In this document: one piece after another, positions 1 to 64,000 of the stretch
Numbering within the stretch: the stretch's first letter is position 1
How the letters are laid out: each line of letters starts with the position of its first letter
Assembly (NCBI RefSeq): GCF_006575665.1
Contig: NZ_CP041253.1
Span: 4,708,501-4,772,500, forward strand
DNA length: 64,000 nt
Direction of reading: 5' to 3'
Source of the DNA: Echinicola soli
Lineage (GTDB): Bacteria; Bacteroidota; Bacteroidia; Cytophagales; Cyclobacteriaceae
Notes under the pieces: model-generated
The model's database searches: none
What the model was told of the DNA's origin: nothing
Seen by the model: only the letters and a program-made list of their open reading frames with translations
Position numbers and translations under genes: made by a program

Positions 1-1637
1 CTTTCCTCTATTTCAGAATTCTGTCGATAGGTGGCTGACATAAAAACCTGTTTCACTAGCCGCTTAATGTCCCAACCATTTTCCATAAAATCCACGGCCA
101 GCCAATCCAACAGCATGGGATGTGTCGGCAGATCACCCTGCATACCAAAATCCCCCGCTGACTTTACTATTCCATGCCCGAATATTTCCTGCCATATCAG
201 GTTGACAAATACCCGTGCAGTAAGTGGGTTTTCCTCATCAGTGGTCCATTTGGCCAGTCCCAGCCTGTTCTTGGGCAATTCCTCTTCAAACGGCATGATG
301 GAATTTGGTGTGTTTGGACGGACTTCCGTGGTCGGCGCATCATACACTCCGCGGTCCAAAACATACGTCTTCCGCAGGGTATCCAGCTCTTCCATGACCG
401 ACACCATGACCTTACTGGTATCCTGGTGGTTGATATAGTCAAGGATACCTTCCCTGCTCAAATCCTTCTGGTCAATCCATAAAATGGGGGTTTTGGCTGG
501 CTTGCTATTAGCGACATCCCCTTCAAACCCCTTCTCTGGCGTATTGTTAAAAAAGGCATAAAGCTGGTAATAATTTTCCTGAGAGAACGGATCATACTTG
601 TGGTCATGGCATTGGGCGCATTCCATGGTAATCCCTAGTATGCCTTTCGAAAAAGTATTGGTCTTATCCAGGACGTACGTCACCCGGTATTCTTCATTAA
701 TGACACCTCCTTCTTCAGTGATTTTATGGTTCCTGTTAAAAGCCGTTGCCAAAATCTGCTCTTTCGTGGCATTGGGAAGCATATCTCCTGCCAACTGCCA
801 GGTAAGGAACTTGTCATAAGGCATATTTTCATTAAAAGCATGGATCACCCAGTCCCGGTATGGCCACTGGGTCCGGATTTCATCATCCTGATAACCATAG
901 CTGTCGGAATATCGGGAAACGTCCATCCATAGCACAGCCAGCTTTTCTCCAAAAGCTTTTTTGGCCAATAACTCGTCCACCAAAGCTTCATAACCCAATT
1001 CATCCATTTCCTTGTACTTTTCTAGCATCGCCGGAGAAGGCGGTAAACCGGTGATATCGAGACTCAGCCGCTTGGTCAATGTCTGATTTTCTGCCTGCTT
1101 ATTGGGAGAAAGCCCTTTCTCCTCCATTCTGGCTAATGTAAAAAAGTCTATTTCATTCTTTGTCCATTCTTCCTCTGCAGCCGGAAGTGCCGGCTTCTCT
1201 GGAGGGACAAAGGCCCAATGGGGTTCATACACAGCCCCTTGCTCGATCCATTTTTTGAGAATGGCAATCTCGTCGGGATTCAGCTTTAAATTGGAAGCTG
1301 GAGGAGGCATTAGCTCAGCGGGATTTTCCGAAGTGATTTTTTGAAAGACAAGGGATGCTTCAGGCTCTCCAGGCACGATCACGTGCTGAGAGGGATCATC
1401 CTTTAATGCTGCATAGGCCCCTTCCTCGGTATCCAAGCGTAACCCAGCTTCACGCTTATTCTCATCAGGACCATGACAGGCGAAGCATTTGTCCGAAAGG
1501 ATCGGACGAACATGGAAATTATAACTGATCTGATCCGAGGACCTTAACCGCTTCTCCTTGGTATCGGCGGATTGACAGGATATCAGCAGTCCCAGCACAA
1601 CGGAGCAAATGACGATAAATGAGGAGGTTAAACGCAT
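1..1637 (-). CDS. PSD1/planctomycete-cytochrome-C domain lipoprotein (DUF1549/DUF1553), 3' end outside window
   Basis: Reading the minus strand from an ATG at 1637 gives an uninterrupted frame of about 545 codons to the window edge, so the gene is C-terminally incomplete here. Residues 1-21 form a lipoprotein signal (hydrophobic run followed by LLISC). An N-terminal cytochrome-c-like domain carries one haem motif, CFACH, in the context RPILSDKCFACHGPDE, typical of the PSCyt1 family. A DUF1549 region follows (LSLDITGLPPSP, then WMDVSRYSDSYGYQ) with a second CxxCH motif (MECAQCHDHKYDPF), and then the start of DUF1553 (NPLTARVFVNLIWQEIFGHG). Proteins of this build are common beside sulfatases and glycosidases in planctomycetes and marine Bacteroidota, but their reaction is not firmly established; a redox or polysaccharide-degradation role is usually inferred. 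The neighbours downstream on the same strand (fucosidase, GH20, sulfatases) fit that setting. Confidence 0.9.
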   Translation of the reverse strand, partial: MRLTSSFIVICSVVLGLLISCQSADTKEKRLRSSDQISYNFHVRPILSDKCFACHGPDENKREAGLRLDTEEGAYAALKDDPSQHVIVPGEPEASLVFQKITSENPAELMPPPASNLKLNPDEIAILKKWIEQGAVYEPHWAFVPPEKPALPAAEEEWTKNEIDFFTLARMEEKGLSPNKQAENQTLTKRLSLDITGLPPSPAMLEKYKEMDELGYEALVDELLAKKAFGEKLAVLWMDVSRYSDSYGYQDDEIRTQWPYRDWVIHAFNENMPYDKFLTWQLAGDMLPNATKEQILATAFNRNHKITEEGGVINEEYRVTYVLDKTNTFSKGILGITMECAQCHDHKYDPFSQENYYQLYAFFNNTPEKGFEGDVANSKPAKTPILWIDQKDLSREGILDYINHQDTSKVMVSVMEELDTLRKTYVLDRGVYDAPTTEVRPNTPNSIMPFEEELPKNRLGLAKWTTDEENPLTARVFVNLIWQEIFGHGIVKSAGDFGMQGDLPTHPMLLDWLAVDFMENGWDIKRLVKQVFMSATYRQNSEIEE

Positions 1638-1902
1638 TTTGAATTATTTTGGGTTATTGGCCTAATTTAGCAAAAAAATTAGAGCAAAACCAGTTTTTCA
1701 ACTACAAAAACAAACAATCAAAAACAAATCCTTACGTTAACTTACTTTTACAGTACATCATTATGGTATTCAGCTCACGCAATGCACAGATTCCAGCACG
1801 TCATCGCCCCAGAGGGACAACAATGTCACGAACAGAGCGGCAGCGTAGTGAAGCGATCCCGTTTCATGATTACAAGATTGCTTCACTTCAGCTCCTTTTT
1901 GT

Positions 1903-2307
1903 TCGCAATGAACGAATCCCATTTCATCATCGCGAACGTAGTGGTAACACAGCAAAGCCATCCCGTATGTACGAAGGGAGATCGCTTCGTTCCCAATAGC
2001 TACGGGACAGGCTATTCCTCCTCGCTCACATGACGGCTTTTTTATGCTATCCGAAGATGGCCCTAGGCTCCCAACTTGGACCATCTTCGCCCCTCCAAAG
2101 TCTCAGACTCGACCAGTAATCCTTTCTGCTCATCTGCCGTAGGCAGTAAAGCTTGGTAAGTAACTCCGCATCTCTCATCTGGGCGATGTGCCGTAGGTAC
2201 ATTACTTAACGATAAAAGGTAGCTGATGTACCTACGGCACATGAGTCGTTTTTCGTAGTTCTTTTATTACCAAGCTTGCCCACCTACGGCGGGCATTATC
2301 GGGAAGT
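1903..2307. repeat. Dispersed palindromic repeat, full copy 1
   Basis: A stretch of about 405 bp recurs nearly unchanged at 2469-2873, and its right half recurs again at 4078-4270. The right half is strongly palindromic. ATGTGCCGTAGGTACAT (2186-2202) is the exact reverse complement of 2226-2242. AAGCTTGGTAA (2149-2159) is the reverse complement of 2267-2277, giving a hairpin nested inside a larger stem. Small ORFs running through the copies have no recognisable product and are not supported as genes. Confidence 0.9.
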
Positions 2308-2468
2308 CGGTAAGCTGTGATCAGTGGACTGTGGACTATCGTCTCTTATTTACTTATCCACACCGGGTGACAGCGCAATGAAGCGCCCTCACATGCTGAA
2401 TACGACATCGCCTCGGTGCAAGCTCTCTGTCTTTGGCACCAGGCAGGCCTGTTTGGCACCAGGCAGGC

Positions 2469-2873
2469 TCGCAATGAACGAATCTAGTCTGTCATCGCGA
2501 ACGTAGTGGTAACACAGCAAAGCCATCCCGTATGTACGAAGGGAGATCGCTTCGTTCCCAATAGCTATCGGGACAGGCTATTCCTCCTCGCTCACATGAC
2601 GGCTTTTTTATGTTATCCGAAGATGGTCCTAGGCTCCCAACTTGGGCCATCTTCGCCCCTCCAAAGTCTCAGACTCGACCAGTAATCCTTTCTGCTCATC
2701 TGCCGTAGGCAGTAAAGCTTGGTAAGTAACTCCGCATCTCTCATCTGGGCGATGTGCCGTAGGTACATTACTTAACGATAAAAGGTAGCTGATGTACCTA
2801 CGGCACATGAGTCGTTTTTCGTAGTTCTTTTATTACCAAGCTTGCCCACCTACGGCGGGCATTATCGGGAAGT
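2469..2873. repeat. Dispersed palindromic repeat, full copy 2
   Basis: This is a direct repeat of 1903-2307, differing by scattered single substitutions and one-base indels (for example TAGCTATCGGG here against TAGCTACGGG in copy 1). The nested inverted repeats are conserved. It ends about 50 bp beyond the stop of the oxidoreductase gene that follows on the minus strand. Confidence 0.9.
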
Positions 2874-2924
2874 TCTCGTATCATCGCTGAAATTAGCAGG
2901 TTAAGAAGCTGTCCAGTCCCTTTC

Positions 2925-3569
2925 TTACAGCCTTCCAAGGGCATCGGCAATGGGCTCCTCTCCACTGACCAAGTCGAATGCCTTTTTTACGGTGTGGTTA
3001 TTTTGTAGTACGGCGATGACCGTGGCAGCGACATCTTCACGGGGGATAGTGCTGCGCTCAACGGTGGCTGCGGCATGGACTTTGCCATTTCCGGGCTCAT
3101 TCAGCAGGCCTCCAGGGCGGATGATGGTATAATCCAGGGAACTTGCCGCCAGCATCCGGTCGGCATAGTGCTTCGCCACGTAGTAGGGCCGCAGGGTATC
3201 ATTCCAGTTTTCACGGTTATTTGCCTGCAAGGCACTGATCATCACGAAACGCTTGACACCAGTCTTTTCGGCCGCTTCTACGCACTTCACGGCGCCGTCC
3301 AGATCGATCAAAAGGGTCTTGTCTGCCCCGGTCGTGCCGCCCGATCCGGCCGTAAACACCACCGCGTCACTCCCTTCCATAGCTTTGGCCAAGTCCTCCA
3401 CCGACCCTTCAAGGTCTGCCAGCACACTGTCAATGCCCTTCTCCTTAAAACCTGCCACCTGCTCTTCTTTACGGATCATGGCTACGGGCGAAAAATCACC
3501 GGCCCCTTGAAGTTTGTCCACGATCAACTGACCTATTTGTCCATTTGCTCCTATCACAAGTACTTTCAT
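2925..3569 (-). CDS. NAD(P)H-binding SDR-like oxidoreductase
   Basis: This 214-residue protein has a Rossmann nucleotide-binding start, MKVLVIGANGQIGQLIVDKL (GxxGxxG at residues 8-13), and lacks a signal peptide, so it is cytoplasmic. The order of motifs (VFTAGSGG around residue 73, KRFVMISALQ around residue 105, YYVAKHYADRML, then DYTIIRPGGL) matches atypical/extended SDRs of the NmrA/NAD(P)-binding group, in which the YxxxK pair is kept (YVAKHYA). Such proteins are often labelled NAD-dependent epimerase/dehydratase or YwnB-like, and the true substrate cannot be read from sequence. It stands alone between the dispersed repeats and a gene remnant. The ATG at 3569 is the only plausible start. 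Confidence 0.85.
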   Translation of the reverse strand: MKVLVIGANGQIGQLIVDKLQGAGDFSPVAMIRKEEQVAGFKEKGIDSVLADLEGSVEDLAKAMEGSDAVVFTAGSGGTTGADKTLLIDLDGAVKCVEAAEKTGVKRFVMISALQANNRENWNDTLRPYYVAKHYADRMLAASSLDYTIIRPGGLLNEPGNGKVHAAATVERSTIPREDVAATVIAVLQNNHTVKKAFDLVSGEEPIADALGRL

Positions 3570-3649
3570 TGTATCCTAGTTTTTTGGTTTACCTTAAAGT
3601 TAGAAAGATCAGGGAGACTACGAAATGGTTATAAGGTTAGGAAGGTTGA

Positions 3650-4015
3650 AATGTTGGAAAGTTAAAAAGGTCCTGCTCTTATTTAAACGGCATCCAAGAA
3701 GGCATCTACAAAGAGCACAGCCATCTTTTCGTGGCTGGAAAGCAGGCCTCCAAACTCAACCTGATCTTTTACAAAGAGGAGCTCTACAAAATCCGATGGA
3801 CCTATAGAAAGGAAGATTTCAAAGACCTGGCATCCCTGGCCAAGTTTCTTAACCTGTATTTCACCGAACAATTTGGAAAGCCTGATGAGGTCATCTTCGG
3901 CGATACCTTTATCTGGGAAGAAGACAAAAACTACCTCCAGGCCTTCCTCGACCAAAACGTCTATCAGATCGAATTGAGGGATAAAGAGATCGAGAAAATT
4001 GTTAATGATCTTTAG
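3650..4015 (+). pseudogene. Remnant of an uncharacterised gene (5' end lost)
   Basis: The frame is open from 3650 to a TAG at 4013-4015 and encodes a plausible protein segment (LNGIQEGIYKEHSHLFVAGK, then SKLNLIFYKEELYKIRWTY and onwards, ending EIEKIVNDL). The only initiator in the conserved-looking part is a GTG at 3731, which begins in the middle of what reads as one continuous domain, so the true N-terminus appears to be missing. No family is recognised. It is acidic, with many aromatic residues, and lacks signal or membrane segments. It sits between palindromic repeats, which suggests a decayed locus. A short functional protein starting at GTG 3731 (94 aa) cannot be excluded. Confidence 0.4.
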
Positions 4016-4077
4016 AGGTAAATGGGATTGGGGGAAATAGCATTAATCAGTAACCGATGGACTGTCCACCGTCGACC

Positions 4078-4270
4078 TGTAATCCTTTTTGCCCATCTGC
4101 CGTAGGCAGTAAAGCTTGGTAAGTAACTCCGCATCTCTCATCCTGGCGATGTGCCGTAGGTACATTACTTAACGATAAAGGATTGCTGATGCACCTACGG
4201 CACATAAATCGTTTTTCGTAATTCTTTTATTACCAAGCTTGCCCACCTACGGCGGGGCTTTATTGGGAAG
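4078..4270. repeat. Dispersed palindromic repeat, partial copy 3
   Basis: This copy matches the right half (about 190 bp) of the repeats at 1903-2307 and 2469-2873, from the CTGCCGTAGGCAG arm to the final GGGAAG. It is more diverged: the inner stem now has GATGTGCCGTAGGTACAT against GATGCACCTACGGCACAT, that is one mismatch. The outer AAGCTTGGTAA/TTACCAAGCTT arms are intact. The two palindromic arms are the most conserved part. Confidence 0.85.
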
Positions 4271-4386
4271 TAGGTAACCTGTGATCAGTGGATTGTGGAC
4301 TGTCGAATGTAGATCGATACCGTTTACTCAATACGAGATTGCTTCACTATACATCCGTTTCGTTCGCAATGACAGGTTTACCCCCC

Positions 4387-5850
4387 TCACTCCACATCGG
4401 TCATTCGAAAACTCCAGGCGTGGGCGCAGGGCATTTCGTTGGAGGCCAGGCGGGGCACTTTCACCAAGAGGTCATTCCCTTGCTGCTCAAAATCAAGCGG
4501 GGCATCATATCCCAGCAAGGTCACCTCGGTAGACGCTGAAGCGTGGATCCCTTTGATCAAAAGCTGATCGGCAGGATAAATGGGACTGATGGCATACACA
4601 TCACCTTCCTTTTGGGTGAAGAAAAGCTCTTTCACGGCCTTGCCAGGAGTGGGATCTACCGTTTGCTTGAGGATATAGTCACCTCCAAGGTAGCCCTTTT
4701 CGTGGTTGATCTTTCGGTCTCCTTCCGACCACTGGGCAGCTTGTGTCCACTTTCTGGTGCCGTAAATCGCCTCGCCGTTTACCTGCAGCCATTCCCCGAT
4801 TTCCAATAATCGTTGCTGCATGATCGGTGGGATACTCCCCCTTGCATCCGGGCCGATGTCCAGCAAGAGGTTGCCGCCATTGCTCACGATATCCACGAGC
4901 ATCAGGATCAGCGCTTGGGTGCTGTTATAGTCCTGTGCATCCTCATTTTGGTTATAGCCAAAAGAAAAACCCATGCCGCGGCATTCTTCCCAAGGCTTGT
5001 CAAAGGTCTTCCCGGCCTCATATTCGGTGGTGTAGTAGCCACCGTGCTTTTGGCGCAGGCCCTTGCCCCAGCGGTCATTGACGAGGATATGGTCTTTGGC
5101 AGCGGATTCATTGTATAGCCAGGCCAGGAATTCCTCGCTTCTCCATTGCTCACCCTCCATTTCCCACTCGCCATCTGTCCATAGGATGTCTGGCTGGTAG
5201 CGTTGGACAAGGTCCTTGATCTGGGGCAAATAATGTTCGTCGACAAATCGCGCTTTATCATTTTGCCACCATGGATGGTACCATTCATACAGGGAATAAT
5301 ACACCCCCATCTTCACGGGAGTTTTCCTGACAGCAGCGGTCAGCTCCCCTACCAGGTCACGCATTGCTCCCACTTCCATGCTGTTCCAGGCAAACCCACG
5401 GTCATTGGCCTGCTCATTGGGCCAAAGAGTGAAACCGTCATGATGTTTGGAGGTCAGGACAATGTACTTGGCTCCTGCTTTTTCGAAAAGCGCCGCCCAC
5501 TCCTCTGGATCAAAAAGGTCTGCGGTAAACATTTCCCCGAAATTGTAATAAGGAAAATCCTTCCCATAAGTGTTGACATGGTATTGGTACACCTCATCTC
5601 CCTCAAAATCCCCATTGCCAAACAGCTTTTTACTCTGAAGCCAATACTGGTACCATTCGGTATACGTGCCTTTTGGTGACCATGCGGGCACCGAATATGG
5701 TCCCCAATGGATGAAAATCCCGAATTTGGCATCCTCAAACCACGTGGGTACCGGACGCTGGTCAAGTGACTCCCAGTTGGCTTCGTATTCCTGCGCCTGA
5801 AGCGAACCTATCGCCACCATCAGGCAAAAGAGGATCAATGTTTTTTTCAT
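4387..5850 (-). CDS. GH29 alpha-L-fucosidase, secreted
   Basis: The 487-residue protein begins with a Sec signal peptide (MKKTLILFCLMVAIGSLQAQ). GH29 hallmarks follow: WFEDAKFGIFIHWGPYSVPAW near residue 37, KHHDGFTLWP at 135-144, and DILWTDGEWE at 221-230. In the last of these, D226 corresponds to the family's catalytic nucleophile Asp in the WxDG context. The C-terminal third (from about residue 380) looks like the usual beta-sandwich domain. The family hydrolyses terminal alpha-L-fucosides with retention. The export signal and the neighbouring sulfatases suggest it acts in the periplasm on fucosylated, possibly sulfated, marine glycans such as fucoidan; that substrate is inference. The gene is monocistronic-looking, with repeats on one side and about 590 bp of non-coding DNA upstream. 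Confidence 0.93.
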   Translation of the reverse strand: MKKTLILFCLMVAIGSLQAQEYEANWESLDQRPVPTWFEDAKFGIFIHWGPYSVPAWSPKGTYTEWYQYWLQSKKLFGNGDFEGDEVYQYHVNTYGKDFPYYNFGEMFTADLFDPEEWAALFEKAGAKYIVLTSKHHDGFTLWPNEQANDRGFAWNSMEVGAMRDLVGELTAAVRKTPVKMGVYYSLYEWYHPWWQNDKARFVDEHYLPQIKDLVQRYQPDILWTDGEWEMEGEQWRSEEFLAWLYNESAAKDHILVNDRWGKGLRQKHGGYYTTEYEAGKTFDKPWEECRGMGFSFGYNQNEDAQDYNSTQALILMLVDIVSNGGNLLLDIGPDARGSIPPIMQQRLLEIGEWLQVNGEAIYGTRKWTQAAQWSEGDRKINHEKGYLGGDYILKQTVDPTPGKAVKELFFTQKEGDVYAISPIYPADQLLIKGIHASASTEVTLLGYDAPLDFEQQGNDLLVKVPRLASNEMPCAHAWSFRMTDVE

Positions 5851-5989
5851 TTTCTTAGATTTAGGGTGTTTGTTTTTAATTTAATTATTAGTCTTCCCGG
5901 AAAAGCATTTTCGTAATTATCAGTCTCCGCAATCATACACGTAGCCAAGCATAATTGAATAAATTGTGTTTCCGTCCTTTTTATCAATG

Positions 5990-6200
5990 GAAAAGGACCA
6001 AAAATCCAGTCCGGTGGTGAGCCCTTTAAATTGGGAAGGACAAGTTTTCCTGTGAGGACAATACGTTACCCAATTTAATCTAAGAAAACTGCTCCGGCCT
6101 GAAAATGAATGGATCTCGCTGTTCCACGACGCGAGCTAATTCATTTTCTTAACGGCCTGCTCATTTTTCTTAAACCGGTCTCACCAAGGGACTTCCTTAA
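5990..6200. other. Structured intergenic element (nested hairpins)
   Basis: The 593 bp between the GH29 and GH20 genes have no credible ORF but contain several exact inverted repeats. TTAAATTGGG (6026-6035) pairs with 6069-6078. GAAAATGAAT (6101-6110) pairs with 6139-6148 and encloses CTCGC/GCGAG (6115-6119 with 6131-6135). The outer segments GGTGAG and CTCACC (near 6015 and 6180) could close the whole structure. It could be a MITE-like repeat or a structured leader of the GH29 gene downstream on the minus strand. Nothing else was seen in this interval apart from a copy of the TGAAGCGATCCCGTATG dispersed-repeat sequence near 6310. Confidence 0.35.
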
Positions 6201-6443
6201 CTTTCCAAATCACATTTTGGAATGGTACCACTACGGGTAAAATTACCGTTAGTCATTTTCGTAATAACGGATGGGACAACCTACTACATGCAATACGTTA
6301 TCGCAAACCTAGTGAAGCGATCCCGTATGCTAAACATGAGATCGAATCGTCCTCTCTTCTCGCGATGACGTTGCCCTATCGATGGGCCGTCGACTGTGAT
6401 CCGTGTGCCGTCTCGTCAGTTGATTGAGGCCTCTCATTCCCTT

Positions 6444-7586
6444 TTAGGGATTAGAAAGTGTGTTTTGCCCTTCCAGTTCATTCACCTTGTCAAACATCGC
6501 CCGGAAGGTATGCCAAGCGGTTTCGTTGCCGCCTTCCCTGTCGGGTTTGTTTTCATAAAACCCTTCCATAAAACTTCCTGCTCCTGACCAAACTGTCTGC
6601 ATCATTCCATAAAAGTTGGGTTTCATTTCCTTAGTGGCCGATGCCCTGAATCGATACATGTCCTCCACTTGCTTCTCGGACACCTCAGGTTTCCGCCAGT
6701 TACAGGTCAGCACACGGAAACCTTTCATGGCGAAGTAAACTGCCGTCTGGTCGGGTCTTTCATAATGCCAGTCTCCGATGACCACATCCTTGGGAATCAT
6801 GTCGATGGCGCGATGGGTATTGTTCATGCTGGCTTCCCACATGCCCAGGCCAGTGGTCTTGCCATCCAGCAAGCGGTCTCCCCAGATCCAAAGCGTACGA
6901 TCGTTTTTAGCCAAGTGATTGCGGATTCTCCATACTTCATCAGCAAAGAGCTTGGCCTTATCCCTGCCGCCACATCGCGGACACTGGTCATCCCCGATAT
7001 AAAACACCTCGTCCATCCCCGCATGGAAAGCGTCTGCCTCGAAGACCGCACAGATCTCATCCACCAGATCAAAGACCACCTGATGTACCTCTGGGTGCAA
7101 TGGACAATAGCTTTTGCAATAGAGACCGTCCTGATTGGGCCATTCGTATTTCTCTGGCAATTCGATGTGAGGGGTTTCGTCGAACTCCGGATAAACTTCC
7201 AGAAGCTTGCCCAGGTTGCTGTGCCATGATTGGTGCCCCAGCAGGTTGATCTGGGGAATGATACGGATGTTGTGCTTTTTGCAGATAGCCACCATTTGTT
7301 TTGCCTGAACTTTGGTCAATATTTCCCCATTCCTGAGTTCCGGATGGCTTTGGTATTCATACCCATAATCCACCCGAAGGATCAATACATTGATATTTCT
7401 AGGCCCAAGCTCTTCATCGATAAATGTCACGAACTGTTCCACTTCGTCCGGAGCAGGTGCAGCTATCGCAAAAGCCCTTACGGGCAAAACATCAGGAGCT
7501 GTCTTCTGGGCCTGTACAGGCAATATGCTGCCCAGCCCCAGGATCAGTAAACTCCAGAATCCAATCAAATGCTTCATCGTTTTCAT
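6444..7586 (-). CDS. GH20-like secreted glycosidase
   Basis: This is a 380-residue protein with a signal peptide (residues 1-27, ending PVQAQ). The TIM-barrel part shows the GH20-type motif AFHAGMDEVFYI, where D192-E193 match the Asp-Glu catalytic pair of beta-N-acetylhexosaminidases and related family 20 enzymes. INLLGHQSWH near residue 113 and LWIWGDRLLDG further on also fit. It is shorter than classical hexosaminidases and lacks their N-terminal GH20b domain. A CPRCGG motif at 202-207 may bind a metal. The family uses substrate-assisted catalysis on N-acetyl-hexosaminides, but the exact specificity here is unknown. It shares orientation with the sulfatases immediately upstream (83 bp gap), so co-transcription with them is likely. 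Confidence 0.8.
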   Translation of the reverse strand: MKTMKHLIGFWSLLILGLGSILPVQAQKTAPDVLPVRAFAIAAPAPDEVEQFVTFIDEELGPRNINVLILRVDYGYEYQSHPELRNGEILTKVQAKQMVAICKKHNIRIIPQINLLGHQSWHSNLGKLLEVYPEFDETPHIELPEKYEWPNQDGLYCKSYCPLHPEVHQVVFDLVDEICAVFEADAFHAGMDEVFYIGDDQCPRCGGRDKAKLFADEVWRIRNHLAKNDRTLWIWGDRLLDGKTTGLGMWEASMNNTHRAIDMIPKDVVIGDWHYERPDQTAVYFAMKGFRVLTCNWRKPEVSEKQVEDMYRFRASATKEMKPNFYGMMQTVWSGAGSFMEGFYENKPDREGGNETAWHTFRAMFDKVNELEGQNTLSNP

Positions 7587-7668
7587 TTTAATTCGTTTTA
7601 TAAAACTGACATCAGTAACCTGATCATCAATGGGATCGTTTGATCCTCATCTGACCATAGCCGTTCAC

Positions 7669-9180
7669 TCAAAATCGTTCTTCGAAAATACTGCTTAGGT
7701 CCAGCGGATCTCCCATCTGCTGCTGCAATTGCATCAAATCCTCAAAGAGGCTTTTCACCCGTTCCTGTTGTTCAGGTGCATTCGCCAGATCATGCATTTC
7801 CTGCGGATCATTCTTCATGTCAAACAACAGCACTTTGCTAATCTTAGGATACACCAGCAGCTTGTAGCCGCCTTTTCGGATCATCCGCTGATAATCCACA
7901 TAAGCACCATAGATCCCCTCCTGATAATAGCCAGCATGCTCACCTTTTGCCAATCCCAAAAGGCTGTTAAAGTCTACGTAGGATGGTTTTTTGATCTCGG
8001 CCAGCTTCAGTGCCGTGGCCATGATATCCTGTAGATAAACGTCCGCATCCACCCGTTTGTCCTTTGGTACACCTGGACCTGCCATCATAAGTGGCACGCG
8101 TATACTGTGGTCAAACATACTCTGCTTACCCAATAATCCATGATGCCCCACTGACAAGCCATGATCACCGGTAAAAAAGATATAGGTATTTTCCAATTCC
8201 CCAGAAGCTTCCAACGCATCCAGGATTTCACCAATCTGTGCATCCATATGGCTAATGATGGCGTAATATTCTTTCAAATGCGTCTTTACCGCCAATGGTG
8301 TCCGTGGAAATGGCGCCAAGGCCTCATCCCGAAGACCGACCGAGTTACCAATGGCATCCTTAAAGGGGTATTCAAGTAGAAAGTTGTCGGGCACCTTCAT
8401 GTCCTCCAAGGGATATTTGTCCAAATATTCTTGTGGTGACTGTCTCGGATCATGGGTGGCATTGAATGCCAAATACATAAAAAACGGCTTATCAACACCC
8501 TTGGAGGCATCCAAAAAGTCTTTGGCATCATCTCTGATGATCTCGCTCCAGTGTTTGCCGCCTTCCCAAAAACCTCCATTTGACCTGTCTGTAGGATCCC
8601 AGAGCGTATCATTTTTGTCAAGTGGTCTGAAATAGCCTTTTGGGCGCATATCCCGGATATCTTTTCCCTGCTCCATCGCCTCAAAAAGGGGCTTTTTATT
8701 TTTCACCTTTGTCCAAAAGTCCCTGGGCATTCCCGGTCGGATGTTTTTGGCCGTTTGGAACACCACCTCAGCAGGCGCCTGCACATGCCACTTTCCCGTC
8801 ATGTACGTTTGGTATCCAGCATTTTCCATCAGCTTTCCCCAGCTTTGATATATTGCCGTGGAATCCCCTTGGTTCCACTCAGTGGAGATGTCCTGTGCAT
8901 TCCAAATACTCCTTCCTGAAATCATCATGGCCCTGGAAGCCACACAGATAGCTCCATTCCATCCGCCCATGTTATAGGCATGGGTAAAGGAGGTTCCCTG
9001 ACCTGCCAGCCTATCCAAATTTGGTGTCTCGATCGTTTCATTGCCCAGTGCATGGATGGCCTCATAGGTCAAATCATCGGCAAATAGAAAAAGTATATTC
9101 GGTTTTTTGGGTTCCTCTTTTTCAGCTGACTGACAGGAAAACAATACCAACCCAATCAATAAGGAAAGTAGGTTTTTCAT
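7669..9180 (-). CDS. Family S1 sulfatase, lipoprotein
   Basis: The start at 9180 gives a 503-residue protein beginning MKNLLSLLIGLVLFSCQSAE, a clean lipoprotein signal with Cys16. The ATG at 9249 would add an unlikely 23-residue leader. The alkaline-phosphatase-fold sulfatase signature is present: NILFLFADD with metal ligands D35-D36, and CVASRAMMISGR at 79-90, where C79 is the residue converted to formylglycine (CxASR variant). HDPRQSP and TGDHGLSVGHHGLLGK supply further metal and substrate ligands. The architecture resembles choline-sulfatase or iduronate-2-sulfatase-like members of S1; the actual sulfate ester is unknown. It should act at the periplasmic or surface face and needs an anaerobic or aerobic formylglycine-generating enzyme encoded elsewhere. 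Confidence 0.92.
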   Translation of the reverse strand: MKNLLSLLIGLVLFSCQSAEKEEPKKPNILFLFADDLTYEAIHALGNETIETPNLDRLAGQGTSFTHAYNMGGWNGAICVASRAMMISGRSIWNAQDISTEWNQGDSTAIYQSWGKLMENAGYQTYMTGKWHVQAPAEVVFQTAKNIRPGMPRDFWTKVKNKKPLFEAMEQGKDIRDMRPKGYFRPLDKNDTLWDPTDRSNGGFWEGGKHWSEIIRDDAKDFLDASKGVDKPFFMYLAFNATHDPRQSPQEYLDKYPLEDMKVPDNFLLEYPFKDAIGNSVGLRDEALAPFPRTPLAVKTHLKEYYAIISHMDAQIGEILDALEASGELENTYIFFTGDHGLSVGHHGLLGKQSMFDHSIRVPLMMAGPGVPKDKRVDADVYLQDIMATALKLAEIKKPSYVDFNSLLGLAKGEHAGYYQEGIYGAYVDYQRMIRKGGYKLLVYPKISKVLLFDMKNDPQEMHDLANAPEQQERVKSLFEDLMQLQQQMGDPLDLSSIFEERF

Positions 9181-9303
9181 CTTGTTATTTTCTTTGAGTG
9201 CTATTTGTTTTATTTGCTTTCCACCCCTATTCTTTATTGGTACGATCACCTAGGAGCAGCAATAAGGTTCTGTCTGCGGCTTTTATTTCTACTTACTCAA
9301 TAT

Positions 9304-10908
9304 TCAATCCCTGGTCACCTTACTCCCCCACCAATCGGCATTGGGCTGCCATCCTGGCATAAGCATGTTATCCCGCTCTTCTTCCAGCCTTTTTAATCGC
9401 GCTGTCCTGGCCTGCGTCAGCACTTCTGCTTCCTTACTGGCGTCATAACCGGGATCAGGATAGGGATAATTGGCCTGATGGCTCTCCAGGTAAGCCAACA
9501 GCTTTTGGGTAAGTTTTTTCACCATTTTCCCCTTTGATGCAGCCACATTCTGCTGCTCATAAGGGTCTGTAGATAAATTGTACAGTTCGGACTGCTTGTT
9601 TTCCCAATAATAAATCAACTTCCAATCTCCACTTCGGATAATAGCACTGGGATCGCCTCCCTGGTTTCCGTAATGTGGATAATGCCAATAGAAATCGCGC
9701 GATTTCATCTTCTTCCCTTCCATTGCAGGAACCAGGCTTAATCCTTCCACCGCTTTCATACCCGACTGTCCCCCTCCTGTCAATTCCATCAGAGTAGGTA
9801 AAAAGTCGATGTTACTGGCAGGGGTTTTGATATTTCCTCCCGAAGTGCCAGGTACTTTAATAAAGAAGGGCACGCGAAGTCCACCTTCCCATTGGTAGCC
9901 TTTCCCCCCTCTGAGGGGTAAATTGGAAGTGGAAAAGTTATCGCCTGAGGCCACGCCGCCATGATCAGACGTGAAAATCACAATGGTATTATCATCTAGC
10001 CCCTGTGCTTCCAATGCCTCCATCACGATGCCCACTGCCTCGTCCATCGTTTCCACTAAACCTCCATAAACGGGATTATCCTGTTCCTGTCTAATGGGCA
10101 GCCTCCGCTCCATGGCATAACCATGATCGGCAATACCCGATGCCTCGGCCTTCTTGCGATATTTGGCCCACTTTTCGGCTGTCGTCTGTATCGGTCCATG
10201 CACAGCATAGAAAGAAAGCATGGCAAAAAAAGGCTTTTGATGTTCCTGCTCTATAAACGTAGCCGTTTCTTTTGCTAGGCGAATGCTGAGATTTTCACCA
10301 TTGGGGCCTTGGCTGAGCTTGGGATTATCATAGGGTGCAAAGTAACCGCCCTTAGGGCTTCCCCCTTCATAACCGCCGACATTGGTATCAAAACCATGGT
10401 CTTCAGGATAGGAACCTGCCCCGCCTAAATGCCACTTCCCGGCAAAAAACGTCTCATACCCATTGGCCTTCATGGCTTCTGGAAGGGTCAATAGATGCGC
10501 GGGTAATGAATGGTTATATACAGGAGGCAGCAGCTGTGTATGCCTACCGTAATTCCTCCAAGCCTCTCCTTCCGGTGCACCTATCCAATCGGTAATGCCA
10601 TGAACTGCAGGTGTTACCCCTGTCATCAATCCAGCCCGGGAAGGGCTACAGACACGCGATGAAGCGTATCCCTGCACAAAACGAAATGACTGCTTCCCTA
10701 ACCGATCGATATGGGGAGTTTCATAAAATTCACTTCCCGTGATTCCCAGGTCATGGTATCCCAGATCATCCACCAAAACCAATAGGACATTGGGCTTTTC
10801 ATTTACTTGCCCATGTGCAGGGGCCTTTGTAACACCCCACAAAAAAGAAAGGCACACTATAAACAAGAGTGACTTCCCCTTAAAAACAAAATCAATCATA
10901 ACACCCAA
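9304..10908 (-). CDS. Family S1 sulfatase (arylsulfatase A-like), secreted
   Basis: The 534-residue protein has an N-terminal hydrophobic signal (residues 10-34). VLLVLVDDLGYHDLG (D47-D48 as calcium ligands) and VCSPSRAGLMTG (C87 as the formylglycine precursor in the canonical CxPSR form) identify a type I sulfatase. FAGKWHLGG, HGPIQTTAEKW and FTSDHGGVASGDNFSTSN supply the remaining metal and substrate contacts. The domain order is that of arylsulfatase A-like enzymes with the C-terminal four-stranded subdomain (SGDWKLIYYWENK). It lies 123 bp upstream of the second sulfatase on the same strand. The two formylglycine motifs differ (CSPSR here, CVASR there), consistent with different subfamilies removing different sulfate esters from one polysaccharide. 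Confidence 0.93.
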   Translation of the reverse strand: MGVMIDFVFKGKSLLFIVCLSFLWGVTKAPAHGQVNEKPNVLLVLVDDLGYHDLGITGSEFYETPHIDRLGKQSFRFVQGYASSRVCSPSRAGLMTGVTPAVHGITDWIGAPEGEAWRNYGRHTQLLPPVYNHSLPAHLLTLPEAMKANGYETFFAGKWHLGGAGSYPEDHGFDTNVGGYEGGSPKGGYFAPYDNPKLSQGPNGENLSIRLAKETATFIEQEHQKPFFAMLSFYAVHGPIQTTAEKWAKYRKKAEASGIADHGYAMERRLPIRQEQDNPVYGGLVETMDEAVGIVMEALEAQGLDDNTIVIFTSDHGGVASGDNFSTSNLPLRGGKGYQWEGGLRVPFFIKVPGTSGGNIKTPASNIDFLPTLMELTGGGQSGMKAVEGLSLVPAMEGKKMKSRDFYWHYPHYGNQGGDPSAIIRSGDWKLIYYWENKQSELYNLSTDPYEQQNVAASKGKMVKKLTQKLLAYLESHQANYPYPDPGYDASKEAEVLTQARTARLKRLEEERDNMLMPGWQPNADWWGSKVTRD

Positions 10909-11022
10909 ATTATCTACTTCCTATACACACCAACAACATACAAACTTTACACTTTCGAAACACATGAAAACATAAGTTTTTAAAGAGATCGCAAAAAAAT
11001 GCGCAAGATTAGATAATCAAAA

Positions 11023-11050
11023 AAGTCCCCGATTAGTAAATCGGGGACTT
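11023..11050 (-). terminator. Rho-independent terminator
   Basis: AAGTCCCCGATT (11023-11034) and its exact complement (11039-11050) form a 12-bp stem with a 4-nt loop. On the minus strand it is followed by a run of T. It terminates the YtxH-like gene; the stem is symmetric enough to work weakly from the other side. Confidence 0.85.
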
Positions 11051-11094
11051 CGATCTGAATGTTAACCTTCAGTAATTAGTATGTCGTTAATAAA

Positions 11095-11340
11095 TTAAGA
11101 CTCTTTAGGAAGTACGGCATCTTTTTGTGCCTTTACCTTCTTGCTTAATTCAGAAATAGAACCTTTAAGCTCATCAAATTTCTTGTCTAATCTTCCGTTT
11201 AGGGTATGCGCCAAATCCTCACCTTGTTTTTGGACTTTCTTTCTTGTTTTGCCTCCTTCATCAGGAGCAAACATAATTCCCAATGCAACTCCGGCTGCTA
11301 GTCCGGCTACTACACCCAATAATACTTTTCCTTCACCCAT
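11095..11340 (-). CDS. YtxH domain protein
   Basis: This 81-residue protein starts with one short membrane-spanning or membrane-inserting segment (VLLGVVAGLAAGVALGIMFA, residues 6-25) immediately followed by PDEGGKTRKK, the classic YtxH/GvpP-like boundary. The rest is a charged amphipathic helix (residues 36-75) with coiled-coil character. Members of this family are small, stress-associated inner-membrane proteins in Bacteroidota and Firmicutes; the molecular role is not settled. A terminator lies directly downstream and the hypothetical coiled-coil gene lies 147 bp upstream on the same strand. Confidence 0.85.
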   Translation of the reverse strand: MGEGKVLLGVVAGLAAGVALGIMFAPDEGGKTRKKVQKQGEDLAHTLNGRLDKKFDELKGSISELSKKVKAQKDAVLPKES

Positions 11341-11487
11341 AATTTTACAATTTTTAGTGATTTAAACTAGTTTTAATTTAATTTTACAAAATTACGCACC
11401 ATGGTTAAAAACCTATATACCAAATGGATACGCACAAACATTATCAATCAACAACCATGCTAGAATTCATCATAACCCCTGAAAATC

Positions 11488-11934
11488 TTAATCATTTTCT
11501 TTTTTAAGATAGCATAGTCCTTCTTCTGTTATGGTGAAAATCTGCTTTTTCAATTTTCTAAAATCCTTTGCAAACAGGGCCACCAATTCTTCCAATTCCT
11601 CTTGGCGCCTGAAGATTTCCCTTGTCATGGGGTCACCTGCATAACACTGCTGACTGATGTCGTGGAGTTGACGGCTGACCTTATCATCTACCTCCTCCCT
11701 TCTTCGATCCAGTATCGCTAATCGATTTTCTATTCTTCTTGAAAGATTAAAATCGAGCTCTTCCAAAAAATGATGAAAATAACCCTCCATTAATTCTTTC
11801 AGAAAACGAATTTCATCTCTGTAAAAGGCCAAATCAGACCTCCAATGTTCACCAAGTGCATAAAGCTCAGTGCTCATGTCACGATTCTGGTGGTTTACCA
11901 GCACTCCGTCTTTGGCTCCAAAACCGGCTTCCAT
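11488..11934 (-). CDS. Uncharacterised helical protein
   Basis: The 148-residue protein has no signal peptide or membrane segment. From about residue 20 on it is almost entirely helix-forming and highly charged (FLKELMEGYFHHFLEELD, then RIENRLAILDRRREEVDDKV, and EELEELVALFAKDFRKLKKQ), with heptad-like spacing suggesting a coiled coil or helical bundle. No family is recognised with certainty. Its position upstream of the YtxH gene on the same strand raises the possibility of a shared stress-related role, which is only inference. The start at 11934 (MEAGFGAKDG) is tentative; the Met at residue 20 (position 11877) is an alternative. Confidence 0.6.
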   Translation of the reverse strand: MEAGFGAKDGVLVNHQNRDMSTELYALGEHWRSDLAFYRDEIRFLKELMEGYFHHFLEELDFNLSRRIENRLAILDRRREEVDDKVSRQLHDISQQCYAGDPMTREIFRRQEELEELVALFAKDFRKLKKQIFTITEEGLCYLKKEND

Positions 11935-12199
11935 AACATTTTCGGTAGAAGTAAACTAAAATCAGCCTTTTAAATCCTTATTCACTTTGGCAGCCTTCAT
12001 TTAAGGTCGCCCATATTGATTGAATTTTGAAGAGGTCTCCCCACCAAAACCTCCCTTTTGCCCACGATGGCACCGAATGGCGTCACATCGTTTCTGATAG
12101 GATATAATTTAACCAAATGAATACCTATTGGCAACAAAAACTTTAAAAATAAACGCAATCACCCTTAATATTCATGTGATCAAGAGTATTCCGAGAGCC

Positions 12200-13198
12200 T
12201 TATCCGCCCTTAAGTTCATTGGGGCTGGGCTCGTTATTGGTCCAGCAGTTAAGGTTATAGGCGGTGATATTGGCTATTTTTGCCAGTGCTTCCTTTGTCA
12301 AAAAAGCTTGGTGGCTCGTGATCAGGACATTCTGGAACGTGAGCAAGCGGGCAATGACATCGTCTTGTAGGATATCTTCCGAATGGTCTTCGAAGAAAAG
12401 GTCTTCCTCCTCTTCATATACATCCATTCCGAAACTACCTATTTGACCGGTTTTTAAAGCTTCGATGACTTCTTTGGTGTTTACCAGGGCACCCCTGCTG
12501 GTGTTGATGAGCATCACTCCCTTTTTCATGTGATCGATACTGGAGACATTGATCATGTATTTAGACTCTGGAGACAGTGGAAGGTGAAGGGTAATGATAT
12601 CTGATTTGTTACAGAGGGTTTTAAAATCCACATACGTTATCGCCACTTCTTCTTTTAACCCCTCATTGATATATGGGTCATAGGCCAGTAGACTGCATCC
12701 AAAGCCACTGAGTGTCTTGGCCACTTTGCCGCCTATTTTCCCCGTACCGGCGATCCCAATGGTCTTCCCCTCCATGTCAAATCCCACTAAGCCATCCAGG
12801 GAAAAATTCAAATCCCTGACCCTGTTATGTGCCTTGACCAGTTTACGGTTCAATGCCAACATAAGGGCGACGGTATGCTCGGCGATGGCCGCTGGAGAAT
12901 ACTCAGGCACCCTGGCTACTTTTATACCCAGTTTCTCGGCCACCGAAAGATCCACATGGTTAAATCCAGCAGAGCGCAATGCCAAAAACCTCACCCCCAT
13001 CTCCTTCATTTTTTCCAATACTGGCCTAGAGCAATTATCGGTCACAAAAACAGCCACTGCATCACTCCCTGCGGCCAGGCCTACAGTATCCATGGTCAGC
13101 CGCATCTCCAACAGCTTAAGCACATGTCCTGAAAGGGCTTCCTGTAAATAACTATGCTCAAATTTATGGGCACTAAATGCGGTGATCTTCATCGTCAA
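12200..13198 (-). CDS. D-lactate dehydrogenase-like 2-hydroxyacid dehydrogenase
   Basis: This 332-residue cytoplasmic enzyme belongs to the D-isomer-specific 2-hydroxyacid dehydrogenase family. The N-terminal catalytic part contains LRSAGFNHVDLSVAEKLGI. The NAD-binding domain shows GIAGTGKIGGKVAKTLSGFG (GxGxxG). Next come NTSRGALVNTKEVI with the catalytic Arg, a Glu-rich stretch near residue 270, and LITSHQAFLTKEAL with the catalytic His. The spacing and the phrase VPEYSPAAIAEHTVALML are those of fermentative D-lactate dehydrogenase (LdhA), which reduces pyruvate with NADH. Related enzymes reduce other 2-ketoacids, so the pyruvate assignment is likely but not proven. It is a single gene, preceded by about 730 bp of non-coding DNA. 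Confidence 0.88.
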   Translation of the reverse strand: MTMKITAFSAHKFEHSYLQEALSGHVLKLLEMRLTMDTVGLAAGSDAVAVFVTDNCSRPVLEKMKEMGVRFLALRSAGFNHVDLSVAEKLGIKVARVPEYSPAAIAEHTVALMLALNRKLVKAHNRVRDLNFSLDGLVGFDMEGKTIGIAGTGKIGGKVAKTLSGFGCSLLAYDPYINEGLKEEVAITYVDFKTLCNKSDIITLHLPLSPESKYMINVSSIDHMKKGVMLINTSRGALVNTKEVIEALKTGQIGSFGMDVYEEEEDLFFEDHSEDILQDDVIARLLTFQNVLITSHQAFLTKEALAKIANITAYNLNCWTNNEPSPNELKGG

Positions 13199-13932
13199 CG
13201 GAATTAAAAGGTTTGTATTTTCTAGTCCTACCTTGTCAAATTAAGCGGTTGGATTTATACGATTCCTCCTACCTCGGGAGAACAATCGTTTTGTCATCTC
13301 ACCATGGTGAGGGAATCCCCGTAATTAACCTGAACCTGACAAAGTAGTATTAGTGATTTCAGGACTATTTACAATACTCTGCACACCTCCCGAACCTGTA
13401 AAAATTACTTATGAAAAATAGCCAATTTTAAGTTTACTTCAAAAACATCAAGCTCCAAAATTCAGGTAAACGCGGTCAAAATCATTTTAAACTATCATAT
13501 CAGCCTGAGCGAACCTGTCTAGCCAAATAGAGTCGAAGGCTAGACATTTGACCTCTACTCCACCTCGAGGACATATTATGGTATTTTTTCTTTACATACA
13601 GTATTTCACTTAGCCTTCCGCTAGTACTGGTATCCATTAACCAAGCCCCCACTGCCGTAGTAAAAACAAGTGGCTTAATATTGGGTTTAAACAGCGAACT
13701 AAAACAAACGAAACACTTAAATTATTCAAGAAGGTGATTTAAATAATTGCCTTTTACTTTAAAAAATTCAATTTTATTTGTTCATTCACAACTGAAAACC
13801 AGGTAAAAATACCCAAAAATAAATAACCCCTAATTATTATCAACATGGAAAGGAAACGAACATCAACATACGCCAAAAACGGGAACATCCAACTCCCGAT
13901 CAGCTTAACACAAAAATAAAGCGGCATTTAAA
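13199..13932. other. Intergenic region, no gene seen
   Basis: The 734 bp between the divergently oriented D-LDH-like gene and the pseudo-receiver gene are AT-rich and lack a credible ORF on either strand. A short palindrome around TCTCACCATGGTGAG (near 13297-13311) is visible. I see no RNA gene. It probably holds both promoters. Confidence 0.6.
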
Positions 13933-13968
13933 TTGTTTATGTACCTAAGAACCTCTCCAATTTATTTT

Positions 13969-14358
13969 ATGGCTGAAATTGTAATATTTGAAAAGGACCT
14001 TGATCTGGCCGACAATATTTGTGAAATCCTTAAATATGGTAATTTTACCACTGTCGCCCTTAAAGTAATCCCAGAAAGTCCGGACATTCCCGCGCTTAAT
14101 CCCTCCCTGTTTATTATTGGAGAAGAAGGCAGAAATGACCAAGAATTAATGGGAAGAATAAGCAAATTGTGTAACCACTTCCACTGTCCTCTGGTAGTGC
14201 TTTCTTCCGGTCTACATTCAGCTCGTGATAAGAATCAATGTGCCTGTACCCTAAAAACAGCCATTGTAAACAAACCTTTTACTTTCCGATCATTGCACTC
14301 CGCGATCAACAAGTTACTTAAGGGACAAGGCACCAAAGCTACCATGTACATCAATTGA
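13969..14358 (+). CDS. Pseudo-receiver (degenerate response-regulator) protein
   Basis: I take the ATG at 13969 (MAEIVIFEKDLDLADNICEI) rather than the upstream one at 13933, because receiver folds start with beta-1 exactly there. The 129-residue protein has the alternating pattern of a CheY-like domain: an acidic pair after beta-1 (EKD), NPSLFIIGEE at the beta-3 position, PLVVLSSG at beta-4 and AIVNKPF with the conserved Lys at beta-5. The phosphoacceptor Asp expected at the end of beta-3 is replaced by Gly51 (FIIG instead of the usual LLxD). It has no output domain. It is therefore likely a phosphorylation-independent adaptor. No partner kinase is adjacent; the LytS/LytTR pair lies about 4 kb away. 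A terminator follows. Confidence 0.65.
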   Translation: MAEIVIFEKDLDLADNICEILKYGNFTTVALKVIPESPDIPALNPSLFIIGEEGRNDQELMGRISKLCNHFHCPLVVLSSGLHSARDKNQCACTLKTAIVNKPFTFRSLHSAINKLLKGQGTKATMYIN

Positions 14359-14390
14359 TGTGCAAAATGGGAACGTGATTCCTAAAACGA

Positions 14391-14426
14391 AAGAAGGCTG
14401 AAGCAAAACTACTCCAACCTTCTTTT
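14391..14426 (+). terminator. Probable terminator of the pseudo-receiver gene
   Basis: AAGAAGG (14391-14397) pairs with CCTTCTT (14418-14424), with a 20-nt loop, and is followed by TT. It lies 32 bp after the stop codon. The stem is short, so the call is moderate. Confidence 0.5.
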
Positions 14427-14487
14427 CATGCAATCCTTGCCCACAGGAAAAGAACTGCCATCAATTAACAAAAACCCAAATAACGAA

Positions 14488-16968
14488 TTAATTATCTTTA
14501 ACGAAGACGTTTACCCACCTGGTCATGGTGTGGCCTTCCTTATCTTCGACGTTGACTTTTACGGCGGCCAGTCCAGTCTCGGCAGCCGTGAATTTCAAGT
14601 GATCATCCTGTATGGAGAAAGGTCTGTCCTTGGATCGGCCTTCCAGTGAAAAGCGAAGCCCCTCCTCAAATCCCCTGAACAAAACTTTGAGGTCAAGGTT
14701 TAGCGCATCACCTTTCCCAAGAAAATAATGCGGCCTGGACATCCAGTCCAAATAATCATCTAACTGCGTAAATCCATTGCGATCTTTATCCTGATTGGCA
14801 TCCGAAAAGTCACCATTTTCACTGTCAGGGTTCAATCCCCTGGCTTTCTCCCACCAATCGGGCAAGCCGTCCTGATCAGTATCCCATTTTGCTGGACGAT
14901 GTACCTCGGGATATACTTCCCAGCCTCCCACATCCTGCTCGGTATCCGGCATCCCCGGAATGCCACTCAGGCTGCCTTTGTAAGTATAAGTGCTGTCCAA
15001 GGTTTCTCGGATGATCCTTTGGTCATGATCATCCAGCACTGGCTGGTTGGCACCGACATCTGATAATACTATTTTATATGCTTCTCTGGCAGGCTGTGTG
15101 GTGATGTATGATGGGAAAAACGGCTCATCTACAAAACCCTCGTACTTTTTATAGTCTCCATTATGGTAGCGTTCCCTTCTCCCCTCTTCCTGATTATCTT
15201 CGTCAAAATAGCCTGGCATGACATTGCCGGAGAAATAGCCCCGCTGCGTGCCCAGCCCCACTCCCTCGTGATCGATGGTCAAGGCGATAAAATGTTTGGT
15301 GCCCGGTCCTGGCTTGTAATAATTATTGACAAAATTCACCTCATGGGATCCACCATCTGTCGTTCTGCTGCCCCAATTGTAGACCACGTTGTTTCTGATG
15401 TCCAGTTTACCTTTGTAGTAGGCATTGCCATCCAGTCCACTGCCCATACTCCAGTTTCTGCCGTAGTTGTGGGCCAGTAAATTATGGTGGAAGCTTCCGA
15501 TATCACCACCGATCGTTGCGGCATATCCGTGCATTTTTCCTTGTTCATATTTGCCATGATCAGCTATATTGAGGGCTTCGGCGATCAAGGTTTTCTGTAA
15601 AGTAATATGATGCGCTCCCCTAGAGCTGAAGGATTCATCAATGGTCCACCGGATGGAACAATGATCAATAATGCTGTAATTGGCTCCCGTGAGTCCCATT
15701 CCGTCAAAAGTACGTCCTGCACCAATCCCTACCCGAAGGAAACGGGCCACTCCATCATTACCTGTAATGCCCAATGGGGCCCTTTCGATCATGATACCTT
15801 TTCCAGGGGCCGTTTGTCCCGCGATGGTCACATAGGGCTGGTTAGAAACCAGTCTGGATTCCAGTTCAATGGTCCCTCCCACGGCAAAAACAATGGTTCT
15901 CGGCCCTATATCATTGGTCACGGCTTCCCTTAGACTTCCTGGACCGCTGTCGTTTAGATTGGTCACGGTGACTACTTTGCCACCTCTTCCCCCTCGGGCA
16001 TAGCGACCATATCCCTCTGCTCCTCGGAAAGCTAATTGCGCTGGCCGGAAGTACCACACATTTCCTTTGGTTACTTCCCCATTTTGGTCCACTTCGTCCA
16101 CCCTCCAGTAATAGGTATCCATGCTGTAAAGATCCTTGACCTGATATTGGTTAGTACTGAGCGCTCCTTGATAAGCTACATCTTGGGGAGTAGCGCTCTC
16201 CACTGCTGTTTTAGATGTACCGAAGTACAATTGGTGCTGTACATCTTCTTCGGCAGGTTCCCACATCAGCACTACGCCATTGCCCGCTTCCACGTGCTCA
16301 TCACCATCTTCGGGCATGGGGTTTTTCGCCTGTCTCTTTATATTGGGCCTGTTGAGTTCAAATCCATTCCAGACCAAGGCCGCTGCATTAGCTTGGCCCT
16401 TGGGATCGTTCACCATCCTGATGGTCACTGCTTCACCTGCTGCTACCTCAAATGTCAAATATCCTGTAGCAGTAGCGGCACTGCTTTCTGCCCTATTACT
16501 GGGCATCAAGTCATCAATCTGCAATTCATCATTGACATAAATATCAATAGAGGAAAACGTATGGTTTTCTGGATTATCAAACGTATTGTAAAAATTCATC
16601 AGGGAATGCTTGCCAGCCGGAAGTCCATCAATGGTCAAGGTTATTTCCTCATTCGCCACCACACCATCATTGCTCAAACGAGCGTAAAACGGGGCCTGGA
16701 TACCTGCCTTGTACCAACTGGAATGTAGCACATCCCCTTTGACGGTAAACTGTATATTGGAAAAGGTAGCTTCCGCTTTATTTCCTTCTTCCACAACCCA
16801 AGAGGTGTAGCCTGGCTCATTTACCTCTCCTAGCTTCCGTCCTGCAAAATCAAAATCAACTTTTAATGTTGGCGATTGTGCATAGCCTAGGGTAGCCGTA
16901 AGCCCTAAAAAGGCCAAGCAAGCCAATTTATAAACGTATTTTTGTAAAGATGTAATCGTTAGCTTCAT
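14488..16968 (-). CDS. Secreted polysaccharide lyase family 1 (pectate-lyase-like) multidomain protein
   Basis: The start at 16968 (MKLTITSLQKYVYKLACLAF) gives an 826-residue protein with a signal peptide ending LGYAQ; an ATG 36 nt upstream would spoil the signal. Residues about 30-200 look like a malectin/CBM-type beta-sandwich (LKVDFDFAGRKLGEVNEPGY, SSIDIYVNDE). Residues about 215-300 look like a fibronectin-III-like module (VVLMWEPAEEDVQHQLYFGT, YYWRVDEVDQNGEV). The right-handed beta-helix starts at GAEGYGRYARGGRGGKVVTV and runs through YVTIAGQTAPGKGI and FNNNYYKPGPGTKHFIAL-like ladder turns. A calcium-binding DTDQDGLPDWWE segment follows, then a C-terminal Ig-like domain. PL1 enzymes cleave polygalacturonate by beta-elimination. 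The related PL1 gene is at 20917. Confidence 0.88.
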   Translation of the reverse strand: MKLTITSLQKYVYKLACLAFLGLTATLGYAQSPTLKVDFDFAGRKLGEVNEPGYTSWVVEEGNKAEATFSNIQFTVKGDVLHSSWYKAGIQAPFYARLSNDGVVANEEITLTIDGLPAGKHSLMNFYNTFDNPENHTFSSIDIYVNDELQIDDLMPSNRAESSAATATGYLTFEVAAGEAVTIRMVNDPKGQANAAALVWNGFELNRPNIKRQAKNPMPEDGDEHVEAGNGVVLMWEPAEEDVQHQLYFGTSKTAVESATPQDVAYQGALSTNQYQVKDLYSMDTYYWRVDEVDQNGEVTKGNVWYFRPAQLAFRGAEGYGRYARGGRGGKVVTVTNLNDSGPGSLREAVTNDIGPRTIVFAVGGTIELESRLVSNQPYVTIAGQTAPGKGIMIERAPLGITGNDGVARFLRVGIGAGRTFDGMGLTGANYSIIDHCSIRWTIDESFSSRGAHHITLQKTLIAEALNIADHGKYEQGKMHGYAATIGGDIGSFHHNLLAHNYGRNWSMGSGLDGNAYYKGKLDIRNNVVYNWGSRTTDGGSHEVNFVNNYYKPGPGTKHFIALTIDHEGVGLGTQRGYFSGNVMPGYFDEDNQEEGRRERYHNGDYKKYEGFVDEPFFPSYITTQPAREAYKIVLSDVGANQPVLDDHDQRIIRETLDSTYTYKGSLSGIPGMPDTEQDVGGWEVYPEVHRPAKWDTDQDGLPDWWEKARGLNPDSENGDFSDANQDKDRNGFTQLDDYLDWMSRPHYFLGKGDALNLDLKVLFRGFEEGLRFSLEGRSKDRPFSIQDDHLKFTAAETGLAAVKVNVEDKEGHTMTRWVNVFVKDN

Positions 16969-17279
16969 AATTATGCTATTGGTTATTTTTAGTATTGGAC
17001 GCATCCTGATTCAGGCAATAATTGGCGTCCACTAGCTTTTTTGGATAACATGAAAGTACTATCAATTTTTGCTTTAAATGAGTGTATTACTACCAAAAAG
17101 GATATTTATCCGCTGAACCGGGAAATAAAGCGGCCGAATGATCATCTTAAATCCCGCACCGCCACCGCTTCACTTCAGCCTTTTGACATCCCGATTCAGC
17201 AAGCCCCTATCCCTGTTAGAAGATTCCGAATTGTCAGTAGCGGTATTTTTTCCTTATTTCATACATTCGTAAATCCAAT

Positions 17280-18542
17280 ATGTACATCCGCTTGATCTAT
17301 ATTCGGTCCATTTTACTATTAATCACATCATTAATCCTTAGTGCCCCACTAACGGCGCAGCAGGAGGCATTTATTTATGGCGAAGTCGAACTCCGTGATG
17401 AATCGAGACTAACAGGGAAAATCACTTGGAGTGCCGGCCAAAGCCTTTGGGTGGACCTCCTGGTAGCTGAAAAAAAAGATAACACTATCCTCGACCACCT
17501 CAGCCAAGACGATATCGCACACCTTAGTGCAGGCGAAAAAAAAACAGACTGGGGATTTATGGCCCTTTGGAAAAACCAGTATCCTTCTCGTAAACTCACA
17601 TTCCGAAGTCAATTTGGGAATCTTCTGGAAATTATGGTTACAGGGGATGCCGATGCTACCATCGTACTGAAAAACCATGAGAACATTCGGGTATTTTTGG
17701 ATGGCGACCAGGAATATGATCATCAACTGGGCGAATCCATCACCGTTCAGCTCGAAAACGGGAAAAAGAGGACGCTTTCGTGGAGAAACATCGAACGTGT
17801 TCGATTTCAGAAGACACCCGCAAAGCTGCCAAATTTTGAAAGCAGCCCTCTTTATGGGCATGTAACCACCAGGACAGGCTATGCCTATGAAGGCTTGATC
17901 AAGTGGGACATGGACGAACACCTCGATGACCAATACCTGGACGGTACCACCATCGATGACCGCAGGGCACGCTATCACTTTTACGAGGTAAAATCCATTC
18001 GCCCCAAAAACAAAGGTTCCCTTATCCAGCTACAATCCAACAAGGAAATTTACCTCCACGAATTCACCAATGTCACCAACAAAAATACCGGTATACAAAT
18101 ACGTAATCCCCATTGGGGGCAGATAGCCCTAAAATGGGGTGATTTTAAAACGGCCCATTTCACACCCTATCCGGCCGGATCGGCGTTTAGCTATGATGAT
18201 TTTACATCTCCCAGCGCACTCCATGGCACTGTAAAGCTAAAAAGTGGACAGGAAATCACAGGATCCATTTACTACGATCTGGATGAACATTGGAGCATAG
18301 AAACCTTGGATGGCTGGGCGCAAGGTGGCGGTTTAAGGCAAATCCCTTTTTCTCTGATCAAGGAAGTGTATCCGGTAAGTGACACCCATACAGCGGTGAT
18401 CCTGGTGGATAATGAAAAAATCATCCTTGGAGAACGGAGTGACGTGGACCAAAACAACTGGGGCATCATGGTCAGGTCGATGAATGGCCAGTTTAGCTAT
18501 ATCCCTTGGCAAAATTTACAGAAACTAAAATTTGATCACTAG
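17280..18542 (+). CDS. Secreted beta-repeat protein of unknown function
   Basis: The 420-residue protein has an N-terminal signal (IRSILLLITSLILSAPLTAQ). The mature part consists of three similar beta-rich repeats, each opening with a turn-rich phrase: GEVELRDESRLTGKITW, then GHVTTRTGYAYEGLIKWDMD, then GTVKLKSGQEITGSIYYDLD. The last two continue with DEHxxxxxLDG and end in a valine/isoleucine strand followed by NxEIYL or NEKIIL. I do not recognise the family. It ends 21 bp before a LytS-type histidine kinase gene and is followed by the LytTR regulator, so the three probably form one operon. A periplasmic sensor or envelope role coupled to the two-component system is a reasonable guess, not shown. 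A PL1 lyase gene is divergently transcribed upstream. Confidence 0.7.
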   Translation: MYIRLIYIRSILLLITSLILSAPLTAQQEAFIYGEVELRDESRLTGKITWSAGQSLWVDLLVAEKKDNTILDHLSQDDIAHLSAGEKKTDWGFMALWKNQYPSRKLTFRSQFGNLLEIMVTGDADATIVLKNHENIRVFLDGDQEYDHQLGESITVQLENGKKRTLSWRNIERVRFQKTPAKLPNFESSPLYGHVTTRTGYAYEGLIKWDMDEHLDDQYLDGTTIDDRRARYHFYEVKSIRPKNKGSLIQLQSNKEIYLHEFTNVTNKNTGIQIRNPHWGQIALKWGDFKTAHFTPYPAGSAFSYDDFTSPSALHGTVKLKSGQEITGSIYYDLDEHWSIETLDGWAQGGGLRQIPFSLIKEVYPVSDTHTAVILVDNEKIILGERSDVDQNNWGIMVRSMNGQFSYIPWQNLQKLKFDH

Positions 18543-18563
18543 GCCACTTTTAGTGCTTTTTCA

Positions 18564-19655
18564 ATGCAAAGATTTAAATTGCACTACAATTTGGTTATTA
18601 TTTCTTCAATCTGGATGGAAGTAAAGAGGGGTTTTAAAAACAAAAGATGGTTCATCAGCATAGCTGCCGCCGTAGTACTGCCGGTGCTGGGGCTGTTTGC
18701 TCTTGGAGAGACCAGTTATGCCGCTGCCCTGTTATGGATCATTGCCGTCCTAACGCTCCTGGTCTGGGGGAATATCAAAATCCATCAGCTACTGGAAAAA
18801 GTCCATCCCTGGGGAAAGCTTCCCTTGCGTCGCTTTCTGATACAGTTTTTGATCAGTGGAGCCTATTCCCTGGTCTGTATCAATCTCTGTTACTATTTTC
18901 TCAAAACGCTTTTTATCGGATTGCCTCCTGATGGTGAACAAATGCTCCTTTTGAACATTTACGGCTTGCTGTTTTACATCCCGGTAATGTCCATTAATTT
19001 TGGCGTTTACTTTATGCAACGGTGGAAAAAGGCTGCGCTCAGGTCCGAGCAACTCCAGGCCGAAAACCTAAAGAGCCGGCTGGAATCCCTAAAAATGCAC
19101 ATTGATCCCCACTTCTTGTTCAACAACCTTAATGTGCTTTCCTCTTTGATCGATATTGACACGGCGGATGCCCACAGGTTTCTGGACAAATTTGCGGAAG
19201 TTTACCGCTATGTCCTCCAGCACCGAGATGAGGAACTGGTCGAACTGGATACGGAGATTGAGTTTATCCACTCCTATATTTACCTCTTTCAGCAGCGTCT
19301 AAACCGACAATTGAAAATCTCGATTGACTATCACCCGTCCAAGGCCACCTTTTATATCCCCACCTTGGCGTTACAAATGCTGCTGGAAAATGCCATCAAA
19401 CACAATATCGCAACCGTTTCCCAACCATTGACCATCAATATTTTCATGGAAAACGAACGATACATCATCGTCGAAAATACGTATCAGCCCAAAAACCAAG
19501 CATTTTCCTCCCTGCCAAAATCCGGGCTGGACAACATCATAAAAAGATTGGCCTATTTCTCTGATGAGGAAATGGTCATCTCCCAAAACGATACTAAATT
19601 CACCGTTAAGCTTCCCCTGTTAAAAGAGGACAGCCCTACTAGCGGAAATCATTAA
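18564..19655 (+). CDS. LytS-family sensor histidine kinase
   Basis: The 363-residue protein has four hydrophobic segments in its first 155 residues (about 30-47, 52-70, 90-118, 127-150), then a short linker helix. The His_kinase domain follows: LKMHIDPHFLFNNLNVLSSL, where H183 is the phosphoacceptor in the HPHFLFN-like motif typical of the LytS/YehU class. The ATPase part shows LQMLLENAIKHN (N box) and SGLDNIIKRLAYFS (G-rich lid). No extracellular sensor domain is present, so it may sense a membrane signal or a partner protein. It is 21 bp downstream of the repeat protein gene and 30 bp upstream of its cognate LytTR regulator. Confidence 0.93.
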   Translation: MQRFKLHYNLVIISSIWMEVKRGFKNKRWFISIAAAVVLPVLGLFALGETSYAAALLWIIAVLTLLVWGNIKIHQLLEKVHPWGKLPLRRFLIQFLISGAYSLVCINLCYYFLKTLFIGLPPDGEQMLLLNIYGLLFYIPVMSINFGVYFMQRWKKAALRSEQLQAENLKSRLESLKMHIDPHFLFNNLNVLSSLIDIDTADAHRFLDKFAEVYRYVLQHRDEELVELDTEIEFIHSYIYLFQQRLNRQLKISIDYHPSKATFYIPTLALQMLLENAIKHNIATVSQPLTINIFMENERYIIVENTYQPKNQAFSSLPKSGLDNIIKRLAYFSDEEMVISQNDTKFTVKLPLLKEDSPTSGNH

Positions 19656-19685
19656 ATATCAAAAAAACCATCAACCCTATCCATC

Positions 19686-20453
19686 ATGAAGGTACTGATC
19701 GTAGAAGACGAGGATTTAGCTGCTGCAAAATTGATTAAAATGCTGGAAAAATACGACAGCGCTATACAAATTTTGGATAACCTTACCGCGGTAAAGGATA
19801 CCGTCCAATGGCTCCGGAAAAACCCTGCACCGGACTTGATCATGATGGACATCCGGATAGATGACGGGGTCTGTTTCGAAATCTTCCAACAAGTGGAAGT
19901 CACCAGTCCGGTGATCTTTACCACAGCTTACGATCAATACGCCATCAAAGCCTTTCAAGTCCACAGCATTGATTACCTCCTAAAGCCATTTTCCTATGAA
20001 AAGCTGGAACAGAGCCTGGAAAAGCTAAAAAAAATCAACACCCTTGCTCCTCCACCTTCCCCGACCATCAATGTAGAGGAACTGCTTCAGGCCCTCCAGC
20101 AGAAGGAGCCTTCCTACAAGTCTCGCTTTTTGGTAAAAGCAGGGACCAAAATCCGATCCATAAAAACCGAGGACATCGCCTACATCTATACAGACAGGAA
20201 GCTAAACCTCTTGGTCACGAATGAAGCGGATCGTTATCCGCTGGACCAATCCCTGGACGAGCTTGGCCAGGTGCTCAATCCCGACATCTTTTTTAGGGCA
20301 AACCGGCAACTGATCCTTCATATCGATGCGGTATCCGCTATCCATCCCTATTTCAAAGGCCGGGTAAAGCTAGACCTTACCCCACCGCTAGACGCTGAAA
20401 TCATCATCAGCAGTGAAAAGACCCCTGATTTTAAAGCCTGGCTGGACAGATAG
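19686..20453 (+). CDS. LytTR-family response regulator
   Basis: The 255-residue protein has an N-terminal receiver domain: MKVLIVEDED (acidic pocket), PAPDLIMMDIRIDDG with phosphoacceptor D55, VIFTTAYDQYA with the switch Thr, and DYLLKPFSYEKL with K100. The C-terminal LytTR DNA-binding domain spans residues about 145-255 (FLVKAGTKIRSIKTEDIAYI, FFRANRQLILHIDAV, FKGRVKLDL). It is the obvious partner of the LytS kinase 30 bp upstream. LytTR regulators bind direct repeats upstream of target promoters. The flanking PL1 genes are candidate targets from position alone. Confidence 0.95.
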   Translation: MKVLIVEDEDLAAAKLIKMLEKYDSAIQILDNLTAVKDTVQWLRKNPAPDLIMMDIRIDDGVCFEIFQQVEVTSPVIFTTAYDQYAIKAFQVHSIDYLLKPFSYEKLEQSLEKLKKINTLAPPPSPTINVEELLQALQQKEPSYKSRFLVKAGTKIRSIKTEDIAYIYTDRKLNLLVTNEADRYPLDQSLDELGQVLNPDIFFRANRQLILHIDAVSAIHPYFKGRVKLDLTPPLDAEIIISSEKTPDFKAWLDR

Positions 20454-20916
20454 CCGTTTAGGGAGAAAGTAATGAGTAATGAGACTTGAGATATGAGCCA
20501 AATTGTTCCTCCCCGCTGCGGGGGGAGGTTAGGTGGGGTAGATCGTAGAAAAGAGAAAATGCAGATAGCAAAAATATAAGGTTGAGGCGGGAGACTCAGT
20601 CTTTGTGCTCCCGCGTCAGAGACGGCGGGACAACGCTAAGACGTGGTTGTACCGAGGGCTGTGCCCCGGTACAGAATAACCTTGAACCTGTCTACGCCAA
20701 GCAGACTTGACCGGTCAGACAGGTCTCGGACTCAATAATAAAATTGTCATTGACTCCAACGCAAAAATATCCCAGTTCGAAGAAAGATTTTCCCTTTTGA
20801 AAGGCTTTTGGTTACAGGCTTTTATCAAATAAAGTAAGTTAGCATTACTTTAAAACAGGCAATAAGGACCATAATCCTATTGCCAAATCCTAAAAAGAAC
20901 AATAAACCAAATTGCA
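20454..20916. other. Intergenic region with low-complexity repeat, no gene
   Basis: The 463 bp contain the short palindrome CCCCGCTGCGGGGGG near 20512 and GC-rich patches unlike the AT-rich remainder, but no plausible ORF or RNA gene. The 3' part (20820-20910) is AT-rich and probably carries the promoter of the PL1 lyase gene. Confidence 0.5.
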
Positions 20917-22632
20917 ATGCTAAAGAATAGAATCAGCTTTTTATGCTTGGTCATCACCTTCCTATCTTGCTCGAAAGTGTTTGCCCAGTACCCAGACGTT
21001 TCTTCGGAAGAAAGGGCGAAGGCAGACTCCATCAAGTCAGCAGCATTACAGCATTCCGATGAGGCCTGGGAAAAAGCCCGAATAGCCGTTTATCGAGAAG
21101 AAATGCAGGGCAAGCCTTATATTCCTTGGGCAGCCCGCCCCACAGACCTTCCCCAAGCAGAAATTCCTGCATTCCCTGGAGCTGAAGGTGGCGGGATGTA
21201 CAGCTTTGGTGGCCGAGGCGGTAAAGTAATCACAGTCACTAGCTTGGAAGATCATGGTCCCGGCACCCTCCGGGAGGCTTGTGAAACCGGCGGTGCCAGA
21301 ATCATCGTGTTTAACGTAGCCGGCATCATCAAATTGGAAACGCCATTGATCATCAGGGCACCCTATGTGACCATCGCCGGACAAACTGCGCCAGGTGACG
21401 GAGTTTGTGTAGCTGGTGAGACGGTTTGGGTGGACACCCATGATGTGGTCATCCGGCACATGAGGTTCAGAAGAGGGGAAACATTCGTAGGCCGAAGGGA
21501 TGATGCCATAGGCGGCAATCCTGTCGGAAATATCATGATCGACCACGTTTCTGCCAGCTGGGGATTAGATGAAAACATGTCCATCTATCGCCATATGTAC
21601 GATCCCGGAGGAGGTTATAAAAGAGAAAAACTCCCCACTGTCAACATTACGATCCAAAACAGCATCTTCTCCGAAGACCTTGACACCTACAATCATTCCC
21701 TTGGTAGCACCTTGGGGGGTGAAAACTGCTCTTTTATGAGAAACCTTTGGGCCAGCAATGCCGGCAGGAATCCTTCCATTGGCTGGAACGGTATCTTCAA
21801 TTTTGTCAATAACATCATCTTCAACTGGTCCCACCGGACCACTGATGGTGGCGATTACAAGGCTAAATACAATATCATCAACAACTATTATAAACCAGGG
21901 CCCGTGACGGATCTGAGCAGGTCGGTAAGCTACCGAATCCTCAAACCAGAAGCCGGAAGAAGTGACTTGGATTCCATGGTTTTCGGAAGGGCATACGTCG
22001 AAGGAAACATCGTAGAAGGCAATGAAGAAGTCACTGGGAACAATTGGAACGGTGGCGTGCAGATGGAAGGAAAAGATGGCCAGCTGATGACCTATCAGGA
22101 AGCAAAGCATTACTTCCCTCGAATGAAATCCGAGAAGCCTTTTCCGATGCCGCACTTGACAATTATGCCTACTGAAGAGGCTGTCGAGTTTGTCACGGAA
22201 AATGCAGGTGCCACCTTGCCTAAAAGGGATCCGGTAGACCAACGAATCATCCGTACCGTCAAAACAGGAAAACCCGAATATGTAAAAGGCCTCGATCCGG
22301 AATCCTTTTACCAGTTTGAACACAGAAGGCTTCCAAGAGATGCTTATAAGAAAGGAATTATCACCGATATCAGCCAAGTAGGCGGCTATCCCGTATACAA
22401 TGGCTCCCCGTATCAGGACACTGATAAGGACGGTATGCCCGACGAGTGGGAAAATAAATACGGCCTAGATCCTAATGATCCTACCGATGCCAATAGCGAC
22501 CTCAATGGTGACGGCTATACCAATATCGAAAAATACATCAACGGAATTAACCCTAAACTAAACGTTGATTGGACCAATCTATCTAACAATGAAGACACTT
22601 TGGCCAAAAATGGACTTTCAGTGGATAAATAA
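20917..22632 (+). CDS. Secreted PL1 pectate-lyase-like enzyme with calcium-binding C-terminus
   Basis: This is a 571-residue protein with a signal peptide (residues 1-24; LCLVITFLSCSKVFAQ). Its beta-helix begins at FPGAEGGGMYSFGGRGGKVI, the same opening as the lyase at 14488-16968. It continues through YVTIAGQTAPGDGVCVAGET, IRHMRFRRGE, DHVSASWGLDENMS and NNYYKPGPVTD, which are the ladder turns and basic residues of PL1 pectate lyases. Residues about 507-550 form an EF-hand/thrombospondin-3-like segment (DTDKDGMPDEWENKYGLDP, then SDLNGDGYTNIEKYING). It lacks the malectin-like and FnIII-like modules of its paralogue. It should act in the periplasm or outside on pectin-like polysaccharides; other uronates are possible. 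A strong terminator follows. Confidence 0.9.
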   Translation: MLKNRISFLCLVITFLSCSKVFAQYPDVSSEERAKADSIKSAALQHSDEAWEKARIAVYREEMQGKPYIPWAARPTDLPQAEIPAFPGAEGGGMYSFGGRGGKVITVTSLEDHGPGTLREACETGGARIIVFNVAGIIKLETPLIIRAPYVTIAGQTAPGDGVCVAGETVWVDTHDVVIRHMRFRRGETFVGRRDDAIGGNPVGNIMIDHVSASWGLDENMSIYRHMYDPGGGYKREKLPTVNITIQNSIFSEDLDTYNHSLGSTLGGENCSFMRNLWASNAGRNPSIGWNGIFNFVNNIIFNWSHRTTDGGDYKAKYNIINNYYKPGPVTDLSRSVSYRILKPEAGRSDLDSMVFGRAYVEGNIVEGNEEVTGNNWNGGVQMEGKDGQLMTYQEAKHYFPRMKSEKPFPMPHLTIMPTEEAVEFVTENAGATLPKRDPVDQRIIRTVKTGKPEYVKGLDPESFYQFEHRRLPRDAYKKGIITDISQVGGYPVYNGSPYQDTDKDGMPDEWENKYGLDPNDPTDANSDLNGDGYTNIEKYINGINPKLNVDWTNLSNNEDTLAKNGLSVDK

Positions 22633-22659
22633 AGGTTAATGATTTCAACAAGTCCTAAA

Positions 22660-22682
22660 AGAGCCCGGTTATGCTGGGCTCT
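22660..22682 (+). terminator. Rho-independent terminator
   Basis: AGAGCCC (22660-22666) and GGGCTCT (22676-22682) form a stem with a 9-nt loop, followed by TTGTATTTTT. It lies 28 bp after the PL1 stop codon. Confidence 0.8.
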
Positions 22683-22803
22683 TTGTATTTTTACCTCCGC
22701 CAAAATCGGGAATAACGGCGCCTATTGTTAACCACTTATCACTGAATTAAAACAATTAATAAACTCTTTTTCATTTTAATAAGCGAATTATCTAATTTGC
22801 TTT

Positions 22804-23538
22804 ATGATCAACTACTTTTATTTAGGAACTACCGTTTTTGTTTTATACTTCCTTTCCCTGACAGGCTATGCCCAGGATGCTCCATCTGGCGAATTTCTTC
22901 TTCAGAAGGTCTATAATGACAAAATCCCCTTCCCGCAAGAAACCTCCACAGGAGGGCAATATGAAGTAGGCGGTACCTTTCACGTCGATGGGACGCCATT
23001 TTTGGTTTCATCTGAGTACGGCGAGGGCTCAGTGACCATTAACGGTGAGCAATTTGACCACGTTTTGCTCAATTTCGATGTGGTAAAAGACCAACTGATC
23101 ACCTACCATCCCCGAAACTTCCAGCAGATCATTTTGGACAACAGAAAAGTACAGGCATTCCAGCTTAAAAATGGAAGAAGATTTATCCAGCTACCGGATA
23201 TACCGGGGTACTCTTGGCATTTCAACGGCTACTATGAAGTCCTTTGGGACGACCAAGTCACCATCATATCCAAACATTATAAGGAAGAAGAGATCAAAAG
23301 AGATTTTGGTTCCTCAGATAAATCATTTGAATTTGAAAATCACGAAGATTTCTTCGTAAAGACCGCGGATGGCTATCATCGCATTACGCGTAAAAAACAT
23401 ATTGAGGAGTCCATGGGAATTCCCAAAAAACAAGTCAACAAAATTATCCGTAAAGAGGGATTACGCTTTAAAAAACAGCTACGTCAAGCACTGATAGCAC
23501 TGGGCAATTTTTACACTTCCCAATCAACCAACTATTAA
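22804..23538 (+). CDS. Uncharacterised secreted protein
   Basis: The 244-residue protein has a signal peptide (residues 1-24, ending LTGYAQ). The mature part is beta-rich and polar, then turns basic and helical over the last 50 residues (MGIPKKQVNKIIRKEGLRFKKQLRQALI-type composition). No known domain is recognised. Its stop codon is 3 bp before the TonB-dependent receptor gene, so the two are translationally close and belong to one operon with the DUF4249 gene. It may assist receptor assembly or bind the ligand, as judged only by position. Confidence 0.65.
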   Translation: MINYFYLGTTVFVLYFLSLTGYAQDAPSGEFLLQKVYNDKIPFPQETSTGGQYEVGGTFHVDGTPFLVSSEYGEGSVTINGEQFDHVLLNFDVVKDQLITYHPRNFQQIILDNRKVQAFQLKNGRRFIQLPDIPGYSWHFNGYYEVLWDDQVTIISKHYKEEEIKRDFGSSDKSFEFENHEDFFVKTADGYHRITRKKHIEESMGIPKKQVNKIIRKEGLRFKKQLRQALIALGNFYTSQSTNY

Positions 23539-23541
23539 TCT

Positions 23542-26307
23542 ATGAGGAACAATCTACAGCAGTTACTTTTATGCACGGCCCTTACCCTGCTTTCCCTCCA
23601 GGCACATGGACAGGATGTGCAGAAGGAAACCATTTCGGGCTTATTCCCAGGTGTCCGCTTTTCCCAATTTGTCAACACTGTGGAAAACAAAACCCACTAC
23701 CGATTCTTCTATCAAGACGCTGATGTGGACACCTTGTCTGTAAACATCAGTGCCAAAGAAAATGAGTTAGAGGATGTCTTGGATCTGATTTTCGAAAAAA
23801 CTCCCCTTCATTACTCTATTGACGACCAACAGCGTGTTTTTATCCATCAAATGGAGCAATTCCACACCGCATTATCCAAAGATTTCTTTGACCCGGAACA
23901 GTCTGCCGATAGCCTTGCCCACACACAGGACGAACGCGACCTGGACAGGGCCTATACGGGCAATAAGCTTTGGATCATCGGGGAGGCTGATGGTCAGGAT
24001 AACCGGGATGTCGCCACACTCAGTGGGAGGATCTTCAGCCTAAAGAACGGTGAACCGATCATCGGCGCAGTGGTGTTCGAAAAACAACAATACACCAGGG
24101 CGGTAACAGATGAAAATGGACGTTTTAGCATCACCTTGCCAAAAGGAAGGCACACCCTCCACGTGCAGCATCTGGGACAGTATCAGGAGCAGCGTCAAGT
24201 GGAGCTATTGGGTGATGGAAGCTTGTTAATGCAAATCGACGAAAGCATCGTTTCGCTGGATGAAGTCATCGTAAGCTCTGACCGATTGTCCAATATCAAC
24301 CGTACAGAAATGGGCGTGGAAACGATGTCCATAGCGTCCATGAAAAGGCTCCCTTCCGTCATGGGTGAAGTGGATGTCATCAAGAGTATCCTCACCCTGC
24401 CTGGCGTAAAAACCGTCGGTGAATCCAGTGTAGGATTTAATGTCCGAGGTGGTGCTGCCGATCAAAACCTGATTTTACTGAATAATTCCACTATCTATAA
24501 TCCTTCCCACCTTTTTGGATTTTTCTCCTCCTTCAATGGTGATATGGTGGAAGAAATAGAACTGCACAAGGCCGGCATGCCCGCCCAGTATGGCGGCAGG
24601 TTATCATCTGTCCTGGACGTAAAAGGGAACTACGGTAACCGGGAAAAATTCCACGGAAAGGGAGGGATCGGACTGCTCACCAGCAGATTGACTTTTGATG
24701 GCCCAATTAGTGATAAAACCACCTTCTTGGTCAGTGGAAGGGCCACTTATAGCGACTGGCTCCTCAATCTGGTCAATGAGAAATCCGACCTCAATGCTGC
24801 CAGTGCTTCTTTCTATGACCTTAACCTTAACCTCAAACATTATTTTAATGATAAAAACGAACTGAGTTTTTCTTCCTACTGGAGCCAAGATGACTTTAAC
24901 TTTGTCGCAGACACCCTGTTCAACTACAGCAACCGCAATGCAAACCTCAACTGGAAGCATTATTATAATGATCGGCTTGAAAGTGAAATTATCGTGGGCA
25001 TCGATCAATATGAATTTGGTATCGAAGGATATGAAAATCCACTGAACGCCTATACTTTTGATTTTGACATAGTGCAATACAACTTCAAGGCGCATTTCAC
25101 TTATGAGCACAATGATCAGCATACCTTTCATTTTGGCATGGATAATATCTATTATGATATGAATCCAGGTGATATGGTCCCTTTGACCGACGAATCCATC
25201 ATAATACCAGAAACAGTAAATAGGGAAAAGGCGCTGGAGACGGCTTTTTATCTGGGAGACCGCTTTGAGATCAACGATAAGCTGACCGCAGACTATGGTG
25301 TACGATATGTGATCTATAATTTTCTGGGACCAAATCAACTCTACACCTATGCAGATGGACTGCCCAAAAGCGAAGCGACGATCACTGGAGAAGAGTTTTA
25401 TGAAAACAACGAAGTCATCTCTACCTATTCAGCTCCTGAAATAAGGGTGTCTGGGCGGTATATCATTGATAATTTCACTTCCATCAAGGCAGGATACCAT
25501 ACTACAAGGCAATACATTCACTTACTTTCAAATACCTCTTCAGCCACGCCTACAGATACATGGAAGTTAAGTGATCCCTATATCAGGCCCCAGCAAGGCA
25601 ATCAGTTTTCATTGGGCTTCTATAAGGACCTTCTTCTAAAAGATGACAAATTAGAAGCATCCGTGGAAGTGTATTACCGCGGACTCAAAAACCTCATTGA
25701 CTACAGAAGTGGTGCAGAATTGCTCCTGAACAATGACATCGAGCAAGATGTGCTCAATACCGACGGGCGAGCCTATGGTCTGGAGTTTCAGGTGAAAAAA
25801 TCCACGGGCAGGTTAAATGGATGGCTGAGTTATACCTTCTCCAGATCAGCGCTGCAAACCGCTGGTGATGAACCTGCTGAGAAAGTCAATGGAGGCAGTT
25901 GGTATCCTAGTAATTTTGACCAACCCCATGCTGTAATGCTCGCCATGAACTATGAACTTTCCAAACGTGCCAATGTCTCGTTAAACACCAATTACAGCAC
26001 AGGAAGGCCGATAACGCTTCCTGTCGCAAAATTCTACTATAATGGAGCGGAACAAGTTTACTTCTCCGACAGAAATGCCTACAGGATCCCAGATTATTTC
26101 AGAATTGACCTGTCCATGAACTTGGAAGGCAATCATAAAGTGGACAAACCTGCGCACGCCTCATGGTCACTTGGGGTGTACAACCTGCTCGGAAGAAGCA
26201 ACCCCTACTCGGTGTATTATACACCTGTCAATGGTAACCTCAGGGGCTACCAACTATCAATATACGCCCAGCCTATTCCGTACATTACCTATAATTTCAA
26301 ATTCTAA
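23542..26307 (+). CDS. TonB-dependent outer-membrane receptor with STN and carboxypeptidase-like domains
   Basis: The 921-residue protein has a signal peptide (residues 1-24). An STN (secretin/TonB short N-terminal) domain covers about 35-110 (VRFSQFVNTVENKTHYRFFY, DVLDLIFEKTPLHYSID). A carboxypeptidase-regulatory-like beta-sandwich covers about 155-235 (LSGRIFSLKNGEPIIGAVVF). The plug includes LPGVKTVGESSVGFNVRGGA and NNSTIYNPSHLFGFFSSFNG. A 22-strand-type barrel runs to the C-terminal aromatic residue (YITYNFKF). It takes up a ligand through the outer membrane powered by TonB. STN domains often signal to FecR/sigma pairs, but none is present here. The arrangement receptor-DUF4249-secreted protein is a recurrent Bacteroidota operon distinct from SusC/SusD. 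Confidence 0.93.
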   Translation: MRNNLQQLLLCTALTLLSLQAHGQDVQKETISGLFPGVRFSQFVNTVENKTHYRFFYQDADVDTLSVNISAKENELEDVLDLIFEKTPLHYSIDDQQRVFIHQMEQFHTALSKDFFDPEQSADSLAHTQDERDLDRAYTGNKLWIIGEADGQDNRDVATLSGRIFSLKNGEPIIGAVVFEKQQYTRAVTDENGRFSITLPKGRHTLHVQHLGQYQEQRQVELLGDGSLLMQIDESIVSLDEVIVSSDRLSNINRTEMGVETMSIASMKRLPSVMGEVDVIKSILTLPGVKTVGESSVGFNVRGGAADQNLILLNNSTIYNPSHLFGFFSSFNGDMVEEIELHKAGMPAQYGGRLSSVLDVKGNYGNREKFHGKGGIGLLTSRLTFDGPISDKTTFLVSGRATYSDWLLNLVNEKSDLNAASASFYDLNLNLKHYFNDKNELSFSSYWSQDDFNFVADTLFNYSNRNANLNWKHYYNDRLESEIIVGIDQYEFGIEGYENPLNAYTFDFDIVQYNFKAHFTYEHNDQHTFHFGMDNIYYDMNPGDMVPLTDESIIIPETVNREKALETAFYLGDRFEINDKLTADYGVRYVIYNFLGPNQLYTYADGLPKSEATITGEEFYENNEVISTYSAPEIRVSGRYIIDNFTSIKAGYHTTRQYIHLLSNTSSATPTDTWKLSDPYIRPQQGNQFSLGFYKDLLLKDDKLEASVEVYYRGLKNLIDYRSGAELLLNNDIEQDVLNTDGRAYGLEFQVKKSTGRLNGWLSYTFSRSALQTAGDEPAEKVNGGSWYPSNFDQPHAVMLAMNYELSKRANVSLNTNYSTGRPITLPVAKFYYNGAEQVYFSDRNAYRIPDYFRIDLSMNLEGNHKVDKPAHASWSLGVYNLLGRSNPYSVYYTPVNGNLRGYQLSIYAQPIPYITYNFKF

Positions 26308-26313
26308 TTGGAC

Positions 26314-27486
26314 ATGAAGATAAACCAACTCCTCTATTCGCTCATCATCTCCTCGTTACTGCTGAACAGTTGTCGTGAGCCCTATGATCCCGAGATCAAC
26401 CAAGAAGACCTGGGTATTTTAGTAGTGGAAGGGCATATCGAAACTGGAGGTGAGGCCACCGTGATCAAACTCAGCACGACAGGGTCATTAAATGATGTTC
26501 TGACCTCATATATCCCTGTCTCCAATGCCCAAGTATTTATCGAAAGCCAATCTGGAGAGACTTTTCCACTCCCCAGTACTGAAGAAGGCATCTACAGCGA
26601 GGCGCATTCCCTCTCCAATGATCAACAGTACAGGCTGAACATTGAAGTGCCGGATCAAGGACTATACCAAAGCGATTGGCTGACACCGCTCATTAGTCCG
26701 GAGATTGAAGAAGTGGGGATCAAGCGAGCCGAAGATGAGCGGTCATCCGCAGAAGTATATATCTCCACACATGGTGATGATGAGGTTCGGTTTTTTGCAT
26801 GGGAATATGAAGAGACGTGGGTATTCAATCCTGAACTGATCACCTTTTTGAAATATGATCCAGCGCTGGACTCGATCGTTTACCGGGACAGCCCTGAAGA
26901 ACGGATCGATCGCTGCTGGCGTACCGAATATTCCAACACCATCAATATCGCCTCTTCAGCACAATACCAAGACGAATACATTTATGAAAAAGTACTCCAA
27001 AACGTCCCCTTTGGATCAGATAAATTCACCCGTAGGTATTCTATCAACGTACATCAACGGGCCATCTCCAAGGAAGCATTTACGTTTTATGAAATATTGG
27101 ACAAAAACACCAATGACATGGGAGATATCTTCAGTCCGCTGCCTTCTAACCTGAGCACAAACGTACATTTTCAGGGCAATGGTAATCACAAGGCCATCGG
27201 TATGGTCACGGCGGGTGCATCCACCTCCAGAAGGGTCTACTTTGACAGGTCGGACATTGGCTATTGGATCGTTTCTAATCCTTTTTATGCAGGCTGTGAA
27301 TTGAATAGCGACACTGTCTTTTTAGCAGAGGTGACCGCAATATTTTCGAGTGGCAGGACTGTACCAATCACTTCTGTAGAAGGAATGGGCTCCGGAGGCA
27401 TCATTGGCTATCGTAGCGGAAGTAGAAGATGTGCTGACTGCACCCTTAGGGGCACTAATATTCAACCTGACTTTTGGGAAAATTAA
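26314..27486 (+). CDS. DUF4249 lipoprotein
   Basis: The ATG at 26314 gives MKINQLLYSLIISSLLLNSC, a lipoprotein signal with Cys20; an in-frame TTG at 26308 directly abuts the receptor stop and is a poorer choice. The approximately 390-residue protein shows the DUF4249 layout: an N-terminal Ig-like half (LGILVVEGHIETGGEATVIK, NAQVFIESQSGETFPLP) and a C-terminal part with IDRCWRTEYSNTINIAS and GCELNSDTVF, and a late CxxC (CADCTLRG). DUF4249 proteins are outer-membrane partners of STN-type TonB receptors in Bacteroidota and are thought to capture ligand at the cell surface. The gene starts 6 bp after the receptor stop, consistent with tight co-expression. Confidence 0.88.
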   Translation: MKINQLLYSLIISSLLLNSCREPYDPEINQEDLGILVVEGHIETGGEATVIKLSTTGSLNDVLTSYIPVSNAQVFIESQSGETFPLPSTEEGIYSEAHSLSNDQQYRLNIEVPDQGLYQSDWLTPLISPEIEEVGIKRAEDERSSAEVYISTHGDDEVRFFAWEYEETWVFNPELITFLKYDPALDSIVYRDSPEERIDRCWRTEYSNTINIASSAQYQDEYIYEKVLQNVPFGSDKFTRRYSINVHQRAISKEAFTFYEILDKNTNDMGDIFSPLPSNLSTNVHFQGNGNHKAIGMVTAGASTSRRVYFDRSDIGYWIVSNPFYAGCELNSDTVFLAEVTAIFSSGRTVPITSVEGMGSGGIIGYRSGSRRCADCTLRGTNIQPDFWEN

Positions 27487-27490
27487 TTTG

Positions 27491-29134
27491 ATGATGAGAT
27501 TATTTTTACTGTTTTTATTCGGAATATTGGGATCCAACTTGCTAGCGCAACAAACCCAGCAAGTCCCCTTACTGCCAAAAGAGATCGTCTACGTTCACAG
27601 TGGTCAAGCGATAGCTGTGGCTGGAGAACGGTTGCCGCTGTCCATCAGCATTACCATGGACCAAGCACCTACCAAGTCGAATTTTGCGTATGCGGATTTG
27701 ATCAGCCGATCGGGAAAACGCTTTGGTGGTGCTGTAATTCCACTGGAAAATGGCAAAGCGGATGCCTATCTGACCGTGCCTGAGAATACACCTTCAGACC
27801 ATTACCTTCTAAGGGTTTATTCACGCTATGCCGCATCCCTAAATGATGCTGCCCAGTACCATCAAGAACTGATTACTGTGATCAACCCGGCAGTTTCTCC
27901 CTCACCAAAAAGTCCAGGAAAATCACTTGATGGTAATGGGGACTCCAACACCTCGTCCAATACCATTGCCATTCAACCTGAAAGTACACAACTCACACTT
28001 GGAGAGCAGTCAAGCCTGACATTGTCCGCCAGTCCAAACAGCCAAGTATCCATTTCCATCAGCAGAAAAAATCCTTTCCTTGATGGCCAACGAATTATCC
28101 AAACATCCCCTGCAATAGACAAAGAAGCCAATACTGCCGACCTTTTACCGGAACTGCGCGGCCACATCATAAAAGGTAGGCTGACAGAAAAAAAAGCTGA
28201 TACTACCAAGCTATACTTCCTTTCTGCCCACGGTGACCAATCAGCCCTGTATCTGGGAACGGCAAATAAACAGGGGGAAATCTTTTTTGACCTGGGAGCC
28301 CTGAAACACTACGAATTTCTGCTGCTCCAATCGGATGTGGATTCAGTACCTTTTGGCCTGAACTTGGAACTGCCTTTTGCAGAAGCTCCTGCTGGGGAAA
28401 CATTGGATTTTCCGCAACTGGAAATAAGACCAGAACATAAAACACTATTGGACAATTTGGTATTAAGTGCCAGCACCACCACATACTTCTACAAGCCAAC
28501 ACAAAAAAGCCTGCAACCCATAGTCACCGGCTATGCTCCTGATCGTGGCTACAACCTGGATGATTATAACCGTTTTGAGGATTTGGCCACTACACTAAAA
28601 GAATATATGCCTACGGCATTGGTCCGAAAAAATAAAGGAAAATATTTCTTTAAGCTGACCAATATCCCTGAGCATTCGGTCTTTGACGGCAATCCACTGA
28701 TTCTCGTGGACGGGATGCCCGTCTTCGACAGTGACAAACTTGCCCAATTTAGCCCTGAAAACATCAAAAGGGCCGAAATCATCAATCGCCGCTTCTATAT
28801 CCTCAGCTATGGCTTTGATGGAATCCTGAGCTTCACCTCATACGACAATGATTTTGGGGAGTACCCCATTCCAGAACATGCACTTTACTTAGAATATCCA
28901 CAAATCCAACAGCCTGTAAACTGGCAATTCAATCCAGGCAAAAAGAGCGAACACTTTCCCGATTTCAGGTCCATATTACTATATCAAGAAAATGTTCAGT
29001 TGGACAATAATGGAAAAACAACCCTTCGGTTTTCTGCTTCCCAGATACCGGGAGTGTATGAAGTCAAGGTAAGCCAAATCACCCCAGATGGACGACAGGT
29101 CTGGGCAACGATGGAATTGGAAGTATCCGATTAA
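27491..29134 (+). CDS. Secreted operon partner of the TonB receptor, function unknown
   Basis: I take the ATG at 27491 (MMRLFLLFLFGILGSNLLAQ, a signal peptide) rather than the frame's earlier start inside the DUF4249 gene. The 547-residue protein has an N-terminal alpha-2-macroglobulin-like beta domain (YVHSGQAIAVAGERLPLSIS, KADAYLTVPENTPSDHYLLR). A C-terminal module reads like a TonB-receptor plug remnant (NPLILVDGMPVFDSDKLAQF, then SPENIKRAEIINRRF and ILSYGFDGILSF). It ends with an Ig-like strand set (TTLRFSASQIPGVYEVKVSQ). There is no barrel. Proteins of this type recur behind DUF4249 genes. A role in ligand handling or receptor gating is inferred. A terminator follows. Confidence 0.7.
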   Translation: MMRLFLLFLFGILGSNLLAQQTQQVPLLPKEIVYVHSGQAIAVAGERLPLSISITMDQAPTKSNFAYADLISRSGKRFGGAVIPLENGKADAYLTVPENTPSDHYLLRVYSRYAASLNDAAQYHQELITVINPAVSPSPKSPGKSLDGNGDSNTSSNTIAIQPESTQLTLGEQSSLTLSASPNSQVSISISRKNPFLDGQRIIQTSPAIDKEANTADLLPELRGHIIKGRLTEKKADTTKLYFLSAHGDQSALYLGTANKQGEIFFDLGALKHYEFLLLQSDVDSVPFGLNLELPFAEAPAGETLDFPQLEIRPEHKTLLDNLVLSASTTTYFYKPTQKSLQPIVTGYAPDRGYNLDDYNRFEDLATTLKEYMPTALVRKNKGKYFFKLTNIPEHSVFDGNPLILVDGMPVFDSDKLAQFSPENIKRAEIINRRFYILSYGFDGILSFTSYDNDFGEYPIPEHALYLEYPQIQQPVNWQFNPGKKSEHFPDFRSILLYQENVQLDNNGKTTLRFSASQIPGVYEVKVSQITPDGRQVWATMELEVSD

Positions 29135-29211
29135 GTAAACTGTAGTAAGCGGTATTGGGTATTTATCATTTAGTATGTGGTGGTATTATGTACGACGTAT
29201 GTTGAGTGAGG

Positions 29212-29254
29212 AAGTGGTGGGGTTTGGCTTAGTAGAAATCCCACCACTTTTTTA
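29212..29254 (+). terminator. Rho-independent terminator
   Basis: AAGTGGTGGG (29212-29221) pairs with CCCACCACTT (29240-29249) and is followed by TTTT. It closes the TonB receptor operon and faces the convergent gamma-glutamyltransferase gene. Confidence 0.85.
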
Positions 29255-29299
29255 CTATCCACGAACAGTCCAGCCTTCAAACATTAAAACCTCCAACCT

Positions 29300-31048
29300 C
29301 TAATACCCTGCAGCCCAATCATCACCCCGTGGATCACCAGCTCCTTCCAGTTTGCCGTCTATGCCTACCAAAATAGCATCCACACGGCCGATGCTTCCCC
29401 TCTCTTTGATTTGGTGCCCCATTTTCTCAAGTGCTTTTTTGGTGAATGGATCCAGGGCATCCCTTTCAGGAAAGATAAAATTGGGCTTCCACTGGTGATG
29501 CACCCTTCCAGCGGTCACCGCATCGGTCATGTTCATCTGATGGTCCAGTACGTTCAAGACCACCTGATATACAGAAGTGATGATCGTGCTTCCACCGGGT
29601 GTTCCGACCACCATTTTAAGCTTTCCATCTTTTTCCACAATGGTAGGTGTCATGGCACTGAGCATCCGCTTTTCAGGTTGGATGGCATTGGCTTTACCTC
29701 CAAGCAGACCATAGACATTTGGGACGCCAGGCTTACTGCTGAAATCATCCATCTCATTGTTCATCAAAAAGCCCGCTCCGGAAACGAACACCTTGGATCC
29801 ATAACCTGAGTTGATGGTAGTAGTAACGGACACGGCATGGCCATTGGCATCTACGATTGAGTAATGGGTGGTCTCCTCGCTTTCCTTATGGTTTAGTTGC
29901 ATGGCAAGTACCTTTTCACTGTCCGTGGCTTTATTAGGATCAATTTGTCTTACACGCTTGGAAATGTATTCATCATCCAACAATTCCTCCTGGGGCACGT
30001 CCCAAAAATCAGCATCTCCCAAGTGCTTTGCCCGATCCGCATAGACCCTTCGCTCCATCTCGGTCATCAGATGAATGGTTTCAGGAGTATGAAAACCCAA
30101 TTCACCAATAGGAAAATGTTCGGACATTTTTAACAACTGCATCAAAGCAATGCCTCCACTGCTTGGTGGTCCCATGCTGTAAACCGTCGCTCCCCTGTAT
30201 TTTCCAGTGACTGGCTCACGCCACTTCGCTTCGTATTTGGCCATATCTTCCAGTTCGATGATGCCATTCCCGGCTTTCATCTCTGCCACCAGTAGTGCTG
30301 CTGTCTTACCTTTATAAAACCCATCGCGTCCTTCATCCTGAATGCGTTTGATGGTGGCTGCCAAGTCTTTTTGGACCAATAGGTCTCCTTCTTCCCATTT
30401 GCCATCCAACTTCACTAAGGGAATCACTGTACTGTCCCGGTTATGTTCGATGAATGTGTTACGGTACCGGTTGTAGTTATTGGCTTGCTTTGCAGTAACG
30501 GGAAAGCCACTTCGGGCAAGTTTATAGGCAGGTTGCAACAGTTTTTTTAGGGGCATCGTGCCATAGCGGGCATGGGCAGTGAGCATACCGTCCACCGAAC
30601 CGGGCACACCGGAAGCCATTGGCCCGGCCAGGCTCAAACCATCAATGATATCGCCATTTTCGTCTTGGTACATTTCTTCGTAAGCGGCCATCGGCGCTTT
30701 TTCACGAAAATCAAGTGAAACCACTTCCCCGTCCGGCTGGCGATACATCATAAATCCCCCGCCGCCCAGGTTCCCAGCAGCAGGATAGACCACGGCCAAT
30801 GCAAAATGCACGGCCACCATCGCGTCAATGGCATTTCCCCCTTGCTCCAACACCTCCACTCCTACTCTAGTGGCCTCTGGATGAGCAGATACCACCATGG
30901 CCTTGTCACCATGGACGGTTTTTCCTTCCTGGTAATCTTTTCTTCCGATTTTGGCACAGCTTGAAATATAGGCCACCACCAAAAATAAGCTGATCACTCT
31001 CAAGTAAATTCGTTTTTCAGCCAACTGCTGCAGTAATTTCAAGTTCAT
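29300..31048 (-). CDS. ggt: Gamma-glutamyltransferase
   Basis: The 582-residue protein starts with a lipoprotein-like signal (FLVVAYISSCAK). GGT hallmarks follow: VVSAHPEATRVGVEVLEQGG near residue 52, DAMVAVHFALAVVYP, GGGGFMMYR, LDFREKAPMAA. The autoprocessing site is ETTHYSIVDANGHAVSVTTT, in which the Thr of THYSIVD becomes the N-terminal nucleophile of the small subunit. NSGYGSKVFVSGAGFLMNNEMDDFS is the substrate-binding stretch. C-terminally, SAMTPTIVEKDGKLKMVVGT and the GGSTIITSV oxyanion loop are present. The proenzyme self-cleaves into two subunits and transfers or hydrolyses gamma-glutamyl groups of glutathione and related peptides in the periplasm. It is monocistronic and about 365 bp from the CRISPR-Cas operon. 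Confidence 0.95.
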   Translation of the reverse strand: MNLKLLQQLAEKRIYLRVISLFLVVAYISSCAKIGRKDYQEGKTVHGDKAMVVSAHPEATRVGVEVLEQGGNAIDAMVAVHFALAVVYPAAGNLGGGGFMMYRQPDGEVVSLDFREKAPMAAYEEMYQDENGDIIDGLSLAGPMASGVPGSVDGMLTAHARYGTMPLKKLLQPAYKLARSGFPVTAKQANNYNRYRNTFIEHNRDSTVIPLVKLDGKWEEGDLLVQKDLAATIKRIQDEGRDGFYKGKTAALLVAEMKAGNGIIELEDMAKYEAKWREPVTGKYRGATVYSMGPPSSGGIALMQLLKMSEHFPIGELGFHTPETIHLMTEMERRVYADRAKHLGDADFWDVPQEELLDDEYISKRVRQIDPNKATDSEKVLAMQLNHKESEETTHYSIVDANGHAVSVTTTINSGYGSKVFVSGAGFLMNNEMDDFSSKPGVPNVYGLLGGKANAIQPEKRMLSAMTPTIVEKDGKLKMVVGTPGGSTIITSVYQVVLNVLDHQMNMTDAVTAGRVHHQWKPNFIFPERDALDPFTKKALEKMGHQIKERGSIGRVDAILVGIDGKLEGAGDPRGDDWAAGY

Positions 31049-31300
31049 AAAGGGGACTTGGTTTTAGTTTATTTGTACGCCAATTACTATTATGTAAGCT
31101 AAGGCACGTCATACCTCCGTAATACCCACAAAATATCAGCAAAAAAAGCGGATATTTTGTTTCCATTGGTCAAAAAAATAGGGGAACCTTACACCATATA
31201 CTACCAAAACTTAAAAAATACTCCATTTTGGGTATTTTATAAGAAAACCAAAACCATTATTTTGAGGATGAATAAAAAGAAAAGATAAATCAATAACATA

Positions 31301-31324
31301 AAAAAAGGCGAGTTGCCCCGCCTT
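31301..31324 (-). terminator. tracrRNA terminator
   Basis: AAGGCG (31305-31310) and CGCCTT (31319-31324) form the stem. On the minus strand the hairpin is followed by seven T residues and lies directly after the tracrRNA body. Confidence 0.9.
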
Positions 31325-31371
31325 GAATGTTTTCACAACGGAATAATCCTTATTGTGAATTGCTTTCAGAA
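31303..31371 (-). ncRNA. tracrRNA of the type II-C CRISPR system
   Basis: On the minus strand, 31369-31353 reads as a perfect 17-nt anti-repeat; the plus-strand form is TTGTGAATTGCTTTCAG. It pairs with positions 2-18 of the CRISPR repeat read in crRNA sense, plus a possible G-U at position 1. After it come a short nexus-like stretch (AAGGATTATTCCGTTGTGAA), the family-typical sequence of Bacteroidota type II-C tracrRNAs as I recall them, and a strong terminator hairpin. With the promoter at 31374-31404 the transcript should be about 70 nt. It is divergent from the cas operon. Its orientation requires crRNAs to be transcribed from the minus strand of the array. Confidence 0.92.
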
Positions 31372-31373
31372 AG

Positions 31374-31404
31374 GCAAGATACAAATTGGACCATAATAAC
31401 CAAA
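31374..31404 (-). promoter_or_regulatory. tracrRNA promoter (Bacteroidetes type)
   Basis: On the minus strand TTTG (31404-31401) is followed, after exactly 19 nt, by TATCTTGC (31381-31374), close to the Bacteroidetes consensus TTTG-N19-TAnnTTTG. Transcription would begin a few bases further, at the anti-repeat. The CRISPR repeats carry TTG-N19-TACCTTGC with the same spacing and the same deviation from consensus. Confidence 0.75.
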
Positions 31405-31413
31405 CTACTTCTC

Positions 31414-31665
31414 ATGAAAATTGATAGAAAAGAATTTTTAAAGGCATACGAAAATATTGTTTTGCCGAATTTGATGGATGCCGAAGCCAAATTAGAAAGG
31501 CGAGTCACGCATAACCAATCACTTTATAAAGTCAACGTTGGCATTTGGACAGACTTGGTTGTGAATCCCCCTACAGCAAGTGACCTTCCCCTAAGTGATC
31601 AGCCCGCTGATGATACAGATGACATTAATAGAAGAAGAACAATCTATGATATTAAAGTAAGATAG
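31414..31665 (+). CDS. Uncharacterised small protein coupled to cas9
   Basis: The ATG at 31414 opens an 83-codon frame whose TAG (31663-31665) ends 1 nt before the cas9 ATG, an arrangement typical of translational coupling. The protein starts MKIDRKEFLKAYENIVLPNL, has a helical, charged N-terminal half and a proline/aspartate-rich middle (NPPTASDLPLSDQPADDTDD), and ends RRRTIYDIKVR. It has no signal peptide, membrane segment or known domain that I recognise. The frame stays open upstream to an ATG at 31327, but that stretch is the tracrRNA gene in antisense, so the shorter form is preferred. It could modulate Cas9, help adaptation, or only serve as a leader peptide for cas9 translation. Confidence 0.6.
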   Translation: MKIDRKEFLKAYENIVLPNLMDAEAKLERRVTHNQSLYKVNVGIWTDLVVNPPTASDLPLSDQPADDTDDINRRRTIYDIKVR

Positions 31666-31666
31666 G

Positions 31667-34600
31667 ATGAAAAGAATATTAGGACTTGATTTAGGAACAA
31701 ACAGTATTGGCTGGGCAATGGTTGAAATAAACCACAAAAAAGGAACTCTAAAAATTTTAGGGCTAGGCTCACGGATATTACCAATGGATGCCACAGAAAT
31801 TAAGGACTTTGAAAGCAGTGGTAAAATAAAAAGTACCGCAGCACAAAGAACAGAAAAAAGAGGTTCAAGACGTTTAAATGAGCGCTATTTACTAAGGAGA
31901 GATAGATTGCATTTGATTCTTGACTTGCTTGATGCACTTCCTAAACACTATAAACTTGAAATTGATTTTACCAATTCAAAAGGTGAGAAGTGCGGACAGT
32001 TTAAGCCAAACAAAGAACCAAAACTTGCCTATTTGCCTAAGCAAAAGGGTAAAAAAGCAGAATTCCTCTTTATGGATTCATATAAAGAAATGCTTGATGA
32101 TATTGGAAATGAAGAAATAAAAAATGAGAACGGTAAGCGGATTCCTTACGATTGGACTTTGTATTATTTGCGACAAAAAGCACTTTCCGAGAAAATAGCT
32201 TTAGAAGAACTGGCTTGGATTCTTTTAAGCTACAATCAAAAGAGAGGCTATGAAAAAACTGAAGTAGAGGATAAATCCACAAAGGAAGGTGAAATAGTTG
32301 AGGAACTTGATTTACGAGTAAAAGAAGTTATTTCTAAGAGAACTGAAGAAGGAAAGCAATTCTATGAAGTTCATTTAGACGGAAATGACAGTTTTATTTA
32401 TAATGAGTATTCGGATATTCAAATGACCTTTAAAGATGATTTAAAAGAGGTAATAAAAACATCTAAAGTTGACGAACAGGGTAATACAGATGATAAAAAA
32501 TCAGAATTTAAGGTCGTTGATATTTATCCTCTAAAGATAATGAAGGTTAATTATAAAAAAGAGAGCAGGAAACATAAGTACACATTGAAATATCATAATG
32601 GTTGGGAAGAAAATAAACCTCCCAGGGAGAACTATACTTTCAATTACAACAATGCAATTAATAAGTTCTACGACTATATTATAGAAACAGTTTATGATAA
32701 TACTGGAAACCTTAAAACTCAACAAGGAAAAGAGAGAAAACTAAGAGAACCGGATTTAAACGATAATTCAAGTGATTGGACTTTAATGAAAAAGAAAACA
32801 GAAAAAGAAGCATTGAAATTTAATAGTTTGAATGGCTATTTGGATGAAAGAGATAATGTAAAAAATTACATATCTCCCAAGATATACAATGTTTTAAAAA
32901 ACGATGCCAAAACTGGCAATCGTACCAAAATCATTGGTGGAATATTTCAAGTGGTGGATAGAACCTTTTATTGTGAAGAACTCAACCAAATCATTTGTAC
33001 ACAAAAGAAGTTTCACTCCAGTCTAGAAGATAAAAAAGTGTTTGAACAATGTGTAAAAACATTATATCCCAAAAATAAAAGCCACCAAGAGTCTTTATTA
33101 AAAAACAAAGATGCCATTCAGCATTTATTGGTAGATGATGTTTTGCTGTATCAAAGACCATTGAAAAGCAAGAAATCAGAGATTGCCAACTGTAAATATG
33201 AGATACGCTATTGGAAAAATATTGAAGATAAAAACGGCAATCCTATTGAAAACGTTGATTTAGAAACAGGAGAGTTGAAAGTAAAAAAGGAGCCTGTTTA
33301 TATTAAAGTGGTTTCTGCATCACATCCTTATTTTCAGGAATTCAGGATTTGGGATAAACTGCATAATTTAAGGTTGATTCAACTTGAAAAGGAAGTTGAT
33401 GGAAGGTTATTAACCAATCAGGATGTTACGAAAGAGTTTTTTAAAAGTGAAAAAGAATATCAAGAGCTTTTTGAAATGTTGAACAACCGAAAATCTTTAA
33501 ATCAAGACCAATTCCTTACTTATTGTAAAAAGAAATTTAATATTGATTACCAGAAAAAAGACAGTAATTACGCTTGGAATTTTCCAGATGATGAAGAAAT
33601 AAAAGGTAACGAAACGAGGGTGAGTTTTGTCACACGTTTTAAGCGATGGGGATTTAAGGAATATGCCGATTTTCTTACGCAAGAAAAAGAAAAGGAGTTA
33701 TGGCATTATTTGTATTCAGTCAGCTATAAAGAACGAACGGCAAATGACAATAAGAGTGCCTCTACTTTTTTCAATAACTATTTTAAAGATTTCAACATTG
33801 ACAATGAAATTAAAGAAAAAATCATCAAGGACTTTATTAATTATCCAATGTACACTTCAAGAAATTGTGCATATTCTGAAAAAGCACTAAAAAAATTAAT
33901 TCCAATAATTCAAAAAGGCAATAAAGACAAAAAATATACTTGGGAAAATGAGGTTTGGCATAAGAAGTGGAAATCGACACTTGAAAAAAGAAAGTCAGAA
34001 ATACTAAACAGACTAAGTAAGATAAATTTTGAGCTACAGGATGATGAGAAAGTTGATTATTCCAAAGTGGTCGTAACTAATGTTGATTTACAAAAAGGTG
34101 AAATTCCATTTCCAAAAGGCTTGTTCAATACTTTTAGGGAATTTGAAAAAGTAGAAGCTTTTAAAGACCTAAACCTTACACAAGCCTCGTATTTGGTTTA
34201 TGGTCGTCATTCGGAATTGCCACAAGCCAAATATTGGACATCGCCTGAAAAAATCAGAAAACAGCTTCACCAAGAACTAAAACAACACTCTTTAAATAAT
34301 CCTGTTGCCGAAAAAGTCATATTGGAAATGATGCAGGTAGTGGCTGATATATGGGATTATTATGGAGAAAGGGAAGAAGGGTCAGACAACCCTAACAAAC
34401 TGTTTGACCGTATTCATTTGGAAGTCGGAAGAGAATTGAAAAAATCTGCCAAAGAAAAAGAAGCTGAATCCAAACGAATGTCAGGAAATCGTGCCCAAAA
34501 CAAACGAATCCGACAAGTGTTAGAGGAATTTTTAATGCATAATCCATACAATGCTAATCCAAATAACAAAGACCATTTTGAGCGATTGAAAATTGTCGAG

Positions 34601-37090
34601 GAAGGTGCGGAAGATAGAAATAATTTGGACAAGAATTTTTTTGAAGAGAATGAAGAACTGAGAAAAGAAAATATCACTAAAAAAGATATTGAAACTATTC
34701 TCAAAAAGCCACAAATTACTATAGGTGATTTTGAGAAATATAAACTTTGGATAGAACAGGGATACCGTTCTCCTTATTCGGGACAGATAATAAAGATAAC
34801 AGAGTTGTTTGATGGTAAAAAATACAACATCGACCATATTTTCCCCCAAGCATCTATAACGAATAATTCATTGAGCAATAAAGTTGTTGTTGAAGTAGAA
34901 TTAAATAAGCTGAAAAGTAATAAAACTGCAAGAGTCTTTATTCAATCCCAAAATGGGCAGCCTTACTTAGGTATTCCTGTCTGTACAGAAGAAGATTATA
35001 TAAGTATTGTTAAAACCCAATTCTCAGGCACAAAACGATACATTCTACTTTCTAAAGACATTCCAAAAGGATTTATCAACAGTCAAATGAATAATGCTCG
35101 CCACATTGCCCGAAAAGCAATGGAGTTGTTAAGCCACATTGTGAGAGAACCAGGAGAAGTAGAATTCCGCTCCAAAAATGTACTTCCGGTTACAGGTAGG
35201 GTTACAACTGAACTAAAAAGAGCTTGGAAGCTTGACCAAGTTTGGAGAGAGTTAGTTGCTCCACGATTCATTCGGATGAATGAATTAACTCAATCCAATT
35301 TATTCGGAGACTGGCAGATTTCAAAAAACGGGCAAGAGTATTTTGATTGTAATCTGGACGAAAGTATTCGGGAAAAAGATGAGTCTTATGATATCAAACG
35401 TATTGACCATCGCCACCACGCTTTAGATGCTTTAATTGTAGCATTGTGTACGGAAGAACATTTTCACTATTTAAGCAACATCAATGCCGATAAAAAATTG
35501 AATGATTTTGGTAAGCAGAAAAAGTTAGAGGACTACAGATTGAAACTAAAACGAAAAATTAAGTTTACAATAAAAGATGACGAAACAGATGAAAAAAACT
35601 GGCGTTTTATGTTACCGGGAGAAGTCCGTAAAGCAGACACGGAAAATTCCAGGAGGGACTCTGTTTTAGAAATGGATTACCAACACAAAGAGTTCTTTTC
35701 GTTTGGGCAAAACTATAAAAAAATGATTCTTACGACTTTGCAGGGCACTATAGTCACGTTCAAACAAAACCTACGGGTCATTAACAATAGAGTAAATTAT
35801 TACCAAGCAGAACCAAACACAAAAAAGAGAAAAATACAAGAACCCAAGACACAAAAAGAGATTGTAAATTCAAACAATAAATACAATTGGGGAATCCGAA
35901 GAAGTTTAGGGGAAGCGACTTACTATGGAAAGAAAATAGTAAACGGGGAAGACAAGGCAACAATCAGAAAAGATTTGGATACATTCTTTAACAGTGAGAA
36001 AATTAAGACTATTTCAGATAGTGCAGGTCGTGTAAAATCTATTCTATTGAACCAGTTAAAGCGTTTCGACACTATTAAACTTCCTTTTGAAAACGCTGTT
36101 AATTACCTTGATTTTCTATTTGAGAAACAAGAATTCGGAGCTATTATAAGCGATAATGAAAATGAATTTCAATCTATTGATGATTTAATAGCCCATTTAC
36201 GAGAAAACAAATTCAAATATAAAAATACAGATTATTCAGAGTTGAATGTTTTTATAGATGGAATTTCCGAACGGGATTTTAGAAACGAAAAACAGTTTGA
36301 AGGTAAAATCAAAGAACACCCTGATATTGCATTTACACCCGAAGCGATTGGGGAAATGAATAAACCTGAAAATCTCCGAAAATTGAACAATGGAAAAGAC
36401 CACAAGCCAATACATAAAGTAAAGGTTTCACGAGGTTTTGGAAAACGTAGAGCCTTAAATGAAGAAAATGAGAATTCGATTAAATCAAAACAGTATGTGG
36501 TAAATGATGCAGGGTCGAACCTTTATCTTGGCTTTTATGCTCGAACCTATCAAGAGGACAACGGCAATAAACTGGTAGAAAGAAAATTTAAGGATGTTGG
36601 TCTTATTGAATTAATTGAAACACTAAAACAAGATGTGACTAAACGATTAAATCCCCTACCAAATAAAATTTATGATGACAAATTAAACGAATACAGTTGG
36701 GAATTTACATTATCGCCCTTGGACTTAGTATATGTACCAACTGATGAAGAAATTGAAAATCCTGGAAAAGTTGATTTTAATAATCTAACAAATGAACAGG
36801 TAGATAGGATATATAAATATGTTGATGGTAATAGAGATATAGCCAACTTTGTCCCTTACTCTAGTTCAAAACCCATTTGGAGATTCCATGGAAAAAAGAA
36901 CAAGGAAATCTTTAAAGAATTAAATGACAATGATAAAATTAATATTTCTGAAAAAAAGTTGATCCAGAATGAATTTGGACTTGGTAGTCAGCAAAATAAG
37001 AATCAAAATATGATTGATGGTAAAACCCAGATAAAAAAAATATGCTGGAAACTAAAAGTGGACAGGTTAGGGAATATTTCAAAAGATTAA
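31667..37090 (+). CDS. cas9: Cas9 endonuclease, type II-C, unusually large (1807 aa)
   Basis: All nuclease motifs are present. RuvC-I is MKRILGLDLGTNSIGWAM with D8. The arginine-rich bridge helix is at about 59-85 (RTEKRGSRRLNERYLLRRDR). RuvC-II is FDRIHLEVGRELKK with E919. HNH is NIDHIFPQASITNNSLSNKV with D1056-H1057 and a downstream Asn. RuvC-III is IDHRHHALDALIVAL with H1251 and D1254. About 550 residues follow RuvC-III (WED/PAM-interacting region), and the recognition lobe between bridge helix and RuvC-II is about 830 residues. SpCas9 has 1368 residues, and familiar Bacteroidota II-C proteins are about 1400-1500, so extra material is spread over REC and the C-terminus. There is no internal stop. 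The gene is markedly AT-rich compared with cas1/cas2, which start 3 nt downstream. No csn2 or cas4 is present, hence II-C. Confidence 0.98.
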   Translation: MKRILGLDLGTNSIGWAMVEINHKKGTLKILGLGSRILPMDATEIKDFESSGKIKSTAAQRTEKRGSRRLNERYLLRRDRLHLILDLLDALPKHYKLEIDFTNSKGEKCGQFKPNKEPKLAYLPKQKGKKAEFLFMDSYKEMLDDIGNEEIKNENGKRIPYDWTLYYLRQKALSEKIALEELAWILLSYNQKRGYEKTEVEDKSTKEGEIVEELDLRVKEVISKRTEEGKQFYEVHLDGNDSFIYNEYSDIQMTFKDDLKEVIKTSKVDEQGNTDDKKSEFKVVDIYPLKIMKVNYKKESRKHKYTLKYHNGWEENKPPRENYTFNYNNAINKFYDYIIETVYDNTGNLKTQQGKERKLREPDLNDNSSDWTLMKKKTEKEALKFNSLNGYLDERDNVKNYISPKIYNVLKNDAKTGNRTKIIGGIFQVVDRTFYCEELNQIICTQKKFHSSLEDKKVFEQCVKTLYPKNKSHQESLLKNKDAIQHLLVDDVLLYQRPLKSKKSEIANCKYEIRYWKNIEDKNGNPIENVDLETGELKVKKEPVYIKVVSASHPYFQEFRIWDKLHNLRLIQLEKEVDGRLLTNQDVTKEFFKSEKEYQELFEMLNNRKSLNQDQFLTYCKKKFNIDYQKKDSNYAWNFPDDEEIKGNETRVSFVTRFKRWGFKEYADFLTQEKEKELWHYLYSVSYKERTANDNKSASTFFNNYFKDFNIDNEIKEKIIKDFINYPMYTSRNCAYSEKALKKLIPIIQKGNKDKKYTWENEVWHKKWKSTLEKRKSEILNRLSKINFELQDDEKVDYSKVVVTNVDLQKGEIPFPKGLFNTFREFEKVEAFKDLNLTQASYLVYGRHSELPQAKYWTSPEKIRKQLHQELKQHSLNNPVAEKVILEMMQVVADIWDYYGEREEGSDNPNKLFDRIHLEVGRELKKSAKEKEAESKRMSGNRAQNKRIRQVLEEFLMHNPYNANPNNKDHFERLKIVEEGAEDRNNLDKNFFEENEELRKENITKKDIETILKKPQITIGDFEKYKLWIEQGYRSPYSGQIIKITELFDGKKYNIDHIFPQASITNNSLSNKVVVEVELNKLKSNKTARVFIQSQNGQPYLGIPVCTEEDYISIVKTQFSGTKRYILLSKDIPKGFINSQMNNARHIARKAMELLSHIVREPGEVEFRSKNVLPVTGRVTTELKRAWKLDQVWRELVAPRFIRMNELTQSNLFGDWQISKNGQEYFDCNLDESIREKDESYDIKRIDHRHHALDALIVALCTEEHFHYLSNINADKKLNDFGKQKKLEDYRLKLKRKIKFTIKDDETDEKNWRFMLPGEVRKADTENSRRDSVLEMDYQHKEFFSFGQNYKKMILTTLQGTIVTFKQNLRVINNRVNYYQAEPNTKKRKIQEPKTQKEIVNSNNKYNWGIRRSLGEATYYGKKIVNGEDKATIRKDLDTFFNSEKIKTISDSAGRVKSILLNQLKRFDTIKLPFENAVNYLDFLFEKQEFGAIISDNENEFQSIDDLIAHLRENKFKYKNTDYSELNVFIDGISERDFRNEKQFEGKIKEHPDIAFTPEAIGEMNKPENLRKLNNGKDHKPIHKVKVSRGFGKRRALNEENENSIKSKQYVVNDAGSNLYLGFYARTYQEDNGNKLVERKFKDVGLIELIETLKQDVTKRLNPLPNKIYDDKLNEYSWEFTLSPLDLVYVPTDEEIENPGKVDFNNLTNEQVDRIYKYVDGNRDIANFVPYSSSKPIWRFHGKKNKEIFKELNDNDKINISEKKLIQNEFGLGSQQNKNQNMIDGKTQIKKICWKLKVDRLGNISKD

Positions 37091-37093
37091 AAA

Positions 37094-38327
<1,234 letters not shown>

Positions 38328-38521
38328 ACTTTAAAATTTAGCTATTGTATTATAAGGGGGCAAGGGGAAAGTTGGGGATAATTTTTTATGGAACACTGAT
38401 CACACTGATAGGGCAGATTTTTATGGATCAATGGATATTCTGGATGATACTGACCCCTCTCCGGGGATATTGACCCCTCTAAAAGTTGGTTTGGTCCTGT
38501 GAATCCAATGGTATGACAATT

Positions 38522-39247
38522 TTACATTTTTTTTCTTAGACTTTCACCTTTAAGTTCGATTCTGTATGATGAGTGTACCAATCTGTCAAGAATAGCGTCG
38601 GCAATTGTTTCTTCTCCAATCACCTCATACCAGCTGGATACGGGCAATTGGCTTGCGATGATGGTGGATTTCTTCCCGTGCCGGTCCTCAATGAGCTCCA
38701 TAAAGTCCATCTGATGCTGTTTTTCCAGATGTGTGAGCCCAAAATCATCCATGATGAGCAGGTCGGCTTTTGCCAACTTGTCAAAGAACTTGATAGCGGT
38801 GCCTTCCAGCCTTACCATCTTGGTTTTGAGCATCAGTTTCTGGGTATTAAAATAGGCGGCCTTGAACCCTTGGATACAGGCCTGGTGTCCCAGTGCGGAT
38901 GCGAGGTAACTTTTACCACAGCCGGTGGCCCCTGTTATCAGCACCGATTCCCCTTTGGTGATGTAGTCTCCGGTGGACAGGGATGCCAGCACCATATCGT
39001 CCAACCCCCTGGTTTTATCAAGCTTGAGTTCTTCCAGGGAGGCCTTATACCTGAATCCGGCATTGGACTCCAGCCTTCTGAACCTCCTGTTGTCCCTTTC
39101 CTGCTCCTCGGCCTGGAGCATCATCTCAAGGCCTTCTGTCAACGTGAGGTTTTGGGTTTTGCGGGTTTCCTTCAGGGCTGTCCATGTTTTGGACATGCCG
39201 TGCAGTTTAAGCCTGGTCATTTGTGCTTCGATCTGATTCATATTCAT
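38522..39247 (-). CDS. istB: IS21 transposition helper ATPase IstB
   Basis: The 241-residue protein is an AAA+ ATPase of the IstB/DnaC group. Walker A is LITGATGCGKSYLASALG (around residue 103), Walker B is DLLIMDDFGLTHLE, sensor-type residues lie in STIIASQLPVSSWYE, and the C-terminus carries AILDRLVHSSYRIELKGESL. The N-terminal helical part (LKLHGMSKTWTALKETRK) is the IstA-interacting region. It starts 6 nt after the istA stop, the usual arrangement of the two-gene IS21 operon, and is full length. Confidence 0.97.
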   Translation of the reverse strand: MNMNQIEAQMTRLKLHGMSKTWTALKETRKTQNLTLTEGLEMMLQAEEQERDNRRFRRLESNAGFRYKASLEELKLDKTRGLDDMVLASLSTGDYITKGESVLITGATGCGKSYLASALGHQACIQGFKAAYFNTQKLMLKTKMVRLEGTAIKFFDKLAKADLLIMDDFGLTHLEKQHQMDFMELIEDRHGKKSTIIASQLPVSSWYEVIGEETIADAILDRLVHSSYRIELKGESLRKKM

Positions 39248-39253
39248 TAAGTG

Positions 39254-40834
39254 TTAAAATTGGAGTTTCTGTTGGTCGTAATATTCCTTGCCCCGGACAT
39301 TGTCGTGTTTGGGCAGGGCTTTTTGTGTAGTATCGGGCTGTTCATAGGCCATGTTGTTTTCAAGGATGTTCCTGATAAACCCATAAGAATAGACCTGGTG
39401 ATCCATGGCTATTTTGCAGGCCCTGTCAAAGGTATCCGGGTCGGACTTCCTGCTTAAGGCCAGTAAGCCATCACAGGTTCTGTAAAGCTGCTCGGGATAC
39501 CGGTTCTGCTCAAACAGCAAGGATACATATTGATAAAGAACTGCTGATTTTTTACGGGCAAGCTCCCGGTAGTATTCAGGGCTCCTATCCCTGTAATGCC
39601 TGTGCTGGGAACACAGATGGTCTTCAACGGTAGAATAGCCGCCCTTGGTGCTTCTGGCATGGACGGCTACCTTTTTACCTTCATGGTACACATAGAACAT
39701 AGACCTGGTGTAGACTACCTTCACTTTCTTGCCAATAAGGGTATACGGGACACTGTAATATTGCTTGTCCCTTGCCAGGTAAACATGGTTGTTTTTTGCC
39801 ACAGTCAGCAAGGCATGGTACCGTAGCTCAAACCGGTCCTCGGGAAGTTTTCCCAACAGGGGTTTTTCATCGGCCAAAAACTTCTCTTCCCGGCAGTAGG
39901 GCTTGCGCTGCATCCGTGTCTGGTTATGTGCCCTGATCCGCATTTTAATGGCCTGGTTGAGTGCATAAAGGTCAAAGAACTGCATGTTCCTCAGCTTGGC
40001 ATATACTCTGGAGTAGAGCATGTTGACCTGGTTCTCGACCAGGGCCTTGTCCTGAGGCTTTCTGACCCTTGCCGGCAGGACAGCCGTACCGTAATGATTG
40101 GCAAAGTCTTCCAGTGCCCGGTTGATATCCGGTTCGTACTTGTCGGCCTTGTTCACTGCTGACTTCAGGTTGTCAGGGACCAGCAGGGAAGGGACTCCGC
40201 CCAAATGTTCCAGGCAGCAGGCCAGGGCATGGAGAAAATCAGCTATACGCTGGCTGGGCACGGCCATGGCAAAAGCATAGTCCGAACAGGGCAGGCAGGC
40301 CACAAAAAACTGGCAGGAAATGACTTCTCCGGTTTCCCGGTCTATGTAGTCAATCGTTTTGCCGGCAAAATCAATATAAAGCTTTTCCCCGGGCTGATGA
40401 TCAAGTACCATAGTTGGTTTTGATCGGGCAAGATCATGCTGGTCAAGGTGATGGCAGAACTGTGAGTAGCTGTAACCATCCGGATGGGACTGTCTGTATT
40501 CTTCCCATAAAAGTGCCCTGGTAACCCCGGTACGCTTCAGCTCTTTACGAAAATATTCAAGACGCATTTTAAAATGATCGTACCGGGGATCCTTATAGGA
40601 AGGGTTGCCAGGATGGAAACGGGAATGGATCTCCGGCTCTTCAAGGGCGAGCAGATCATCTATGGTTAGGCTCGTACCTGTCTGCCCCAGCAGCTTTTCC
40701 AGCTTGACCAGGTAGGCTTTTACGGTATTCTTGCTCATGCCAAGCATTCGGGCAATGGTCTTGATCCCTTTGCCCTGCTTGTTGAGAATGATCAATTGTT
40801 TTATCTGACTCATTGGTTTTGGTTTTCCTGCCAT
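39254..40834 (-). CDS. istA: IS21 transposase IstA
   Basis: The start is probably at 40834 (MAGKPKPMSQIKQLIILNKQ) or 40813, giving about 520 residues. An N-terminal helix-turn-helix (GKGIKTIARMLGMSKNTVKA) binds the terminal repeats. The DDE catalytic core is complete: Asp in GEKLYIDFAGKTIDY, Asp in VPSLLVPDNLKSAVN and Glu in PQDKALVENQVNMLYS. The Mu-transposase-like C-terminal beta-barrel follows. It is intact, so the element may still be active if IstB is expressed. An upstream in-frame ATG at 40900 overlaps the terminal repeat region and is less likely. Confidence 0.95.
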   Translation of the reverse strand: MAGKPKPMSQIKQLIILNKQGKGIKTIARMLGMSKNTVKAYLVKLEKLLGQTGTSLTIDDLLALEEPEIHSRFHPGNPSYKDPRYDHFKMRLEYFRKELKRTGVTRALLWEEYRQSHPDGYSYSQFCHHLDQHDLARSKPTMVLDHQPGEKLYIDFAGKTIDYIDRETGEVISCQFFVACLPCSDYAFAMAVPSQRIADFLHALACCLEHLGGVPSLLVPDNLKSAVNKADKYEPDINRALEDFANHYGTAVLPARVRKPQDKALVENQVNMLYSRVYAKLRNMQFFDLYALNQAIKMRIRAHNQTRMQRKPYCREEKFLADEKPLLGKLPEDRFELRYHALLTVAKNNHVYLARDKQYYSVPYTLIGKKVKVVYTRSMFYVYHEGKKVAVHARSTKGGYSTVEDHLCSQHRHYRDRSPEYYRELARKKSAVLYQYVSLLFEQNRYPEQLYRTCDGLLALSRKSDPDTFDRACKIAMDHQVYSYGFIRNILENNMAYEQPDTTQKALPKHDNVRGKEYYDQQKLQF

Positions 40835-41078
40835 TGGATCACGGTTAGTGGTATATAAATCATCCGCTAAAAAACCAAAACCAGCATTATGAGGGGGCAA
40901 TATGTTCCGGAATCTGACAACAGAGGGGTCAATATGCTCCGGAATTATTGCTGAAATATTACTTTAGGGGGTCAGCATCCGCCGGAATGGCAGTTGAAAA
41001 CAGCCGCTTAAGCCACTTTTCAACCTCCGGTTCATTCCCGGATCATGGGGTCAACATGCTCCGGAATATCCAGATCAA

Positions 41079-41814
41079 GCAATATTTCTGGGGGCGGGAG
41101 AAGATTTATATTCATTTGGTATGTCGCCACGAAGTCGCCAAGACACGAAGTTTTTTTGTAGGCGGATTCCAAATTTCATGGAAAACAAACAGCTTTGGGT
41201 CTTGGAATCTTTGTGGCAAAAAAACAAAAAAGAAATCCTATTAAAATAAAGGGATTCATGCCCTCAACTTTTTCGCTTGCCTCCTTTTTAGCACATTTTG
41301 AGGGCCAAGCAATATTTCTGGAAGATGAGAGATTTCCAGGTGGTTTTGGTAAGCATATTTCTCTTTCATTTAGCAATAGGAATGTGTAGATTATAAAATC
41401 AGTATAAATCCGTCATTGCGAATGCAGAGCAACGGAGTGAAGCAATCTCGTTTTCTTAATACGGGATTGCCACGTTCCCGATAGCTCGGGACAGGCTATA
41501 CTTCCTCGCAAGGACGGTATTTTAAATCGCGTTTATTATAAAAAATCAGCGCAAATCTTATTAATCTGCATCATTTGCGTGCTATCGAAACCAACCCTAA
41601 TCCCCCCAACTTTTCCGCTTGATCCATTTTTATTGCTGTCACCAAGGGTGCGGGAGCAAAAGGAATCTCCGCATCAATAAATTTTGGAGCGAATCAGGTA
41701 ATGGGCCATATACACTTCAAACAACAGAAATTTACAATAAATATTTCCGCATCGCTCACAAAATTTCTCTATCAAAACAGGCTCATTTTTCAATCCCAAA
41801 AAACCACATAAACA
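41079..41814. other. Intergenic region made of dispersed repeats
   Basis: The stretch between the IS21 target duplication and the CRISPR array has no supported gene. About 41120-41220 matches 63190-63303 in inverted orientation (see the repeat entries). About 41410-41520 is a copy of the CATTGCGAA...GTGAAGCAATCTCG...CGCAAGGACGG type of dispersed repeat also seen near 1840, 4330 and 6300. The motif CCCCCAACTTTTCCGCTTGATC (41596 onward) recurs near 63570. These are decayed, mosaic sequences; no leader features can be defined. Confidence 0.6.
41120..41220 (+). repeat. Dispersed intergenic repeat, copy A
   Basis: The sequence beginning ATGTCGCCACGAAGTCGCCA and containing CCAAATTTCATGGAAAACAA is shared, in inverted orientation and with scattered differences, with 63190-63303. 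Both copies lie in gene-poor repeat-rich DNA. Confidence 0.8.
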
Positions 41815-41849
41815 ACAGCATACCAACCACTTGAAGTGGGGTATGCTGT
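41815..41849 (-). terminator. Terminator-like hairpin at the downstream end of the CRISPR array
   Basis: ACAGCATACC (41815-41824) pairs with 41840-41849, and CCACTT/AAGTGG pairs inside it. The right arm overlaps the first five bases of repeat 1. Read on the minus strand (crRNA direction) the hairpin is followed by TTGTTTATGTGGTTTTTT. This supports crRNA transcription from right to left. Confidence 0.6.
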
Positions 41850-42743
41850 GATTACCATTGCAAGGTATAAGTCTGAAAGCAATTCACAACTAATTGGGAA
41901 TTAATACTGAAACCAATGGTGCTGTGATTACCATTGCAAGGTATAAGTCTGAAAGCAATTCACAACCGATATTGTTTTCATCTTTTAAATGATTCAGCTG
42001 TGATTACCATTGCAAGGTATAAGTCTGAAAGCAATTCACAACGCCGCTAACACTTTCAATTCATATGGACATGCTGTGATTACCATTGCAAGGTATAAGT
42101 CTGAAAGCAATTCACAACTGATATTGTTTTCATCTTTTAAATGATTCTGCTGTGATTACCATTGCAAGGTATAAGTCTGAAAGCAATTCACAACTACGCC
42201 AGAAATGGTAAAATGGCATCGTGCGCTGTGATTACCATTGCAAGGTATAAGTCTGAAAGCAATTCACAACAACAGGGAGTTATGATAATGTTTTCTTTGA
42301 GCTGTGATTACCATTGCAAGGTATAAGTCTGAAAGCAATTCACAACAAGGAGTTTATAGAGGTTGATTGGCAACAGGCTGTGATTACCATTGCAAGGTAT
42401 AAGTCTGAAAGCAATTCACAACGCATGTGTTTCAAAAGATACATGTTAGGAGGCTGTGATTACCATTGCAAGGTATAAGTCTGAAAGCAATTCACAACTG
42501 CTGAATTTTTCAATCTGACTCACTGATAGCTGTGATTACCATTGCAAGGTATAAGTCTGAAAGCAATTCACAACATGGCGCTACTATCGCATATACTCTC
42601 AAGTGCTGTGATTACCATTGCAAGGTATAAGTCTGAAAGCAATTCACAACAGTAGCTCTATTTTTCTTCTGATTCTATCGGCTGTGATTACCATTGCAAG
42701 GTATAAGTCTGAAAGCAATTCACAACACACAACTGGAAAAAGA
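41845..42743 (-). CRISPR. CRISPR array, left segment: 12 repeats, 11 whole spacers and half of spacer 12
   Basis: Identical 46-bp repeats start at 41845 and then every 76 bp up to 42681 (12 repeats); all spacers are 30 bp. In plus-strand form the repeat opens GCTGTGATTACCATTGCAAG and closes GCAATTCACAAC. The tracrRNA anti-repeat shows that the functional (crRNA) sense is the minus strand, opening GTTGTGAATTGCTTTCAG. In that sense the repeat contains TTG (positions 2-4), 19 nt, and TACCTTGC (24-31), a promoter-like pair. Spacers 2 (41967-41996) and 4 (42119-42148) are identical over their 28 central bases. The segment ends where IS66 entered spacer 12: the first 17 nt of that spacer are at 42727-42743. 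Confidence 0.99.
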
Positions 42744-42793
42744 GTATCCATCCGATCAACCCATATAGGTCAAGCTAGGAATATTTAAGTTTT

Positions 42794-44293
42794 TTATTTA
42801 GGTCGGTACTGCTTCCAGTTGGAAGGGAGGAGCTGATAAAGGTCTTTTTGTTTATGGCTTTGTATTCTTTCAAAGACATCTTTGAGCCATTCAAACTCGT
42901 TAACATTGTTCTTTTTGCAGCTGGCCATAAAGGAATACATGGCTGCGGTCATCTCTGCGGCTTGGTGCGATCCGGCAAAAAGGAAGGCTTTTCTGCCGAT
43001 TGCCAAGGGCCGGACAGCATTTTCCACAAGATTATTATCCAGCTCCATCTGTCCGTGAAGCGTATAGGCACTTAACCCCGCCCACCTGGAGCGGGCATAG
43101 TCTATAGCCTTGCCCAGCGGGCTTCCCGGCCTGTACCTGTATTGGTTTTCCTCCAACCACTTCCCAAGTCTTTCCAGTACGGGCACGGCATGGATTTTCC
43201 TTTCCCGCGTCCGCCCCTCCCAGTCCAGGGCTTCTTCCCTCATCCGTTGTTCGAGTGCATAGAGCTGCTGTATCTCATCCAGAACATGGTTTGCCTGCTC
43301 GGCATAATCCTTGACCGCATCGACAAAGTACCTTCGCGCATGGGCCATACAGAAAGTCAAATGGATATCAGGATGGTTCCCATAGAGAGAATCATAGACT
43401 TTCCACCCATCGGTCTGGATGATACCCTTAAAATCAGTAAGCATTTCTTTGGGGCCGGATCTGTCCCTTCCCTTTCTGTAATCAAAGAGCACCAATCTGT
43501 CCACCGGGGCATGGTATAGCCACATGTATCCTTTATGGATACCGTTTTTATGGTCCCTGTCCAGGACTTTTATCGGGGTCTCATCGACTTGGAGGTACTT
43601 TTGACTGATGACCACCAGACTGAGTAGCTCCCAGAGAGGCCTGAGCTGTTCCCAACCTCTCATTACCCAGTCTGAGGCGCTTGAGGCAGGTATCCGTACG
43701 CCCATTTTACTGTACTTGTCAATCTGCCTGTGCAGGGGCATCCCGTAGACATATTTGTCGACAGTAAGCTGGGCGATTACCGATTCGGAAGGTATACCTT
43801 TTTCAATTACCCTGTCCGGCAAGGTGCCGATGATGATCCCTTCACCGTTTGGCCTGGCATATTTTGGGCGTATATACCGCTTTACATAGAAACAGGCAGG
43901 AACAACCTCCAATACCTCGGTAATCTCCTCACCGATCCTCACACAGCCTTCGGTAGATTCGGCCGGTTCGATCACGATCTCTTCTCTTTCAAGTTCTTCG
44001 GGAAGGCTCATACGGCCCGTACCCTTGGCCCTTTTCTTCGGTGCAGGCTTCTGTTCCTGCACGGATACCGATTCTGAGAGCTCCTCCTGTACTGCTTTGG
44101 TGGTGCCCAGTTCAAAAATCCCCAGCTGGTTCTGGTCGGTACTGCCCGTCCGTTTCTCGCTTTTGGTGCCAAAAATATACCTGCGGAGTTTGTCCAGTTC
44201 CGACTGTAGGTCGGCGATGGCGTCTTCTTTTTCGGACACGGTCAACAAGGCTTCTTCATACAGTTTTTTGTAGTCGGTTCCCTTGTTTTCCAT
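42794..44293 (-). CDS. tnpC: IS66 transposase TnpC
   Basis: The ATG at 44293 (MENKGTDYKKLYEEALLTVS) gives 499 residues, with an N-terminal coiled coil (EKEDAIADLQSELDKLRRYI) and the IS66 linker. The earlier ATG at 44392 would overlap tnpB and is less likely. A helix-turn-helix/zinc-finger-like region lies around residues 110-150. The DDE core is present: LQVDETPIKVL, GIIQTDGWKVYDSL and NNLVENAVRPLAIGRKAFLF. The gene is complete and ends about 50 bp from the left inverted repeat, so the element is probably capable of transposition. Confidence 0.97.
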   Translation of the reverse strand: MENKGTDYKKLYEEALLTVSEKEDAIADLQSELDKLRRYIFGTKSEKRTGSTDQNQLGIFELGTTKAVQEELSESVSVQEQKPAPKKRAKGTGRMSLPEELEREEIVIEPAESTEGCVRIGEEITEVLEVVPACFYVKRYIRPKYARPNGEGIIIGTLPDRVIEKGIPSESVIAQLTVDKYVYGMPLHRQIDKYSKMGVRIPASSASDWVMRGWEQLRPLWELLSLVVISQKYLQVDETPIKVLDRDHKNGIHKGYMWLYHAPVDRLVLFDYRKGRDRSGPKEMLTDFKGIIQTDGWKVYDSLYGNHPDIHLTFCMAHARRYFVDAVKDYAEQANHVLDEIQQLYALEQRMREEALDWEGRTRERKIHAVPVLERLGKWLEENQYRYRPGSPLGKAIDYARSRWAGLSAYTLHGQMELDNNLVENAVRPLAIGRKAFLFAGSHQAAEMTAAMYSFMASCKKNNVNEFEWLKDVFERIQSHKQKDLYQLLPSNWKQYRPK

Positions 44294-44369
44294 AGCGTAA
44301 AAATAAGCTAAAAAAGTGGCTATACAGCTATGTAGGAGCTGTTTTTTTACGTCAAAAACAATTGTTTTT

Positions 44370-44717
44370 TTACCCCCTTTTTGAGCTGTCATAGCGCCTT
44401 CTGTAGCTCACCGAATCGAGCATTACCCCCTGTAAGAGCAGGGTCAGCTGACCGCCCGAGATCATGTTTCCCGCAAGCTTGGGCCGCTCAAAAGTGCCCT
44501 GTTCCAGCTTTTTGATATACAGGGCAAAACCGTCCCTGTCCCATTGGAGAAGCCGCACCTGGTTGGACCGCTTGCCTATGAAGATGAAGATGTCCCCGTT
44601 CATCGGATCAAACCCAAGTTCATTTTGCACCAGGCCGGCCAGCGAGTTGATCCCAAAGCGCATGTCGGTCGGCTGACCGTAAAGAAAATACCGGACCGAG
44701 TTGGACAAGGCCAGCAT
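44370..44717 (-). CDS. tnpB: IS66 accessory protein TnpB
   Basis: The 115-residue protein has the IS66 Orf2 signature (YFLYGQPTDMRFGINSLAGL, then GDIFIFIGKRSNQVRLLQWD and GFALYIKKLEQGTF). It is required together with TnpA for transposition in studied IS66 elements; its biochemical role is unclear. Its start overlaps the tnpA stop by one base, indicating translational coupling. Confidence 0.97.
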   Translation of the reverse strand: MLALSNSVRYFLYGQPTDMRFGINSLAGLVQNELGFDPMNGDIFIFIGKRSNQVRLLQWDRDGFALYIKKLEQGTFERPKLAGNMISGGQLTLLLQGVMLDSVSYRRRYDSSKRG

Positions 44718-45010
44718 TACTCGGTCAGCTGCCTGAGTATCGCTGGATCAGGCAGGCCATAAAACTCCAAAACGACCCCCGAAGGATAACATATCCTTGC
44801 CGCAGGATTTTGGCCAGTCCGCGGGGATATCTCCAGTAGGTCAAAGCCAGCGTGTCCCGGAGATACCTCCATCCGTCCAATCTTCCTGGCCCAATAATAA
44901 AAGGTGCTGCGCGAAAGGTCCCGTGATTCGGCAAACTTGGCCTTTGTCTGTCCCGAGGATTTCCATTCCTCATACAGTACGTAGTAATCTTCGCTGCTTA
45001 AACTTTTCAT
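44717..45010 (-). CDS. tnpA: IS66 accessory protein TnpA
   Basis: The 97-residue protein carries a helix-turn-helix of the IS66 Orf1 type (KSSGQTKAKFAESRDLSRST, then FYYWARKI). It probably binds the element ends. It is the first gene of the minus-strand transposition operon, 58 bp inside the right inverted repeat end. Confidence 0.93.
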   Translation of the reverse strand: MKSLSSEDYYVLYEEWKSSGQTKAKFAESRDLSRSTFYYWARKIGRMEVSPGHAGFDLLEISPRTGQNPAARICYPSGVVLEFYGLPDPAILRQLTE

Positions 45011-45076
45011 CCTGCAACATTAACACTTTGCAACATGATAGGAAATATGGACTTGCTCGGATGGATACGAAAAAGA

Positions 45077-45420
45077 AACACTGAAAAATGCTGTGATTAC
45101 CATTGCAAGGTATAAGTCTGAAAGCAATTCACAACTTTTTAAATGTTTAAAGTTTAAAAATTGTAGCTGTGATTACCATTGCAAGGTATAAGTCTGAAAG
45201 CAATTCACAACTGCCGAAATCTTAACCGTTCCCGCATCGTTGCTGTGATTACCATTGCAAGGTATAAGTCTGAAAGCAATTCACAACGACGCGTTGAATA
45301 AATTAAATTCTAGTTTTGCTGTGATTACCATTGCAAGGTATAAGTCTGAAAGCAATTCACAACATAGGCTCCTGCTGTGGGCTGGATGCCCTCGCTGTGA
45401 TTACCATTGCAAGGTATAAG
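45077..45420 (-). CRISPR. CRISPR array, right segment: 4 full repeats plus one truncated repeat
   Basis: After the second half of spacer 12 (45077-45089) repeats start at 45090, 45166, 45242 and 45318, each 46 bp and identical to the left segment, with 30-bp spacers. A fifth repeat starts at 45394 but stops after 27 bp (45420), where unrelated gene-like sequence begins. In crRNA sense this is the first repeat of the array: it keeps the TACCTTGC element but has lost its first 19 bases including TTG. The whole array therefore has 17 repeat units and 16 spacers. No leader is left on this side. Confidence 0.98.
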
Positions 45421-45762
45421 TATTCGTGGACTTTGGCTTTCCGCTGACGCCAAACATACATTAGGGTATTTCTATGGATTGGTCCCTGTGGATTTTCCGC
45501 CTTCCAAAGATTTCACTGATGCGGAAATCAAACAAGCTGTGAAGCCTTCTAAAAAATGCTTGCTTCATGGGGTGGCATCCTTGATACTCCCAATAGCTTA
45601 CCCATTAGTGAGAAATACAGCCTTATCATAGGATTACTTGAAGAAACATTTACCCCAATAGACAATGGCGTCTTTGTGTTTGATTGGTGTACCGGGCACG
45701 CGCCTGATTGCCAACTGGGAAAATATTGCAAGTGTTTGGAATTTTGGAAAGGGGAACAGTAA
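45421..45762 (+). pseudogene. Decayed gene fragment fused to the truncated CRISPR repeat
   Basis: From 45421 one frame reads RGLWLSADAKHTLGYFYGLV, then PVDFPPSKDFTDAEIKQAVK. At a run of six A (45551-45556) the sense continues in another frame, MLASWGGILDTPNSLPISEK, ending in DCQLGKYCKCLEFWKGEQ and a stop at 45762. The two parts together look like the C-terminal about 110 residues of one protein with a one-base homopolymer frameshift. The N-terminal part is absent because the frame runs into the CRISPR repeat. I do not recognise the family. The join at 45420/45421 is the deletion or recombination point that removed the end of the array. Confidence 0.6.
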
Positions 45763-45807
45763 ATAATTGAAATTTCCCTTGAAGGTCAAAACGTTAGAAA
45801 ATCCCTG

Positions 45808-47061
45808 TTATTTCCGCGCATACCTATCCACTGCAAACGCGTCCATCTTTAGCTCTCCCAGCTTTCCGATTTTGAGGTCGGCCAAGAGCTTACCGGTGGC
45901 AGGTGCCAGGCTGACCCCCATCATACTGTGCCCTGCTCCAAAGGCTACATTTTCCCAGCCCGGTGCTTTTCCAATATACGGCAATCCATCCGGAGAGCAT
46001 GGGCGCATGCCCTTCCAAATGCTATCCTGTGCCGGAAATTCAGCTTTAAATTCCGGATAATAAGCTTTTATCGATTCGAAAATACCTTGGACACGACGGA
46101 TGTTCACCATGTCCACATGATTGGAAATTTCCATAGTGCCCCCAAAACGGACCTTTCCGCCATAGGGACTTTGGGAAACCCTGGCTTCTGTCAGGATACT
46201 TGCCTGCTTCAGCTCTGGCGTATTGGGCAGCTCGAAACTGTATCCCTTTCCTCCCATCATCGGCAACCTGAAACCCAGCATTTTTGCAACCTCACCTGAC
46301 CAAGAGCCTGCACAGACCATCAGATGATCGCAATCAATCTTTCCTCCTTCAGTTATGACAGCCTTGATTTTTCTCCCATTCTTTTCGACCCCAGTGATGG
46401 TAACATTACTTTTTAGCATGACCCCTTGTTCTTGGAGGTGTGTTTTGAGCAGCCGGTAGAGATCCCTTGGGGAAAGATGGGCATCATCAGGGAAATACAC
46501 CCCACCCCTGACATCCACTTCTTGGTTGGGCTCCAATTTCCCAATATCCTCTTTGCTAAGGATTTCCGCATTGAGACCACTTTCTCGGGCCAGGTTCGCC
46601 AGTGCTGCCTCATCCTTTTCGCCTTCCTTGGTTTTATACAGCATCAACAACCCACGGTCTTGTAATTTTATGGCCTCATTTCCATGTTCCGCTACAAAAT
46701 CCAGGTAAAGTTGCTTGCTGTACAGGCTGATTCCCTTGAGGTAAGGAATCGATTGCTGTACATGTTTGGCATTGGAATGGCGGTAAAACTGCAGGCACCA
46801 ATCAATCAACCGTCTATCCAATCGCGGCTGGATATAAAAAGGGCTCTTGGACGAAAACATCCAGGAAACCCCCTTAGAGATCATGCCAGGTGATGCCAAG
46901 GGCACAATATGGCTGGGCACGATCATTCCGGCATTGCCCGTAGAGCAGTTTTCCTCCATGTCTCCCTTGTCCACCACGATCACTTCCTCTCCTTGCTGCT
47001 GGAGAAAATAAGCCGTAAAGAGCCCTACCACGCCCCCTCCTATTACCACCGTTGGTTTCAT
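45808..47061 (-). CDS. FAD-dependent D-hydroxyproline (D-amino acid) dehydrogenase
   Basis: The ATG at 47061 (MKPTVVIGGGVVGLFTAYFL) gives 417 residues and places the FAD-binding GxGxxG at residues 8-13; the ATG at 47151 adds an implausible leader. The DAO-family fold is clear (VVDKGDMEENCSTGNAGMIV, VCAGSWSGEVAKMLG, FGAGHSMMGVSLAPATGKLL). The STGNAG and W/SPGE phrases are typical of DadA-like D-amino acid dehydrogenases. Together with the epimerase immediately upstream and the deaminase and semialdehyde dehydrogenase further up, it is best read as the enzyme oxidising cis-4-hydroxy-D-proline to 1-pyrroline-4-hydroxy-2-carboxylate. It probably feeds electrons to the respiratory chain at the membrane. 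Confidence 0.85.
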   Translation of the reverse strand: MKPTVVIGGGVVGLFTAYFLQQQGEEVIVVDKGDMEENCSTGNAGMIVPSHIVPLASPGMISKGVSWMFSSKSPFYIQPRLDRRLIDWCLQFYRHSNAKHVQQSIPYLKGISLYSKQLYLDFVAEHGNEAIKLQDRGLLMLYKTKEGEKDEAALANLARESGLNAEILSKEDIGKLEPNQEVDVRGGVYFPDDAHLSPRDLYRLLKTHLQEQGVMLKSNVTITGVEKNGRKIKAVITEGGKIDCDHLMVCAGSWSGEVAKMLGFRLPMMGGKGYSFELPNTPELKQASILTEARVSQSPYGGKVRFGGTMEISNHVDMVNIRRVQGIFESIKAYYPEFKAEFPAQDSIWKGMRPCSPDGLPYIGKAPGWENVAFGAGHSMMGVSLAPATGKLLADLKIGKLGELKMDAFAVDRYARK

Positions 47062-47173
47062 ATTGTTTTGTCGAATTGTTTTATTGTCGAATTGTTTTAC
47101 TGCAGAAAGCTTAATCGCTACAGCTCCATTAGCGCTCCGTTCTCCGATCATGTGTCTACTATCTCCAATCTCC

Positions 47174-48172
47174 CTAAATCACCTGAAATCCGTGTACATA
47201 CGGGTCGTCATCATCCAAGAAGATCGTATTATAGCCGGTGATCTTGGCCCAGCCTTCGATACTGGGAATAATGGCAGGGATATCTCCCACCTTCGTTTCT
47301 CCGATGATTTCGCCCGTAAACCTGGATCCTATATAGCTCTCATTGATAAAGGGCTCATGCGCTTTCAGTTTTCTGCGGGCATAAAGCTGCGCCATCCGTG
47401 CTGAGGTACCCGTACCACATGGTGACCGGTCGATAGCCTTGTCTCCATAAAACACCGCGTTACGTCCATGAGAACTTTCATCCAGCGTTCTACCTATCCA
47501 CTGGATATGGCTCAGACCATTGATTCGTGGGTTTTCCGGGTGCACGAACTCATAAACTTCGTTGATCGCCTTGCGTAATTTCCGGCTCATGGTGATCAGC
47601 TGTTCAGCCGTAAAATCCTGCAATCCCCCAAAATTTTCCTGCGGCTCAATAATGGCATAGAAGTTTCCTCCATACGAAACATCAAAGGTAAGCTCTCCCA
47701 AGTGCTCACTACCGATGGTCAAATCCCTGGAAATCATAAAACTGGGAACATTGATCAGCTTTACCGAGGTCACCTTCCCTCCCTTCTGCCTATAACTTAC
47801 AAGCACCAGCCCAGCGGGGGTTTCTAACCTGAGCTTCCCCGGCACTTTTGGTGTGATCAAGCCTTCTTCGATGGCCACTGTCACCGTTCCGATGGTACCG
47901 TGCCCACACATGGGCAGGCAGCCACTGGTTTCTATGTACAAGACAGCAACGTCATTTTCAGGATCATGGGGAGGATAGAGCATGGCCCCTGACATCATAT
48001 CATGTCCACGTGGCTCAAACATCAACCCTCTCCTGATCCAATCATAATGTTTGATGAAAAATTGTCTTTTCTCAAACATGTCCTCTCCTTCCAAAAAAGG
48101 AAGGCCGCCCGTGACCACCCTCACAGGATTGCCACATGTATGGGCGTCAATACAACTAAAGGTTTTTTTCAT
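47174..48172 (-). CDS. 4-hydroxyproline 2-epimerase (proline racemase family)
   Basis: The 332-residue protein belongs to the proline racemase superfamily: FSCIDAHTCGNPVRVVTGGL at the start, CLPMCGHGTIGTVTVAIEEG with the first catalytic Cys, and IDRSPCGTGTSARMAQLYAR with the second. Both acid/base cysteines are present, which points to a racemase/epimerase and away from trans-3-hydroxy-L-proline dehydratase, in which one Cys is replaced by Thr. The pathway neighbours make trans-4-hydroxy-L-proline the natural substrate, converted to cis-4-hydroxy-D-proline. It lies 112 bp upstream of the dehydrogenase gene, same strand. Confidence 0.92.
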   Translation of the reverse strand: MKKTFSCIDAHTCGNPVRVVTGGLPFLEGEDMFEKRQFFIKHYDWIRRGLMFEPRGHDMMSGAMLYPPHDPENDVAVLYIETSGCLPMCGHGTIGTVTVAIEEGLITPKVPGKLRLETPAGLVLVSYRQKGGKVTSVKLINVPSFMISRDLTIGSEHLGELTFDVSYGGNFYAIIEPQENFGGLQDFTAEQLITMSRKLRKAINEVYEFVHPENPRINGLSHIQWIGRTLDESSHGRNAVFYGDKAIDRSPCGTGTSARMAQLYARRKLKAHEPFINESYIGSRFTGEIIGETKVGDIPAIIPSIEGWAKITGYNTIFLDDDDPYVHGFQVI

Positions 48173-48499
48173 TTATAGCGCTACAACTACCCTTTATCAG
48201 TGTTTTCAAAATTGAATGCTTTCTTTTTAGTATTTGAGTCAGAGACTCAGTGTTTATCGGTGCTGGGAAAGATCCCCATCACAATATATATCGATTGAAC
48301 CTGTGGCTCACCTATAGGAGCTGTGCGCCCAATATTATCCTGTACCGGAGCATAGCCCTCGGTACAACTTGGATTGGCGCTTTGCTCCAAAGCTTCCCTC
48401 CTGACCTCCCCAGCAAGGGAAGGGATACTTGCATCGAGCTACTTGATACAACAGTCTCAGGTCTCACATCTCCATACTCATTACTTTCTTTACCTGATA
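48173..48499. other. Intergenic gap within the hydroxyproline gene cluster
   Basis: The 327 bp between the epimerase and semialdehyde dehydrogenase genes have no credible ORF. Short GC-rich patches without strong symmetry are visible. A secondary promoter for the epimerase-dehydrogenase pair could lie here; no clear consensus was seen. Confidence 0.5.
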
Positions 48500-49936
48500 C
48501 TATCTACCAACTACCCCATCCATGGTTCTGAAAATCCCCAAGGGATTAGCATCTTTCAGGACGTCAGGCAAGAGGCTATCTGGACAATTTTGGAAAGCGA
48601 ATGGTCGTGCAAACCGCTTGATCGCATATACCCCTACTGATGTGCTACGGCTGTCGGTTGTGGCGGGAAATGGCCCACCATGTTGCATGGCATGGCCTAC
48701 TTCTACACCCGTCGGCACTCCTCCAAACAATAATCGTCCGCATTTTTCCTGAAGGGCGCTGATCAAGGCTCCTTGATCTGCCAGTTCTTCTTCGCTAGCC
48801 CATAGTGTAATGGTCAGTTGGCCTTGCAGGGATCTTGCCGCTTGGAGCAATGCTTCTTTGCTATCATACCCAACGACGATCCCAAATGGTCCAAAAACCT
48901 CTTCCTGCAACGCCTCCTCCTTGATCCATGTATCCAGATCAGTAAGGGCAAGCGCTGGATGGCCTGTCTCTTTTCCAGCTGCCTTTTGGATCCATTTCAG
49001 CTCCCCGGAGGTCGCCAGCTTATCGAGACTTTCATTATAGGCAGTTTGGATCCCGTCGTGCAACATTTTCTGACCAGCTGTGTCCGCCAAGAATTTGCCT
49101 GTATTTTGGGCAAAGGACGCTGCAATACTAGAAGGCACAAAAATCACTCCCGGGTTGGTACAGAATTGTCCTGCGCCTAGTGTCAGTGACTGTGCATATT
49201 GGCCAGCTACTTGTTCTTGCTGCCCCAGTGCTTTATCAAAGGCAATAATCGGATTGATGCTGCCCATTTCAGCATACACAGGAATAGGCTCTGAACGGTC
49301 ATTGGCCAGGTCAAAAAGGGCTTTGCCCCCTTTAAATGATCCTGTAAACCCAACCGCCTTAATGGCCGGATGCTGTACCAATGCCTGCCCTTCAGCAATA
49401 CCTCCTTCGATGTGCTGGAAAACTCCCTGCGGAAGACCAGCCTCAGCAATGGCCTTTTGGATCGCTTCAAATACCATCAATGAAGTCTTCGGATGGCCGG
49501 GATGTCCTTTGTACACTACCGTACAGCCCGCTGCAAGGGCAGAAATGCTATCTCCACCAGCCGTGGAAAATGCCAAGGGAAAATTACTGGCCCCAAATAC
49601 TGCCACCGGCCCCAGTGGTACCAGCATCCTCCTTAGATCAGGTTTGGGAACAGGTGTTCTTCCCGGATCTCCATGGTCAATGGTGGCTTCCAGCCAGGTT
49701 CCATCCACTACGTATTTGGCAAAAAGGCGAATCTGGCCCGTGGTTCGTCCCAATTCACCGGTAATTCTACCCTCCGGTAAGTTTGACTCCTCACAAGCTG
49801 TAGGGATCAATGCCTCCTTGATGCCTTCCAATTGGTCGGCAATCGCCCTAAGAAAGCTCGCCCTATCGGCTAATGAGATGGTTTTATACTGTTCAAAAGC
49901 TACTTCAGATTGGTGTAATACCTTATCTAGTTGCAT
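48500..49936 (-). CDS. Alpha-ketoglutaric semialdehyde (2,5-dioxovalerate) dehydrogenase
   Basis: This is a 478-residue NAD(P)-dependent aldehyde dehydrogenase. NADP-binding and catalytic motifs: VAVFGASNFPLAFSTAGGDS, YKGHPGHPKTSLMVFEAIQK, VGFTGSFKGGKALFDLAN, the general-base Glu in VYAEMGSINPIIAFDKAL, and the nucleophilic Cys in GAGQFCTNPGVIFVP. The GHPGHP and GQFCTNPG phrases are characteristic of the 2,5-dioxovalerate dehydrogenase branch. It oxidises the semialdehyde made by the deaminase to alpha-ketoglutarate, linking hydroxyproline to the TCA cycle. Its start overlaps the deaminase gene's stop, so the two are translationally coupled. Confidence 0.93.
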   Translation of the reverse strand: MQLDKVLHQSEVAFEQYKTISLADRASFLRAIADQLEGIKEALIPTACEESNLPEGRITGELGRTTGQIRLFAKYVVDGTWLEATIDHGDPGRTPVPKPDLRRMLVPLGPVAVFGASNFPLAFSTAGGDSISALAAGCTVVYKGHPGHPKTSLMVFEAIQKAIAEAGLPQGVFQHIEGGIAEGQALVQHPAIKAVGFTGSFKGGKALFDLANDRSEPIPVYAEMGSINPIIAFDKALGQQEQVAGQYAQSLTLGAGQFCTNPGVIFVPSSIAASFAQNTGKFLADTAGQKMLHDGIQTAYNESLDKLATSGELKWIQKAAGKETGHPALALTDLDTWIKEEALQEEVFGPFGIVVGYDSKEALLQAARSLQGQLTITLWASEEELADQGALISALQEKCGRLLFGGVPTGVEVGHAMQHGGPFPATTDSRSTSVGVYAIKRFARPFAFQNCPDSLLPDVLKDANPLGIFRTMDGVVGR

Positions 49937-50847
49937 TATATACTTGTTTTGATTTCGTTTAATGCCGGCCTGTTTTCCAAGCCGATCTGAATGAGTTTTT
50001 CGACACGCTCCCGTTCTTCCCCTACCAATGTCAGTCTTGGTGCTCGCACATGTTCTGTGCCAATGCCGGCGAGCTGCTCTGCCAACTTGATATATTGCAC
50101 TAATTTAGGATGAATATCCAGTTCTAGCAATGGCAAAAACCACTGATAAATAGGCAATGCTTCTTCAATCCTACGTTCCTTGCACAAATCAAAAAGGACC
50201 ACGGTTTCTTTTGGGAAAGCGCAGACCAATCCGGCAACCAATCCATCGGCTCCCATTAGCACACTTTCCATGGTAAGGGTATCCACGCCGCATAGAATTT
50301 TATAACGGTCACCAAACCTCGTTTTCATCCGGGTAACATTGGACACATCTCTGGTGGATTCTTTTACCGCCTGGATATTGTCACACTCCATCAGTTCATC
50401 AAACATCTCTAAGGTCACATAAGTTTTGTAATCCACCGGATTGTTATAGATCATGATAGGAAGATCGGTGGACTTCGCCACGGTCTTAAAATAGGTCACC
50501 GTCTCCCTGTGATCGGAAGGATACCGCATCGGTGGAAGCAACATCAATGCATCCAGCCCCATTTCTTCGGCCTTTTTGGCCCAATAGATTGCTTTTGCAG
50601 TGGATCCTTCGGCGATGTTCAAGACCACGGGAACCCTTCCAGCGATTTTTTCTTTTGTCCTTTTGGTCAGTTCTATTTTTTCTTCGTCTTCCAGCACACT
50701 GGATTCTCCCAATGTACCTCCCAAAATCACCCCGCTGACACCTGCATCTATTTGAGCCTCCAAATTAAGGAAGAATGTATCATAATCAATGCTGCCGTCA
50801 CCATGGAATTTAGTGGTAACCGCAGGAAAAACTCCGTTCCAATTCAT
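49936..50847 (-). CDS. 1-pyrroline-4-hydroxy-2-carboxylate deaminase (DapA/NAL family)
   Basis: The 303-residue protein is a class I aldolase-fold (DHDPS/N-acetylneuraminate lyase) enzyme. It shows GGTLGESSVLEDEEKIELTK, PIMIYNNPVDYKTYVTLEMF with the catalytic Tyr, and NIQAVKESTRDVSNVTRMKT with the Schiff-base Lys. In this genetic setting it is the deaminase that converts 1-pyrroline-4-hydroxy-2-carboxylate to alpha-ketoglutarate semialdehyde plus ammonia. The true lysine-pathway dapA is the separate gene at 56420. It is the first gene of the operon, with a promoter-like element about 25-32 bp upstream. Confidence 0.88.
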   Translation of the reverse strand: MNWNGVFPAVTTKFHGDGSIDYDTFFLNLEAQIDAGVSGVILGGTLGESSVLEDEEKIELTKRTKEKIAGRVPVVLNIAEGSTAKAIYWAKKAEEMGLDALMLLPPMRYPSDHRETVTYFKTVAKSTDLPIMIYNNPVDYKTYVTLEMFDELMECDNIQAVKESTRDVSNVTRMKTRFGDRYKILCGVDTLTMESVLMGADGLVAGLVCAFPKETVVLFDLCKERRIEEALPIYQWFLPLLELDIHPKLVQYIKLAEQLAGIGTEHVRAPRLTLVGEERERVEKLIQIGLENRPALNEIKTSI

Positions 50848-50871
50848 ACGTTCATAATTTATCGTTCAAAA

Positions 50872-50879
50872 CAAAGGTA
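50872..50879 (-). promoter_or_regulatory. Probable -7 element of the hydroxyproline operon
   Basis: On the minus strand this reads TACCTTTG, a perfect match to the Bacteroidetes TAnnTTTG box, about 25 bp before the first start codon. No convincing TTTG was found 19 nt further upstream, so the promoter may depend on an activator. Confidence 0.45.
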
Positions 50880-51088
50880 GTATTTGACCATGTGTGATTG
50901 TTGCACCAAATTAGTGATTATTGATACAATATTGTCAGACCGGAATTTTGAAAAGTCAAGAAAGAAGGCGCGTTGAAAATAAGGGAAAAAGCGGCGAATA
51001 CTGATGACTTCGATTAAACCACTCCATTTATCGTGACAGTTCATGTCAAAGCTTTCCTTCTCCTCCTATTTTTTGCTTACTTTGTCCT

Positions 51089-52402
51089 ATGCAAAATCCA
51101 CTTTCCTTATTAGCGCTAAACCAACTCGTCCAACATGCCCTGGACACACAGCTGAGCCCCAGCTACTGGGTCATTGCGGAAATTGGAGAACTGCGGGATT
51201 CTCCCCGTGGACATGCCTATCTGGAATTGGTAGAAAAAACCGATCGGCAGATTCTTGCCAAAATCCGGGCAAACATCTGGTCATATACCTACAGGGGCAT
51301 TTCCAGCAGGTTTTCTTCCATCACAGGACAATCGCTCAAAGCCGGCATGAAAGTCCTGGCACAGGTAAGCGTCCAATTTCACGAAATCTATGGCCTGAGC
51401 CTAAATATCAAGGACATCGATCCTAATTTCACCCTGGGAGAGAAAGCCAGAAAACGACAGGAAACCATTGATCTGCTCACCAAGGAAGGGCTTATCAACC
51501 TCAACAAGCAGTTCATTTTGCCACAAGTTCCCCAACGTATCGCTGTCATCAGCTCGGCAAATGCTGCGGGATTTGGGGACTTTATCAATCAGGTAGACCA
51601 TAACCGTGAAGGTTTTAAGGTTCACTGGAAACTCTACCAGGCCACCCTGCAGGGAGACCAAGCGGCGGCAAGCATGACCATGGCCATTGAGCAAGTCGAA
51701 ATAGCCCATCAAAACCAACCATTTGACCTGCTGGTCATCATCCGCGGGGGTGGTGCCCAGTTGGACCTGGATTGTTTTGATGATTATGGGCTGGCCAAGG
51801 CCATCGCTAACACCACGCTGCCGGTCGTCACGGGCATCGGTCACGAACGGGATGAATCCATCGCAGACATAGTGGCCCACACCAAAATGAAGACCCCTAC
51901 AGCCGTAGCGGAGTTTATCCTAGGCGGTTTGAGAGAATTTGAGGACCTGTTGGAAAAACAAATTAAGCAATTGGAAAAAATCACGGCCTATCATCTGCAA
52001 AAAGAAGATCGCAGAATGGCCCACACCAGTATTCTCCTCAAAAGCCTCCTCCAAAACCACGCCAACCGTGGCCACGAAAACATTGGTTTGCTCCAATATC
52101 GGGTCAATTCACTAGCGCAGCAGACCTTAAAATTGCGATTCCACCATCTGGAGTCACTCGAAGAGGGGTTTAAAAAAGAAGTGCGCAACTTATTGCAGCA
52201 GGAAAAAAGCAATCTGGACATTCTTGGCAAAAACATACAAAACCTGGATCCTGCCACCTTTTTCAGAAAAGGCTACACCAAAACGGAAATCAACGGACTT
52301 CCCATCAACAAGGCTTCTCCCCAAAAGGGAGATACAGTGACCACCTATTCGGCCAAAACAATCCTAAAAAGTACAATTGATAACGTAAAATCCCATGAGT
52401 GA
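51089..52402 (+). CDS. xseA: Exodeoxyribonuclease VII large subunit
   Basis: This is a 437-residue protein of the XseA family. The N-terminal OB-fold (YWVIAEIGELRDSPRGHAYL, ELVEK) is followed by the catalytic domain: QRIAVISSANAAGFGDFINQ, LLVIIRGGGAQLDLDCFDDY, GIGHERDESIADIVAHTKMK and TPTAVAEFI. A long C-terminal coiled coil (residues about 290-400) connects to a short beta tail (FRKGYTKTEING). The enzyme degrades single-stranded DNA from both ends in complex with the small subunit, whose gene overlaps this one by 8 nt. Confidence 0.97.
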   Translation: MQNPLSLLALNQLVQHALDTQLSPSYWVIAEIGELRDSPRGHAYLELVEKTDRQILAKIRANIWSYTYRGISSRFSSITGQSLKAGMKVLAQVSVQFHEIYGLSLNIKDIDPNFTLGEKARKRQETIDLLTKEGLINLNKQFILPQVPQRIAVISSANAAGFGDFINQVDHNREGFKVHWKLYQATLQGDQAAASMTMAIEQVEIAHQNQPFDLLVIIRGGGAQLDLDCFDDYGLAKAIANTTLPVVTGIGHERDESIADIVAHTKMKTPTAVAEFILGGLREFEDLLEKQIKQLEKITAYHLQKEDRRMAHTSILLKSLLQNHANRGHENIGLLQYRVNSLAQQTLKLRFHHLESLEEGFKKEVRNLLQQEKSNLDILGKNIQNLDPATFFRKGYTKTEINGLPINKASPQKGDTVTTYSAKTILKSTIDNVKSHE

Positions 52403-52598
52403 TAAAAAGAACTTTAGTTATGACAAGGCTGTCGCACGCATTGAAGAAATCGTCAGTCTGTTGGAAAATGATGATAAGAGTATTGATGAACTATCGGATC
52501 TGGTAAAAGAAGCCAGTAAACTGGTAAAAGACTGCAAATCCAAATTGAGAATGACAGAAGAGGATATTCTAAAAGCTTTCGGCGAGGAAGATCATTAA
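52395..52598 (+). CDS. xseB: Exodeoxyribonuclease VII small subunit
   Basis: The 67-residue protein consists of two helices (YDKAVARIEEIVSLLENDDK, then SIDELSDLVKEASKLVKDCK) with the XseB signature DELxxLxKEAxxLxKxCKxKL. The overlapping start with xseA ensures the excess of small over large subunit needed for the holoenzyme. Confidence 0.96.
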   Translation: MSDKKNFSYDKAVARIEEIVSLLENDDKSIDELSDLVKEASKLVKDCKSKLRMTEEDILKAFGEEDH

Positions 52599-52655
52599 CC
52601 TTGGTGATAGACAACCTTAATTGTATCACCCTGAAACATTCCAACTTTAGCAAGG

Positions 52656-53300
52656 TTAACCTTTTTTGCTCATGTATTCTTCTCTGGCTTCAGGAGTCAA
52701 TATTCCTTCAAAAATAATGGAAATCGCCTGATCATAGATTTTGGCGGGGTTGGTCTGTATTCCATCAATCATCTCCTTTGGAAATTGGCCCAGAAATTTT
52801 GGGTCAATTAAATTCTGAATGGCAGAAGCATAAAGGAGTACCACCATACTTTTGTCCACATGGGAGGCGACTAGCCCTTGATCAATTCCCGCTTGGATGA
52901 GTCGCTGAAAACGCAAGTAGGCCGAAGTCCGGATATAATCCTCCAGCGCGGCCCATACCTCGGGAACTTGGTCTCTCATGTCTGCCAGCAATGCTGGATT
53001 TATAGGCGCCAAGTCCTTGGCAATGGCAGACAGCATGGACTTCAACTTTAGCAGAAAACTAAGTTCATCATTTTCCAAAATGCTCTCCACCTTAAGGCTC
53101 AACCTCGTTTTCAGCATATTAAATGATGCCTCTAACAGCTCCTGCTTTCCTGGAAAATATTGATAAACGGTCTTTTTACTCATCCCCAATTTTTTGGAGA
53201 TATCATCCATGGTGGTATGCTTAAAACCATTTCTAAAAAACAGCTGGTTGGCTGTTTCCAGAATTTTCTGTTCCACTTCCTCGTTTCTTTGCGCTTTCAT
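52656..53300 (-). CDS. TetR-family transcriptional regulator
   Basis: The 214-residue protein has an N-terminal TetR helix-turn-helix (EQKILETANQLFFRNGFKHT, then TMDDISKKLGMSKKTVYQYF and PGKQELLEASF). The C-terminal all-helical ligand-binding domain is unassigned. No transporter or enzyme gene is next to it on the same strand. It is convergent with xseB and divergent from ligA (142 bp), so self-regulation or control of a distant target is most likely. Confidence 0.93.
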   Translation of the reverse strand: MKAQRNEEVEQKILETANQLFFRNGFKHTTMDDISKKLGMSKKTVYQYFPGKQELLEASFNMLKTRLSLKVESILENDELSFLLKLKSMLSAIAKDLAPINPALLADMRDQVPEVWAALEDYIRTSAYLRFQRLIQAGIDQGLVASHVDKSMVVLLYASAIQNLIDPKFLGQFPKEMIDGIQTNPAKIYDQAISIIFEGILTPEAREEYMSKKG

Positions 53301-53442
53301 TATCCTAGTTAATCCGCCCCAAAGATAGCTATTGTATGCAAAATAGCCAGCCCAAACAAATTATGGAGGAGCATTTTCCCTTAAATTCACTGAAAAAATG
53401 TAGATTTGGACATTAGAAGCAATCAGAATTTTAAGCAGCTAG

Positions 53443-55905
53443 ATGAGCACCATTTCAAAACTTGAAGCCCAAAAAAGAATTGCTGAACTAACAGCTACCC
53501 TCAATCACCATAACCAGCTGTACTACCAGGAAGACCGCAGTGAAATCAGTGACTTTGAATTTGACAAGTTATTGGAAGAGCTCATTCAACTGGAAGCGCA
53601 ATTCCCAGCACTTCAGGACAAAAACAGTCCTACCCAACATGTTGGCGGCGCCATTACCAAGGAATTCGAAACAGTGGAACATGAAACACGCATGCTTTCA
53701 TTGGGAAATACCTACAGCAAAGAAGAACTCCTCGCCTTTGACGAACGTGTCGCCAAAGGGTTAGGCCACCGCGGTTACAGTTATTTCTGCGAATTGAAAT
53801 TTGATGGTGTAGCCATCAGCTTAGTGTATGAAAATGGTGAATTGGTAAGGGCTGTGACCCGTGGGGATGGGTACAGGGGCGATAACGTCACTGCCAATGT
53901 AAAAACCATCAAAAACATCCCACTTTACCTGCAAGGCGATGACATTCCTGATAAATTCGAGATTCGGGGAGAGATTTTTCTTCCGATTAAAGAATTTGAA
54001 AAAATCAATGCCGCACGGGAAGCCAATGGCGAAGCATTACTGGCCAATCCGCGAAACACTGCCTCTGGCACCTTAAAAATGCAGGACAGCAGTATCGTCG
54101 CCAAGCGGCGCCTAAATTGTTACTTCTATCAATTGCTAGGTGATGAAATCGACGTAGATCAACATGACGAGGCCATGCACCTTCTTGAAAAATGGGGCTT
54201 TAACATCTCACCGACCTATAAAAACTGCACGGACATCAATGCCGTTTTTGAATACATTGAATCTTGGCGTGAAAAACGCCACACCTTGTCTTTGGACACT
54301 GACGGTGTTGTGCTCAAAGTCAATGACTATGCACAGCGGGAAGAACTAGGGTTCACGGCTAAAATCCCGCGCTGGGCCATTGCCTATAAGTACAAAGCAG
54401 AAAGTGCAGAAAGCGAGCTCATGTCGGTTACTTATCAGGTGGGCCGTACCGGGGCCATTACACCAGTGGCCAACCTCTCTCCGGTCTTGCTGGCCGGTAC
54501 CACGGTAAAGCGTGCTTCCCTACACAACGCCAATGAGATCAAACGACTGGACCTGCACAATGGCGACGTGGTCTTCGTGGAAAAAGGCGGGGAAATCATC
54601 CCAAAAATAACCGCTGTCGCGGTGGAAAAAAGAAAGGCTGACGCCAAACCGGTCTCCTACATCACGCACTGCCCAGAATGTGGCACAGCGCTCGAAAGAA
54701 AAGAAGGCGAAGCAAAGCACTTCTGTCCGAACAGTGCGTCATGTCCGCCGCAAGTACTCGGACGTATCGAGCACTTCGTCCATAAACGTGCCATGAATAT
54801 TGACAGCATGGGAACCGAGCGGATCAGGGCACTGATCAATCAAGGCTATGTAGAACACCCTGCTGATCTCTATGAGCTGAACCACAAAAAAGACCAATTG
54901 CTGGGATTGGAAATCAACGCCGAGCAATACGAAAAAAGTAGTGATGGCTATTTATATGTAGCCCTAAGGAAAGCGCTCTTTGCTGTTACAGATGGCATTT
55001 CACTTTCAGCCATATACCAGTACCTTGAAGAAACCGAAACACTGGAACAGCATCTAAAGCTAAAACAATTTACGGACTTCATCCACCATCAAAATAAGAA
55101 GGTATCCCTTAACCTTGCCGCTGTCGACAAGCTGAAAAATCTATTGGGCCAGCTCGCTCATGATCAAATTGAGGATTTCCTGCCTGTTTCAGCAGTGATG
55201 GCCATGTTTGTGGGAAACCAGCTTTCACTGGAAGCCCTGCACCAACTGAGCCTACAAAAGAACACTGTCCATGACATCGTTTTGGCGTTTGATTTTGAGC
55301 TGCATCGAGACCAGGAAGATAAAATCAAAAAGCTGAAAGGCAACACTTTCCAAGAAGGGGTCATCTCCAATATGCTCTCCGGAATTGCTGCTTCCAAAGA
55401 ACAGCCTTTCGAAAAAGTTCTTTTTGCTTTGGGCATCAGGAATATCGGGGAAAACACTGCGCAGCTCTTGGCCAGGCATTTTAAGACCATCGAAAACCTT
55501 GGCCAAGCGAGTACAGAACAGCTCCTGGATATCAATGGCGTAGGAGAAACGCTGGTCAACAGTATCCGGGAATTCTTTGACCAAGAAGAAAACCAAGCTA
55601 ATATCCAGCGGCTAAAAGCCCACGGTTTACACTTTGAAATCAAATCCGAGGATCTTCCCGAAGTAAAAGGCAACGCCCTTGAAGGGCTCAAAGTACTGGC
55701 ATCCGGTAAATTTGAGCACTTTAAGCGTGATGAGATCATCGAAGCCATTTCGGCCCATGGGGGTACTTATTTGAAATCCGTTTCAAAAAACCTGGACCTG
55801 ATCATCGAAGGAGCTGATATGGGACCAAGTAAAAAAGAAAAAGCTGAAAAACTCGGCATAAAAATGATATCTGAAAATGAATTCTTAAGCATGATAGCAG
55901 ACTAG
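53443..55905 (+). CDS. ligA: NAD-dependent DNA ligase LigA with an internal insertion
   Basis: The 820-residue protein has all LigA parts: the Ia NMN-binding region (YYQEDRSEISDFEFDKLLEE), the adenylation domain with K119 in CELKFDGVAIS, EIRGEIFLPI and DGVVLKVND, an OB-fold (VGRTGAITPVANLSPVLLAG), the Cys4 zinc site (CPECGTAL, HFCPNSASCPP), helix-hairpin-helix repeats and a C-terminal BRCT domain (VLASGKFEHFKRDEIIEAIS). Typical LigA has about 670 residues. The excess of about 145 residues is one block, about 488-632, that splits an HhH motif between DQLLGLE and LKGNTFQEGVISNMLSGIAA. The reading frame is intact, and the insertion is helical and hydrophilic. Confidence 0.97.
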   Translation: MSTISKLEAQKRIAELTATLNHHNQLYYQEDRSEISDFEFDKLLEELIQLEAQFPALQDKNSPTQHVGGAITKEFETVEHETRMLSLGNTYSKEELLAFDERVAKGLGHRGYSYFCELKFDGVAISLVYENGELVRAVTRGDGYRGDNVTANVKTIKNIPLYLQGDDIPDKFEIRGEIFLPIKEFEKINAAREANGEALLANPRNTASGTLKMQDSSIVAKRRLNCYFYQLLGDEIDVDQHDEAMHLLEKWGFNISPTYKNCTDINAVFEYIESWREKRHTLSLDTDGVVLKVNDYAQREELGFTAKIPRWAIAYKYKAESAESELMSVTYQVGRTGAITPVANLSPVLLAGTTVKRASLHNANEIKRLDLHNGDVVFVEKGGEIIPKITAVAVEKRKADAKPVSYITHCPECGTALERKEGEAKHFCPNSASCPPQVLGRIEHFVHKRAMNIDSMGTERIRALINQGYVEHPADLYELNHKKDQLLGLEINAEQYEKSSDGYLYVALRKALFAVTDGISLSAIYQYLEETETLEQHLKLKQFTDFIHHQNKKVSLNLAAVDKLKNLLGQLAHDQIEDFLPVSAVMAMFVGNQLSLEALHQLSLQKNTVHDIVLAFDFELHRDQEDKIKKLKGNTFQEGVISNMLSGIAASKEQPFEKVLFALGIRNIGENTAQLLARHFKTIENLGQASTEQLLDINGVGETLVNSIREFFDQEENQANIQRLKAHGLHFEIKSEDLPEVKGNALEGLKVLASGKFEHFKRDEIIEAISAHGGTYLKSVSKNLDLIIEGADMGPSKKEKAEKLGIKMISENEFLSMIAD

Positions 55906-55925
55906 TTTACCCCAAGCCATTAGGT

Positions 55926-56417
55926 ATGATATGGATCAAAAAATTCTTTGTTAGGCTAAAAATCCGAAAAAACAAAGGCCAAAAATACGAGAAAAGCAAA
56001 AAATCGATTGAGGATATAAAATCAATTCATATTTTAGCGAATTCTTATGACAATTTGGTAAAAGCCGAAGCATGTGTGACCAATAACTGGCCTCAAGGAG
56101 TAGCGATCAAAGGCATATTCTATAATGAAAACAAGGATGAAACAATAGGCTTCTCTGCCCGAAATTTCAGCTTGTTTGGAAAACCAGATGAAACCCTTCA
56201 GGATTTCATCGTCCAAAAAGCGGACATCTTATTAGTAACGGCCACAGCTTTTGATCCCTTTACTCACTTGATTGTCCTGCAAAAGTCTGCAAATTATAAA
56301 ATCGGTTTCCTTAGCGAGCAAAGTGGAGAGATGCTGGATATCATGCTGGAAAAAGGAGGGGCCGATCTATCGCCAAATATTGAAAATTTACTGAAATACC
56401 TAAAGAAGATAATTTAA
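55926..56417 (+). CDS. Uncharacterised protein upstream of dapA
   Basis: The 163-residue protein starts MIWIKKFFVRLKIRKNKGQK, so its N-terminus is very basic, possibly membrane-proximal. The remainder (IKSIHILANSYDNLVKAEAC, VAIKGIFYNENKDETIGFSA) is alpha/beta with no recognised family. It fills the gap between ligA (20 bp upstream) and dapA (2 bp downstream), so it is probably co-transcribed with dapA. Base composition is somewhat more AT-rich than its neighbours. Confidence 0.6.
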   Translation: MIWIKKFFVRLKIRKNKGQKYEKSKKSIEDIKSIHILANSYDNLVKAEACVTNNWPQGVAIKGIFYNENKDETIGFSARNFSLFGKPDETLQDFIVQKADILLVTATAFDPFTHLIVLQKSANYKIGFLSEQSGEMLDIMLEKGGADLSPNIENLLKYLKKII

Positions 56418-56419
56418 AA

Positions 56420-57280
56420 ATGGAACAATTTATTGGGACAGGAGTAGCACTGGTTACGCCGTTTGATGAAGAAGGGAATATTGATTTTAATGGGTTGAAT
56501 AAGGTAATTGAGCATGTTATCCAGGGAGGTGCTGACTACTTGGTAGTAATGGGGACCACTGGAGAAGCATCCACCATGTCCCGTAAGGAAAAGCACGACA
56601 TCCTTACCGCGTCTGTTAAAGCAAATAACGGAAGATTACCAATCGTCTATGGTATCGGAGCGAATAACACCCAAGCTGCCATTGATGAAATCGACGAAAC
56701 TGACCTTTCTGGCGTTTCTGCACTGCTTTCTGTCAGTCCCTATTATAACAAACCCACCCAAGAGGGCATTTATCAGCATTATATCAAAGTCGCCGACGCG
56801 AGCCCTGTACCTATTATTCTATACAATGTTCCCGGAAGGACCATGTCCAATGTAACAGCAGAAACTACCCTGCGTCTATCCGAGCATCCTAAAATAGTTG
56901 GCGTAAAAGAGGCCAGCGGTGATATGGTGCAATGTATGGACATCGTTCGCAAAAAGCCAGCTGACTTTTTATTGATATCTGGTGATGACATGCTAACGAC
57001 ATCATTGAGAGCTATAGGTGGACAAGGAGCAATTTCCGTTTTGGCCAACGCCTATCCTGACATCTTTAAGACCATTTGTCATGGCACCCCGGAAGCGTCA
57101 TTGGCAGCTACTTTCAAGCTTCTTGACATCAATGCCTGGATGTATGCTGAAAGCAACCCGGTAGGCGTTAAAAACCTCCTAAAACATATGGGAGTTTGTG
57201 GTGACCAAGTAAGATTGCCACTACTCAGGGCCACCGAAGGATTGGACAGAAAAATAAAACAGCTAGCGGCAGAGGTTTAA
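56420..57280 (+). CDS. dapA: 4-hydroxy-tetrahydrodipicolinate synthase
   Basis: The 286-residue protein is the lysine/diaminopimelate pathway aldolase that condenses pyruvate with aspartate semialdehyde. It shows GTGVALVTPFDEEGNIDFNG, MGTTGEASTMSRKEKHDILT (the TTGE substrate-binding motif), SVSPYYNKPTQEGIYQHY, VPIILYNVPGRTMSNV with the catalytic Tyr (YNVPGRT is the DapA-specific form) and IVGVKEASGDMVQCMDI with the Schiff-base Lys. The Arg in YNVPGRT that binds the carboxylate separates it from the hydroxyproline-pathway homologue at 49936. A bidirectional terminator lies about 60 bp downstream. Confidence 0.96.
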   Translation: MEQFIGTGVALVTPFDEEGNIDFNGLNKVIEHVIQGGADYLVVMGTTGEASTMSRKEKHDILTASVKANNGRLPIVYGIGANNTQAAIDEIDETDLSGVSALLSVSPYYNKPTQEGIYQHYIKVADASPVPIILYNVPGRTMSNVTAETTLRLSEHPKIVGVKEASGDMVQCMDIVRKKPADFLLISGDDMLTTSLRAIGGQGAISVLANAYPDIFKTICHGTPEASLAATFKLLDINAWMYAESNPVGVKNLLKHMGVCGDQVRLPLLRATEGLDRKIKQLAAEV

Positions 57281-57339
57281 TCTTGATTTTATCAGGTAAA
57301 TCCACCTTAAACCAATACCTGAAGTATCTTTTAGGCATA

Positions 57340-57372
57340 AAAAAGGAGGCCAACTAAGTTGGCCTCCTTTTT
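57340..57372. terminator. Bidirectional terminator
   Basis: AAAAGGAGGCCAACT and its complement AGTTGGCCTCCTTTT form a near-perfect stem with A- and T-runs on both sides. It separates the convergent dapA and histone-H1-like genes. Confidence 0.9.
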
Positions 57373-57394
57373 TAATACAAGAAAATAAAATATA

Positions 57395-57571
57395 TTACTC
57401 TTTATTCTTGATATCCTGAACCTCTTTACGAATATCTTGTGCGATATTCTTAAGATCTTGCATTCCCTTTCTTACTCTGGTACCGGCAGCTTGATTGCCT
57501 TTATCATAGAACTTCTCAAAGTCTGACTCCATAGAGGTAACGAGATCTTTAATTTCACTAAATCTGCTCAT
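57395..57571 (-). CDS. Histone H1-like small protein
   Basis: A 58-codon gene read on the minus strand from the ATG at 57571 to the TAA at 57395. The protein begins MSRFSEIKDLVTSMESDFEK, continues FYDKGNQAAGTRVRKGMQDL and ends with KEVQDIKNKE. It matches the short Bacteroidota proteins annotated histone H1 (Hc1-like), recognisable by the FYxKGNxAAGTRVRKGMQxL phrase. It is helical and lysine-rich and thought to bind DNA or to be nucleoid-associated, though this is not well tested. It stands alone; a shared terminator lies just downstream. Confidence 0.88.
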   Translation of the reverse strand: MSRFSEIKDLVTSMESDFEKFYDKGNQAAGTRVRKGMQDLKNIAQDIRKEVQDIKNKE

Positions 57572-57668
57572 AGTAAAAATTAGTTTTTTGGTTGATGATA
57601 AGTTTATTTTACCTTCTCAATATACTCAAAATGTTTATAAAACAACAGAAGAGGTATTTTTTTTAGAT

Positions 57669-58919
57669 TTATTCTCCAAACGAAGTCGCCAATTCAGTAG
57701 TTTTATAGTAGCCACTGGTCAATTTATCCTTAATGGCTTCAAAGGCGGTAATGGTTTCACTTACATCAGCTAATGTATGGGCAGCCGTAGGGATCAATCG
57801 CAGGATAATCATGCCTTTTGGCACTACTGGATAGATCACCACAGAGCAGAAAATATTGTAATTTTCCCTTAGGTCCTTGCTGAGCGTGGCCGCTTCTCCT
57901 ACGGTACCATTTAGGACCACAGGTGTCACCGGAGTAGCGGTGGTACCGATGCTGAAGCCTTTTTCTTTCAGGCCATTTTGAAGGGCATTCACTACTTCCC
58001 ACAATTTTTCCTTATGGGTAGGATTTTCACGAATCATCTCCAATCTTTTCAAAGCTCCTTCCACGAAAATCATCGGTAGTGCTTTGGCGAAAATCTGGGA
58101 ACGCATATTGTATTTCAGGTAATGTACCACTTTGGCATCTCCAGCCACAAATGCTCCAATACCCGCCATGGATTTGGCAAAAGTGGAGAAATAAAGATCG
58201 ACTTGATCCTGTACTCCCTGAGCTTCACCTGCACCAGCGCCAGTCGGCCCCATGGTACCAAAACCGTGCGCATCATCCACTACCAATCTGAACTGATACT
58301 TTTCTTTGTATTTCACGATACCTTTCAGGTCTCCCATGTTTCCAGTCATACCAAACACACCTTCGGTGACCACCAAGATTCCACCTCCAGTTTCATTGGT
58401 AAGCTTCTCTGCTCTGACAAGTTGCTTTTCAAAGCTCTTCATGTCATTATGAGGATACACAAAGCGTTTGCCCATATGCATTCTCAGACCATCAATGATG
58501 GAAGCATGGCATTCGCTATCATACACAATTACGTCCTTGCGATCCACCAGAGAGTCGATCACAGACATAATCCCTTGATAGCCGTAATTGAGCAAATATG
58601 CCTTTTCTTTTCCTACAAATGCCGCTAGTTCATTCTCCAACTGCTCATGCATATCAGTATTTCCCGACATCATTCTAGCCCCCATCGGATAGGCAGCTCC
58701 CCATCGCTTGGCCGCTTCTGCATCAGCTTTTCTGATTTCAGGGTGATTGGCTAGGCCCAGGTAGTTATTCAAACTCCAGGTCAGCACTTCCTCCCCTTTA
58801 AATTTCATTCTAGGAGCTATTTCCCCTTCCAATTTAGGAAACATGAAATATCCCTCTGACAAATCAGAATGTTTGCCCAAAGGCCCTAGATTCGTGTTTA
58901 ATTTTTCAAATATATCCAA
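57669..58919 (-). CDS. Alpha-oxoamine synthase (serine palmitoyltransferase / AONS family)
   Basis: The 416-residue PLP enzyme belongs to the family of 8-amino-7-oxononanoate synthase, glycine C-acetyltransferase and serine palmitoyltransferase: NNYLGLANHPEIRKADAEAA, GARMMSGNTDMHEQLENELA, DSECHASIIDGLRMHMGKRF, VVDDAHGFGTMGPTGAGAGE and FSTFAKSMAGIGAFVAGDAK with the PLP Lys. The N-terminal phrase YFMFPKLEGEIAPRM and MIILRLIPTAAHT are typical of the Bacteroidota branch that makes sphingoid or sulfonolipid bases (serine palmitoyltransferase or capnine synthase). Biotin synthesis is less likely because no bio genes are adjacent. It is monocistronic. Confidence 0.85.
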   Translation of the reverse strand: MDIFEKLNTNLGPLGKHSDLSEGYFMFPKLEGEIAPRMKFKGEEVLTWSLNNYLGLANHPEIRKADAEAAKRWGAAYPMGARMMSGNTDMHEQLENELAAFVGKEKAYLLNYGYQGIMSVIDSLVDRKDVIVYDSECHASIIDGLRMHMGKRFVYPHNDMKSFEKQLVRAEKLTNETGGGILVVTEGVFGMTGNMGDLKGIVKYKEKYQFRLVVDDAHGFGTMGPTGAGAGEAQGVQDQVDLYFSTFAKSMAGIGAFVAGDAKVVHYLKYNMRSQIFAKALPMIFVEGALKRLEMIRENPTHKEKLWEVVNALQNGLKEKGFSIGTTATPVTPVVLNGTVGEAATLSKDLRENYNIFCSVVIYPVVPKGMIILRLIPTAAHTLADVSETITAFEAIKDKLTSGYYKTTELATSFGE

Positions 58920-59095
58920 AACTTATAACGTTTAGAGTACTTAATCTTTACTTCTTATAGCGGTCCGTTAAAACCCCCAAAAATAGCACTTTTTCCAGTC
59001 TTGTGCAAAAAAAGCCCCGTTTTTCAGTTCTTTACCCATTAATTACTATCTTACATTTACACAATTATTGGTTTTGTACGAAGCCCGTATCGATT

Positions 59096-60595
59096 ATGCA
59101 GAAAATAAAAAAGATACTCGTAGCCAACCGTGGAGAAATAGCATTACGGATCATGAGGACCATCAAGGAAATGGGACTTAAAAGCGTGGCCGTTTATAGC
59201 GAAGCGGACAAAAATGCCCCTCACGTACTTTATGCAGATGAAGCCTATTGCCTTGGCCCCGCCGCTTCCAATAAATCCTACCTCCTTGGAGAGCGCATCA
59301 TTGAGGTCTGCCACATCCTTGGGGCAGACGCTATCCACCCTGGTTATGGCTTCTTGTCAGAAAATGCTTCCTTTGCCAAAAAGGTAGCTGATGCTGGGCT
59401 TATCTTTATAGGCCCATCCCCAACATCCATCGAAGTTATGGGAGATAAACTGGCTGCTAAAAAAGCCGTCTCCCAATACGATATCCCCATGGTTCCTGGA
59501 ACTGACCACGCTATCTTGGATATCCAAGAAGCCCAAAAAACCGCTGCAAGCATTGGCTACCCCATCCTTATCAAAGCCAGTGCGGGAGGAGGAGGAAAAG
59601 GCATGCGAATCGTCCAAGACGAAGCGGAATTTGAAGAACAAATGAAAAGGGCTGTCAGTGAGGCTAAATCGGCTTTTGGGAATGGTGCGGTTTTTATCGA
59701 GAAATACATCTCCTCCCCCAGGCATATAGAAATCCAAATCCTCGCTGACCAACATGGAAATTATGTCCATTTATTTGAACGGGAATGCTCTGTTCAGCGC
59801 AGGCACCAAAAAGTGATCGAGGAAGCTCCCTCTGCTGTCGTCAGCCAAGATATGCGGGAAGCAATGGGCACAGCTGCCATTGATGTTGCCAAAGCATGTG
59901 ATTACTACGGTGCTGGGACGGTCGAATTTATCGTTGACGAAGCACTTGATTTTTACTTTTTGGAAATGAACACCCGCCTTCAGGTCGAGCATCCTGTAAC
60001 AGAAATGATCACAGGTAAAGATTTGGTGAGGGAGCAAATCCTCATTGCTGAAGGCCTGCCTCTTTCCTTTTCCCAGAATGACCTCAAAATCATTGGCCAT
60101 GCCATAGAAACAAGGGTTTATGCAGAAGACCCTACCAATAACTTTTTACCTGATATCGGCACATTGGTAACATATAGGCTTCCGCAAGGCCCCGGTATCC
60201 GTGTGGACGATGGTTTTCGGGAAGGAATGGAAATCCCTATCTATTACGATCCCATGATTGCCAAGTTGGTCACCTATGATGAAGATCGACCAAAGGCCAT
60301 CCAAAAGATGGTGCGGGCCATTGATGGTTACAAGATCACCGGCATTTCGACCACTTTGTCATTTGCCCGCTATGTCATGCTCCATCCAGCCTTTCAAACC
60401 GGAGAATTTGACACGAAGTTTGTCGAAGAGCATTTTGCACCAGATTCGCTCTCAGAAGATTTTACGGATGGAGAACAGGAAATCCTAGCCACGATCGCTA
60501 CGTACCTCTTGCCCTCAGCTAAGACGTCTTCCATGGCCAATGATGAAAAAGAACGTAACGATTCTAAATGGAAAACCAGAAGGATGAATGGCTGA
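59096..60595 (+). CDS. accC: Biotin carboxylase subunit (acetyl-/acyl-CoA carboxylase)
   Basis: The ATG at 59096 (MQKIKKILVANRGEIALRIM) gives 499 residues; the upstream frame to 59003 lacks homology. ATP-grasp motifs are present: GYGFLSENASFAKKVADAGL, KASAGGGGKGMRIVQDEAEF, RHIEIQILADQHGNYVHLFE (HIEIQ), ERECSVQRRHQKVIEEAPSA and FLEMNTRLQVEHPVTEMITG. The C-terminus is about 50 residues longer than the classical 449-residue AccC, as in propionyl-CoA carboxylase-type subunits. No accB lies next to it. It carboxylates biotin in the first half-reaction of fatty acid or propionate metabolism. It overlaps the next gene by 8 nt. Confidence 0.93.
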   Translation: MQKIKKILVANRGEIALRIMRTIKEMGLKSVAVYSEADKNAPHVLYADEAYCLGPAASNKSYLLGERIIEVCHILGADAIHPGYGFLSENASFAKKVADAGLIFIGPSPTSIEVMGDKLAAKKAVSQYDIPMVPGTDHAILDIQEAQKTAASIGYPILIKASAGGGGKGMRIVQDEAEFEEQMKRAVSEAKSAFGNGAVFIEKYISSPRHIEIQILADQHGNYVHLFERECSVQRRHQKVIEEAPSAVVSQDMREAMGTAAIDVAKACDYYGAGTVEFIVDEALDFYFLEMNTRLQVEHPVTEMITGKDLVREQILIAEGLPLSFSQNDLKIIGHAIETRVYAEDPTNNFLPDIGTLVTYRLPQGPGIRVDDGFREGMEIPIYYDPMIAKLVTYDEDRPKAIQKMVRAIDGYKITGISTTLSFARYVMLHPAFQTGEFDTKFVEEHFAPDSLSEDFTDGEQEILATIATYLLPSAKTSSMANDEKERNDSKWKTRRMNG

Positions 60596-61874
60596 TATTA
60601 TTCCGTTCAGCGCGTGGCGGTATTCCGAAAAGCTACGTCCAAAGATTGCAAATTTGACAGTGCCAAACTTGGATGGAATTTCCAAAGTACAATTGGACAA
60701 ACGCTACCAAGACCCCACAAACAGTATTCATTTAACCCTACCCGCTCCCCCCAGCGAAGTAGAAAAAAAAGCAGTATTATTAAAAAATTGGAAAAACAAT
60801 AAGGTTCTCAAGCAAGACCCAGCCCCAGCCATTTACATCTATTACCAGCATTTTTGCTTACCGGGCTCGACCCGTCGTTTTTGCAGGAAAGGATTCATTG
60901 CTTATATCAAAGCATACCACTGGGAAGAAAAGGTGATTCTTGGGCACGAAAACACCATTCCGTATGCCTTAAAAGAACAGGTACAGCTATTAAGTAAAAC
61001 CCAAATACAACCCTCTCCTACCCATGGACTTTATGAAGATCCCGAAAACTCCTTGGTACCACTCATGGACAATTACATGAATACACCCATTTTTGATTTC
61101 CAGAATGACCTGGGCATCCGAGAGCAATTAGCCGCAGTAACTGATCCCGAGGATATTATGCAGTTTGTAAGTCACTTAAAGGGTCAAAAGATTATTTTGG
61201 CTGATGGTCACCATAGGCTTCAGGCTTCCATCCACCACCGAGATCATTGTAAAGAAAATAATGATCATCACACAGGAATGGAAGCCTATAATTATCACAT
61301 GATGAATTTCACCAATGTCCATTCAGATCATTTAAAAATTCTCCCCACCCATCGTCTAATCTCAAATGTGACCATTCCGGAGGCACTATTATTGGAAAAA
61401 GCCGCTATTTTCTTTACAATACAACGCATCTCCTATCCTAGCAAAATAGAGGTGCTGACGATCTCACAACCATGGACATTTATTCTTATGTTCAAAGAAG
61501 CAGCTTACAAAATATCATTACGCATAGAGAAATTTGATTTGTTCACGACAGCTATACCAGATGCAGTAAAACGTTTGGATATATCGGTGTTGCACTATTT
61601 CTTTGTTGATCATATTATTGGTATTCCAATGGATGAGCAGCGGTCTTCGAAGCAAATCACTTATGAAACCGACCGATTAAAGTGCCATGGCCAATTGCAC
61701 AGTGGTAAAGCTGATCTGGCATTGCTTACGCGGGAAATATCCATCGAAGAAGTGATGGAGGTCTGTCATTCAGGATATACACTTCCTCAAAAGTCAACCT
61801 ATTTCTATCCAAAAGCATCTTCTGGATTGCTATTTGGCTCCATCAGAGAAGATGAATTCATTACTTATCCATAA
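60588..61874 (+). CDS. DUF1015 family protein (SerK-like)
   Basis: The 428-residue protein has the DUF1015 signature: a start with IIPFSAWRYSEKLRPKIANL, then IHLTLPAP, IYYQHF and the central ILADGHHRLQASIHHR, with the HHR motif implicated in ATP-dependent phosphotransfer. Some archaeal members are free-serine kinases (SerK); bacterial members are mostly unassigned. YFYPKASSGLLFGSI near the C-terminus is typical. It overlaps accC by 8 nt and ends 11 bp before maf, so the three are one operon. Serine kinase activity is only suggested by homology. Confidence 0.87.
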   Translation: MADIIPFSAWRYSEKLRPKIANLTVPNLDGISKVQLDKRYQDPTNSIHLTLPAPPSEVEKKAVLLKNWKNNKVLKQDPAPAIYIYYQHFCLPGSTRRFCRKGFIAYIKAYHWEEKVILGHENTIPYALKEQVQLLSKTQIQPSPTHGLYEDPENSLVPLMDNYMNTPIFDFQNDLGIREQLAAVTDPEDIMQFVSHLKGQKIILADGHHRLQASIHHRDHCKENNDHHTGMEAYNYHMMNFTNVHSDHLKILPTHRLISNVTIPEALLLEKAAIFFTIQRISYPSKIEVLTISQPWTFILMFKEAAYKISLRIEKFDLFTTAIPDAVKRLDISVLHYFFVDHIIGIPMDEQRSSKQITYETDRLKCHGQLHSGKADLALLTREISIEEVMEVCHSGYTLPQKSTYFYPKASSGLLFGSIREDEFITYP

Positions 61875-61885
61875 ATCAAAACACA

Positions 61886-62464
61886 TTGAAAACTATACTA
61901 CCCGAGAAAAGAATCATTTTAGCCAGCAAGTCTCCTAGAAGACAAGAACTTTTAAAAGGACTTGATATAGCATTTGAGGTCAGAACGAAGGATGTAAATG
62001 AGGATTTTCCCGCCGAGTTGCCAGATAATCAGGTAGCCTCATTTTTAGCTGAAAAAAAGGCGGCCGCTTTTGAAATGGATTTAAAAGAAGGTGAGATCCT
62101 GATCACTTCCGATACCACCGTATTGATCAATAATAAAGTGCTTAACAAACCCGCAGACAAGGTTGAGGCTGTAAAAATGCTAAAAATGCTATCAGGAAAT
62201 GTCCACCACGTAATTTCAGGAGTATGCATCATGGATCAGCACAAAAAAGTAGTTTTTGATGACATCACTGAAGTACATTTCAAACACCTTTCCGATGATG
62301 AAATAGATCATTATATTGACAAATACCAGCCATTTGACAAAGCAGGATCTTATGGTGTGCAAGAGTGGATTGGTTATGCTGCAGTTTACCGATTAGAAGG
62401 GTCTTTTTATACGGTTATGGGATTACCTGTGCACAAAGTGTACGAAACCTTAAAAAACTGGTAA
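61886..62464 (+). CDS. Maf-like nucleoside triphosphate pyrophosphatase
   Basis: The 192-residue protein starts, most plausibly, at the TTG at 61886 (MKTILPEKRIILASKSPRRQ); no ATG fits the conserved N-terminus. LASKSPRRQELLKGL is the Maf substrate-binding motif and ITSDTTVLINNKVLNKPADK the catalytic Asp region. The C-terminal YQPFDKAGSYGVQEWIGYAA and FYTVMGLPVHKVYETL complete the family pattern. Maf proteins hydrolyse non-canonical or dTTP/UTP nucleotides and limit mutagenesis or septum formation, depending on subfamily. It is the last gene of the accC operon. Confidence 0.93.
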   Translation: MKTILPEKRIILASKSPRRQELLKGLDIAFEVRTKDVNEDFPAELPDNQVASFLAEKKAAAFEMDLKEGEILITSDTTVLINNKVLNKPADKVEAVKMLKMLSGNVHHVISGVCIMDQHKKVVFDDITEVHFKHLSDDEIDHYIDKYQPFDKAGSYGVQEWIGYAAVYRLEGSFYTVMGLPVHKVYETLKNW

Positions 62465-63690
62465 AAGGACTACTTATATGAGCAATGAGGAACAAAGTAG
62501 CATCTAGCGGAAAAGTTGTCAGCTAAGGGCGCACCTTTCTAAACATCAGTTAGAACCGAAGTCGGCTTTGATTGCACCCAGATCAAACTCAGCGTGACAG
62601 CTACGGCTGATTGGGCAGATCCATGCTGATATATCTTCATTGGATTTGCGGTGAATTTGGAAATGCAAAGCAGACAGACAGGCGCGCAGTGACGGCTTTT
62701 TAAATCGAGAGCAGGCATTTATTTTAATACTCTTTCTTTTTGCTTTTTTTGCCACAAAGAAGCAAAGGCGCAAAGGGGCTTGATAGGGATTTGTCGAGCA
62801 TTTGGCATCCTTTATTTACAAATAATTTAGTGGCTTGGTGACTTGGTGGCTTGCTTTTTTTTTCTGCCACAAAGATTCTGTGTTAAAAGCCAAGGTATAA
62901 GGCTGTTTTTCACCTGTTGTTCTGACAGCTGTGCTGCAAGACCACTAGCATTGCGTTTTTACTCAACCCTTGTCAAAGTACGGGCAGCATAGAGCGTTCG
63001 TTCTTTTCTATTAAGTGGTATATAAACGCCAATTGGTCTGCTCCACCGTTAGGTGGGCTAGCTTGGGAACGAATAAGATACAGTAAACCTAATTCATGGT
63101 CGAACTGAGGTTCATAGGAACATAGCCCGCAAAAGAGAGGAATTCAGCTAGTCGGCTTTCCGGTCCCTTCACTATTTTAATGGTGGATTAATAATAAGCC
63201 GCCAAGACAAAAAGATTCTAGGATCAAAGCTGTTTGTTTTCCATGAAATTTGGAACCTGCCTACAAAATAATTCGTGTCTTGGCGATTTCGTGGCGACAT
63301 ATCAAATAAATACAAACCGGATCAACCCATACTTCCGGGGAAATGTCTCAAGGTTACCAAATAGGAACAATAGGACTATACTTCCCCAGTCGACTTAGCA
63401 GCGCACCCTATGCTTTAGGTGATGACCACTTGAATTGCATCCCCCCTTTATCCAATTTACTTGCATGCCATCCAACAAAAGGGAATGGCTTGGTCAAACC
63501 TCAGTTATTAAAAAAATCAGCGTATATCTTCTCTATCGGCGTCATCAGCGTGCCATCAAAATGGCTCCGCATCCCCAACTTTTCCACTTGATCATGGAAA
63601 CCTTACCCCGCCCCCATAACTATTGCTTGATCCATTATTTTGGTACAATCTAAAAAAACGGTGTTTTAAGAACCCAGGTATAAAAAAGAA
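62465..63690. other. Non-coding, repeat-rich region before the rRNA operon
   Basis: About 1.2 kb without a supported gene; the short frames in it have no recognisable product. It is a mosaic of dispersed repeat fragments: GCCACAAAG-type stretches near 62752 and 62870, the inverted copy of 41120-41220 at 63190-63303, and CCCCAACTTTTCCACTTGAT near 63573 with GCTTGATCCATTATTTTGG near 63626, which match the DNA around the IS21 insertion site and 41600. No RNA gene was seen. Confidence 0.6.
63190..63303 (-). repeat. Dispersed intergenic repeat, copy B (inverted)
   Basis: Read on the minus strand this matches 41120-41220: ATGTCGCCACGAAATCGCCA, then a TTTGTAGGC block, then the identical CCAAATTTCATGGAAAACAA. 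The copies differ by scattered substitutions and small indels. Confidence 0.8.
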
Positions 63691-63718
63691 AAGGCCCTCC
63701 GTATATACGGAGGGCCTT
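63691..63718 (-). terminator. rRNA operon terminator
   Basis: AAGGCCCTCCGTAT pairs perfectly with ATACGGAGGGCCTT (14-bp stem, almost no loop). On the minus strand it is followed by TTCTTTTTT. It lies just after the 5S rRNA gene. Confidence 0.93.
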
Positions 63719-63726
63719 GATAAAAT

Positions 63727-63836
63727 CGGGCGGCGACCTACTCTCCCGGGTGTGACCCCAGTACCATCGGCGCGACAGGGCTTAACTTCTCTGTTCGGGA
63801 TGGGAAGAGGTGGATCCCCTGTGCCGTACCGCCCTA
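63727..63836 (-). rRNA. rrf: 5S ribosomal RNA
   Basis: On the minus strand the sequence contains the 5S core CCCATCCCGAACAGAGAAGT and ends GGGAGAGTAGGTCGCCGCC; the 5' and 3' ends (GGGCGGTACGGC and GTCGCCGCCCG) can pair to form helix I. Length is about 110 nt; the exact ends are estimated. It is followed by a strong terminator and preceded by the 23S gene, as in a normal rRNA operon. Confidence 0.95.
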
Positions 63837-63941
63837 AGCTCTTTATGTGCCCCTCTCTGAAAAGGGACAACGCGTTTCTTTTTTTCCTTTCTGTTCCTTA
63901 TAAGCCTTTCGACCCTACAAAAGATAATACAACTCCAAACA

Positions 63942-64000
63942 GGCAAGCTTTCGGGCTATTAGTACTGCTCAGCTATGCCGTCTCCGGCTTTACACCTGCA
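63942..64000 (-). rRNA. rrl: 23S ribosomal RNA, 3' end only (extends beyond window)
   Basis: On the minus strand the window edge reads GGCATAGCTGAGCAGTACTA, then ATAGCCCGAAAGCTTGCC, the 3'-terminal part of 23S rRNA (the GTACTAATxGCCCG segment). The mature 3' end is near 63942; the exact position is estimated. About 105 bp separate it from 5S. Confidence 0.9.

Follow-up and report, generated by a model that had tools for sequence, protein, structure and literature searches.

A 64,000-nt stretch of Echinicola soli DNA, here called the window, encodes an intact type II-C Cas9 of 1807 aa that belongs to a clade of large Cas9s, mostly from Bacteroidota, to which CbCas9 is related. As read from sequence, this Cas9 is very probably a working dual-RNA-guided nuclease of that clade whose gene replaced a cas9 of the about 1500-aa type in place, with the locus keeping its guide parts. 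The window adds a clear example to a process already known, the exchange of cas9 behind an unchanged guide. Its size step is larger than any found described in the literature consulted on such exchange.

Judging from its motifs, the 1807-aa Cas9 most likely acts as a dual-RNA-guided nuclease of the ordinary kind. The 46-nt repeats would supply crRNA that pairs with a tracrRNA encoded just upstream on the opposite strand, and the HNH and RuvC domains would then cut target DNA. The incoming cas9 body probably displaced that of an about 1500-aa Cas9 in place, presumably by recombining close to the two ends of cas9, where the codons are conserved, and the locus would have retained its own tracrRNA, array, cas1, and cas2. 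Such a replacement may be workable because the tracrRNA core is common to these Cas9s.

Table 1. Positions of locus features within the window
Feature	Position	Strand	Basis or remark
Predicted tracrRNA with anti-repeat, core, and terminator (hairpin and T run); 5' end undefined	31300..31370	-	Anti-repeat complementary to CRISPR repeat
HIRAN-gene remnant, 83 codons	31414..31665	+	HMM E = 2.4e-9 to C-terminal part of ~160-aa HIRAN family
cas9, type II-C	31667..37090	+	1807 aa; frame, NCBIfam and Pfam matches, residue alignment
Putative exchanged segment: cas9 body, where close DNA homology to both G399 and G400 (congeners) is lacking	31720..37050	+	Boundaries approximate (about 30 bp)
Beta-rich REC region, residues about 205-360	32279..32746	+	Likely counterpart of CbCas9 beta-REC2 domain; modelled
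Low-confidence linker, residues about 1365-1419	35759..35923	+	C-terminal model residues 486-540, pLDDT <50
Segment, residues about 1461-1550	36047..36316	+	Unaligned in CbCas9; modelled as partly helical
cas1, type II	37094..37987	+	TIGR03639, 294.1 bits
cas2	37980..38327	+	Profile match
IS21-family istB and istA, between cas2 and array	38522..40900	-	Profile matches
CRISPR array, first part: 12 identical 46-nt repeats, 11 spacers of 30 nt	41845..42726	-	Minus assumed to be the crRNA strand, 5' GTTGTGAATTGC...
IS66 transposase and TnpB, splitting array	42794..44717	-	Profile matches
Second part of CRISPR array, with 4 identical repeats plus one truncated	45090..45419	-	Parted from the first by the IS66 element

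An intact type II-C Cas9 from a clade of large forms

The cas9 gene is a single open frame of 1807 codons from ATG to TAA. Its product matches the NCBIfam Cas9 profile TIGR01865 at 259.5 bits (cut-off 100) and contains the Pfam bridge helix, HNH_4, and RuvC_III domains. Residues D8, E919, D1056, H1057, N1080, H1251, and D1254 of the split RuvC and HNH domains are invariant in all 31 aligned sequences, the query included. SpCas9, at 1368 aa, has D10, E762, H840, H983, and D986, and against this numbering the spacing is extended by about 159, 60, 51, and 171 residues. Beside cas9 lie cas1 and cas2, and a scan of the longer sense-strand ORFs near the locus found neither csn2 nor cas4. A tracrRNA with anti-repeat and terminator, as predicted from sequence, and a CRISPR array are further type II-C features. 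The uninterrupted frame, the full set of catalytic residues, the type II-C assignment, and the spacing given in a preliminary description of this DNA all hold. An assembly fault was rejected as the source of the length, because the genome is one contig (5,550,304 bases, 100% complete) and the whole query (100%) is covered in alignments with many relatives of similar length.

A protein homologue search scored at least 7998 candidates, at least 6990 of them at E <= 0.001, and listed the best 120 by similarity. Besides the query, 112 of the 119 best-matching homologues are 1721-1970 aa long, two are 1600-1699 aa, and five are shorter, in a list whose ranking by similarity favors long forms. The Cas9s of Sinomicrobium oceani (1800 aa) and Xanthomarina gelatinilytica (1801 aa) are each 77% identical over the full length and of like size. 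The protein had been called exceptionally large, which is apt beside laboratory Cas9s, all far smaller, but not beside its best listed homologues. Nor is the proposed rarity supported, since forms of this length are common among the best 119. Close homologues of about 1800 aa are thus common, although only the smaller CbCas9 is well described; the large II-C Cas9 group is widespread and common yet little studied.

A search of genome contigs found 351 stretches encoding a relative, of which 76 loci were kept. An open Cas9 frame above 1350 aa is present in 70 of the 76, with a range of 1446-1893 aa; the shortest frame (L010) is cut by a contig end, and L007 starts at one. In a Cas9 tree of 68 rows, large forms (>=1640 aa) separate from the remaining Cas9s of about 1500 aa, and the window Cas9 falls inside the 30-row large-form set with support 99. 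The sole short row among the large forms, L015, has an incomplete frame. CbCas9 is not a row in this tree, and kinship with it comes from sequence and structure matches.

Likeness to CbCas9 and the guide RNA

CbCas9 is the one close match with a solved structure and gives the best sequence match there, at 608 bits. CbCas9 is a type II-C protein of Chryseobacterium (PDB 8iyq, 8wmm, 8wr4) and is the top structural match for both modelled halves of the window Cas9, the C-terminal model being of modest confidence (pLDDT 74, pTM 0.52). The beta-rich REC2 region characteristic of the CbCas9-like clade is found in the predicted model and is common to both proteins. CbCas9 has 1442 aa, and in comparison the REC segments of the window Cas9 are longer and its C-terminal part carries an additional segment. 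Its REC lobe and C-terminal region are thus enlarged without going with a different guide. According to passages of PMC13153721, CbCas9 binds an accessory protein, PcrIIC1, which those passages and parts of PMC12669027 describe as a PIN-domain protein. Unlike the CbCas9 system, the window gave no match to a PIN domain when its longer sense-strand ORFs between 17280 and 52399 were scanned.

A 32-nt tracrRNA core was sought in 80 sources (the window, L005-L080, and L123-L125). It is exact in 63, has 1-4 mismatches in 10, and is not found in seven, where 11-13 mismatches equal the level of shuffled sequence. One of these seven, L036, has upstream sequence; in the other six, the cas9 match starts at most 125 bases from a contig end. 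The exact core spans Cas9 sizes of 1453-1893 aa. Across the 71 sources with a frame above 1350 aa, the core accompanies 29 of the 32 large Cas9s and 37 of the 39 small ones, the truncated L010 being counted as small. The motif GTTGTGA occurs in the repeats of all 54 detected arrays, and 47 of these have repeats of 46 or 47 nt. Core and repeat type thus show no dependence on Cas9 size, which argues against a guide altered to suit the larger protein; the altered guide architecture suggested by the preliminary description is contradicted, and this candidate was rejected.

The crRNA-strand repeat carries TTG-N15-23-TAnnTT in 50 of 54 arrays (52 distinct repeats), compared with a mean of 13.3 and a maximum of 23 in shuffles and four on the opposite strand. 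A strict TAnnTTTG occurs in 15 of the 54 repeats (shuffles: mean 0.8, maximum 5), and the window repeat contains the relaxed pattern only. The pattern would fit promoters within each repeat, as already proposed for Flavobacterium in passages of PMC10309648.

The spacers of the first array part (11 of 15) gave five phage records at E about 0.9 and one plasmid record, probably through its own repeats. Four patterns covering five of the 15 spacers have no exact protospacer in viral contigs. These partial searches of phages, plasmids, and viral contigs found no protospacer, and no PAM could be inferred. Spacers 2 and 4 (41921-42118) are alike at 28 of 30 bases, differing only at the first and last base, and their common core has no exact match in viral contigs.

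Probable exchange of cas9 at one site in the genus

Four Cas9 types (1807, about 1500, 1451, and 1377 aa) occupy one site with the same flanking genes in one genus, and the Cas1 proteins beside them are 82-93% identical to the window Cas1. The comparison covers just four congeners that have this site, so that any choice of the native Cas9 draws on a small sample. G399 has the flanking genes, Cas1 (92.6% identical), and Cas2 in common with the window and encodes a Cas9 of 1494 aa that is 32% identical. G400 is like G399, with Cas1 89.2% identical and a Cas9 of 1503 aa. Between the same flanking genes, G398 has a 1451-aa Cas9 and G397 a 1377-aa Cas9 (TIGR01865, 392 bits) whose local alignments with the others give 22-27% identity. 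The 31 first codons of an older cas9 persist in G397 (L182:5407-9775) after the HIRAN gene and before the 1377-aa cas9, which is also preceded by a second repeat-like stretch.

DNA identity to G399 and G400 is about 0.9 over the end of the upstream ORF and the first cas9 codons, 0.42 from 31721, and 0.85-0.87 again from 37091. Homology ends about 50 bp into cas9 and returns at its last codons. The 5' break may partly reflect constraint, as the first cas9 codons are conserved in protein too; the identity also holds for the bases just upstream of the ATG. In a Cas1 tree of 68 rows, the window groups with 16 small-Cas9 rows (support 99/100), and the two trees are discordant, placing the window among small-Cas9 rows by Cas1 and among large forms by Cas9. 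Other large-Cas9 loci that were read, a set without Sinomicrobium oceani and Xanthomarina gelatinilytica, have Cas1 at most 58.8% identical to that of the window, which is in line with cas9 exchange in the window.

Such exchange is in print. Passages of PMC10309648 describe Fp2Cas9 of Flavobacterium psychrophilum, a type II-C Cas9 whose gene likewise replaced another at the native locus and for which interference was shown, and parts of PMC12669027 report a related exchange in Flavobacteriales. The same passages on F. psychrophilum also describe an array split by an insertion sequence and the repeat promoter mentioned above. Unlike the Fp2Cas9 described there, the newcomer in the window is about 300 aa longer than the congener Cas9 and 32% identical to it, and by comparison the homology breaks in the window fall near the first and last codons.

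IS21 occupies the cas2-array interval (38328-41773), and G399 has about 170 bp where the window carries the IS21 genes. Four short repeats like GGGGTCAATATGCTCCGGAAT lie near the IS21 end (40893-41067). The G399 array is unbroken, with about 42 repeats.

Two other histories of the locus were weighed. A Cas9 that no longer works and lingers while its locus decays would agree with the deleted HIRAN gene, the IS66 element within the array, and the IS21 element between cas2 and the array; this history is very improbable given a 5.4-kb frame that is intact with its catalytic residues, a tracrRNA complete in its parts, and 16 repeats that are identical 46-mers beside a truncated 17th. Only slightly less improbable is an ancestral 1807-aa cas9 at this site, with the congeners as recipients of shorter genes. 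Four different Cas9s at the site leave none proven native, but all 16 Cas1 rows that group with the window accompany small Cas9s, and the G+C content of the window cas9 (32.7%) is below that of both the G399 cas9 (38.3%) and the window as a whole (44.5%).

A third alternative ascribes a new property to the added REC and C-terminal mass: a different PAM, an additional partner, or some further activity. The preliminary description had suggested an altered PAM or extra interaction surface along these lines. Residues 1481-1540 are 93% filled in 15 close relatives of about 1800 aa and 0-28% elsewhere, and the smaller CbCas9 binds a partner, at least as PMC13153721 describes it in part. However, the guide RNA core is unchanged, both Cas9 halves model like CbCas9, and no partner gene was recognized beside cas9 in the scanned ORFs apart from the deleted HIRAN remnant; these points bear on guide, fold, and partner rather than on the PAM. 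A new property is therefore doubtful, though likelier than either other history, and an ordinary nuclease exchanged in place is the preferred reading.

The HIRAN gene upstream of cas9

The ORF before cas9 consists of the first 7-10 codons of a HIRAN gene fused in frame to the last 73-76, with the middle, including the N-terminal half of the HIRAN domain, deleted. The 168-aa copies in G400 and G397 start MKIDRKEFLK and end NFYDIKVR; the remnant has the same start and ends YDIKVR. The 83-codon ORF has no complete HIRAN domain and gives no Pfam match at all up to E 10, and the intact L006 copy matches PF08797 (E 8.3e-11). The dN/dS ratio is 0.11 between the G400 and G397 copies and 0.23-0.25 between the remnant and these, the latter including time before the deletion. 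Two other identities were rejected. A PcrIIC1 homologue would be a PIN-domain protein, as partly described in the sources above, and the ORF aligns with HIRAN proteins and matches no solved chain (best E 1.6). A 112-aa gene at 31327-31665 would have the opposite-strand tracrRNA region as its first part, and ATG 31414 is the start common to the congeners.

HIRAN-like genes or remnants adjoin or lie near cas9 in six of the 76 loci: L006, L012 (broken), L013 (deleted), L025 (partial), L030 (about 1.7 kb off), and L036. They also occur near cas9 in genomes G396, G397, G400, G091, and G538. In a family sample, 38 of 245 genomes contain the tracrRNA core, and HIRAN is present at four of the 30 loci fetched, including the window. 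Across the phylum, a sample of 395 genomes contains 26 with a HIRAN match (E <= 1e-6); within flanks of about 1.5 kb, three of these 26 loci have a cas9 match (the window's own, G091, and a partial one in G232) and 23 do not. The gene is intact beside the 1503-aa cas9 of G400, where a distant cas9 took over in G397, and where cas9 appears broken in G396, at a locus lacking the window's flanking genes. It is broken in G399, and no match was found in G398. G396 has at least two broken-frame cas9 loci (L120 and L125), with a HIRAN gene near each.

A role for HIRAN as a dedicated Cas9 partner is weakened by the 23 loci without cas9 nearby and by its persistence where cas9 is broken or replaced, and the gene neighborhoods make a HIRAN-Cas9 link suggestive only. 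As passages of PMC11237066 describe, human HLTF needs its HIRAN domain and the RuvC-freed 3' end to remove Cas9 from cut DNA, whereas the isolated HIRAN domain inhibited HLTF and did not remove Cas9. This counts against a motorless HIRAN protein acting alone. The HLTF domain and the intact relatives of the gene upstream of cas9 fall in one domain family (PF08797). Compared with HLTF as described there, the bacterial proteins of about 160 aa have no motor domain in that length, and the remnant lacks the N-terminal half of the domain. By analogy, the small HIRAN protein could be a recurrent accessory of Bacteroidota II-C Cas9s that binds the RuvC-freed 3' end and aids Cas9 release or turnover, its gene being deleted here beside the exchanged Cas9, but this is unlikely as it stands. 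The literature searched, in which the surname Hirano accounted for part of the matches, yielded no account of a HIRAN gene next to cas9, and the term HIRAN is absent from the main text of PMC10910872 as far as that text was available. The uncharacterized HIRAN gene beside cas9 could bear on how Cas9 exits cut DNA.

One chromosomal CRISPR site in this genus hosts Cas9s of 1377-1807 aa while Cas1 stays within 82-93% identity to that of the window, and the shared tracrRNA core may be the reason for this range. A direct test of how far Cas9s are exchangeable behind one guide RNA thereby becomes possible.
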